DNA of 41,918 nucleotides from Phycisphaeraceae bacterium (GTDB lineage: Bacteria > Planctomycetota > Phycisphaerae > Phycisphaerales > Phycisphaeraceae). Shown piece by piece: positions 1-41,918 of this stretch. The position numbers were made by a program, and so were the translations under genes. Within the stretch, counting starts at the first letter, position 1, and each line of letters opens with the position of its first letter. The notes under the pieces were generated by a model, which did no database searches, was not told where the DNA came from, and worked only from the letters and a program-made list of their open reading frames with translations. The DNA is taken from the NCBI GenBank assembly GCA_020831765.1, contig JAFIFY010000018.1:1-41918 (forward strand). The letters run 5' to 3'.

Positions 1-331
1 TCACCAGCCTCGACCCCCGCCAGACCGGCGCCGCGCGGCTGGGCGAACTGGTGCGCGGCCACTGGTCGATCGAAAACAACCTGCACTGGTGCCTGGACAC
101 GAGCTTCGGCGATGATGCCGCACGCGTCCGCAAGGACCACGGTCCGGCCAACCTCGCCGCCATCAAACGCCACGCCCTGAACCTGGTCAAACGATCGACC
201 CCGCAAGCCAGCACAAAGCTCAAGGCCCAACGCATGAGCCTCAAAAGTCGCCGATTCCGCTGCAGTCTCAAAGACGACTACCTCATCCAAACACTCACCG
301 GAGGCGACCGTGAGTAAATGTCTTCACCCTG
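1..331 (+). mobile_element. Right end of an ISAs1-family insertion sequence (partial)
   Basis: The window opens inside a transposase reading frame whose C-terminus resembles ISAs1 (H-repeat) elements. Directly after the stop codon (315-317) the sequence runs to TCTTCACCCTG, ending at 331. Read inward from the other strand it begins CAGGGTGAAGA, the kind of CAGGG-type terminus I associate with this family, so I place the right inverted repeat at about 315-331. The left end lies outside the window, so neither the repeat pairing nor a target duplication can be checked. The element ends 22 bases from the stop codon of the giant surface-protein gene. Confidence 0.6.
3..317 (+). CDS. ISAs1-family transposase, C-terminal part
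   Basis: The frame is open from the window edge, so the gene is truncated on the left; about 104 C-terminal residues are visible. They contain the segment LGELVRGHWSIENNLHW followed by a D..F.DD..R.R...GP.N.A..R..ALNL pattern, which is the C-terminal signature of DDE transposases of the ISAs1 family, with the E of WSIEN as the probable last catalytic acid. The protein cuts and joins the ends of its own element. A GTG at 51 is only an internal codon, not a start. Nothing visible shows it is broken, but completeness cannot be judged from this window. Confidence 0.85.
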   Translation, partial: TSLDPRQTGAARLGELVRGHWSIENNLHWCLDTSFGDDAARVRKDHGPANLAAIKRHALNLVKRSTPQASTKLKAQRMSLKSRRFRCSLKDDYLIQTLTGGDRE

Positions 332-352
332 ATTGCTGGATCGGGGTGCGCT

Positions 353-3300
353 TCAGGCCGCTCGACGACGCATCAGCAGCAAGCCACCGAGGCCGAGCAG
401 GATCAGCGAGCCGGGCTCGGGGACCGACGTCGGGGTTGCGCCATAGTGCTGGGCCAGCAGGAAGGCATCGCGGAGACCGACCTGGCCGTTGCCGGTAAAG
501 TCTCCCTCCGTCCATGTCGCGTCGGACATCCCAAGATTCTGCTGAAGAATCTGAAGGTCCACATCATCCACCACGCCATCAAGCGTCACATCGCCGGGAA
601 ACACGGTGTGAATCGTCAATCCGGTGGCCGTGTACTGTGGAACCAGGCGCAGATCGCCGAAGCTGTCCGGGCCGGTGATCTGGAACGTGCCTTGGCGTGA
701 ATCGGCGGCGAGGACGACCATGGCATCACCGGGCGTCGGATCGAACTGGTCGCCCAGCGACAAGGCCAGTCCGCCGGCGATGTCCGCATGCCCGCCGACC
801 ACGAGTTGATCGTGCTCCGCGCTCGCGCCCAGTTCGAGTGCCAGCGTACCGTTGGCGGTCTGCGTGTAGTCGCCGGTGATGTTGAGGATGCCGGTACTTC
901 CGGGGGCGAGCGTGCCGCCCTGTTGTGTGAGGTCGCCGAGGAAGTTATCGACCGTCACCGAGCCGGCGAAGAAATTGAACGTGCCCGCATCGGTGTGATC
1001 GATGGTCCCGGCTTTGAGCGAGCCGCCGGAGATCGACAGCGACTGGCCGGCAAGAATCCCCAGCGTGTTGTCGACGTGCAGCCCACGGCTTGAGTTGAGT
1101 ACTTTGGCCGAGCCCATGATCGCGTTGAGTCGTGATGAATCGTTGAGGTTGAAGACCGGATCGGTGAAGCGGATCGTGCCGGAGTTGAACTGGACATTGC
1201 CGGTGATCAAGGCGTCGAAGTCCGCGGCTGAAGCGGTCAGCATGCCGCCCAGGATGCGCAGGGTTCCAAGCGAGCCATTGAAGCCGTTGGCACCATTCGG
1301 TGCCGAACCATCACCATTGCCTCCAGATCCGCCCGAACCGCCGCTGAGGTTGATGGGCGATCCGGTGAGTACGACTTCGCCGCCGTGGATGTTGAAGTTG
1401 CCGCCATGGCCGCCATGGCCGCCGTTGCCACCGCTTCCGCTGGAGAAGTACCAAGCGCCATCACCGCCATCGCCACCGTCGCCGCCTCGCAGGCTCAGAG
1501 GCCTGTCGACCATATATGTGCCGGAGTTGACGGTTACGATTCCACCAGCGCCACCGCTGCCGCCATGACGGCCGTGGAGACTAATGATCGTGCCGTCCGC
1601 GCCATCGCCGCCTTTCCCGCCGATGGCTTGAACATCGGCCGTTGTGAGTGTGCCGCCGTTGAGGTTGATGGTTCCGGCGGGCAATCCGGACGTGCCATTC
1701 TGGCCCGGCCCACCGTCCTGGCCTGGCGTGCCGTTGAGCTGGACAAGATTACCGTCGAAGTCGAGCGTGCCGCCGTTCACGGAAAGCGAGCCACGCCGAA
1801 GATCGAGTCCCGATTGATGGAGCAGCGTGCCCGCTCCCTGTTTGGTCAGAAAGAGATTACCCGGCGAGGCATTGTCGCCCGTCACGCGAAACGTCTCGGT
1901 CGCATCGATGACATCCACAACGGCGCTTGATGTGCTGAAGACAAGATCGCGCGGCGTGGGGTTGTCGGCCGCGCCCGTCACACGCAGATTGCCGCCGGCG
2001 AACGTCACGGCGGAAGTGGAGTGGCCCAATTGATCGGTTGATTCGACTTCGAGCCAGCCGCCCTGAAGCAGTGTGCCGCCGGCATGCGTATTCTCGCCGG
2101 TCAACACGGCCGTGCCAGAGCCGACTTTGTGGATCAGCCCGCTTCCGCTGATGTCATGGTCCAGTACGGTCGCTTCGCTGTTGGTCCCGACTTCGACGAC
2201 GCCGTCGTTGATGATCGAGGGACTGAGCACCAGACCCGCGCCCAGCGCCAGCGTGCCATCGGATTCGATGAGAATGCCCTCAGGCGCTTCGAGCGTCATC
2301 CCCTCGCGGACACTCAACGAGGTGAACATGTCGCCCGTGCCGCCGACGATAATCGGTATGGCCGTGATGCCGAACGTGCCGCCTGTCCAGTCGAGAAAAT
2401 CCAAGTGGGTCGAATAGAGTTCCTCGGTTCGAAAGATGCCGGTCGAGAGCCTGAGCCCGCCGCCGAACACTTCCGTGATCATGACTTCGACGACGGCTTC
2501 AGTGTTTTCAACAAAGATGTTGGGATCATTGGTCAAGCCCTCGATGCTGAGGATGTCAATGCCGGTCACGCTATCGGCGAACTCGAGTTCACCTTCGGCG
2601 ACGATCGTGGGAAAGTTCGAGAATTCGATGGACGAGAGGCTTGTCCGACCCGGCTCGTCGCTGATATGGAGATCGAACAGGCTCACGCTTCCACCGGAGA
2701 TCGAACTGTTGCCGGAGACATGGAGCGAATCCGTGACCAATGAGCCGCCATCATTCAGAATGGCGGAGTCTTCCAGCACAATGTCAGAGGCGAGAAACGT
2801 TCCGGAGTTGCGGAATGCGGTGTCCCGGAATGTGATGTCCAGGGCGTCGACGAAGCCGTGATTCTCCCAGACGCTTCTGACGTCATACGGTGTCGCTTCG
2901 GTAAGCTGCATCGTGGCGTCAGGATTCTCGGGGTCGCTGAGGTCGGGCACTTCCGTCCCGGCTGGCAGAATCTCGGTCACAAAGGCGGCCTCGAAGAGGG
3001 TATGCGTATCGAACACGATCGTGCCGTGATTGATGATTGTCAGGAACTCGAAATCGAACCGGGGGCCATCGAGGAAGTAGAGGGTGTGACCTTCTTCATT
3101 GGTCACCCGCGCGTTGTCGATGGCCCCGGCATCCAAGCCGTGGAAAGTGAACGAGCCCGTGCCGGTGAGTCGCGTGGATTGGACGAACAGGAGTTCACCT
3201 TCGATCTCAACATCAGCGTTGTTCTCGATGCTGCCGGCGAGTGCGAGGAGGCTGTCTTCCTCGACTTGAATATAACCCTCAAGGCGAACCTCTTCGAGAT

Positions 3301-6300
3301 ATACCCCAAAGCCATCCACTTCAGAGACGATGACTGAATCTGAGATGACGCCTCCGACGACGCGTACGTCTCCAAGGGATGAGTAGGCGATCAGACCGTC
3401 GCGGTTGTCGATATAGGCGTCGATGAGGAGCGACTCATGGATCGCGCCGCGATTGATGAGCCCTGGCTCGGTCGATGCCATTGAGCCCTTCGGGTCGATG
3501 ATCAGATCGTCCATGCCCGAGATGTCGCCGTAATTGACGATGGTCATATCATTCCAGCCGAGCTGTGAGCGATTCGTGGATTGCGAAGTGACTTGAACCG
3601 AAAAGTCCTCCTCGATGGTCAGGAGCATGTCGCCGGAGATCATTGCCCCTTCAAGTTCCAGCATGCCATCTTGACTGAAGGTGAAATCGGTTTCAAGATT
3701 CAGTATCACGTCCTCCAGGCGCAAGGAGCCATCGCCTTCGATGGCGACCTTATCAAAAAAGAAGACCTCGGAAACTTCAGGTTCACCAAAGGGCGCAAAC
3801 GACCAACCAACAAATTCCACCGGACCGCTGAACGTTACGTCCTCAAAAGTCAGAAACGACAAACCTTCGAGAGTGATAAAGAGTGGAGTGGTCGATGATG
3901 GGTTGGTGATGCGAGTGCCAATGAATTCAGGCCATTGGTACGCGCTGATGCTGGAGGCCTGAATCTCACCGTTGGTGATCGTGGAGCCGTCCATAGACAA
4001 GGAATCGGCAATGATCAGACCATCGGTGTTGTCAATCATCATCTTCGACATGACCAGTTCGTCAGCGACATCGATCAGGCCTGAATTGTGAAGTACGACA
4101 TCGCTGCCTCCCGAACCCAGAGCCAGGTTAAGATTCCAGTTCGAGCGAAGCGTGCCGTGATTGACCACATCAAGAGTTCCGCCGCCGCTGATCACTGACT
4201 CGGTCTCCAAGGTGCTTTCTTCGGAAATAGTCAGCGATGTAGGCGTGCCGGTCGGGCTTCCCGCGATGACTTCAAGCTCATAGATCCCCCCACCGGTCAG
4301 CGTGGTGTTTTCAACAATATAGGCGCTTGTCGAGTCGACGAAGCCGTCGGACCCGCCTGTGCCCGCGAGATTGACGATCGTGCCGGCCAGCCCGACCGCG
4401 CTGCCATTGAAGACAATCTCGGGCATCAAGGTGACGTCCTTCAGGGAGCTGCCCACCACATCCACATCGCCATCGAGCGAGCCGCCGACGATGGATGAAC
4501 CGCTGATGTAAACCAGGCTGAGGGAAGAATCGATCGGCGCGCCGCTGCCCAGTTGCCCGCCGGTGTTGTTCACCACGCTTCCGAAGATATCAAGACCGCC
4601 TGAGGCCGCAAGGAGAGTCTGGTTGACCAGCAGAGCGTCTTCAATGGTCACCTGCACATTGCTGGAAAGGACCTGAATGTCCTCGCCAGTCAATATCGCC
4701 ATTCCCGAAATATACAGGTGCGAACTGCCGTCGAGCGAGATGATGCCATCGTTGTGGAGCCGCACATCCCGCAGCTCGAGCAATGCCGAGTTGCGGGCCT
4801 CGATCAGGCCACCGGCGGCGTTATGAAAGAAGCCGTCTTCCAGCCGCAGGGTACTGGGACCGCCAACCTCCATCACGCCGTGGTTGACCATGGCGGCGCT
4901 GCCGCGCTCGATGTCGCCGGTCGGGTCGATCGTCAGTGTGCCGATCGACTCGATGCGGCCGTAGTTGATCAGGGCCAGCTTATCATCGCCGAGGATGCCG
5001 GACGCCTCGATGGAGTGATCGGCGAACTGCACCAGGGAATCGCCATTGCGCAAACCGGCGATGACGTTGTCCATCGAGGTGGTGGTTGACAACACACCGC
5101 CGCCATCGAGCATCAGGCCGTTGCCGCTGACGAAGAAGCGCGCGATATTGCCCGGTTGCCCGAGCAGGCGGATCTCTCCTTCGTTGGTGATCTTGCCCGA
5201 GTCGGTCCGCACCGCGAAACGCTCGATCGTCAGCGCCTGCCCGCCAAGCACCCTGATCTGGTCATCCGGTCCGATGTTTAGCTGATCAACGGCCACGGTG
5301 ATGTCCGCATCGACCGTCACATCCTGGTCGATGAAGATGTTGAAGGCATACGCCGCGCTATTCGAAGGGACGCCAGGCACCTGCGGGTCTTCGCTCCCCG
5401 TCGGGGGAAGCTGGGTGTCATTGAAGACCATGCTCCAGTTGGCCGCGCCCGACCAGTTTCCGCTCGTCCCCACCCACGTGGCATCCATGACCGGAACATC
5501 CGGCGAACTGGTGAGGAAGAACAGCTCGCCGTTGTTCAGGGTCTGCTGTGAGCCTGAAAGGATGATGCCGCCGGAATCGAGCGAGATATTGAACCATTCC
5601 GAATCCTCAGGAATCAGCGTGGCGTAAACGGAAAAACCGTTCATCGTCGTCACCGGGACATCACCGGAACCTCCAAAGCGAATGTCGCGCGTCCATCCAC
5701 CTTCGAGAAGCGGCATGAAGAAGTTTTCCTCGCCGACGCCCAGCATCGGGTTGCTGGCCTGCGTGCCTTTGGCTTCGAAGAAGAGAAGCATGTCATAGCC
5801 GAGATATTGATCGCCGACGAGCCCGGCGCTCAGATCGATGCGCGCAAGCCCGGCGAACGCCTCCTGCGGCGTCAGGTCGATCAGGCTCTGCGTGCCGCTG
5901 AGAATGATGTCGTTGGCATTCAACCCCGTAAAGCCAAAAGCTTCAGCCCCGCCGACCAGGCCGCTGATCGTCGGAACCTTGGGCAGGCTCGCGATGAGCG
6001 GATTGGGCGCGCTTGTGCCCAGTTGGGTGGTGGTGTCCGTTCCGTTGAGCGTGGCTCCGCCCAGCGCGGCGATCGCCGAGCTCCCGGCGGCCACCGTATT
6101 GGAGCCGATCAGCAACTGGCCATCCGCGCCCATGTTCAGCGCATCGCCGCCTGTCACATCGATGCTTCCACTGCCGATGACGTGCGTGCCAACGATGCTG
6201 ATCGTGCCTCCCGAACCACCGCCGCCACTGCCGCCGGTTCCGCCGAGTCCGCCCTGGCCTCCCGGGGCACCGAAGCCGCCGAATCCACCAAGACCTGAAG

Positions 6301-7594
6301 GAAAGATGCCCGGGCCGATAATGCCGAGGGGGTAAGTCTGAACCCCGGGGATCGGGATGACCGCCAGAACGTTGGCCGTTACGTCGTACTCACCTGGGCC
6401 TATGCCCGGGAGTCCTAAGAATCCGGAATTGCCCGCCGCGCCGTCGCCACCACGCGCCAATGCCGAGCCATCGAACACGACCTGGCCTTCCACGCGGAAT
6501 TCCACGGCTCCGCCGCCCGCGCCGCCCGCGCCCCCGAGTCCGCCAATGCCGCCATGCCCGCCTCTACCGCCGTCGCTGCCCGGGCCACCACTGCCGCCAA
6601 ATCCCGCGAAGTTCCAGCCGGGCGTGAAAGTCGGCGGAAGTGGTGGAACGATCACCGTCGCCCAGTTGCCCTGGCCACTGGCCCCGCCGCCGCCGCCACC
6701 ACCTCCTCCGCCGCCGGCACCACCCTGGCCACCACCGCCACCACCGCCGCCACTGCCGGCGACCAGCGCGAAAGGACTGTTGACATCGGCCAGAAAACCC
6801 CCGCCGGCACCCGCGTTGCCTGATGCGCCCATTACCCCGACCGAGCCGGCGTGGCCGTCATCGCCGGGACGGCCATCTTTATCAGCACCTGGAAGCGGAG
6901 ATGGCCAGTAGGGCGCTGTCGTACCGCCCGCTCCACCGGTGCCGATATTCGGGAGAACGATCTGGCTGGAACCACCAAGGCCGCCGGCAGCGGTGGGCGC
7001 CAGATTGCCGAAGCCGCTTTTGCCCGCTTGGCCCGTATTCCCCGGACCCGCTGGGCGACCCCTCAGTCCGGATTCGCCCGGATGACCGAATTGGGCCGGA
7101 ATAACCGGAGGCGCGGCCCCAAAAAGGAACATGAACGCACCGCCGCCTCGCACCCACTGAATTCCACCGCCCCGGCCTCCGTCTCCACCCAGGCCTCCTG
7201 CGCTGGATCCGCCGCCGGTGCCGCCAAGACCGCCGCCGGCGCCCGCCGTCGTCCCCACCGCGGAGAAATCGATCGAAGCGCCCGGCTCCACGATCAGGTT
7301 GTTGCCGATCTGGAACGAAGCGGGCCGGCTGCCCACGCCGCGCAGCGTGTCGCCGCTGAACAGCACGAAGTCGCCACCGATGTTGAACTGTGCCACACCG
7401 TTGACCGTCGAGACACCGGCGAGATGGCCATCAAAATCCCAGGGCATGCCATTTCGGGTGATGCTGAGCGTGGTGGTGTCAACGACATAGTCGTATCCCG
7501 CCCAAGCCTCGGAACTCAGAGCGAAGCACGCCGCGCCAATGCCAATGGCGATTCCGTGGCGCACGCCGTCGCGTCGGGTCGGTGGATGGTGCAT
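353..7594 (-). CDS. Giant Gly-rich surface protein with PATR, dockerin-like and PEP-CTERM segments
   Basis: A 2413-residue secreted protein. The start at 7594 follows AGGAGA and gives a signal peptide ending at AWA (residue 32); a longer frame to 7729 has no signal peptide at its beginning. In order: a Gly-rich block (about 115-465, GG.GG repeats), a long acidic region of short beta-rich repeats alternating N/D/G turns (about 560-1820, probably a beta-helix or solenoid), an autotransporter-type strand repeat (about 1830-1950, SGLIHKVGSGTAVLTGENTH), a second Gly-rich block (about 1950-2118), a dockerin-like Ca-binding pair (about 2331-2385, GDVTLDGVVDDVDL and GDFTGNGQVGLRDAF), and a PEP-CTERM tail (VPEPGS, hydrophobic stretch, RRR). 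Sorting by an exosortase to the cell surface or matrix is expected; no exosortase gene is in the window. No catalytic domain is recognised. It is probably an adhesin or matrix protein, downstream of the lyase genes. Confidence 0.88.
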   Translation of the reverse strand: MHHPPTRRDGVRHGIAIGIGAACFALSSEAWAGYDYVVDTTTLSITRNGMPWDFDGHLAGVSTVNGVAQFNIGGDFVLFSGDTLRGVGSRPASFQIGNNLIVEPGASIDFSAVGTTAGAGGGLGGTGGGSSAGGLGGDGGRGGGIQWVRGGGAFMFLFGAAPPVIPAQFGHPGESGLRGRPAGPGNTGQAGKSGFGNLAPTAAGGLGGSSQIVLPNIGTGGAGGTTAPYWPSPLPGADKDGRPGDDGHAGSVGVMGASGNAGAGGGFLADVNSPFALVAGSGGGGGGGGQGGAGGGGGGGGGGGASGQGNWATVIVPPLPPTFTPGWNFAGFGGSGGPGSDGGRGGHGGIGGLGGAGGAGGGAVEFRVEGQVVFDGSALARGGDGAAGNSGFLGLPGIGPGEYDVTANVLAVIPIPGVQTYPLGIIGPGIFPSGLGGFGGFGAPGGQGGLGGTGGSGGGGSGGTISIVGTHVIGSGSIDVTGGDALNMGADGQLLIGSNTVAAGSSAIAALGGATLNGTDTTTQLGTSAPNPLIASLPKVPTISGLVGGAEAFGFTGLNANDIILSGTQSLIDLTPQEAFAGLARIDLSAGLVGDQYLGYDMLLFFEAKGTQASNPMLGVGEENFFMPLLEGGWTRDIRFGGSGDVPVTTMNGFSVYATLIPEDSEWFNISLDSGGIILSGSQQTLNNGELFFLTSSPDVPVMDATWVGTSGNWSGAANWSMVFNDTQLPPTGSEDPQVPGVPSNSAAYAFNIFIDQDVTVDADITVAVDQLNIGPDDQIRVLGGQALTIERFAVRTDSGKITNEGEIRLLGQPGNIARFFVSGNGLMLDGGGVLSTTTSMDNVIAGLRNGDSLVQFADHSIEASGILGDDKLALINYGRIESIGTLTIDPTGDIERGSAAMVNHGVMEVGGPSTLRLEDGFFHNAAGGLIEARNSALLELRDVRLHNDGIISLDGSSHLYISGMAILTGEDIQVLSSNVQVTIEDALLVNQTLLAASGGLDIFGSVVNNTGGQLGSGAPIDSSLSLVYISGSSIVGGSLDGDVDVVGSSLKDVTLMPEIVFNGSAVGLAGTIVNLAGTGGSDGFVDSTSAYIVENTTLTGGGIYELEVIAGSPTGTPTSLTISEESTLETESVISGGGTLDVVNHGTLRSNWNLNLALGSGGSDVVLHNSGLIDVADELVMSKMMIDNTDGLIIADSLSMDGSTITNGEIQASSISAYQWPEFIGTRITNPSSTTPLFITLEGLSFLTFEDVTFSGPVEFVGWSFAPFGEPEVSEVFFFDKVAIEGDGSLRLEDVILNLETDFTFSQDGMLELEGAMISGDMLLTIEEDFSVQVTSQSTNRSQLGWNDMTIVNYGDISGMDDLIIDPKGSMASTEPGLINRGAIHESLLIDAYIDNRDGLIAYSSLGDVRVVGGVISDSVIVSEVDGFGVYLEEVRLEGYIQVEEDSLLALAGSIENNADVEIEGELLFVQSTRLTGTGSFTFHGLDAGAIDNARVTNEEGHTLYFLDGPRFDFEFLTIINHGTIVFDTHTLFEAAFVTEILPAGTEVPDLSDPENPDATMQLTEATPYDVRSVWENHGFVDALDITFRDTAFRNSGTFLASDIVLEDSAILNDGGSLVTDSLHVSGNSSISGGSVSLFDLHISDEPGRTSLSSIEFSNFPTIVAEGELEFADSVTGIDILSIEGLTNDPNIFVENTEAVVEVMITEVFGGGLRLSTGIFRTEELYSTHLDFLDWTGGTFGITAIPIIVGGTGDMFTSLSVREGMTLEAPEGILIESDGTLALGAGLVLSPSIINDGVVEVGTNSEATVLDHDISGSGLIHKVGSGTAVLTGENTHAGGTLLQGGWLEVESTDQLGHSTSAVTFAGGNLRVTGAADNPTPRDLVFSTSSAVVDVIDATETFRVTGDNASPGNLFLTKQGAGTLLHQSGLDLRRGSLSVNGGTLDFDGNLVQLNGTPGQDGGPGQNGTSGLPAGTINLNGGTLTTADVQAIGGKGGDGADGTIISLHGRHGGSGGAGGIVTVNSGTYMVDRPLSLRGGDGGDGGDGAWYFSSGSGGNGGHGGHGGNFNIHGGEVVLTGSPINLSGGSGGSGGNGDGSAPNGANGFNGSLGTLRILGGMLTASAADFDALITGNVQFNSGTIRFTDPVFNLNDSSRLNAIMGSAKVLNSSRGLHVDNTLGILAGQSLSISGGSLKAGTIDHTDAGTFNFFAGSVTVDNFLGDLTQQGGTLAPGSTGILNITGDYTQTANGTLALELGASAEHDQLVVGGHADIAGGLALSLGDQFDPTPGDAMVVLAADSRQGTFQITGPDSFGDLRLVPQYTATGLTIHTVFPGDVTLDGVVDDVDLQILQQNLGMSDATWTEGDFTGNGQVGLRDAFLLAQHYGATPTSVPEPGSLILLGLGGLLLMRRRAA

Positions 7595-8113
7595 GTTGTC
7601 TCCTCGCGCTAGGGCGGCGGCTGAACGGAACAAAAAGTGAATCGCGCTGCGCACAAAAGAGGACTGCGCGCGGTTAAGAGAGATTGCGTGCCACCGCCCA
7701 CACAGGGCAGTATACCCGCCTCCGCCCACGAATCAAAATAATAGTATAAACACCCATTGGGGTTCTTTGCGCAATGTAAATATGTAGCAATAGAACGTGC
7801 GATCGCCGGTTCGGGCATTAATCTGAAGTATCAAGCCGCACTCGACCAACCGCCGAGAACCCGGGGGGCGGCCCAGTCAGCCGGGCATCAGCGCAACCCA
7901 AGCCGGATTCATGGACGCCGAATATGAAGCATCGACCCGCGTGTCTGGGCGTTCTTGCAGCCAGCCTGGCAGACGACTTGGCCCGCCTTGGTAAACCCGA
8001 TGCGGGACCGGGCGGCCGCCACAGCCCCGGCCACGCCGCTGGAATCGAGCAACAGCAGCCAGCCGTTGATGAGACTTGCGATCCAGTCGCTTGCCCATCC
8101 GGGTCGGTCGTCT
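7595..8113. other. Intergenic region of 519 bases
   Basis: It separates the lyase stop (8114) from the giant gene start (7594), far longer than the other gaps in this cassette, which suggests the giant gene has its own promoter. A stretch at about 7731-7790 is clearly AT-richer than its surroundings. Open frames in 7877-8113 are continuations of shadow frames from the neighbouring gene; none has a start with a ribosome site or recognisable family features. No terminator with a T-run is seen. Confidence 0.6.
7709..7736 (-). promoter_or_regulatory. Candidate sigma70 promoter of the giant surface-protein gene
   Basis: On the minus strand TTGATT (7731-7736) and TATACT (7709-7714) are separated by 16 bases. 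Transcription would start near 7700, giving a leader of about 105 bases before the ATG at 7594. A second TATACT lies upstream at 7743-7748 without a well-spaced -35. The hexamers are good matches, but planctomycete promoter rules are poorly known. Confidence 0.35.
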
Positions 8114-11101
8114 TCAGCGATCGGTGAGGATGATCTTTTCGCCATCGAAGCGGATGATGCGATCGCCGACGGTGATGACCGCATCCAGACCCTGGCCTTC
8201 GATCGTGATCCGCGGGTGCTCACCATCTTTGACGACGGTCCCGACGAAGAAAAAGTGGTCTTCACCGGAAACGCTGGTGGCGTTGACGTTGACCTCGTGG
8301 GTGCCGCCTCGGCCCTGCCCCCACGTCTTGACATATTCATATCGCAGGGGCTCGGCAAGCACTTGGGCATCGCGGGGATGGGCGAATGCGCCCCGCAGCG
8401 ATGGGCCTTCATCAGCCGGGCGAACCATGAATCGCCCCAGGTCCATCGCCTTGACGACGTCGGCCATGCGCTTGCCTTGGGGAATCGGCGGCTGATAGAG
8501 CCAGAGACGTCTGTGTCCTTCGCCGCCGTCGATCCGATCGACGAGCACGAACAGGCACGGCGCGCCCGAGGCGCCGCTGAAATCAAAGGCCATCGCCCGC
8601 ATGCCGGTGATGCCGGACGATTCGGCCGCCTCATCGTCGGTTCGCGGGCGTATCACGTGTCCGTAGGGCGCGATCGCCAGGCGGCCGCCGCGTTCGTAGA
8701 CCTTGTTCATGTCCGCGCTGATGATCAAGGTGTGTTCGTCCGTGTGCAGATGGGTCAGGCGCGCTGTGCCGGCATCCCAGAGTTCGGACTCGGGCATCCA
8801 GACGACGTTCTCTTCCTGCCGCCGCCGCACACGATCGGTCGGGCCCTGTGCCCAGTTGACGTCCAGGCCGCGAAGGCGGTAGGTGCCGGCGTTCTGGCCG
8901 TGCCAGCCGCTGATGATCATGCTCTTGAGGAAGACCTGGGCGACAAAGGCATCCTCGCCCCAGCCGCTGCGCAGGACGTAGTAGCCGAAATCCGGCGCTT
9001 GCCACTGGCGAGGCAGATGGGTGCCCAGCGGGGCGGGCTCCATGTCCAGGGGGAAGTTGACGAAACCGCGAACCGGGTCTTCGCGCAGGGCGTCGGTCCG
9101 CAGGTCCAGGTTCCGTTCCCGGGCTTCCTGCTTCCAGGCGGTGAGTACCTCGGGCTGCCACTGGGGACGAATCGTTGGAAGCAGCGCGGCGAAGTAGTTG
9201 CCGCCGATGCGGGTCGTGCCGTTGATGTCCTGGGGTCCCCCGACGATCTTTCGGGGGATGACGTCCGGATACTCGTTGCCGGGGGTGATGTCATAACCCA
9301 TGACCCGGCGCCACGCCGGCCAGAGCCGGGCATGGCCGATCATGGCCTCCATCGAGTAGTGGCTCACCTCGCCCTGAAAGCCGCCCCGACCCACCGCGTG
9401 GGTGTTGTGCAACGCGCTGACGAAACGGCTGATCCGCAGCATCCGCGCGAAGGCCGGATCGCCTCCGGTGCGCTTCCAGGTGGCCAGCGCGTTTTCATAA
9501 GCCAGCTTCCGGGTCGCGTACTGCTCGCGAAGTTCGCGTGTCCGCTGCTCCCAGCGCTCGATCTGTTCATCCGTGGCGGGGCTGAGGCTCGGTGCGATGT
9601 GGCCCCAGCGCATACGCCACTGCACCTTGACCATCAGCGGGTAAAGCCCCTTTTCAAGACGGACAACCTGCCCGTCGGCCAGAAGCCTGCCGTTGAGCGC
9701 CACCTGCATGACATTGGCCAGAGAACACGGGGCACTGAGGATGAACTTGCCCGGCTCCTTCACTTCGATGACCGTGTAACCCACCATGGTGAACGGCTGG
9801 CGAAGGCGAGAGGCCGCATCGGCATCGAGCAGGTCGTAAACGCGCATCCCGCCATACTGATCGTCGGCCGTCACGCGAAGAGCCGGATCCTGCTCCCGGA
9901 AGGTCATTTCGAACTCGCCAACCTCCACCTTGGCACCCGGCCGGGGGTGAACGGTTTCGAGTCCGTAGAACACCACGCGCGGGTCATCGGGCGTGATCTG
10001 GCGCAGGGGCTCGGTGTGCAGCCATCGATCGGGTGACCTGCCGGGGGTCAGGGCGACCACGGGCACGTCATCGCCGGGGTGGAAATCGTCCGGCGCCGGC
10101 GGAAGCACCTCATCGAGGAACGGTGTCGACGGCTCCTCAGGCGCATCAGCGGGCAGATCGTGAAGCAGCAGCGCGCTCATGGTGATCCCGGCATAGACAT
10201 CAGCCACATGATTGCTGACGACGTGCCAGTTGGTGTTGCCCAGCGTCCCGGGCGTGAAGTACACGCGTGAACCCAGGTCGCCCACCCAGGCGCGATAGTC
10301 GGCCTTGTAGTCCTCGGGCAGGGCATCATGGGCCAGGTCATAGAACACGGCCAATCGTTCGAGGCGATCCCCAAGCTCGCCCAAGGGGCGAAACGCGCCG
10401 CCACGATGCGGCCGCCTGAGTTCCTGCCTTGCCAGTTCCAGGCCCTTATCCACGTAACTTCGATCGCCGGTGAGCTGATAGAGAAGCCCGTAGGCCGGCG
10501 GAGTCGCGGCCGCTTCCAGTCGTTGCTTGGCCTTCTGCCCGAACGGCGTCTGAAATTTCTCGCGCAGCGCGGGCAGATCCTCCTTGCGGAACAGCAGACG
10601 AGGATACTCGCCTGGTTCGATGGCTCGATGGTTCGGGTCAACCTGGGGCGCATACGCCGAACCGCGCGCCGCTCCCTCAACCGTTCGGCCACGGAATGTT
10701 CCTTCATATGTCCCGCTCAGCGCGCCGTCTTCATCACGCTTCAGCTCGATGCGATACTGTCCCTCTCCACCCGGAACCCACTGATCCCCGGTGAAGTTCA
10801 TGAGCAGCTCGATGCGCAGGCCCCCGGCGGTTGTCTCCGCCTTCTTCACCGCGCCGCGGTGGAAAGCCATGTTGTAATCGCGGGCCACGCCATAGGCCGC
10901 GCCCCAGTGATCGCCCACGCGCTCAAGGTCGACGACCAGCACGCGTCGCGGCGCGACATCTTCCCGGATCAACGCATCCTCGAGGATCAATTTGTAGTGG
11001 ATCGGTGTCGTGTCCGAGTTCGTGGCATCGCCCCTGCTTGAGGCGGCGGGCAGCATCAGCGTGATTACGAAAGCCAGGGTAAGGAAAAGTCTTTGGTGCA
11101 T
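8114..11101 (-). CDS. Heparinase II/III-like polysaccharide lyase with an inserted domain
   Basis: A 995-residue secreted protein. The start at 11101 follows GGAG with eight bases spacing and gives the signal peptide MHQRLFLTLAFVITLMLPAA; an ATG at 11119 is possible but has a weaker ribosome site. Residues 35-150 form a beta domain shared with the paralogue at 37764. Residues about 165-330 and 540-650 look like the two parts of an alpha/alpha toroid (NTNWHVVSNHVADVYAG near 289; GEVSHYSMEAM near 577). Residues about 330-530 are an insertion absent from the paralogue. Then comes the lyase beta-sandwich, with FGYYVLRSGWGEDAF (705-719) and GWHGQNAGTYRL (732-743) where heparinases carry GHGHAD-type motifs. 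It probably cleaves a uronate-containing polysaccharide in the periplasm or outside; the substrate is unknown. It lies 67 bases behind the DUF4091-like gene, so an operon is likely. Confidence 0.82.
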   Translation of the reverse strand: MHQRLFLTLAFVITLMLPAASSRGDATNSDTTPIHYKLILEDALIREDVAPRRVLVVDLERVGDHWGAAYGVARDYNMAFHRGAVKKAETTAGGLRIELLMNFTGDQWVPGGEGQYRIELKRDEDGALSGTYEGTFRGRTVEGAARGSAYAPQVDPNHRAIEPGEYPRLLFRKEDLPALREKFQTPFGQKAKQRLEAAATPPAYGLLYQLTGDRSYVDKGLELARQELRRPHRGGAFRPLGELGDRLERLAVFYDLAHDALPEDYKADYRAWVGDLGSRVYFTPGTLGNTNWHVVSNHVADVYAGITMSALLLHDLPADAPEEPSTPFLDEVLPPAPDDFHPGDDVPVVALTPGRSPDRWLHTEPLRQITPDDPRVVFYGLETVHPRPGAKVEVGEFEMTFREQDPALRVTADDQYGGMRVYDLLDADAASRLRQPFTMVGYTVIEVKEPGKFILSAPCSLANVMQVALNGRLLADGQVVRLEKGLYPLMVKVQWRMRWGHIAPSLSPATDEQIERWEQRTRELREQYATRKLAYENALATWKRTGGDPAFARMLRISRFVSALHNTHAVGRGGFQGEVSHYSMEAMIGHARLWPAWRRVMGYDITPGNEYPDVIPRKIVGGPQDINGTTRIGGNYFAALLPTIRPQWQPEVLTAWKQEARERNLDLRTDALREDPVRGFVNFPLDMEPAPLGTHLPRQWQAPDFGYYVLRSGWGEDAFVAQVFLKSMIISGWHGQNAGTYRLRGLDVNWAQGPTDRVRRRQEENVVWMPESELWDAGTARLTHLHTDEHTLIISADMNKVYERGGRLAIAPYGHVIRPRTDDEAAESSGITGMRAMAFDFSGASGAPCLFVLVDRIDGGEGHRRLWLYQPPIPQGKRMADVVKAMDLGRFMVRPADEGPSLRGAFAHPRDAQVLAEPLRYEYVKTWGQGRGGTHEVNVNATSVSGEDHFFFVGTVVKDGEHPRITIEGQGLDAVITVGDRIIRFDGEKIILTDR

Positions 11102-11168
11102 TGTTGAAACTCCATTCATGGCAACCACCGGGCGGCATCGACGCCGGCCCTGGGTATCGTGGGGCATG

Positions 11169-13595
11169 CTATGGGGCGGCAATCGCCCGGGTGATCTGAT
11201 AAGCACATTCGAAAAGTTCATTCTGAATCCGTTCCCAATCCCCATCGGGCGTGAATCCAAGTGCGATGAAGGCGGTGTACGCGGCCAGTTGCCCTTCGAT
11301 CAATGGGCGGATCGCCTGGGCACGCGCGGCCAGTTCATCGGATAGCCTTTGGTCCTCCTTGTGGGTTTCGATCAGGATAAAGGCTTCGGCTTCCTGAAGT
11401 CCCTGGCGGTACATCTCGAAGCGCGTGGTGGCCAGGAGTCCTTCGGGCCCGGCCGCGAGCATCGCTCGGGTCGCGCCGCGGACCACCCGCATCCACTCGC
11501 GCATGTCGACGAACCGCTCGAATGTCTCGCCGTCGTCGCGGGGAATCCTGATGAAATCAATGCCCTTGCCGCTCACGCCGTTGAACCCGTCCTTCAGGGC
11601 ATGGATGGCGGCGATTCGGTAGCGGGGCAGGGATGAATCGTGGTGGAGAATGCCCCGGTGATTCGTCATGCGGTAGGGGTCCTCGACAAGCCAGCCCTGC
11701 CCCCCGCGCCCGTGGCGTGCGGGGAACACGATCAGTCCGCGCGGCCGAGGACCGAGATGATGGCTGTACGCCACCCATCGCACATCCCGGGCAGCGCGAT
11801 CGAGCGTCGCCATCGTCTGTTCCGACGGCCGCGCATCACTGGGCGTGCCGAGCATCAGACATGAAGGATCCCAGTCAAGCTCGGCAACCAGCGCCTTCAT
11901 GGCCTCGACAACTCGAGCCCAGATCGCTTCCGAGCCCGGCTCGCCGAAGTTGGGAATCTCCGCGTCCACGATCCGATCGCCGCGCAGTTCGGAAACGGGG
12001 ATGGTCAACGGGCGATCCTGTCGCGGATCGTTGTTGGCCGTCCAAAGATGCAGGATCAGAACCCTCGGTTCTCCCACGTGCCGATCGTACAGCCGCAGGT
12101 ATCGCTCAACCAGCCGCAGGTCCGGCACCATGTCCCCCTGTGCATCGCGCCGAAACAGCAGCATCGGATCACCCCGCAGCATGGACATATCCCGCTGGGC
12201 CGGAATCGCGGCGATCTGGTTGCCCAGCTTGCCCAGATACTTCAACGACTGCTCAATCAGCGCAAAATGCTCGTCCGACCACATCGCCACGCCGTAGCGT
12301 TCGGCCAGGCTGTGCGTCGATTGAAACAACCCGGACCAGGTCGTGAAGTCGCGCGGCTGGGCGACCCGCCATGCGGCCACGCGCACCTCCACCGGTGCTT
12401 CCAGTTCCACGTCCATGACCGCTACGCGCAACGTGCCCCGGTAAGTGCCCGGCTCGGCCTGAGCCGATGCGCTGACCGTCAGCCAGACCGGAATCGTTGA
12501 TTGACCGCGCGGGGCAACCGGTGAAAGGACATCGAAGGGAATCGCCGCATCATGCGAATCCGTCACGCCATATCGAATCCGGACATCCGAGGCCCCCAGC
12601 CGCGCGCCCTGGTCACTGACCAGTTCGCTCACCTGCGCCTTGAGTTTGGCCCCATCCCGAACGCCCGCAACAACGATCTGCCCCGACCCTACCCCATTGC
12701 GCGGCAGTGAGATCGACACAGGGCTCAGCGGCGCGAATGGATCGCCCTGGTCGGCGTACCGGCCGACGACGGTCATGGGCGAGGCGTTCCAGAGGCGCGG
12801 GCTCTGAATATCGGCGGCGGTCTTCAGGCCTGATGCGCTCCCGGCGAGAAGGTCAGCGCGGTTCAACCCCGTCGTTGACCACAGTGAGTGGTGTGAGCCG
12901 GACCAGTGCCCCTGAAGCGCGCGGACCTGATATGGGCTGCGGTAGATGGCCACGGCGACCAGATTGTTTCCCTCCCGCAGCGATTCGGCCGGAATTCGGA
13001 CGCTCATCGTCCGTATCCGGCTCTGATACCGCTCGAGCAATTCCGGTGATGGATCGGCCGGGACATGCGTGGGCAGCCGGCCCTCGCCATCCGGCGCGAA
13101 AAATGCCTCGTCGGGGTAGGGTTCAGCGAGGGTCTGGGGCGTCAGCTTCTCTTCGGGTAGATGCGAGCGAGCAAGTTCTCGGCCGTTGAGATAGACCACG
13201 GCCCCGCCCCGATACTCGACATCGAGCTTCAGGTCCCGCACCTGCCTGGCATCGGTCACTTCAAACCAGCGGCGCAGGTAGATGCCTGACACCCGCCACT
13301 GGCGATCGCTTCCGAATCCCGGCGCGAAGTCACGGGCGAATCCCCATCCCCGGTCATTAAAGCCCGGCGTCATCCAGTCTTCATCCGGCGGCCTGTTGGG
13401 GTGGCTATGGCCCCGACCGAATGGTTCATACTCCCCCGCATCACCGGCGATCGCGGTCGCCATCGTCCAGTAGATCCGCCATTCCGGCCGGTCGCCCCAG
13501 ACATTGACTGTATGGTCGGCACGCAGCCCTTGAGCGAAAAACCCGCCGATCATAAGGACGAGGCCGAACATGAATATCAAGGGATGCTTCATCAT
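11169..13595 (-). CDS. Secreted DUF4091/GH123-like protein, copy 1
   Basis: An 808-residue exported protein with a signal peptide (MMKHPLIFMFGLVLMIGGFF, cleavage near 26); the ATG at 13595 follows GAGGTGG. Residues about 30-260 are a jelly-roll-like domain containing the GAVVYLNGRELARS pattern of galactose-binding folds. A second beta domain follows. From about 400 comes a barrel-like domain with WSDEHFALIEQSLKYLG near 430. The C-terminus has TTRFEMYRQGLQEAEAF (about 722-738), matching the R.GLQD.E signature I associate with DUF4091. Relatives of GH123 act on N-acetylgalactosaminides, but the acid pair of an active site is not evident here: the expected place reads GTPSDARPS. It may be a divergent hydrolase or a binding protein. 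It is paralogous to the protein at 34258 and lies between the CBM-like and lyase genes in a probable operon. Confidence 0.75.
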   Translation of the reverse strand: MMKHPLIFMFGLVLMIGGFFAQGLRADHTVNVWGDRPEWRIYWTMATAIAGDAGEYEPFGRGHSHPNRPPDEDWMTPGFNDRGWGFARDFAPGFGSDRQWRVSGIYLRRWFEVTDARQVRDLKLDVEYRGGAVVYLNGRELARSHLPEEKLTPQTLAEPYPDEAFFAPDGEGRLPTHVPADPSPELLERYQSRIRTMSVRIPAESLREGNNLVAVAIYRSPYQVRALQGHWSGSHHSLWSTTGLNRADLLAGSASGLKTAADIQSPRLWNASPMTVVGRYADQGDPFAPLSPVSISLPRNGVGSGQIVVAGVRDGAKLKAQVSELVSDQGARLGASDVRIRYGVTDSHDAAIPFDVLSPVAPRGQSTIPVWLTVSASAQAEPGTYRGTLRVAVMDVELEAPVEVRVAAWRVAQPRDFTTWSGLFQSTHSLAERYGVAMWSDEHFALIEQSLKYLGKLGNQIAAIPAQRDMSMLRGDPMLLFRRDAQGDMVPDLRLVERYLRLYDRHVGEPRVLILHLWTANNDPRQDRPLTIPVSELRGDRIVDAEIPNFGEPGSEAIWARVVEAMKALVAELDWDPSCLMLGTPSDARPSEQTMATLDRAARDVRWVAYSHHLGPRPRGLIVFPARHGRGGQGWLVEDPYRMTNHRGILHHDSSLPRYRIAAIHALKDGFNGVSGKGIDFIRIPRDDGETFERFVDMREWMRVVRGATRAMLAAGPEGLLATTRFEMYRQGLQEAEAFILIETHKEDQRLSDELAARAQAIRPLIEGQLAAYTAFIALGFTPDGDWERIQNELFECAYQITRAIAAP

Positions 13596-13658
13596 GGTGC
13601 CGCCACCTCGTGCAATGCAGTGGTAATGATGTGCCCGGTGGAAACGAGGGCCGTGTCA

Positions 13659-15374
13659 TCATTCATTGTCTTGTTCAGCAACGCGATAAATCCGAAAATC
13701 GTCGAAATACCCCTTGCCCTCTCCGAGGACGACGAAATGCACGTTCAGCGGGGTTCCATGCCTGGCACCGGTGAATTGGGCGCTGACCTTGCGCCATCCC
13801 TCACCGGCGAGGACCGATTCGGTCCTGGCGGTGCCCGTGCCCTTGCCATCAACCAGTTGTTGAGGTGTGAAGCCCAGGCCGGGTGTGGGAATCACAAACG
13901 CCTCGGTGTCGTCGCCGACCACCTTGACCCAACATTCCATTCGATAGGTCCGGTTGGGCAGCATCCGGGTGTGCGCCCGGTCACGCGGGAAGAAGCGGTG
14001 GGCAACGAACCGTTGGGCGGGGATGCCTTCGACTTCGAGCGATCGCGTGCCGCTTCGGGCATATTCCGTGCTGATGCGGTGACGGGCCGGGGTATTGTGT
14101 TCGGGCTGAAAGCCACGCTCGGTCGTGCTTACCGGCAGGGGTTGATCTTCAAAATCCTCTCCGTCAACGCGGACGAGGATGGTGTGGCCATGGCCCTGTA
14201 CGATGCGCGAATCGGCGATGATGTATTCAACGATCTCCGGAGGAAGGGTGACCATCCGCTGGCGATATTCGCCGAAGCGATAGCCGTTCCGCTGTTCTTC
14301 AACCAGGGGCGTGTGCATGTGGATTCCGCCCCAGATCGGGCACTTGTTGTAACGCGTGGGCCGGTCCATCTCGTGTGTCGCAAGCAGCCCCCAGCCCTGA
14401 CGGTCGCGCAGATAAGCCACGAACCCTCGCGCGGCGATCTCGGGATGATTGCGCCGGAACATCGACTCGCTGTTGTTCGACCAGGTGGTGTAGCGAGGCC
14501 CCTCGGCGTCGGGCTTGCGCGGGCCGGCCACACCGGTGTAGGCATAGCTGATCTCATCAGGCCAGATCGAGGTGACGCCGCCCGAGTACCAGCCGCCGGC
14601 ACCGAAGGAGTCCGGTCGTCCGCTGTTGTCCACGTAATCGCGGTCGATCCGCCACTGCGTACGACGTTCAAACACGTAGCCCAGCACCGGGTCCACCCGC
14701 AGCGTGATATCCGACCGCGCCCCGAAGGTGGCATCAGGCTGTCGAGGCCAGCCGCCGCGCACGACGGTGTATTGCAGGGCGCGCCCCGTTCCGGTCACCG
14801 TGATCTCCCGCCCCGCATGGACCTCGTCGCGGTACCGGTCCACCGGACTGCCATCGGGAACTTCCGTACCGATCCGATGATGCACCGGGTGGAACGTATC
14901 GTTGATCACGTTGGAGGTGTCCGCGCCGGGATATCGCGCAAAGAAATGCCCATGCAGAAATCCGATGGGACGATCGCCATCGAAGATCACCCGCAAGGTG
15001 GTTTTGTTGGGCTTGAGTTCCGGGCCATGTTCGCCGCGCTGCCACCAGTAATACGTATGCGCGATTTCGCGGACATGAAAATCCGGCTTGTGATCGGCAA
15101 AGCGCGCCGGCGGATCGACGATCCTGATCAGCCGCTCAAGCTCGTTCGGTCCAGCCTCGCCCTGCCCGGGCTCGCCCGGTGCCGCTTTGGCACTGGCCAG
15201 AAAAGGAACCGCCCCCATCAGCAGGACAATCAGGCTCAGTTTCGCAAACAGGCCAAAATCGCACCATTTTCGCAGATGCTGATAATCGCCACCGGGGAGG
15301 GGATCTTCATCGGTGACAATGGCCAGCAGGCCGGGATTCGTGGCGGTGGGTCGGCGTTTGGGGGAATTGGGCAT
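13659..15374 (-). CDS. Secreted protein of unknown function with a CBM-like C-terminus
   Basis: A 571-residue protein. The frame is open to 15800, but that would run through the tRNA gene; the ATG at 15374 has GGTGGA six bases upstream and is chosen. The N-terminus is unusual: about 40 polar residues come before the hydrophobic stretch GLFAKLSLIVLLMGAVPFLA (41-60) with a possible cleavage after SAKA. The middle (about 80-400) is rich in W, Y, H and D (HTYYWWQRGEHG, HGHFFARYPG, GGWYSGGVTSIWPDE) and I do not recognise its family; it could be a lyase or a glycan-binding beta protein. The last 150 residues resemble a CenC-type carbohydrate-binding jelly roll (SGTRSLEVEG, YRMECWVKV, GWRKVSAQFTG, GYFDDFRIYRV). 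It is the first gene of the cassette, 63 bases ahead of the DUF4091-like gene. Confidence 0.7.
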   Translation of the reverse strand: MPNSPKRRPTATNPGLLAIVTDEDPLPGGDYQHLRKWCDFGLFAKLSLIVLLMGAVPFLASAKAAPGEPGQGEAGPNELERLIRIVDPPARFADHKPDFHVREIAHTYYWWQRGEHGPELKPNKTTLRVIFDGDRPIGFLHGHFFARYPGADTSNVINDTFHPVHHRIGTEVPDGSPVDRYRDEVHAGREITVTGTGRALQYTVVRGGWPRQPDATFGARSDITLRVDPVLGYVFERRTQWRIDRDYVDNSGRPDSFGAGGWYSGGVTSIWPDEISYAYTGVAGPRKPDAEGPRYTTWSNNSESMFRRNHPEIAARGFVAYLRDRQGWGLLATHEMDRPTRYNKCPIWGGIHMHTPLVEEQRNGYRFGEYRQRMVTLPPEIVEYIIADSRIVQGHGHTILVRVDGEDFEDQPLPVSTTERGFQPEHNTPARHRISTEYARSGTRSLEVEGIPAQRFVAHRFFPRDRAHTRMLPNRTYRMECWVKVVGDDTEAFVIPTPGLGFTPQQLVDGKGTGTARTESVLAGEGWRKVSAQFTGARHGTPLNVHFVVLGEGKGYFDDFRIYRVAEQDNE

Positions 15375-15649
15375 TGTGATTCCACCGGTTTCATTCAAAG
15401 ATGCAGTCGGCCGCTCCTCCGTCGGTGCCTGCCTTTGCCAGAATCTTCCCATTGACAACGAGTCGATCGACAATCCATTGCCCAGGAGCGCGATAGCCTC
15501 CGCAGGAGCCGCAGTCTCGCACGGAAGATCAAGGCTTGCGGTCTCGGCACGGGAATAGCGGATCCGGATACCCGACACCCGGTCACCCTCCCTCGGACGC
15601 GCCCGCTGCGATCCGCCCGGTGAATTAAAGATGGAGCCAAGCGCACCAA

Positions 15650-15722
15650 CGCGCCCGGGAGGATTCGAACCTCCGACCCTCGGTTTAGGAAACCGATGCT
15701 CTATCCACTGAGCTACGGGCGC
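15650..15722 (-). tRNA. tRNA-Arg, anticodon CCT
   Basis: The minus strand folds as a full cloverleaf: acceptor GCGCCCG/CGGGCGC, D-arm GCTC..GAGC, anticodon stem TCGGT/ACCGA with loop TTCCTAA (CCT, plus-strand positions 15687-15689), and T-arm GGAGG-TTCGAAT-CCTCC. The discriminator is G at 15650 and no CCA is encoded. It reads AGG codons. Its 3' end faces the carbohydrate cassette, and a long conceptual frame (to 15800) across it is an artefact. Confidence 0.97.
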
Positions 15723-15878
15723 TGCGGGACCGCGAAGGATCCTTGGGGCATGATATCCTCTGATGGGTAATGCGTCGTGAATGTTTCCTCGCGGGTGCAT
15801 GGCGGCGTTTGGGGGAATGGTGGAATAGGCACGGGGTGGTGTCGTACCGTCCAGCGGATGAAGCGAATGGAGTAATCA

Positions 15879-16619
15879 ATGGCTGAGCGATTGCCGGGAC
15901 AGATGCGTGAGGTTCAGATTCTGCCGGCATCGGGCTTTGCGCCCGGGGCGGTGGAGATTCAGCAGGGGCTGACGCGGGTTTTGTGTACGGCGAGTGTGTC
16001 CACCCAGGCGCCGGACTGGATTCGTCGGGATGAATACGGCAGGCCGGAGCACGGTTGGGTCACGGCCGAATACAACATGCTGCCCGGCTCGACGCCCCAG
16101 CGTAAGCGGCGCGGCGCTGACAGCCGCGCCACCGAGATTCAACGTCTGATCGCCCGGGTGTTGCGGGCCGGTGTGGATCTCCGTGCCCTTGGCGGCGTGG
16201 CGATCACCTGCGATTGCGATGTGCTTCAGGCCGATGGAGGCACACGTACGGCGGCGGTCACCGGGGCCATGGTCGCCCTGACGCAGGCGGTCAGCTTCGC
16301 GCACGAGCAGGGCATGATCCGTGACCACCCCCTTCGGGCGCTGGTCGCGGCGGTCAGCGTCGGCATCGTGGATGGCGTGGCACATCTGGACCTGGACTAT
16401 GGGCTGGACTCGCGCGCCGAAGTGGACCTGAACGTGGCCATGGACGATCGGGGAGGGCTGATCGAGGTTCAGGGAACCGCCGAGGGCAACACGTTCACCC
16501 GGGGCCAGCTCGATGGGATGCTCGATCTGGCGGCCGAGGGGATCGCCCAGCTTCACGAAATCCAGCGCCAGGCCCTCGCCACCATGGGTGCCACCGTCCG
16601 GCCGGGCCGGGGAGTTTGA
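15879..16619 (+). CDS. rph: Ribonuclease PH
   Basis: A 246-residue phosphorolytic 3'-5' exoribonuclease that trims the 3' ends of tRNA precursors in the cytoplasm, normally as a hexamer. Family signatures are clear: VLCTASV, GWVTAEYNMLPGSTP, TEIQRLIARVLRAGVDL, CDVLQADGGTRTAAVTGA and EVQGTAEGNTFTRGQLD. The start is fixed: GGAG lies seven bases upstream and an in-frame TAA lies two codons before the ATG. The usual N-terminal DGR motif is degenerate here (MAERLPGQMREVQI), which is odd because the rest is canonical. It is the first gene of the plus-strand core cluster and is divergent from the tRNA gene it may help process. Confidence 0.95.
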   Translation: MAERLPGQMREVQILPASGFAPGAVEIQQGLTRVLCTASVSTQAPDWIRRDEYGRPEHGWVTAEYNMLPGSTPQRKRRGADSRATEIQRLIARVLRAGVDLRALGGVAITCDCDVLQADGGTRTAAVTGAMVALTQAVSFAHEQGMIRDHPLRALVAAVSVGIVDGVAHLDLDYGLDSRAEVDLNVAMDDRGGLIEVQGTAEGNTFTRGQLDGMLDLAAEGIAQLHEIQRQALATMGATVRPGRGV

Positions 16620-16724
16620 TCAGTGGCCAGCGGCGCTCCGCGGCACGGCGTTGCGTGACGCATCGGCGGGGACACGAGCACGCTGCCAGCTTGGGGAGCG
16701 CTGCGCGAGGCAGGAGCGGACAAG

Positions 16725-17348
16725 ATGCTCGAGCGACGAATCATTCTGGCCAGCCAGTCGCCTCGACGTGCTCAACTTCTTACTGAATCTGGTTTTGTGT
16801 TTGAGCAACGGTCGCCGCCGTTTGTCGATCCCGCCCAGCCGGAGGCCCAGGCATCCGCGGATGTGGCGGAGATCGCCAAGTCGCTGGCCGTGGCCAAAGC
16901 CCGGAGCGTGGCCGACCTGCTGGAAACCGATCCAGCGCCTTGGCTGGTCATCGGGGCCGATACGATTTGCGTGGATTCGGACGGAGCGATGCGGGGCACG
17001 CCTCAGACGGCTGACGAAGCCCGGGCCATGATCCGGCGTTTCTTTAGGGTGTGGCACCGCGTGGTGAGCGGGGTGGGACTGGTCGGCAGCGAGGGCGAGC
17101 AATTCGCCTTTGCCGACGAGGCGGAGGTCCGGCTGGGAGCGGTTGGCGAGAGGGAACTGGATGCCTACATCGCCGGGGGTGACTGGCAGGGCAAGGCCGG
17201 AGGGTATAACCTCTTGGACCGGCGCAAGGCCGGCTGGCCCATTGAGGTTCGGGGCGATCCGACGACCGTGGTGGGGTTGCCGATGGGCAAATTGCTCGAT
17301 GCCGTGCGTCGATGGCCGGCGACCAGGGTTTGTTCTGAGCGGGGCTGA
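16725..17348 (+). CDS. maf: Maf/YhdE-like nucleoside triphosphate pyrophosphatase
   Basis: A 207-residue cytoplasmic house-cleaning enzyme that hydrolyses dTTP/UTP or modified nucleotides to monophosphates. The N-terminal LASQSPRRAQLL is the family signature; GADTICV, HRVVSGVGLV and GKAGGYNLLDRRKAGW follow at the expected spacing, and the protein ends soon after TTVVGLPMGKLL as is usual. The ATG at 16725 has GGAG ten bases upstream. It follows rph by 105 bases and precedes lpxK by 31. Which Maf subclass (dTTP/UTP or m7GTP) it belongs to cannot be decided with confidence. Confidence 0.93.
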   Translation: MLERRIILASQSPRRAQLLTESGFVFEQRSPPFVDPAQPEAQASADVAEIAKSLAVAKARSVADLLETDPAPWLVIGADTICVDSDGAMRGTPQTADEARAMIRRFFRVWHRVVSGVGLVGSEGEQFAFADEAEVRLGAVGERELDAYIAGGDWQGKAGGYNLLDRRKAGWPIEVRGDPTTVVGLPMGKLLDAVRRWPATRVCSERG

Positions 17349-17379
17349 AGGGGGTTTCCGGGTGTGGAGAGACGCATTC

Positions 17380-18597
17380 ATGAACCAGCCCTCGACACAA
17401 CGTTGGCGACGGATACTCAGTGGCAGTGCGCGGGGGCCGCTGAATTCGGCCCTGCGACTGGGGCTGGCCGGGGCCTCGCTGGGCTATCGCGCGGCCGCGA
17501 AATGTCGCCACCTCCTCTATGACCTGGGACTGCTCAAATCACATCGCCTGGACCGGCCGGTGCTGAGCGTGGGCAATCTGACGGCGGGCGGCACGGGCAA
17601 AACACCCATGGTGATGGAGCTGGTCGGTCGCCTGGAGGCGCTATCCTGCCGCCCGGCGGTGCTGCTGCGTGGATACAAGGGCGAGGAGCTGAAGCTTCGG
17701 GTTGAGCCGGGCACTCCGCCTCCGCCTCGCCGTCGCAGCGATGAGCAGATGCTCTATGAGCAGGCTTTTGGGGGCCGGACGCCGGTCGCCGCCGATCCGG
17801 ACCGGGTGCGCTCGGCCAAGTGGCTGCTGCATGAGCATCCGGAGATCGACATCTTCGTCATGGATGATGCGTTTCAGCATCGGCGCGTGCGTCGGCAGTT
17901 CGACCTGGTGCTCGTCGATGCGACCTGCCCGTTCGGATATGGGCACCTATTGCCGCGCGGCCTGCTTCGCGAATCCATGGATGGTCTGCGTCGAGCCGAT
18001 GGGATCATCGTCACACGCAGCGACGAAGTCAGCGGCGACGAGCTCAAACGCATCCGAGCGCGGATCGCGACGATCGCAGGACCGGTTCCGCAGGTGATGG
18101 CGGCCCACGAGTGGGCGGGTCTGCTGGATGAGCGAGATCAGCCCTGCCCGATGGACATGCTGGCCAAGATCGAGCCGTGGGGCATCTGTGGGATCGCCAA
18201 TCCGGACTCTTTCGCCCATACGCTGCGCAGACACAGTGGACGGGACCACGTTCGCATGCTTGCGCTGGGCGATCATCACCGGTATCGCGCCGGCGAGCTG
18301 CTCAACTGGATGTCCGAAGCCCGGAAGGCCGGTCATTCGATCGTGACCACGGAAAAAGACTGGGTGAAGTGGAAGCCGCTGCTGGCGGGCTTGGAATCGA
18401 AGCCTCCGATTTACCGGCCACGCATGAAGATACGCTTCCTGGAGAACGAGTCGCAGGTAACCCGGTGGCTCAGTCAGATGGCGGAGATGGCGCGCGGGCA
18501 GTCTGAAAGCGATGCAACCCCGCTGAAATTCGAGGGCTCGAGCGCTGGCGTCGGCGGCCGATCATCACCGGATCAGGCCATGGCCGAAATCGCGTGA
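17380..18597 (+). CDS. lpxK: Tetraacyldisaccharide 4'-kinase (lipid A synthesis)
   Basis: A 405-residue inner-membrane-associated kinase that phosphorylates the 4' position of the lipid A disaccharide. The ATP-binding loop VGNLTAGGTGKTP (64-76) and the DDAFQHRRV...DLVLVDATCPFGYGHLLPRGLLRE block are diagnostic of LpxK. A mildly hydrophobic N-terminal stretch (about 21-40) would anchor it at the membrane. The ATG at 17380 follows GGAGA; the longer frame from 17110 overlaps maf and lacks family sequence. The last 50 or so residues (after RWLSQMAEM) are a polar low-complexity tail beyond the usual end. It implies a lipid A outer membrane. It sits between maf and aroC, probably cotranscribed. Confidence 0.95.
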   Translation: MNQPSTQRWRRILSGSARGPLNSALRLGLAGASLGYRAAAKCRHLLYDLGLLKSHRLDRPVLSVGNLTAGGTGKTPMVMELVGRLEALSCRPAVLLRGYKGEELKLRVEPGTPPPPRRRSDEQMLYEQAFGGRTPVAADPDRVRSAKWLLHEHPEIDIFVMDDAFQHRRVRRQFDLVLVDATCPFGYGHLLPRGLLRESMDGLRRADGIIVTRSDEVSGDELKRIRARIATIAGPVPQVMAAHEWAGLLDERDQPCPMDMLAKIEPWGICGIANPDSFAHTLRRHSGRDHVRMLALGDHHRYRAGELLNWMSEARKAGHSIVTTEKDWVKWKPLLAGLESKPPIYRPRMKIRFLENESQVTRWLSQMAEMARGQSESDATPLKFEGSSAGVGGRSSPDQAMAEIA

Positions 18598-18642
18598 AAG
18601 CCGCGGGCGTGCCCGGTTCGGCTCGCTGCTAGAATCCGCCCC

Positions 18643-19764
18643 ATGGCAGGAAGCACATTCGGTACTGTTTTCCGCATTACGACGGCTGGCGAAAGCCATG
18701 GGCCGGCCAATGTGTGCATCATCGATGGGGTTCCGGCGGGTCTACCCCTTTCCGAAGAAGACTTGCAGCCGGATCTGGATCGCAGGCGGCCGGGCCAATC
18801 GAGCCTGGTGACGCAGCGAAAGGAAAGCGATACCGCGCAGATCCTGTCGGGGGTGTTCGAGGGGCGAACGACCGGCACGCCGATCGCGATCATGATCCAG
18901 AACACTGATCAGCGTTCGCGCGATTACGGCGACATCGCCTCCAAGTATCGCCCGGGCCACGCGGATTTCACGTTCGATGCCAAGTACGGAGGCCGGGACT
19001 ACCGAGGCGGCGGCCGGTCATCGGCGCGGGAGACCTCGGTTCGCGTCGCGGCGGGGGCCGTGGCCCGAAAGCTGCTGGGTCACTTGTTTGGCGTCCAGGT
19101 GCTGGGTTATGTCCGACAGGTCGGCGACATCATTGCCCCGGATTCCGACCCCTCCGCCCTGACGCTGGAGGCGATCGAGGCCAACCCGGTTCGCTGCCCC
19201 GATCCCGAGGCGGCGGCGCGGATGGCGGAACTGATCGAGAAAGTCCGCGGCGAGCGCGATTCGATCGGCGGCGTGGCCCAGATCGTCGCCACGAATGTGC
19301 CCGCCGGCTGGGGCGAACCGGTCTTCGACAAGCTCAAGGCGGACCTGGGCAAGGCGATGTTCAGCCTCCCGGCCGTGGTCGGAGTCGAGTATGGAGCGGG
19401 GTTCGCCATGGCCTCGATGCGCGGCAGTGAAGCCAATGATCAGTTCGAGCCGGATGCTCAGCGCGGGGCGGATGCCGGATCAGACATCGCCCACCGGGTG
19501 CGAACACGAACCAATCGCCACGGCGGTATGCTCGGCGGCATATCCTCGGGCATGCCCATCATCCTGCGCTGTGCCATCAAGCCGACCAGTTCGATCGCTC
19601 AGGACCAGCCGACGGTGGACCAGGAAGGCAATCCGACGACGATTCAAACCCGTGGCCGCCATGACCCCTGCCTCCTGCCCCGGTTCATTCCCATGGGCGA
19701 AGCCATGATGCTTCTGGTTCTGGCCGACCACGCGCTGCGGCAGCGGTGTGCCCGGCTGGAGTAG
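18643..19764 (+). CDS. aroC: Chorismate synthase
   Basis: A 373-residue cytoplasmic FMN-dependent enzyme that converts EPSP to chorismate, the last step of the shikimate pathway. Signatures: GTVFRITTAGESHGPA at the N-terminus, RRRPGQSSLVTQRKESD, YRGGGRSSARETSVRVAAGA, GSEANDQF and HGGMLGGISSGMPI. Length and order are normal. No clear ribosome site precedes the ATG; TAGAAT at 18629-18634 just upstream could be a -10 giving a nearly leaderless message, but no -35 fits. The gene converges on the lipoprotein gene at 19850; a GCCCG/CGGGC hairpin without a T-run lies between them (19794-19809). Confidence 0.97.
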   Translation: MAGSTFGTVFRITTAGESHGPANVCIIDGVPAGLPLSEEDLQPDLDRRRPGQSSLVTQRKESDTAQILSGVFEGRTTGTPIAIMIQNTDQRSRDYGDIASKYRPGHADFTFDAKYGGRDYRGGGRSSARETSVRVAAGAVARKLLGHLFGVQVLGYVRQVGDIIAPDSDPSALTLEAIEANPVRCPDPEAAARMAELIEKVRGERDSIGGVAQIVATNVPAGWGEPVFDKLKADLGKAMFSLPAVVGVEYGAGFAMASMRGSEANDQFEPDAQRGADAGSDIAHRVRTRTNRHGGMLGGISSGMPIILRCAIKPTSSIAQDQPTVDQEGNPTTIQTRGRHDPCLLPRFIPMGEAMMLLVLADHALRQRCARLE

Positions 19765-19849
19765 ATGGCCTGGGTGAGCCCGAATGGCGCCTTGCCCGGG
19801 AAAACGGGCCCGAAGCCTGACCGGCCGTTGTCTGATCCAGACAGATGGC

Positions 19850-20242
19850 TCAGCGAATCAACGTGGATCGGACGGTGGACGACCGGGTCTCAGAGAAGCG
19901 AGTTCCGTAGGCGCCGTGGAAGCCAAAGTGACCGTGCGAGTTGGAGACCCGATCGAATGTCCGGACGGTGTGGACTTCGACCGTGACCGGCTGAGCACCA
20001 GTAACCACGCTGGGCCGGCGGTCGCGCCAGTCGATGTACCAGGAGACGCCGGGGTCGGCGTAGGCTTGGACGGCCGGCTCGACGGTTTCGGCCGCAGGGG
20101 CAGGGTGCATGAGTATGCTGCTTGCCGGCTGCCGCGGCGGATCGGCCAATTGGGTGATATCAGCCAGGGCATCGGGCCTGGAAGTGCAGCCGATGCACAG
20201 CAGCATGATCACCGGAAGCAATCGAAGGGTGTAAGTCACCAT
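19850..20242 (-). CDS. Small putative lipoprotein
   Basis: A 130-residue protein with a short basic start, hydrophobic stretch and lipobox-like LCIGC at residues 15-19, suggesting lipid modification and membrane anchoring. The -3 residue is Cys rather than Leu, so the lipobox is imperfect. The mature part is Pro/Ala rich at first, then has WYIDWRDRRPSVVTG and a His/Ser/Arg-rich end (NSHGHFGFHGAYG). I recognise no family. The start at 20242 is chosen because it begins the signal sequence; no strong ribosome site is seen. It diverges from the peroxiredoxin gene and shares its upstream region. Confidence 0.55.
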   Translation of the reverse strand: MVTYTLRLLPVIMLLCIGCTSRPDALADITQLADPPRQPASSILMHPAPAAETVEPAVQAYADPGVSWYIDWRDRRPSVVTGAQPVTVEVHTVRTFDRVSNSHGHFGFHGAYGTRFSETRSSTVRSTLIR

Positions 20243-20319
20243 GAAAAAGGGTAGGGCGAAGTGCGTGCCCGAAAAGTGGTGGTGAACCTCGCGGTGCCGG
20301 GTTGCTACGCTAAGTCCGG

Positions 20320-20338
20320 CGGTTATGGTAGATAACCG
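20320..20338. promoter_or_regulatory. Perfect inverted repeat, possible operator
   Basis: CGGTTAT (20320-20326) and ATAACCG (20332-20338) form a 7-base dyad with a 5-base centre in the divergent region between the lipoprotein and peroxiredoxin genes. It overlaps a weak plus-strand promoter-like pair (TTGCTA, 16 bases, TATGGT). It does not look like an OxyR or PerR box. The position suits a regulator of either gene. Confidence 0.35.
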
Positions 20339-20395
20339 TGTCGGACCGAACCTCGACGCCGCCTGGAACGTAAGCGAGGCCATTGAAGGCTGTTT

Positions 20396-20424
20396 CCGGA
20401 AAGCAACACCCGGGGTTGCTCCGG
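20396..20424 (+). promoter_or_regulatory. Hairpin in the peroxiredoxin leader
   Basis: CCGG and AGCAAC pair with GTTGCT and CCGG around a 7-base loop, with a two-A bulge: ten base pairs in all. No T-run follows, so it is not a standard terminator. It lies about 90 bases before the ATG at 20514, in what would be a leader of roughly 180 bases if the upstream promoter is used. Confidence 0.35.
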
Positions 20425-20513
20425 CTCACCGTGCGGCTGGCGGTTGGAGGATTCCGAGTCGCACCCGATGCTCGATCCCAGATGTTCGGGCCAGAATACA
20501 GGAGGCCAATCAC

Positions 20514-21056
20514 ATGGCGGTACAGGTCGGCATGCCCGCGCCAGGCTTCGAAGGTACGGCGTTCCACGCATCCCGTGATGAATTCTCGCAGGTCACGCTC
20601 GCCGATCTGAGCGGGAAGTGGGTCTGTCTGTTCTTCTATCCGATGGATTTCAGCTACACCTGCCCACAGGAGCTGGCGGCCCTGGCCGAGGCGCATCAGG
20701 AGTTCGAAGCGCTGGGCTGCCGGATTCTGGCGTGCAGTTGCGATAGCCATCTGGCTCACAAGGCCTGGTGCGATCGTTTCGATGAGGTTCGTGGTCTGCC
20801 GTTCGGTCTGCTGTCGGACATTCACAAGCGGGCAGCGCTGGATTACGGGGTGCTTCAGGCGAGCACGGGTGTGGCACTGCGCGGGACCTTTCTCATCGAC
20901 CCGGAAGGGGTTCTTCGCTGGATGTCGGTCAATGACCCCCAGACGGGCCGGTCGGTAAAGGTGATTCTGGGCGAATTGGCGAAACTGGCGAAGCTGTCCG
21001 GTTGTGGATGTGTGGAAGAGCCCGAGGCCTTGTCTGACCTGGAGAAAAAGATATAA
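20514..21056 (+). CDS. AhpC/Prx1-type peroxiredoxin
   Basis: A 180-residue cytoplasmic thiol peroxidase that reduces H2O2 and organic peroxides. The active-site block FYPMDFSYTCPQEL places the peroxidatic Cys at 50, with Ser in place of the common Thr three residues before it. SCDSHLAHKAW, PFGLLSDI, DYGVL and GTFLIDPEGVLRWMSVND follow as in AhpC. The usual resolving Cys motif (VCP.) near the C-terminus is replaced by GCGC (C164, C166), so the resolving residue or the reductant may differ. The ATG follows AGGAGG by eight bases; the longer upstream frame is not family sequence. No ahpF or oxyR is adjacent. Confidence 0.93.
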   Translation: MAVQVGMPAPGFEGTAFHASRDEFSQVTLADLSGKWVCLFFYPMDFSYTCPQELAALAEAHQEFEALGCRILACSCDSHLAHKAWCDRFDEVRGLPFGLLSDIHKRAALDYGVLQASTGVALRGTFLIDPEGVLRWMSVNDPQTGRSVKVILGELAKLAKLSGCGCVEEPEALSDLEKKI

Positions 21057-21413
21057 GATTATTTACTGCAATATCTTGTGTTGTGCGTCGTGCGATAGAA
21101 TCCCGAGGGTGCGGGGGATTGTCCGGGGGGTGCGGGTGATTTGTCCGGCGGCGGCGGGGTGGCGGCACGCTGATATCAGTTGCTTGCGTTGCCGCGGCGA
21201 AAATCGAATCGACGGTGAAATTCGGGCTTGCATTTACCGATTCTGAGGGTATTATTCGGTTAGCTTCGGGAAGAGGCGAGAGGATATCTCACGAGTGAGA
21301 GACGAGAGATTTCCTCCATTTTTGAAGGCCTGAATTGTACGATCGTGCTGTCGCATTGATCGGTTTGGGCGTTCACCTCTTCCCTGTGTCAGTGGGACTC
21401 AGGAGAGGTAGTG
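21057..21413. other. Intergenic region of 357 bases
   Basis: It lies between the peroxiredoxin and PEP-CTERM genes. It holds an AT-rich start (21057-21080), a tandem repeat (21107-21148), and, before the PEP-CTERM gene, a purine-rich leader with a small TCTCA-CGAG-TGAGA hairpin near 21290. I looked for the sigma54 pattern known upstream of some PEP-CTERM genes and found no GG-N10-GC site with the right spacing. No other gene is seen. Confidence 0.5.
21107..21148. repeat. Two-copy tandem direct repeat
   Basis: GGGTGCGGGGGATTGTCCGG (21107-21126) is followed one base later by a near-copy differing by one substitution and one inserted T (21128-21148). It lies about 265 bases before the PEP-CTERM gene start. 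Function unknown; it may be two binding sites or a simple duplication. Confidence 0.6.
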
Positions 21414-22133
21414 ATGAGAAATCTCGGACTCACGTTGGTTGCCGCGTTCAGTGTGGCTTCAGCGATTCCCGCAACATCCAACGCGGCCATCATCTGGCAG
21501 GCTGGCGAATCCTACACGATCTCGGAGATACAGGATGCCGGTGGCGTCGTGGTCGGCGACAAACTGTTCGCCGATTTCTCGGTGGTCTCGACCGCCAGCC
21601 CTTCGGTCACCTCCGCGCCCGACGCCAGCACGATCCTGATCAAGCCATTCATCAATGCCGCCGGGGATATCGGGCTTGAGTTCTTCGATGGTTGGGCGGT
21701 GGCCACGGGTCAGCACATCAACACGAACATCCAGTTTTCGGTCGAGGCGACGGCTCCGTGGATGATCGACGGCACGACGCTTGGCCTGACCAGCTTCGGG
21801 GCGAACTTCGGCGGCATTGTGAGTATCGCCGAAAATCTCTTTGCCACCGATCCGTCCAATCCTCCGTTCGACTTCGTCATTGAAGACGGCCTGCTGGCGT
21901 CTTACGCCAAGGATGACCCGGCGAACCAGTTGATGGATTCCGTGGCCTTCGACCCCATCAGCAAGATGTGGGTGGTCAAGGACATCACCGTTCGCGGCGG
22001 CGTGGTCGAAGATGGCCAGATCGGCCACGCGCACCTGAGCCGTTTCTACCAGATTTACCATCAGATTCCCGAGCCTGCGTCGCTTGCGCTGATGGGACTG
22101 GGCGCGATGGTCCTGCTCCGCCGCCGCGCCTGA
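21414..22133 (+). CDS. PEP-CTERM sorted secreted protein
   Basis: A 239-residue exported protein. The ATG at 21414 sits just after AGGAGAGG (21401-21408); the GTG one codon earlier is too close. The signal peptide (MRNLGLTLVAAFSVASAIPA, cleavage near SNA) is followed by about 190 residues of beta-rich sequence without recognised family, including Asp-rich turns. The C-terminus has IPEPASLALMGLG, a hydrophobic stretch and RRR, the PEP-CTERM sorting signal handled by exosortase-type systems. It is probably a surface or matrix protein. It stands as a single transcription unit: long leader upstream, strong terminator downstream. Confidence 0.85.
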   Translation: MRNLGLTLVAAFSVASAIPATSNAAIIWQAGESYTISEIQDAGGVVVGDKLFADFSVVSTASPSVTSAPDASTILIKPFINAAGDIGLEFFDGWAVATGQHINTNIQFSVEATAPWMIDGTTLGLTSFGANFGGIVSIAENLFATDPSNPPFDFVIEDGLLASYAKDDPANQLMDSVAFDPISKMWVVKDITVRGGVVEDGQIGHAHLSRFYQIYHQIPEPASLALMGLGAMVLLRRRA

Positions 22134-22241
22134 TTCATGGCGCGTGGTCGTTGTCCGGTCCCCCGGTCATTCACCGGCAAACCGGACCGCGAACGGACCG
22201 CGCTGCGGGCTGCCCATGGCCCCGGGCTCAAATTGAACCTC

Positions 22242-22276
22242 ATCGACACCGGCTCCTGGCCGGTGTCGATTTTTTC
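22242..22276 (+). terminator. Strong intrinsic terminator after the PEP-CTERM gene
   Basis: ATCGACACCGG (22242-22252) pairs perfectly with CCGGTGTCGAT (22260-22270) around a 7-base loop and runs into six T residues. The stem is 11 base pairs. It lies about 110 bases past the stop codon and separates the PEP-CTERM gene from the kinase gene. Confidence 0.9.
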
Positions 22277-22555
22277 TGGGCGAACCCCCATGAAGCGAAG
22301 AGTCCGGCCAGGCCCGTTTTTCTTTTGTGGCTTGGAACGATACCCTTGGGAGCGCGGGGCGATCGAAATCGGCGCGCATGAGGCAATACTGCTCGATGGT
22401 CGGTCCGCAATGGTCGATCCAGGGCAGGATTCGCCCAATGATCGTCCAAAGGCCCAACCCTCAGATCAACTCGATATCGCTTCTGACAGGGGCGATGCAC
22501 GGACCGGAAGATCGTTGGGGCTTGACAAAAACGGGTTATTCCTGAAGTGGTCAGC

Positions 22556-23416
22556 ATGGAGCGGTACGAAAAGTTAGCTGGATACGAGATTTTCGCGACC
22601 CTGGGCACCGGTGCCCGGAGCACCATCTATGCGGTCACGGACGACAAGGGCCAGGTCTACGCGCTCAAGCAGGTGACAGCGCGCGAGCCGCGCGATCTGC
22701 GATTCCTCGAGCAGGCCATCAGCGAGCACGATGTCTGCCGCCGATTCGACCACCCCGCCCTCCGGAAGAGCTTCCGCCTGATCAAGAAGCGCAAGTTGCT
22801 GCGCCTCTATGAAGTTCTGGTGGTCATGGAAATGATCGATGGTCAGACGCTGGAGAAATACCAGTGCGACTCATTGGTGGATTTCTGTCACATCTGTGAG
22901 TCCATCGCGGCCGGACTTGGCACGATGCATGCCGGAGGCTTCATTCATGCCGACATCAAGCCCAGCAACGTGGTCGTTGCGCCTGGCGGGGAGATCAAGA
23001 TCATCGATTTCGGCCAGAGTTGCCCCTCGGGCACGATCAAGCCGCGAATTCAGGGAACGCCGGATTACATCGCTCCGGAGCAGGTTTTGCGACAGCCCAT
23101 TCGCCCCATGACCGACGTCTTCAACCTCGGGGCCACGATGTACTGGTTATTGACCGGCAAGCCCATCCCGACACTGATTCCCCGAGGCGAGCCGGGAACC
23201 ATGAAGCTGGACCAGACCGACTGCCGCCCTCCGGCTGAAATCAACGCCAAGGTGCCGCCTGCGCTTTCAACCTTGGTCATGCAATGCATCGAGACCGAGC
23301 CGAGCCGCCGACCGTCCACCATGAAGCAGGTCGCCGACCGGCTGGCTCTGGCGCGGCATCAGCTCGAGCGGAACTCGGCGGGAAATGCAGGTGGCAAATC
23401 GGCTACGGGCTCATGA
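22556..23416 (+). CDS. Hanks-type Ser/Thr protein kinase, soluble, non-RD
   Basis: A 286-residue kinase-only protein. The glycine loop is LGTGARSTIYAV (16-27), the ATP lysine K38 (YALKQV), the catalytic loop HADIKPSNVV with D133 and N138, the DFG at 151-153, and GTPDYIAPE ends the activation segment. The HRD arginine is replaced by Ala (HAD), so activation-loop phosphorylation control is probably absent. No membrane segment or sensor domain follows, unlike the many PknB-like planctomycete kinases. Starts at 22556 (ATG) and 22547 (GTG) are both possible; neither has a convincing ribosome site. Substrates are unknown; the gene stands just before the toroid-DUF4159 pair, 319 bases away. Confidence 0.9.
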   Translation: MERYEKLAGYEIFATLGTGARSTIYAVTDDKGQVYALKQVTAREPRDLRFLEQAISEHDVCRRFDHPALRKSFRLIKKRKLLRLYEVLVVMEMIDGQTLEKYQCDSLVDFCHICESIAAGLGTMHAGGFIHADIKPSNVVVAPGGEIKIIDFGQSCPSGTIKPRIQGTPDYIAPEQVLRQPIRPMTDVFNLGATMYWLLTGKPIPTLIPRGEPGTMKLDQTDCRPPAEINAKVPPALSTLVMQCIETEPSRRPSTMKQVADRLALARHQLERNSAGNAGGKSATGS

Positions 23417-23735
23417 AAATGGTGCGGGCTCGCAGGGGCCCAAGTCATCGATCCTGGTGAACAGCCGGGTGGACTAATAAACGGCCGGCTGAACCGTCTT
23501 CATCAGCGGGGCGTAGCGATTCGGCCGGAGGGCGCTGCGGTAACGCCCAGGGCCAGGCACCGATCGTGGCCTGACGCTGGCTGGCGGTGGCCGCTTGGGT
23601 ACACCAATTCGGATGCGGGCTTCCCGGGGCGATGACAGGAATTCTGACTACGATAATATGCCAGTCCGCGAGCCGATTGCCGCCACCCGGATGCGCTGCC
23701 CGGAACCCGATCACCCGGCACCCAGGAGTTGACCG
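23417..23735. other. Intergenic region of 319 bases
   Basis: It lies between the kinase and the first toroid-DUF4159 gene. An AT-rich GATAATAT at 23652-23659 could be a -10 element for the downstream gene, with no convincing -35. A minus-strand open frame of about 56 codons (ending at 23474) has no start and is discussed among the rejected items. No terminator is visible after the kinase. Confidence 0.4.
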
Positions 23736-26153
23736 ATGAAGACCGCCGTTGGCCCCGTACCCATCCGGTTGACCGCTCTGTTACGACGCGCCCTGTTCCT
23801 TGGGACCGTCGCCCTGGCTCTGGTCATGGCCCCGGCGATGCCCGCCCACGCCCAGGCTCAGGTCACCGACGAGGAAGTCGGGCAAATGATCGACGCCCTG
23901 GTCAAGTACATCTTTTCACTGAAGTCGCCGGAGGGTAACTGGGAGCAGGGGCGTTCGGGCCATGCATACAACAGCGGCCAGACCGCGCTGGTCGTCACGG
24001 CGCTGCTCTATGCCGGGGTGAGTCCACAGGATGAGCGGCTTGCGCGGCCGCTGCGGCACCTGCGCGAAACCGAGCTTCAAGGGGCCTATGAAGGCGGGCT
24101 GCACGCCCATGTCTGGGGTGCCACCAGCGAACAGGTCGGTGGGCAGCACCTTGATCGCACCTTCCGGTTTCTTCAGGAGTTCAGGCGAGCGGATACCACG
24201 GCCGGCTACACGCCGTCTCGGACAGAGCGGGAGACAGACCATTCCAATACCCAGTATCACCTGTTGGGCGTCTGGGAGGCGGCCAAGCGGGGCCGAACCA
24301 TGGCGCCTCAGTTCTGGTCGGCGGTGATCAATCATTGGATTCGGGCGCAGAACGACAGCGGCACCTGGGGCTACGGTCATTACGCATCGCGTGAGGGTTC
24401 GAGGACGCGAAATCAAGACACCATGACATTGGCCGGGCTGACCGCACTATTGATCGCTCAGCAGGAAGCGCTTCGCGATCGCGGTCAACCCGAACCTCGC
24501 GTCACGGCTTCGATCAATCGCGGCCTTGCTTGGGTTGATTCCAATTTCAGCGGTTACCGCAACGGATATCTGGCCGTGAGCTATGAACGGGTCGCCCTGG
24601 CCAACGGGCGAAGGTATTTCGGTAACACCGATTGGTTTGTTCAGGGAGCACGCTCGCTTCGATCGGACATGCGCGGCATGCGGCCGGATCATCCCGAAGG
24701 AATGGATTCGTTCACTGGCAGTGGTCGCGGCCGGATCGTCGAGTCTTCATTCGCATTGATGTTCCTCAGCCGAGGGCGCGTGCCCGTGTGGGCCACCAAG
24801 CTTGAGGTTCCCGGCGTGGCATGGAACAACCGGCCCAATGATCTCTACTTTCTGACCCAGGCGCTCTCGGACCTTCGCGAGCAGGAGCTCAGCTTCTACA
24901 CGGCGAATCTGGCAAGGCCCGCCGATGAGCTGATCGACACGCCCATTCTCTATTTCTCGGCGGGCAGGGAGTTTGAACTGACCCCGGAACAGACGGCCAA
25001 TCTTCGCCGCTACATTGACCTCGGCGGCATGCTGGTGCTCAACAACGAAGGCGGTTCCAGCGGCTTTGAACACAGTGCTGAAGACCTCGTCGCCAAGCTG
25101 TTTCCCGGCCGCGCTCTGGAACCGGCTCCCGCGGATCATCCTTTGTTTCGCTCGCTGTTCAACATCGAATCGGGTGGTCGCCACGCGAGGATTCTGTCCA
25201 ACGGTGTTCGTGACAAGGTGATCTTCTTCAACCAGGACGTGGGGATGGCGTGGCAGGCCGACCGGAATCTGCTCAAGCCGGACAATCGATCCGATGTTGG
25301 TCGGCTGGCGGCCAATCTCTTCGTGCTGGCGACCAATCGTGGCTCGATTCCCAACCGCCTGGTCAATCGGGTTGAGGTTCGCGATCGACGGGTGGATGTT
25401 CGTCACAAGGTGACCATCGCCCGGCCGCGCTACGAAGGCAACTGGCTGCCCGAGGCGGGTGCGTGGGTGGCGGTGGGCAACCGGCTGCACAACCAGCGCG
25501 GCGTTCATGTGGTGACCACATCATCGGGCTGGGAAACGCCGGCGGAGCTTGAAATTCCCGAACGAAATCGCGGCCGTAACCAGGGCATGCTGGCCGAGAT
25601 CGAGGGCGAGGTCGTCGATCTTTCGGCGCTGGATCAGTCCCGTGCCCAGCTTGCCCATCTGACGGGGACCGATGAAGTTCGCTTCTCCAGCGCGGAGTTG
25701 CAGGCGATGGTCAACTATGTATCCAATGGCGGGACGATCCTGGTCGAGACGGTCGGCGGGCATGGCGGATTCGCCGGCGGTGTGTCCAGGCAGATCACCG
25801 AGTTCCTCGCCGGGGTGCCTGATCACCAGTTCATGCCCGCCCGCGCACTGCCGCTCGGGCTTGAATCCAGCGTCATCTCCGGTGAGGGTGTGGAGGGATA
25901 TGATGCATCGATGATCAGTTTCCGCCGGTTCACCCAGGTTCGCCTGAATCTGCCCGCGCGGCCGCGCCTGATGGCGATCGACCATGATGGGCGACCGGCG
26001 ATCATCTTCAGCGAGGAGGACCTATCGCTGGGCGCGATGGGCGTTCCCCGCTGGGGCATTCTGGGCTACTCGCCCGAGGATGCGCAGAAACTGATGGGCA
26101 ATATCGTCCTGACCGCCCTCAACGCCCGGGGTCAGATGGCGCAGGCCGACTGA
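23736..26153 (+). CDS. Secreted alpha/alpha-toroid protein with two DUF4159-like modules, copy 1
   Basis: An 805-residue exported protein; the ATG follows GGAG by nine bases and the signal peptide ends near AHA (39). Residues about 45-370 resemble the prenyltransferase/squalene-cyclase toroid (TALVVTALLYAGVSPQDERL, GTWGYGHYASRE), but the DxDD acid motif of terpene cyclases is absent, so terpene chemistry is unlikely. Residues about 384-540 are a DUF4159-like fold (ILYFSAGREFELTPEQTANLRRYIDLGG...). Residues about 594-803 repeat that plan (LAHLTGTDEVRFSSAELQAM..YVSNGGTILVETVGG, ending IIFSEEDLSLGAMGV and GNIVLTALN). Function is unknown; DUF4159 proteins often accompany MoxR/BatA-type modules in planctomycetes, none of which is here. 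A close paralogue follows. Confidence 0.85.
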   Translation: MKTAVGPVPIRLTALLRRALFLGTVALALVMAPAMPAHAQAQVTDEEVGQMIDALVKYIFSLKSPEGNWEQGRSGHAYNSGQTALVVTALLYAGVSPQDERLARPLRHLRETELQGAYEGGLHAHVWGATSEQVGGQHLDRTFRFLQEFRRADTTAGYTPSRTERETDHSNTQYHLLGVWEAAKRGRTMAPQFWSAVINHWIRAQNDSGTWGYGHYASREGSRTRNQDTMTLAGLTALLIAQQEALRDRGQPEPRVTASINRGLAWVDSNFSGYRNGYLAVSYERVALANGRRYFGNTDWFVQGARSLRSDMRGMRPDHPEGMDSFTGSGRGRIVESSFALMFLSRGRVPVWATKLEVPGVAWNNRPNDLYFLTQALSDLREQELSFYTANLARPADELIDTPILYFSAGREFELTPEQTANLRRYIDLGGMLVLNNEGGSSGFEHSAEDLVAKLFPGRALEPAPADHPLFRSLFNIESGGRHARILSNGVRDKVIFFNQDVGMAWQADRNLLKPDNRSDVGRLAANLFVLATNRGSIPNRLVNRVEVRDRRVDVRHKVTIARPRYEGNWLPEAGAWVAVGNRLHNQRGVHVVTTSSGWETPAELEIPERNRGRNQGMLAEIEGEVVDLSALDQSRAQLAHLTGTDEVRFSSAELQAMVNYVSNGGTILVETVGGHGGFAGGVSRQITEFLAGVPDHQFMPARALPLGLESSVISGEGVEGYDASMISFRRFTQVRLNLPARPRLMAIDHDGRPAIIFSEEDLSLGAMGVPRWGILGYSPEDAQKLMGNIVLTALNARGQMAQAD

Positions 26154-26315
26154 ATGGTCCGGTCTGGACGGGTTCGGCAAACTGTCGGAATCCCCTGAAT
26201 GTTGGGCTTTTGCGCGATTTGGGTGGCGGGGTTCCAGATCCGTTGCTATGGTTTATCGGGGCGATGAAAGCTTCCGGGGCTCGCATGACTCCGGATGTTT
26301 TTCCCGAGGCCAGTA

Positions 26316-28751
26316 ATGAAATCCTTGAAGATTGAGCGGCGAACACTCGTGATGAACGGCTTCGGTTGGACCCGGAGGCTGATTCTGGCCATGTGGTTTT
26401 GTGTCGGGTCATGGCTGGGGGCGCCTCCATCGGCATCGGCGCAGGAAGTATCCGATGAACGGGTGGGGGAGATGATCGACCAACTGATCGAGATCATCCT
26501 TGATGCGCGCAATGAAGATGGCCACTGGGATCCGGGGGGTGGTGATCGGACGGACAAGAAGCTCGGTGGTACGGACCTGACGGTGCTGGCGCTCAATGCC
26601 CTGTTGTACGCCGGGATCAGCCCCCAGGATGAGCGTTTGAGCCGGGCACTGAGCTTCATTCAGGCCAATCCTCCCCGGCGGGGATATCAGGCGGGAATCG
26701 ATGCCCATGTCTGGGCGGCCATGAACGATTCCTACCTGCCGATGCTCGATCGAACAACTTATTGGTTGGTTGAAAATACGTGTCGCCAGACCGGCGGCGC
26801 CGGGTACATGGCCCTGACGGAGCGCAATCCGGAGATTCACGCCTCAACGGCCCATTACGTACACTTGGGCTTGTGGGAGGCGGCCAAGCGGGGGCGGCTG
26901 CGTGATCCGCAGATATGGAATCTGGCCGCCCGATACTGGATTGACGGGCAGCAGCAAGATGGCCGATGGGGTTACATGCAGCGCGGCCGTGATGACATGC
27001 GCCATGTGCCGCGGATGACGGCCGCCGGCGTCACGATCCTCGCCATCGTTCAGCAGGAGCTCCATCGCGAGCGCAGTACGCCCGAGCCTCGGGTTGCCGC
27101 GGCGATCAACCGAGCGATGGCCTGGCTGGATGAGGACTTTCGCGGTTCCGGACGGCGTTTTTTTGATAACGGTCACTCGGGGACGCCTTCGGGCAGCGCC
27201 AACGACTCCTACGGCTATCACATGGTCCTGGTCGAGCGCGCAGCGCTGGCCACGGGACGACGCTATTTCGGCGGGCACGATTGGTTCCAGCGCGGCGCGG
27301 CCCAGATCGACGGAGACATCGCCGGTTGGGCCCGGGCCAGCAACACGCCCCTGGTTTCGGCCTCGTTCGGCCTTATCTTTCTCAGTCGCGGCCGGGTTCC
27401 GGTGTGGGCGACCAAGCTCGAACTCCCGGGCGTGGCCTGGAACAACCGGCCCAATGACCTGTACTTCCTGACCCGTGCTCTTTCCGACTTGCGGGAGCAG
27501 GAGCTGAACTTTTTCGTCGCCAATCTCAGCCGCCCGGCGGATGAACTGGTGGATACGCCGGTTCTTTACTTCTCCGCGCCCGGCTCGTTCACATTAAACG
27601 ATGAGCAGCTTGCCAATCTGCGGCGGTATATCGATCTGGGTGGCATGCTGGTGCTCAACAATGAGGGTGGCTCCAGCGGTTTTGAGCACAGTGTCGAAGA
27701 TCTGGTGGAGAAACTCTTCCCGGATCGCCCGTTCGAGGCGGCGCCGGATGACCACCCGCTGTATCGCTCGCTGTTCCGGATCGATCCGCGCCGGTACAGG
27801 ACCAGAATCGTGTCCAACGGTGTTCGAGACCTGGTGGTTTACTTCGATCAGGATGTCGGCATGCGCTGGCAGGCGGATCGCGCCCTGTTGAGCCCCGATA
27901 ATCGATCCGATGTCGGGCGGCTTTCGGCGAATCTGTTCGTGCTGGCGACGAATCGCGGATCGATTCCCAATCGAGTGGAATCCCGGCTGGAGATGCGCGA
28001 TCGCCGGGTTGATGTGGACCGGAAGGCCACCATCGTGCGTCCACGCTATTCGGGCAACTGGCTGGCCGAGCCGGGCGGTTGGGTGGCGGTGGGCAATTGG
28101 CTGCACAATCAACGCGGTGTCCATCTGGTGACCAGCGGCTCGAAATGGACCGCGCCGGCGGAGGGATCGATTCCCGAACGCAATCGCGGCCGTAATCAAT
28201 CCGCGCTGGCCGAGACCGAGGGCGATGTGATTGATCTCTCAGAACTGGGCGAGTCGCGCGCCACGCTCGCCCATCTGACGGGTACGGCCGTGGTCGAGCT
28301 TTCGCGGGAGGAGTTGGCCGCGATTGTGGAGTATGTCTCCAACGGGGGTACCGTCCTGGTCGAAACCGTGGGTGGTTTCGGTGAGTTCGCCGGATCGGTG
28401 TCAAGGCAACTCACCGAGTTTTTACGCGGCCTGGATGACCACGGTTTCTTCCCGTCCCGTCCGCTTCCCCTTGGCGCTGAATCGAGCATGATTTCCGGTG
28501 AGGGCATCAACGGGTTCGATGCCACGGCCGTGAGCTTTCGCCGCTATACGCAGTACAGGCTCAATCTACCGGACCGGCCGCGACTGATGGCGCTGGACCA
28601 TGACGGCCGACCCGCCATCATCTTCAGCGAAGAGGACCTGACCCTCGGTGCGATGGGCGTGCCTCGATGGGGTGTCGTGGGATATTCCCGGCAAGGCGCG
28701 AAGAACCTGCTAGGCAACATCGTCCTGACCGCGCTGGAGGCTCGCGATTAA
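26316..28751 (+). CDS. Secreted alpha/alpha-toroid protein with two DUF4159-like modules, copy 2
   Basis: An 811-residue paralogue of the preceding protein, aligned along its whole length with long identical blocks such as GVAWNNRPNDLYFLT and RRYIDLGGMLVLNNEGGSSG. The ATG at 26316 follows GAGG by six bases; the signal peptide ends near SASA (about 42). A start at 26295 or 26352 is possible. The toroid part (about 48-370) carries DGRWGYM and LTVLALNALLYAGISPQDERL; two DUF4159-like modules follow. The N-terminal toroid region has diverged more than the DUF4159 part. It arose by tandem duplication and lies 162 bases after copy 1, probably in the same transcript. No catalytic residues can be assigned. 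Confidence 0.85.
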   Translation: MKSLKIERRTLVMNGFGWTRRLILAMWFCVGSWLGAPPSASAQEVSDERVGEMIDQLIEIILDARNEDGHWDPGGGDRTDKKLGGTDLTVLALNALLYAGISPQDERLSRALSFIQANPPRRGYQAGIDAHVWAAMNDSYLPMLDRTTYWLVENTCRQTGGAGYMALTERNPEIHASTAHYVHLGLWEAAKRGRLRDPQIWNLAARYWIDGQQQDGRWGYMQRGRDDMRHVPRMTAAGVTILAIVQQELHRERSTPEPRVAAAINRAMAWLDEDFRGSGRRFFDNGHSGTPSGSANDSYGYHMVLVERAALATGRRYFGGHDWFQRGAAQIDGDIAGWARASNTPLVSASFGLIFLSRGRVPVWATKLELPGVAWNNRPNDLYFLTRALSDLREQELNFFVANLSRPADELVDTPVLYFSAPGSFTLNDEQLANLRRYIDLGGMLVLNNEGGSSGFEHSVEDLVEKLFPDRPFEAAPDDHPLYRSLFRIDPRRYRTRIVSNGVRDLVVYFDQDVGMRWQADRALLSPDNRSDVGRLSANLFVLATNRGSIPNRVESRLEMRDRRVDVDRKATIVRPRYSGNWLAEPGGWVAVGNWLHNQRGVHLVTSGSKWTAPAEGSIPERNRGRNQSALAETEGDVIDLSELGESRATLAHLTGTAVVELSREELAAIVEYVSNGGTVLVETVGGFGEFAGSVSRQLTEFLRGLDDHGFFPSRPLPLGAESSMISGEGINGFDATAVSFRRYTQYRLNLPDRPRLMALDHDGRPAIIFSEEDLTLGAMGVPRWGVVGYSRQGAKNLLGNIVLTALEARD

Positions 28752-28878
28752 TCGTCGGGCCAGGGCGGCGCGGCGGCGGGCTGATCGTCGCCAAGCGCGG
28801 CATCCACTGGCTTGATTCGCGATCGGCAATCCAACCTCGGGCCGCTCAGTCGTGGCCGCCGCCGATGTTCCATAGCGC

Positions 28879-29421
28879 CTACGGATAATCCGGCTTCTGC
28901 TGCCAGTCGAGTTCATAGGTGCCGGGAATGCCGTGATACTGGCGGGGGAATGCGTAGTCCTTTCGCAACGGGTGACCTTCCCAGTCTTCCGGAAGCAGAA
29001 TCCGGCGGTGATCGGGGTGCCCATCGAAGCGGATGCCAAAGAGATCGAACGCCTCGCGCTCATGCCAGTTGGCAGCAGGCCACAGATCGCAGACCGAAGG
29101 AATGATCGGCCGGGCGCGATCCACGAACACCTTGACGGCGAAATGGTGATGGTGCTTGCTCGAGCGCAGGTCCACCACGATGGCCAGTTGGTCCTCGGTC
29201 ACGTAATCGACGCCCGAGAGGCACGACATCCAATCGAGATCGATCTTCGGGTCCTGGCGAAGGAAGGTGGCAATGGCCCGCCATGCCGAAGCCGCGATGT
29301 GGATGCGTGGATGCGGATCGCGGGCAAACGCCTTCTGAATGGTGTCGGGCAGTGCCCGCTCCACGCGATCGATGATCGCCCGCGGGCTGAGCGGCTCGGC
29401 TTCATGTGGATTGGCGGACAT
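28879..29421 (-). CDS. nuoC: NADH-quinone oxidoreductase subunit C-like protein
   Basis: A 180-residue protein with the 30-kDa complex I subunit fold. The diagnostic block [36 protein letters not shown] lies at about 118-155, preceded by [13 protein letters not shown]. In complex I it belongs to the peripheral arm that passes electrons to quinone; the related HycE/HyfG region occurs in hydrogenases. The ATG at 29421 follows GGAG by nine bases and only two bases separate it from the stop of the DUF4432 gene upstream, so translation is probably coupled. No other nuo gene is in the window, which is unusual. The residues are canonical, so it is probably functional. Confidence 0.92.
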
Positions 29422-29423
29422 GA

Positions 29424-30632
29424 TCAGAGCTCCGGGTCGTTGTGTTGGGCGGGCAGCAGGGGGCCATCATGGGCTTTGAGTGTCTTCAATTGTTCGGGGC
29501 CTTCGAGCATCAGGAATCGCAGGTGATAGCTTGCGCTCTGGCCAGGATCGAGATACCGCCGCGCCGCCGGATGCGGATCGGCCTCGGTGCCCACCAGTGA
29601 ACCGCGATAAGGCTCGATGCCCGAAACATAAGCGCCGCGCGGCCCGAAATGCTGCCAGTTGCAGAGGCGTGGAAGCTCGGCCAGCGGATAGCTGATCATC
29701 AGCCCGATACGCAGCGAGGGATTGATCAATCCCACATGGTTCAGGCCGTCGCCATCCCCACGGATATCGTCGATCAGAATGGCATCGGAGATGTTTCCTG
29801 TCCGGTCGGTCTGGGGAGGCCGTACCTCCTTCAGTCGCTCCATCTGGCGGGCCGTGGCGTTGATCATCTCCGGTTGCCAGATCGTGGCCGCGCCTCGATA
29901 AACAAAGCGCGCTCCGCTGTCCAGAAGCGGATAGCCGAGATTGATGTGATAGAGCCAGTGGTGCGCGACGGGTTGATCGCCCAGGTTGGTGATGTGGTCT
30001 TCGATCATGAAGCCGGGGGTACCGAGCACAGCGCTGATCGTTCGCCGAAGCTCGAAGACCGGGCCATAGAAGCGCGTGTCGCGAACGACCAGGTCCAGGC
30101 TCATGGCCGTCGAGCCTGTACGCCGGTCCGGATTCCGTATGGCGTTGATCGCGGCGGGGGTGCTGGAGTGTCGGCCGTGCAGGCTGGTGGTCTTGCCATC
30201 CTCCCGCCGTGGACCGCCAATGTATTCCGGTCCGCAAGCCGTCACCAGGCCGCCGGGCCAACCCTCCAGCCAGTCCTCACCCGTGTGGTAGGCCGGGCTG
30301 GGCGGCTTGTAGCCATTGGGGGTGAAAAATGCGAGGTTGGTTCCCTTGTAGTCGGCGGCGACGATGTCCCCGCCCCGGTCCAGGGCCACGGTCAGTCGCA
30401 GGCCCGCGCCGGTGTCCACGAAGGCGATGCGGCTGGATTGACCGCCCAGCGGTTGCGGATGATCGAGCGAGCCGGTCTGGATGCCGCCGACCTGCCAGGG
30501 ATACTCGTAACGCGTGGCATCGAACGTGCGCTGGGGCGCGGGCAATCGAAGCGGACCGCCCATGCCACTTTGCGGTAAAGCGGCCGGCTCGGCGGAGGGG
30601 CGGGATGGTCGGGATGCGCGGCGGGCGGCCAT
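29424..30632 (-). CDS. DUF4432 / aldose-1-epimerase-like protein
   Basis: A 402-residue protein of the galactose mutarotase-like beta-sandwich superfamily. DUF4432 features: [63 protein letters not shown] (LHGR being typical), [14 protein letters not shown], and [17 protein letters not shown]. Conserved His and Glu residues suggest sugar binding or epimerisation; the exact substrate is unknown. The ATG at 30632 follows GGAG by nine bases; about 45 Pro/Arg-rich residues precede the domain, so an internal start at residue 24 is possible. No signal peptide is seen, so it is probably cytoplasmic. It is coupled to nuoC downstream and could serve the carbohydrate cassettes metabolically. Confidence 0.85.
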
Positions 30633-30730
30633 GGGAGAAACTCCAGAATCTTCGAAGGCACGGTTGAAAGCCTATACTACATCGCCGGTGGAAGAGCCGT
30701 CGAGGGGACGCTCGATTAAGGAGATACCGC

Positions 30731-30964
30731 GTGCCGATTTATGAGTATCAGTGCAACAAGTGCGGCAAGGTCACCGAGGCCCTTCGCCGCATGGCCGAGG
30801 CCGATCAGCCCCAACCCTGTGAACACTGCGGCCACAAGACGACACATCGCATGCACAGCGTCTTCGCCGCCGCCGGCAGCCAGGTTGAATTGCCCGTCGG
30901 CGCCGGCTGTGCGGGCCCGACGCCCAGCGGCGGATGCTGCATGGGTGGCCAATGTCGACATTGA
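30731..30964 (+). CDS. FmdB-type zinc ribbon protein
   Basis: A 77-residue protein beginning MPIYEYQCNKCGK, the standard FmdB/CxxC start, with a second CEHCGH pair; zinc would be held by C8, C11, C30 and C33. The start is GTG at 30731, preceded by AAGGAG seven bases upstream. The C-terminus is Gly/Cys-rich (GGCCMGGQCRH), a common feature of this family. Members are thought to be regulatory, but a clear role is not established. It is divergent from the DUF4432 gene and convergent with the dehydrogenase gene. Confidence 0.92.
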   Translation: MPIYEYQCNKCGKVTEALRRMAEADQPQPCEHCGHKTTHRMHSVFAAAGSQVELPVGAGCAGPTPSGGCCMGGQCRH

Positions 30965-31023
30965 CCGCCGACGCTTGATGGTCTGTTACTCGGGACCGAC
31001 GGCGCGCACCCGGTGCCTGCCGG

Positions 31024-32016
31024 CTATTTCTTCCACTCGATCATCACGGCCAGGTCATCGAGTTGTCCGGCGATCAGCCTCTGATAGGCATCATCGATTC
31101 CGGATGGATCGATGCGGCGCGTGATCAGCGGCGTGGGGTCGATCCTCCCCGAGGCCAGCAGCCTTTCGTAGCATCGCGCTTCTTCGATCCACGGCCAGTA
31201 TCCGGGCCGGCGCTCGTGCGCTGACGTGGTTCCCTCATGAGCGCCAAGGATCGTCAGGCCCTGCTTGTGTACGTGACGGTAAAGATCAAGGCTCACCTCG
31301 CCGCGCGTGCTGCCCAGAAGGACGACCCGTCCCATCTTCCGGGCCGAGGCCAGGGCGGTGTGAACCGGCGCTGGGATGCCGGTGGCCTCGATGACGACGT
31401 CGGCCCCAAGGCCATCGGTCTGGCCGTGCAGCAGCTTGATCGCATGCTCCGCGGCGGCGTCGATGGTCAGATCCATGCCCAGGGTCATCGCGGTCCGACG
31501 CCTCGCCTCGTGCGGGTCCAGGCCGATCAGCGGGGCAGCGCCGTTGATCCGTGCCAGTTGACCGGCCATCTGGCCGATCAGCCCCAGTCCCACCACGGCC
31601 ACCGATTCACCCAGCTCGATCCGTGCCTTGCGAACGCCCTGGAGCACGATCACCCCCAGCTTGATGAACGCCGCGCTGTCCGAGCCCGTTGACCCACCAA
31701 CCTTAACCGCGCGGCCGATCTTCACATTGGCTCGCGAGGCGTGAGGCATCTCACCGGCGACACGATCACCTTCCCGAAAGCTTTCGACGCCAGGCCCGAC
31801 CTTGACCACCGTGCCCGTCCCGCTGTAACCCAGCGGAAAGGGCAGGGGCGCCCATGGCTCGCATAACCCGGTCAGCAGGGCACGCTCCGTGCCCGGGCTG
31901 ATCACGGTGCGGTCGATCTGGACCTGTACCTGTTCCTCGCCCGGGTCCGGGAGTCGAAGCTCGCGTTGTTCGATCCGGCCGGCTTCGGGCATGAAGATTT
32001 GTATCGGGGGGCTCAT
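31024..32016 (-). CDS. Medium-chain dehydrogenase/reductase, zinc-less type
   Basis: A 330-residue oxidoreductase of the MDR family. The catalytic domain has VISPGTERALLTG (38-50), where zinc enzymes have a Cys, then GYSGTGTVVKVGPGV and GDRVAG; the nucleotide fold has VGLGLIGQMAGQLARINGA (142-160), followed by VVIEATG and MGRVVLLGSTRG. The SPGTE motif marks a subgroup without the catalytic zinc. The substrate is probably a sugar or polyol derivative, given the surroundings, but this is a guess. The ATG at 32016 follows GGAG by seven bases; the longer frame to 32253 overlaps rpmI. Cytoplasmic. It is divergent from rpmI, with a 216-base shared upstream region. Confidence 0.88.
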   Translation of the reverse strand: MSPPIQIFMPEAGRIEQRELRLPDPGEEQVQVQIDRTVISPGTERALLTGLCEPWAPLPFPLGYSGTGTVVKVGPGVESFREGDRVAGEMPHASRANVKIGRAVKVGGSTGSDSAAFIKLGVIVLQGVRKARIELGESVAVVGLGLIGQMAGQLARINGAAPLIGLDPHEARRRTAMTLGMDLTIDAAAEHAIKLLHGQTDGLGADVVIEATGIPAPVHTALASARKMGRVVLLGSTRGEVSLDLYRHVHKQGLTILGAHEGTTSAHERRPGYWPWIEEARCYERLLASGRIDPTPLITRRIDPSGIDDAYQRLIAGQLDDLAVMIEWKK

Positions 32017-32169
32017 CGGGGGCTCCAGGGATTGAGAACACGAGCGGCCGAGGGGCGGCCCACTGATTGTCAACGATATCAGGGCCAGCATCCGAGCCCC
32101 AACGCCCAACGCCCGGCGGCCTCGGCGGCGGGCTTGGGCGCGTGGCTCGAAATTCGTCACGACCGGCGA

Positions 32170-32198
32170 TTGGCAATTCCCGGTCCAGTGGGTAAAAT
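32170..32198 (+). promoter_or_regulatory. Candidate sigma70 promoter of rpmI-rplT
   Basis: TTGGCA (32170-32175) and TAAAAT (32193-32198) are 17 bases apart, a near-consensus pair. The start would be near 32206, with a leader of about 27 bases before the rpmI ATG at 32233. It explains expression without the usual upstream infC. Confidence 0.6.
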
Positions 32199-32232
32199 GC
32201 TGGGCTCGATTAAGCAGCAGGAGTGCGTTCCG

Positions 32233-32448
32233 ATGTCCAAACTCAAGCCGCATAAGGGCTTACTGAAGCGTGTGAAGATCACGGCCACCGGCAAGGTCAA
32301 GTGGAAGCGGGCCTACAACAGCCACCTGAACAGCCATCTGTCCGGCAACAAGATTCGCTCGCTGCGCGGCAAGCGGGTGGCGACGGCCGGTGATATCCCC
32401 CGCCTCGAGCGGATGCTGCATCGGAACCTTCGCGCCGCCGAACGTTGA
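32233..32448 (+). CDS. rpmI: 50S ribosomal protein L35
   Basis: A 71-residue basic protein with the L35 pattern: MSKLKPHKGLLKRVKITATG, KVKWKRAYNSHLNSHLSGNK, RSLRGKRVATAGD. It binds 23S rRNA in the large subunit. The ATG at 32233 follows GGAG by nine bases. Length is slightly above the usual 64-66 residues. The usual upstream partner infC is absent; the dehydrogenase gene diverges here instead. rplT follows after an unusually long 198-base spacer. Confidence 0.96.
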   Translation: MSKLKPHKGLLKRVKITATGKVKWKRAYNSHLNSHLSGNKIRSLRGKRVATAGDIPRLERMLHRNLRAAER

Positions 32449-32473
32449 ACGCGTTTTCAGGTAGCGCTCGATG

Positions 32474-32614
32474 CGCGGCTCTGTCCGCGAATAAAGCGCT
32501 TCGCCGCCCGGTCAGGATGGTCCTGACAAGGGCAAGAATCAGCCCCGGTCGCATCGCGACCATGTGGGCGCACCGGATGAACCGGGCCACAAGACAAGTT
32601 TCCCGAAAAGGGAA
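32474..32614 (+). ncRNA. Structured rpmI-rplT spacer, candidate L20-type leader RNA
   Basis: The 198-base spacer before rplT holds a series of perfect hairpins: CGCGG/CCGCG (32474-32489); GCCC and GTCAGGA with TCCTGAC and GGGC (32506-32533, 11 pairs); GGTCGC/GCGACC (32547-32561); CCGG/CCGG (32573-32585); TTCCC/GGGAA (32600-32614). The last ends about 20 bases before the ribosome site AGGAG. None carries a T-run. L20 represses its own operon through mRNA structures in other bacteria, which makes this a good candidate, but I matched no known leader family. Confidence 0.45.
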
Positions 32615-32646
32615 CCCCGGCCATCCGAAGAATCAGGAGTTGTTCG

Positions 32647-33030
32647 ATGCCACGTGCAGTCAAGGGTGCCGCCCGCCGGCAAAGCAAAGTCCGCTGGTTC
32701 AAGCAGGTCAAGGGCAATCGCCTTGGCCGACGGACCCAGTGGCGCAAGGTCAAGGAAACGGTCATCCGCGCCGGTGTCTATGCCTATGAGCATCGCCGGC
32801 TGCTCAAGCGCGATTTCCGCAAGCTCTGGATCACCCGTATCTCCGCCGCGGCCGAGATGCGCGGTCTCAACTACAGCAGGTTCATGCATGGTCTGAAGCT
32901 GGCCTGTATCGATCTGAACCGCAAGATGCTCAGCGAGATCGCGATCCGCGATCCCAAGGGATTCGATCAGATCGTCGAGAAGGCCAAGGAAGCGCTGGCC
33001 AAAGCCCCCGCCGGCGCGGCCGCCGCGTAA
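32647..33030 (+). CDS. rplT: 50S ribosomal protein L20
   Basis: A 127-residue basic protein with canonical L20 sequence: MPRAVKGAARRQSKVRWFKQ, AGVYAYEHRRLLKRDFRKLWI.RI.AA, LNYSRFMHGLK, NRKMLSEIAIRDP. It binds 23S rRNA early in large-subunit assembly, and in several bacteria it also represses its own synthesis. The ATG follows AGGAG by seven bases. The C-terminal 15 or so residues are Ala/Pro-rich. A strong terminator follows. Confidence 0.97.
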   Translation: MPRAVKGAARRQSKVRWFKQVKGNRLGRRTQWRKVKETVIRAGVYAYEHRRLLKRDFRKLWITRISAAAEMRGLNYSRFMHGLKLACIDLNRKMLSEIAIRDPKGFDQIVEKAKEALAKAPAGAAAA

Positions 33031-33110
33031 AAGCCGGGTCGCCCGATCGGTTCATGCCGCTTGCCGCGCCGGGCTTTGTCCTCGACCGGCCTTTTACAAG
33101 ATGAAGACCC

Positions 33111-33142
33111 ACGCCCGTCGCCATAGCGCGGCGGGCGTTTTT
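33111..33142 (+). terminator. Intrinsic terminator after rplT
   Basis: ACGCCCGTCGC (33111-33121) pairs with GCGGCGGGCGT (33128-33138) with one G-T wobble and a 6-base loop, followed by a run of five T residues. It lies about 80 bases past the rplT stop and ends the ribosomal operon before the LOG-family gene. Confidence 0.88.
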
Positions 33143-33278
33143 CATGGGGCCTGTGCCGTTTCGCGTCCAGGGATGCGCCCGGGCTTCCAAGCTGTTATGC
33201 TCCAGCCGCCGTAGGCTGTTGTTCGTCCCGTGGTTTGGCGGGCTTGGCTGGAATCGATGCTTTTGGAGGATCAGGCTC

Positions 33279-34133
33279 ATGGGCAACGAGCAAGTGCAGC
33301 AGATGTCGCAGGAAACCTGGCGGTTGTTTCGAATCCTTTCGGAGTTCGTCGATGGGTTTGAGGTGATGAGCCAGGTAGGGCCGGCGGTCAGCGTTTTCGG
33401 ATCGGCACGCACCCCCGAGACCGATCCGTACTACAAGCAGGCTCGGATATGCGGTCGCAAGCTGGTCGAGGCGGGCTTTGCCGTGGTGACCGGCGGGGGG
33501 CCGGGGATCATGGAGGCGGCCAATCGCGGCGCCCATGATGCGAGGGGGCAATCGGTGGGTTTGAATATCAGCCTGCCCATGGAGCAGAAGCCCAACCCAT
33601 ACCAGAACCACGTGCTGCATTTCCGCTATTTCTTCGTGCGGAAGGTGATGTTCATGAAATACGCCGCCGGGTACATCAACTTCCCGGGTGGATTCGGCAC
33701 CATGGATGAGTTCTTCGAAAGCCTGACGCTCATCCAGACCATGAAGACCGAGCCTTTCCCGGTCGTGTGCGTGGGGCATGACTACTGGGATGGCCTGATT
33801 CAATGGATCAAGGGCACACTGCTCGATCGATTCAGCGCGATCAGTCCCGGCGATCTGAACCTCTTCCATGTGACCGACGATGTCGATGAAGCGATCGCCA
33901 TCATCAAGGAACATCAGCGAGGCAAGGATCGCGGCGCCGATGCCGGGCGCATCTCCGGCGCCGCGGCGGCGCCCACCGGCGAAGGCACACGAATGGGCGT
34001 GCCGCCCGTGGTCACGGCGTCGGATATCCGTGCATGGTCCACCGAACCATCCCCCAAGCTTCCAGGCAAGACCGGTCAAGCCGATGGTGAGGACGATGGC
34101 GAATCGACCATTGCCGGCAGTTACTGGGGGTAG
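33279..34133 (+). CDS. LOG-family (TIGR00730-type) nucleotide phosphoribohydrolase-like protein
   Basis: A 284-residue cytoplasmic protein with the Rossmann-like LOG fold. GPAVSVFGSARTP (34-46), VVTGGGPGIMEAANRGA (69-85), and PGGFGTMDE (136-144), preceded by FFVRKVMFMKYA, are the diagnostic motifs; the PGG.GT..E motif binds the phosphoribosyl group in enzymes that release cytokinin-type bases or split AMP. The ATG at 33279 follows TGGAGG by eight bases; an upstream frame to 33144 overlaps the terminator. The C-terminal 60 or so residues are a polar, probably disordered tail not usual in the family. Physiological substrate unknown. It converges on the second carbohydrate cassette. Confidence 0.9.
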   Translation: MGNEQVQQMSQETWRLFRILSEFVDGFEVMSQVGPAVSVFGSARTPETDPYYKQARICGRKLVEAGFAVVTGGGPGIMEAANRGAHDARGQSVGLNISLPMEQKPNPYQNHVLHFRYFFVRKVMFMKYAAGYINFPGGFGTMDEFFESLTLIQTMKTEPFPVVCVGHDYWDGLIQWIKGTLLDRFSAISPGDLNLFHVTDDVDEAIAIIKEHQRGKDRGADAGRISGAAAAPTGEGTRMGVPPVVTASDIRAWSTEPSPKLPGKTGQADGEDDGESTIAGSYWG

Positions 34134-34257
34134 GTCGCTCCTTCGATACGTGGTATGCCGACGCAACGACATTACTCTGTTCTCGCGTCGGCCTGGCGGG
34201 ATGTTCCGACACTCGATGCGCGGTGGACCAAGCCATCGAGGACCGGATGGGCTTTGA

Positions 34258-36921
34258 TCACCTCGCCGGCGGTTGGCTCCATCGGGCGTCGCTCGATTCG
34301 CCGTTCAACTCCGCCGCGGCCCGCTGAATCCGCGCGGCGTAGGTGGGGTAGTCGTAGCCAAGCTCGTGCATGCTCAGGTAGGCATGGCTCCAACTGATGC
34401 GATGGCGCAGTTCATCGACGAGGCGGTGATATCTGTTTTTCTTCTCGAGATCGTCGATACCGGCCACGGCCTGGACGATGGCCATGCGCAGTTCGAAATC
34501 CTGGATGCCCTCGCGGAGCATCTGGAACTGTATCGTTGGCACCGCGCCGTCCGGTCCGGGAGCGGTCAGGGCATTGATGTGGGCGAAGAACGAGGTATTG
34601 CTCGGACCTTCACCGCCCGGTCGCCAGAAATCGATGCCCATGTGTCCGAGGTGACCCCAGAACTGCGGCAGCATGCGGAACAGGAAGGGCGGCGAATACG
34701 GCTGATGCATCCACCGGGCCGTGGGAAGTTCAATCGTCTGTTCGGAGCGTTCAAGCAGCCGTTCCAGACGCTCGGCTTCGAACACATTGTTCAACGCCAT
34801 CCACGGGTAGCGCCTCACGCCCATTTCCAGGGCTCCGGTGGCGATGTATCGGCCATCGTCCAATCGTCCGGGCGTTTCACCGCTGTAATGCGAGAGCAGA
34901 TCCCAACGGGCGTAGGGCGCCCATTCGCGGAAGCGCTCGCCCGTCCGTCTGCCGGCGCGGATATCGCTACCGAGGCCGAGGGTGATGATCCGCTCGGACC
35001 ACTCCCGTCGCTTGACCGTGTCGCGCACGGCATCGAGCATCGGCTTCCAGAAGGCTTCGGCGTCATCGGCCAGGAAGCTGGGGGCCGTATGCAATCGCGT
35101 TTCACCCGTGCGCGGATTGAGGACCATGACCTGAGCCGGATTGGCTCTGACCTCGCGGCTGTCGTAGCGCGGCCGTTCATGCGCGCCGGCGATTTCTTCG
35201 GCCGAGGCCGGATCCCACAGCCAGAGCGAGATCGCTTGCGGCTTGCCCACGTGCTTGACGTATAGATCGAGGTACTTATCGAGAATCCGCATATCCGGCC
35301 TGATGCCGTCATCGGTATCGATCCAACGCACCAGCGGCAGATGCCACGATGAAGAATCGCTGCTGCGTCCCGGCGGCCGGTCCGCCCGACCGGCGGCGGG
35401 AAAATTACTCAGAATGACCGGAGCCTCGACGACCGAATCGCCCAGTTGCCCCAGCAGCTTCAGGCTGGCCTCGATCAAACGCCAGTGCTCATCGGACCAT
35501 GGCTCGACATCGTATTGCATCGCCAGAGTGCCTGGCGACTGGGTCATGCCGATGGTGACATGGGGGAAGTCGCGCGGGTCCGGCATGCGATAGCCGGTGA
35601 CCAGCACCTGCACGGGCACGGTGAAAGTTTCATCATTGGCTTGAATCTCAAGCTGCGACTGATACCACCCCGGCTGCTGTCCGGCCGGCACCTGGACGAT
35701 CAGCCACACGGGCACAACCGGGACGTCCCGCGGAGCCTCGGGCATCAGCGCGTTGAGGAACTCCCATTGTTCATCCCGGGCGGCATAGCGAATGTCCACG
35801 GCATCGGCGGGCATCGTTGCGCGGCCGGGGCCTCGCAGATCGCCGCGCAGTCGTGCCGAGACGTTCTTGAGCCCATTGCGATCGCAGACCAGAACCTGCG
35901 CGCTGCCGGTGCCGTTTCGCGGCGCTGACAGTCTCATCGGCCGCTCCGGTTCGAACGGATTGCCCAGGGATACGCCTTTGACCGGCATGCCGCGGGCGGA
36001 TGTCAGGGTCCAATGCCAGCCGCGAGCGATCAGCGATCGAGTGGGGATCGTTTCGCTGATCTGCTGCTCGGCGGGCACGTTGCAGACATAGGTGCGCGAG
36101 GTGGCCTTCCGATATTCCACCACGCCACCGCCGCGCCCGGATACGGTGATCTCATGGAAGCCCACATGATCCCATTGGTCATCGATCGAGCCGGTGGTCG
36201 GAGCGCGGCGAAGGTCCACCGCCAGCACGTTCGAGCCTTGGCGAAGGACATTCCGGGGCACGGTCACGGTGAACGTGCGGATGCGCCTGGCATAGCGGTC
36301 GGCCCACTCGGCTTCGGGCCTTTCGCCGATCCCGACACGGGGCAGCGGAGCGTCGTGCTCATCGACGTAGGCTTCCTTGGGATAGTCACGGGCCGGAGTC
36401 ACCGCGTGAAGCTCGCCCTCGGGCATGTACCCACGGCCGACCTCCACACCGTTGACATAGACCACGCCGCCCCCGAGGCACTTCACCGTGATCTTGAGAT
36501 CATCAACCGCGTTCGGATCGCCGATGCCAAAGTGGGTGCGGAGGCTGACGGTCGTCAGCCAGGTGCCTCGCCCGCTCATCGGTCGGGCGCCAATGCCGCC
36601 GATGAAGTCACCAAGCTCATCGGGCTGATACTGCGGCCAGTGGAAGTCATCGAAGTCGGCCGTGGTCCAGTCGCGCGGCGGTAAACGCCGATCCCGGGGC
36701 ATCCGCTCGAACTCATCCGGGCCGAACTCACTGAACTCAAGATGACCCCCGGCGGTGCGCACGAGGTTCGGCCCCGGGGCGATGAACACACGCCATGGTG
36801 TCGTCTGGTCGACGAGCTTGACCTCGTCGGCCGCGAAACCCGGCCGCGCGGAAGCGCCGGCGACAAGCCAGAACATGGCGGCGACCAGCCACACGGAAAT
36901 GCTGTTGAATCTTCGAATCAT
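34258..36921 (-). CDS. Secreted DUF4091/GH123-like protein, copy 2
   Basis: An 887-residue exported protein; the ATG follows GGAG by nine bases and the signal peptide spans about 1-25 or 1-30. A jelly-roll-like N-terminal part has GGGVVYVNGVEVGRGYMPEGE, matching VVYLNGRELARSHLPEE of copy 1. The barrel-like part starts near 470 (WSDEHWRLIEASLKLLGQLG) and the C-terminal signature QFQMLREGIQDFELRMAI (about 796-813) is DUF4091-like. At the place where an active-site acid pair would be expected it reads LGLGSDIRAG; copy 1 has a corresponding SDARPS, so the two form a subgroup of their own. A sugar-hydrolase role is inferred from the fold only. It is the last gene of the second cassette, 80 bases behind the small secreted protein. 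Confidence 0.75.
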   Translation of the reverse strand: MIRRFNSISVWLVAAMFWLVAGASARPGFAADEVKLVDQTTPWRVFIAPGPNLVRTAGGHLEFSEFGPDEFERMPRDRRLPPRDWTTADFDDFHWPQYQPDELGDFIGGIGARPMSGRGTWLTTVSLRTHFGIGDPNAVDDLKITVKCLGGGVVYVNGVEVGRGYMPEGELHAVTPARDYPKEAYVDEHDAPLPRVGIGERPEAEWADRYARRIRTFTVTVPRNVLRQGSNVLAVDLRRAPTTGSIDDQWDHVGFHEITVSGRGGGVVEYRKATSRTYVCNVPAEQQISETIPTRSLIARGWHWTLTSARGMPVKGVSLGNPFEPERPMRLSAPRNGTGSAQVLVCDRNGLKNVSARLRGDLRGPGRATMPADAVDIRYAARDEQWEFLNALMPEAPRDVPVVPVWLIVQVPAGQQPGWYQSQLEIQANDETFTVPVQVLVTGYRMPDPRDFPHVTIGMTQSPGTLAMQYDVEPWSDEHWRLIEASLKLLGQLGDSVVEAPVILSNFPAAGRADRPPGRSSDSSSWHLPLVRWIDTDDGIRPDMRILDKYLDLYVKHVGKPQAISLWLWDPASAEEIAGAHERPRYDSREVRANPAQVMVLNPRTGETRLHTAPSFLADDAEAFWKPMLDAVRDTVKRREWSERIITLGLGSDIRAGRRTGERFREWAPYARWDLLSHYSGETPGRLDDGRYIATGALEMGVRRYPWMALNNVFEAERLERLLERSEQTIELPTARWMHQPYSPPFLFRMLPQFWGHLGHMGIDFWRPGGEGPSNTSFFAHINALTAPGPDGAVPTIQFQMLREGIQDFELRMAIVQAVAGIDDLEKKNRYHRLVDELRHRISWSHAYLSMHELGYDYPTYAARIQRAAAELNGESSDARWSQPPAR

Positions 36922-37001
36922 TCGAATAACTCCTTGATGCGATGAATCGGGCTCATTGGCTCATGCGGTGCCCGGCTCGTCTCTGTGATGCCCCGGGATG
37001 T

Positions 37002-37751
37002 TCATCGGGATGCTTCGGTTGCGGTCAGGATGATGTTGTCAATGGCCGAGCGGCCTCCACTTCGTGTGATCGTGTCACCATCATCCGTGCGGCGCTGATG
37101 ACCGAAGTGGATGCGGAACCGGCGCATCTGGGTCTGTTCGAGCCGCGATAGATCGACGATGACCGTGCCGCTCTGACCCGTCTGACTGAGATACGATCTG
37201 CCATCGTGCTCGGGCACGAGCGCCCTGCCGGCCTCGCCGATGCCGATCATCATCGCGCCCCGCGCCGCCGGCACATCCGGATCATCGCGCGGTGTGACAA
37301 GATCGAACTTCAGGGGGGTGCCTTCGTCCTCGCCCTCGATGAGCGTCGTGACCGAAATCGCGTGTCCCGCGCCGGCGTGCCGCCTTCGGGTGGTCAGATC
37401 GAAGCGAAGCTCCCTGAGCGGTCCGACCCGGTCCAGTCCCTTGACGGTGATCTCGTAGTATCCCGGCCGCGCGCCATCGGCGATCCCCTCGCCCGGCTCA
37501 CCGGCCACACTGCCATCGAACCACCGGTTGGTCGGTGGGAAGAACCCCCGCTGCATGATGGGCCCGGCCTCGATGTCGGGATGCACCTCGCTCGGTGCCG
37601 CCCGGAACTTCTCATTCTCAAAGTCATAGGCGACAAGCGTCACCGTCTTGTCGGCATCCGCGAGCACCTGCGCGAAAAAGCCCGCCGCCAGGACCAGCGC
37701 TACCGCGGCCATCAATGGACGATTCGAAAATCTCGACTTGATCATGTTCAT
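37002..37751 (-). CDS. Small secreted beta-rich protein, function unknown
   Basis: A 249-residue exported protein. The ATG at 37751 follows GGGAG by five bases; the signal peptide has SRFSNRPLMAAVALVLAAGF with cleavage near VLA (31). The mature part starts TVTLVAYDFENEKF and includes GYYEITVKGLDRVGPLRELRFDLTTRRR and a C-terminal AIDNIILTA, a layout seen in concanavalin-like or carbohydrate-binding jelly rolls (a DFE start and an IDNI end). I cannot assign a family. It lies 12 bases after the lyase stop, so it is very probably cotranscribed and may bind the same glycan. Confidence 0.65.
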   Translation of the reverse strand: MNMIKSRFSNRPLMAAVALVLAAGFFAQVLADADKTVTLVAYDFENEKFRAAPSEVHPDIEAGPIMQRGFFPPTNRWFDGSVAGEPGEGIADGARPGYYEITVKGLDRVGPLRELRFDLTTRRRHAGAGHAISVTTLIEGEDEGTPLKFDLVTPRDDPDVPAARGAMMIGIGEAGRALVPEHDGRSYLSQTGQSGTVIVDLSRLEQTQMRRFRIHFGHQRRTDDGDTITRSGGRSAIDNIILTATEASR

Positions 37752-37763
37752 GTTTACTCCCGT

Positions 37764-40244
37764 TCAACGCCGGTTGGTGTCGGTGATGTTCACCTTCCGG
37801 CCATCAAAGCGGACGGACCGTCCGGCCACATTGACCTGTGCATCAAGACCACGGCCCCGGATGTTGACACGTGGTACGTCGGCTTCGGGCGCGGTGATGG
37901 TGGCCACCATGAAGAACGCATCGCCGCCCCGGGCCTGGATGGCGGGGAAGCCGCCCTGGTTCTGTCCAACGGTGATCTTCACATCCGCGGGCGTCACGAA
38001 TGTGCCTCGCAACGTGCCATGATCGGTCGGGAGCGTGAAGGTGTTGCCTTCGATGGTCACCCGATCGATGAGATTGGCGTGGGTCAGGTTCCAGTTCCAG
38101 ACCTTCTCGCCGCCCCACTCGATACGGTCCACGAGGACGAACACGACCGGAGCTTCCTGGCCGCCACCGTAATCCACGCCCATCGCGCGAAGGGCCTTGA
38201 CGTTGACCTGGTCGGGCTGCTCGATGTACCGGGTATTGGCGTAGCGGGAGTATCGGATGGCGCCCCGGGGGGTGTAAAGATCGCTCATGTCGATGCTGAC
38301 CGATCCCGAGCCGTTCTCCTTGAATCCATAATGGGTCACCCGACCGGTGTTGTGGCCGCCGCCGGTGTCATCGTCCGGCAGCATCACACGGTTCTCACCC
38401 CACGCATGGACGCGACGGTCATCATTGGTGTGATTCCACGAGCGGCCAAGCCCGAATAGATGGAATGTGCCGCCGTTGTGTCCGTGCCACCCACCGGCCA
38501 TGTGCTGCTTGCTGAAGACCTGCAAGATGAAGTCATCATCACCGCCCCAGCCGCTTCGGAAGGCGTAGTAGCCAAACGAAGGCGCTTTCCAGGTCAGTGG
38601 AAAGTCGGATATGCCCGGGTGTTTGGGCTCCATGTCCAATGGGTAGTTCATCAGGAACCAGGTCGCCGCGCCGATGCCCAGGGCGCTGCTGGGGCTTCGC
38701 CGTTCGAGCCGCCGGGCCCGCTCGGCCAGAACCTCCCGGGCCGGGCGTTCGGGCTCATCCAGCCCATACAGTCGATTCCATGCCCACAGCACTTGTGGCT
38801 GCCACTCTTCAGGCGCAAGCGCGAATCCGGTCTCGATGATCGCCCAGTGTCCGGTCAGGTTTGATCTGCCGTTGATGCCCAACATCTGGGGACTTCCGCT
38901 CGCGGGAAAGTGATGTCCGAACATCCGCCGGGGAACGACCATGGTGATGTCGTCCCATGGCGAGACATCCATGCCGAACATCTTCCGGTAACAGACGGCG
39001 AACTCCAGCGGCGCGACCATCGCGTGCGAGCCATAGTGGGCAAGCTCGCCATGAAAACCGCCGATGCCCGCCCCCTCACGGTTGAACCAGAACATCATGA
39101 AGCGACCTTCATCGAGGATCAACTGATAATGCGGATCAAGGCCGCCGTTGCGTTCCCAGATCGCCACTTCCTGCTCCCAGAACGGGCGCAGCAGGTCGGC
39201 ATCGTCCCCCTCGGGCGCGGCGGGGCGTTCACCCTTCTCGGCTGACAACGCCATGCCGATGAAGCCCAGGGCGCTGTAGATGTGGCTGACCCAGTTGCTG
39301 CACACATGGTGGTTGCCGCCGACGAAAAACGCGCCGCTGCGGGTGTCGGCGGCCGTCTTGACCAGGTGATCGACCACCTCTTTCTTGAAGTCGGCGTCCC
39401 ATGCATCGTGGCAAAGGTCGTACGCCATCGCCACGTGCTGGGGCGGCCGCCCGCTGCCGCTGCGGTGCGAGTAAAGCCCCTCGTGCCCCTGCATCTGCCG
39501 CTTGGTGAACTCCCGGGCTCGGTCGGCATACTTTCGGTCGCCGGTGATCCGGTAGCGCAGCGCTGCGCCAACGGCGTCATGGCCTCGCTCGCCGATCGCC
39601 GTAAGAAGGGCCTGGCCCAACGGCGTTTCGGCCTTGGCCCGCAGGTCATCGAGGTCCGAATCGCGGACCAGGATGCGAGGCCGTTCGCCCGGTTTCAGGG
39701 GCTGGAATCCTTCGGGCGGTTGCGGCCGCGCTGGAGCGACCCGGCCATCGACCCTTCCAGTCACCGTGTTGCCGGCGCGGGTCACCTCGTAAGTCCCTTC
39801 CCAGTTGAAGCTGCCGGGCAACAGGCCGGGCTCATGCTGCCTGAGTTCCATGGTCGCCCGTATCACCCCATCACCAACATCGAACGCACCGAGAATGCGT
39901 CCACCGGGCGTTCGCGGAAGCAATTCCACGGTCAGGTTCACACGGTTGGCTTGAATGTCGGCCTCGGCCACGCGCCCCATGAAGCGGTTGGCCATCGAGC
40001 CGGTGTGGGCATTGAGTCCCCATGCCCGGCCCCAGTGCCCATTGCCGCGCTGCAAATCGATCAGCAGCGTCGCGCCACTGGGGTTTTCGACATCGGTACC
40101 CGTGCCCAGCGCGCGGGAAAGCCGCAATTCCATTTCGAAATCGGGAACCTGCGCTCCCGGCCGATCGCCCGCGTTCGCCTGGCCTGACAAAGCCATAATG
40201 ATCGCGGCCACAGCCATCATGATCATCGTCGTCGAGCATCTCAT
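37764..40244 (-). CDS. Heparinase II/III-like polysaccharide lyase, copy 2
   Basis: An 826-residue secreted protein. The ATG at 40244 follows GGAG by eight bases and begins a signal peptide (MRCSTTMIMMAVAAIIMALS, cleavage near ANA, 25); the ATG at 40277 would add 11 unlikely residues. Residues about 35-170 are the beta domain shared with the lyase at 8114. The toroid (about 190-520) holds NHHVCSNWVSHIYSALG (311-327) and GELAHYGSHAM (399-409), the probable catalytic Asn/His/Tyr area. The beta-sandwich has FGYYAFRSGWGG (557-568) and GGWHGHNGGTFHLFGLG (584-600), close to the GHGHAD motif of heparinases. The C-terminus repeats the GRGLDAQVNVAGRSVRFDG pattern of copy 1. A uronate polysaccharide is the probable substrate. 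It lacks the insertion seen in copy 1. Confidence 0.84.
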   Translation of the reverse strand: MRCSTTMIMMAVAAIIMALSGQANAGDRPGAQVPDFEMELRLSRALGTGTDVENPSGATLLIDLQRGNGHWGRAWGLNAHTGSMANRFMGRVAEADIQANRVNLTVELLPRTPGGRILGAFDVGDGVIRATMELRQHEPGLLPGSFNWEGTYEVTRAGNTVTGRVDGRVAPARPQPPEGFQPLKPGERPRILVRDSDLDDLRAKAETPLGQALLTAIGERGHDAVGAALRYRITGDRKYADRAREFTKRQMQGHEGLYSHRSGSGRPPQHVAMAYDLCHDAWDADFKKEVVDHLVKTAADTRSGAFFVGGNHHVCSNWVSHIYSALGFIGMALSAEKGERPAAPEGDDADLLRPFWEQEVAIWERNGGLDPHYQLILDEGRFMMFWFNREGAGIGGFHGELAHYGSHAMVAPLEFAVCYRKMFGMDVSPWDDITMVVPRRMFGHHFPASGSPQMLGINGRSNLTGHWAIIETGFALAPEEWQPQVLWAWNRLYGLDEPERPAREVLAERARRLERRSPSSALGIGAATWFLMNYPLDMEPKHPGISDFPLTWKAPSFGYYAFRSGWGGDDDFILQVFSKQHMAGGWHGHNGGTFHLFGLGRSWNHTNDDRRVHAWGENRVMLPDDDTGGGHNTGRVTHYGFKENGSGSVSIDMSDLYTPRGAIRYSRYANTRYIEQPDQVNVKALRAMGVDYGGGQEAPVVFVLVDRIEWGGEKVWNWNLTHANLIDRVTIEGNTFTLPTDHGTLRGTFVTPADVKITVGQNQGGFPAIQARGGDAFFMVATITAPEADVPRVNIRGRGLDAQVNVAGRSVRFDGRKVNITDTNRR

Positions 40245-40312
40245 GTCACACGCTCCTGGTCTGGTGTTCTGAATCACGTCATCTCAAGCGACCTCGTGCA
40301 TGCCCATCGGGC

Positions 40313-41659
40313 TCACTCCGCCGCCGGCTTCCTCAAGTCGTAGCAATACAAGCCGCGCGCTCCGCGAATGACGATGCGACCGTCAAACAGCGCATGGCGG
40401 AACGGATGGGGCCAGTACCCGCTGGTCTGACGATGCCTTGCCGAGGTAAACCCATCCTGTTCGCTGCGCGGTTGATTCGGGTCGGCGATGATCATCCGCA
40501 GATTGGTGTTGCTGTGGCTCACATCCTGATCAGCGATGATCATGCCGTCCATGAAGTACAAGAATTCGCCCACCGGGCCGGAAACGTCCGCCGTGATCCG
40601 GCCGGTTTCCATCTCGACAACGATCAGCCGGCTCGGCCGGCCGTCGCAGCGGAGCCAGGCGTGACCGTTGGCAATCACCGGCTGAGTGCGTCTGGGATCG
40701 TGTTCGATCCGCTCGGCGGAGAGTGTCCACAGGTGTTCGAGGCCATCGGGCGTGATGCGGTAACCGGCCGGTTGGGGGGCCTCGCCACGCGGAGCGGCAT
40801 TGGCCACGAGGTGGTCGCCATCCACGTAAAGGTTATGGATGTTGGCACCCAGGCCCGATGCGGTCCAGAGCACCTCGCCGCTTCGGGCGTGAACACAGTA
40901 CACCTTGCCGGCGGAGTTGCCGGCGATGACGTAGTGTTCGCCCCCGTGGCTCCAGCGCACGGGTATCGACTGGTGACCGACGGTGCCGGCGATGCGCCAA
41001 AGTTCCTTGCCGGTGCGCGCATCCACGGCGGTCAGCGGCACATCGATGCCCCCGCCGGCGGGGGAAAAGTACACACCATCGATGATGATGCCGGCGTGTC
41101 CGCCACCGATCCCGCCGCGCCACAGCAGTCGGCCGGTCTCCGCTTCGAAAGCATAAGTGATCCCGGCCGAGCCTCGCCCGATCAGAATGCCATCATCCAC
41201 CGCGGGCGTGTGCGTGTAGGATCCTTTGGCGGCGAAAGAGTTGTGTCCGGCCAGGGGGAAGCGTTTCTTCCAGAGGGTCTGGCCTGTCTCGGCATCAACG
41301 CAGAGGAACACATCATCGGCCCGGGCGTGCCACTGTTTACGGACCACGGCCCGGCCCACCTCGATCGATTCGTCCACATAATCCAGCATCCGCTCGCCCG
41401 CCGGATCGAAGTAATACAGATACACCCGACCGTCGGCCACCACGGGGCTCGCCTCGCCCCCGGCCCAACTGCGCGCGCGGTAGCGGATGATGTTCCCTTC
41501 GCCGTAGCGCGTGGTCTGGTTCCGGCCCGGGGGTGTGAACTCGCTCTTCCACACCAGCCGGGCGTCCCGGAAGTCTTCGACAAGCTCATGCCCACTGGGC
41601 GCGGCCGCGTGACCGCCGTTGGCACCGAGGTAGTTCGGCCAGTCGCGTCCCGCCGCCAC
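40313..41659 (-). CDS. PQQ-like beta-propeller protein
   Basis: A 448-residue propeller with blade motifs of the PQQ/BamB type: VDAETGQTLWKKRFPL, FEAETGRLLWRGGIGG, VDARTGKELWRIAG, VHARSGEVLWTASG. It begins DWPNYLGANGG, the usual mature start of planctomycete PQQ-like proteins. The start is GTG at 41659 with GGGAG nine bases upstream, but this leaves no signal peptide although the family is normally exported. The frame is open upstream to a stop at 41771 without ATG, GTG or TTG, and the other frames in 41660-41918 show no signal peptide either. A frameshift or lost 5' part is possible. It is the first visible gene of the second cassette, 68 bases ahead of the lyase. Probably a scaffold or sugar-binding protein rather than a dehydrogenase. 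Confidence 0.82.
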   Translation of the reverse strand: MAAGRDWPNYLGANGGHAAAPSGHELVEDFRDARLVWKSEFTPPGRNQTTRYGEGNIIRYRARSWAGGEASPVVADGRVYLYYFDPAGERMLDYVDESIEVGRAVVRKQWHARADDVFLCVDAETGQTLWKKRFPLAGHNSFAAKGSYTHTPAVDDGILIGRGSAGITYAFEAETGRLLWRGGIGGGHAGIIIDGVYFSPAGGGIDVPLTAVDARTGKELWRIAGTVGHQSIPVRWSHGGEHYVIAGNSAGKVYCVHARSGEVLWTASGLGANIHNLYVDGDHLVANAAPRGEAPQPAGYRITPDGLEHLWTLSAERIEHDPRRTQPVIANGHAWLRCDGRPSRLIVVEMETGRITADVSGPVGEFLYFMDGMIIADQDVSHSNTNLRMIIADPNQPRSEQDGFTSARHRQTSGYWPHPFRHALFDGRIVIRGARGLYCYDLRKPAAE

Positions 41660-41918
41660 GGCGTTCTTCTCCCGAAGCCGCTTGTGATCAAGAATCCGCC
41701 CGGAAACCTCAGGGCAAACGCATGTACCTCGGCGTGCGATGCGGCACGGGGTTTGCCGGGAGGCCGGGCATCATCGACGGGGGCCAGGACGCCCGCGCCG
41801 GGGGCTGCGGGGCCGATCCGGGCGGCTTGGTGGGTCTGAGCGGCCTTGCACAGCCTGAATCGGCGCGCGCCGATCGCGCTGCCCGGTGCTCCGCCCCACG
41901 CCATGCGGGGGTGGGGAC

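Follow-up and report, generated by a model that had tools for sequence, protein, structure and literature searches.

A conserved RNA element between rpmI and rplT of planctomycetes is a candidate operator for ribosomal protein bL20

Introduction

Autogenous leaders that bind ribosomal protein L20 (bL20) by mimicry of rRNA are already known in Firmicutes and Gammaproteobacteria, and a candidate has been reported in Deltaproteobacteria. Two consecutive G-C pairs and an AA dimer, which dock together, are common to 23S rRNA and the established L20 leaders (Eckert and Weinberg 2020, PMC7247131). The Firmicutes leader (Rfam RF00558, L20_leader) lies upstream of infC in the infC-rpmI-rplT operon of B. 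subtilis, some 1 kb ahead of rplT, with a terminator at its end; it works by attenuation (PMC6097659). In E. coli, bL20 represses translation through mimicry of 23S rRNA, controlling both rpmI and rplT (PMC10931766), and its target comprises a pseudoknot (site 1) and an irregular hairpin (site 2). In the L20 r-leader candidate of Deltaproteobacteria, regulation concerns no ribosomal protein other than L20 (PMC7247131 Table 1).

Here we analyzed a contig of 41,918 nucleotides from a Phycisphaeraceae bacterium (GenBank assembly GCA_020831765.1, contig JAFIFY010000018.1), which we call the window. Its rpmI and rplT genes are separated by a folded spacer that ends in a conserved structure, named here the type-A element, and we compared this structure with its counterparts in other planctomycetes, with 23S rRNA and with the L20 leaders described above.

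Results

The two genes flanking the spacer scored above the cut-offs of their families (Table 1), and the rpmI product showed 37-70% identity to that of relatives. They delimit the spacer to exactly 32449-32646, in agreement with the original prediction that 198 non-coding bases part rpmI and rplT, and no plausible gene was found inside these 198 nt. Likewise, no terminator-like site was found on the + strand of the spacer, and a transcription terminator within it was dropped as a candidate for that reason. The infC gene is separate from rplT in each of the 13 relatives examined (12 that bear the leader described below, and G003, which has no clear copy of it), and that of the window's own genome is not on the window contig. 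In that genome, infC was detected in two fragments, each on a contig of its own (G000:C103:3-323 and G000:C23:2833-3150), a split that is probably due to an assembly break.

Table 1. Coordinates of the rpmI-rplT locus and of the features discussed in the text
Feature	Position	Strand	Basis
Promoter-like site TTGGCA-17-TAAAAT, 5′ of rpmI	32170..32198	+	Consensus match only
rpmI (bL35)	32233..32448	+	TIGR00001, 57.9 bits vs cut-off 51.2
rpmI-rplT spacer, 198 nt	32449..32646	+	Set by confirmed flanking genes
Upstream hairpins (32463-32500, 32511-32527, 32547-32561)	about 32463..32561	+	Inverted repeats
Conserved type-A element, candidate bL20 operator	32574..32627	+	R2 best match, fits relatives' topology
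P1 outer helix CGGAUG	32574..32579	+	Pairs with CAUCCG 32622-32627
Core CGGG (consecutive G-C pairs)	32583..32586	+	Pairs with CCCG 32616-32619
Asymmetric loop CCACAAGACAA, 11 nt unpaired, AA dimer last (32596-32597)	32587..32597	+	Sequence
Closing pair G32598-C32615, then bulged U32599	32598	+	Pair kept in relatives
P2 hairpin UUCCC-GAAAA-GGGAA	32600..32614	+	All five pairs with double changes in relatives
rplT Shine-Dalgarno AGGAG	32635..32639	+	Sequence; 7 nt 3′ of P1
rplT (bL20), presumed repressor and target gene	32647..33030	+	TIGR01032, 129.8 bits vs cut-off 65.65
Intrinsic terminator-like hairpin with U tail, 3′ of rplT	33111..33138	+	

The minimum-energy fold of the whole spacer reached −89.9 kcal/mol, compared to −76.7 ± 4.6 kcal/mol for shuffled versions (z −2.89), and only one of 200 shuffles folded as well as the real spacer. 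This fold contains the five hairpins that the original prediction had counted, including a stem of 11 pairs with a small internal loop, in which CGGAUG-AA-CCGGG (32574-32586) pairs with CCCGG-C-CAUCCG (32616-32627) around an AA/C internal loop. However, to treat the five as a unit was an overstatement. When the region 32449-32572 was compared with the relatives' loci by blastn, only the window itself and two chance-level 23-nt matches were recovered, and the idea of five conserved stems spanning the spacer was rejected because the upstream ones are absent from relatives. The three upstream hairpins are thus probably outside the operator. In contrast, the last two stem-loops, one nested in the other, form a single conserved element that folds on its own at z −3.57, so that the leader originally drawn across all 198 nt does contain a conserved candidate regulator, but one of about 54 nt confined to its 3′ third. 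Long hairpins were also seen in the 5′ halves of many relatives' spacers (L022, L025, L017 and L005, with about 20 bp in L022); they are unrelated between species and are possibly mobile repeats or processing sites.

We collected the rpmI-rplT spacers of 48 genomes of the same order, which together with the window make 49. These spacers, in which the original prediction had proposed to look for conserved structure, are mostly 100-200 nt long and mutually dissimilar in their 5′ parts, and most of them end in one shared pattern just before the Shine-Dalgarno site, as exemplified by a relative that reads UGCGAGC-CGGG-CCUACAA-G-C-GUUCAG..CUGAAC-C-CCCG-CCA-UCGCG-AAGGAG. The layout of this type-A element comprises the outer helix P1, a near-invariant CGGG/CCCG, an asymmetric loop ending in AA (CCUACAA-G or AACCAA-G, for example, in relatives), one closing pair, one bulged base and the hairpin P2. 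As to spacers elsewhere, the rpmI-rplT spacer of a Planococcus locus (L150) is folded and, at 171 nt, unusually long for Firmicutes, where 15-60 nt is usual.

Two covariance models were built, R1 from 8 relatives (a small MAFFT seed) and R2 from 30 relatives, with the window left out. R1 recovered 17 further relatives at E ≤ 1.1e-4; beyond the spacers, the 186 kb searched gave no match at E ≤ 1. With R2 at E ≤ 1, the element was found on the coding strand in 38 of the 49 same-order spacers, corresponding to the window and 37 relatives, 30 of which were themselves in R2. The 11 spacers without a recognisable copy at this threshold include short ones of 33-61 nt, and no clear copy was detected at E ≤ 1 in L002, the closest L20 relative of the window. 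When R2 was run on 298 whole genomes from the class, each of its top nine matches preceded rplT; the tenth (1e-3) did not, and most matches above about 5e-3 were located elsewhere. In other orders, R2 found nothing at the rplT leader position. Within the same order, the element is mostly located 12-21 nt before the rplT start, the end of P1 lying at a median of 16 nt.

The paired regions showed many of the compensatory changes that the original prediction had named as a mark of a genuine leader. The alignment of 30 relatives used for this analysis was fitted to the model and its percentages therefore lean towards the structure, a bias that is offset in part by shuffles, slides and descriptor controls. 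Standard pairs were formed in 96.8% of cells, compared to 76.3% when shuffled and 42-51% when slid. Double changes affected 11 of the 15 pairs and a total of 86 cells, versus a mean of 21.6 in shuffled alignments and 8-30 when one strand was slid by 1-3 bases, and the covariation score was 0.534, versus 0.150 shuffled and at most 0.101 slid. All five pairs of P2 and all five outer pairs of P1 covaried. The CGGG/CCCG core is silent on covariation because its pairs barely vary: two G-C pairs were invariant in 30 of 30 relatives and the third was G-C in 28 and G-U in 2. The closing pair was G-C or A-U, and the AA of the loop was present in nearly all aligned relatives although it is unpaired. A near-invariant core next to a conserved, unpaired AA is as expected of a binding site. 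As a control, we used a strict text-and-pairing descriptor, which matched 28 of the 49 spacers (the window's included) but only 12 of 2940 shuffled spacers, one of 49 stretches upstream of rpmI and one of 49 reverse strands. Neither the 60 loci drawn from other orders and classes nor a set of 73 loci from Firmicutes and others gave any match.

The window copy is a divergent member of the type-A family. It has every part of the layout, namely P1, CGGG/CCCG, AA, a closing G-C pair, a bulged U and P2, and its outer P1 stem reads CGGAU/AUCCG instead of the consensus UGCGA/UCGCG, so that the sequence has changed and the pairing has been kept. The AA loop carries a tandem duplication of ACAAG (32589-32593 and 32594-32598) that R2 reads as a 5-nt insertion; such a duplication was not seen in the loops of relatives. 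The top match of R2, a model that excludes the window, in the 42 kb was 32578-32627, with 15.4 bits and an E value of 0.19. By proportional arithmetic, a match this good on this strand of the 198-nt spacer has an expectation of about 0.0005. The class-wide R2 search, which applied stricter filters, missed the window copy at E ≤ 0.1.

The type-A element has the AA dimer as well as the two G-C pairs, the published marks of an L20 site. Using a DNA query, we located the corresponding words of helices 40 and 41 in 23S rRNA. At the 3′ strand, where helix 41 runs into helix 40, the sequence was CGGGAAUAAG (CGGG-AAU-AAG) in 23 of the 30 genomes from this order, including that of the window. The leaders read CGGG-n-AA-G, CGGGAAACAAG being one example, and sometimes differ from the rRNA by one base, as does CGGGAAAUAAG (L021). 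Leader and 23S rRNA have the same strand order of helix, CGGG, short linker, AA and next helix; helix 40 opens to the rest of the 23S rRNA, whereas P2 of the leader is capped by a loop. From these secondary structures we infer that the type-A element would correspond to the helix 40/41 junction of 23S rRNA.

A search of the Rfam 15 families, another check that the original prediction had suggested, returned no L20 leader or any other family in the window and the relatives scanned. RF00558 gave no match at its gathering score of 58.7 bits in the window or relatives scanned, and as a positive control it matched three Firmicutes loci. A known Rfam family as the identity of the element was consequently rejected. 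The type-A element resembles RF00558 in its presumed ligand, bL20, and in rRNA mimicry by two G-C pairs and AA (PMC7247131), but it differs in sequence and fold, and it is located between rpmI and rplT, in a spacer whose + strand showed no terminator. With the E. coli operators it would share translational repression by bL20 through mimicry of 23S rRNA (PMC10931766), and one of the two sites there is an irregular hairpin. In contrast to the E. coli target, type A is one compact element between rpmI and rplT, whose conserved structure does not call for a long-range pseudoknot; none was seen in the comparisons made. It would resemble the Deltaproteobacteria candidate in regulating L20 alone among ribosomal proteins, and like that candidate it keeps the two G-C pairs and AA (PMC7247131). 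According to the text description of that candidate, its conserved parts are split by a helix of several pairs, whereas in type A the AA lies in an internal loop adjoining the G-C pairs (PMC7247131). The arrangement that the original prediction regarded as different, a leader acting on rplT only, is therefore unusual but not unique, since the Deltaproteobacteria candidate sets a precedent (PMC7247131).

The same topology was found outside the class of the window. In one order of Planctomycetia, 18 of 30 rpmI-rplT loci showed it with a C-G closing pair, and because a named Roseimaritima record (L115) carries the same element, we tentatively placed this order near Pirellulales. The pattern of these Pirellulales-like loci is [P1]-CGGGC-n-AA-C-G-[P2]-G-GCCU(G/U)-[P1']. 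MAFFT misplaced the hairpin by a base, and this version was scored with a descriptor and shuffles rather than with a covariance model; the descriptor, written after some of the loci had been seen, matched 25 loci (23 distinct genomes) of 96 spacers, compared to 10 of 3840 shuffles. The closing pair hence differs by group: the Pirellulales-like genomes have C-G where the window's order has G-C or A-U. In the former, the base that follows AA is C in the leader and G in 23S rRNA, which counts against mimicry. The C-G version with the CGGGC/GCCUG core was observed among loci L245-L274 and at L115, L116, L118, L121 and L132. In another Planctomycetia order, that of family f45, type A was absent from the rplT leader position.

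In other orders of the window's class, the rpmI-rplT spacer of about 21 loci holds another conserved hairpin, GCUUCYCGGC..UCAGCU-GCCGC (loci L081, L087, L089, L092, L195-L210 and L213). The word UCAGCU in its loop is complementary to an AGCUGA that lies between the ribosome site and the rplT start codon, and pairing of this kind over 6-8 bp was possible in 21 of 22 loci, whereas 11% of shuffled loops reached 6. The pairing word is nearly invariant and the support from covariation is small. No Rfam match to this hairpin was obtained in the loci scanned. It looks like a candidate pseudoknot L20 leader.

Discussion

The conservation, covarying structure, position and rRNA likeness of the element at 32574-32627 make it very likely, on comparative sequence grounds, that this RNA is an autogenous translational operator for bL20 that acts on rplT alone. 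The L20 autoregulatory leader of the original prediction thus holds as a candidate, given the conserved element in relatives, its covariation and the two published L20-site features. We propose that P1 with its CGGG/CCCG and P2, joined by the asymmetric loop ending in AA, would imitate the helix 40/41 junction of 23S rRNA, and that bL20 in excess over free 23S rRNA would bind this mRNA copy and keep P1 paired directly 5′ of the Shine-Dalgarno sequence. At its median distance of 16 nt from the start codon, the end of P1 is inside the usual 30S footprint. Closed P1 would block loading of the 30S subunit and lower rplT translation, with no direct effect on rpmI. Because infC is away from rplT and rpmI is upstream of the operator, the control would concern rplT alone.

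The B. subtilis L20 leader attenuates transcription (PMC6097659), and strong extra hairpins stand upstream of the element in the spacers of the window and of several relatives, so that a bL20 site might instead act by attenuation or by mRNA processing, with RNase cleavage between rpmI and rplT. We consider this unlikely, since in relatives the element runs into the Shine-Dalgarno region and not into a U tract, and the lack of a terminator-like site on the + strand of the spacer makes translation the likelier level of control. It is less probable still that this conserved cis-regulator of rplT has a ligand other than bL20, be it a ribonuclease, a translation factor or a different ribosomal protein, for instance bL35. 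The assignment of bL20 is presumptive and the adjacent gene does encode bL35, but the core matches both the published L20 determinants (PMC7247131) and the helix 40/41 word in the 23S rRNA of the same organisms, and rplT is the gene directly downstream.

The least probable explanation is that the spacer is non-functional intergenic DNA in which a G+C-rich genome has produced stems by chance. The three unconserved upstream stems and the weak score of the window copy taken alone would fit such a view; for the family, it is strongly disfavoured by the covariation and position of the element in relatives and by the shuffle, strand and location controls. A bL20 operator of rplT is the reading that we retain.

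As far as shown here, the fold, the lineage and the inner-operon position of the element are new with respect to Rfam 15 and the literature searched. In that literature, from which most subscription papers were out of reach, we found no L20 leader described in planctomycetes. The type-A element adds a structured-RNA family that is apparently undescribed in the libraries searched and, being compact (about 50 nt), it would allow a direct test of what bL20 minimally needs for recognition, namely two G-C pairs and AA. A further implication is feedback by a ribosomal protein on a single cistron beside rpmI, in genomes with infC elsewhere. Set beside the pseudoknot type of the sister orders, type A lets sensors for one protein that evolved repeatedly be compared. 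We see an even chance that Planctomycetota control L20 by at least two RNA elements that share one position inside the operon, a compact hairpin imitating helix 40/41 of 23S rRNA, present in two classes, and a sister-order pseudoknot that pairs just upstream of the start codon. If this were true, both elements would uncouple the synthesis of L20 from that of L35 and IF3, and the rpmI-rplT spacer would be a place where nature has invented an L20 sensor more than once.
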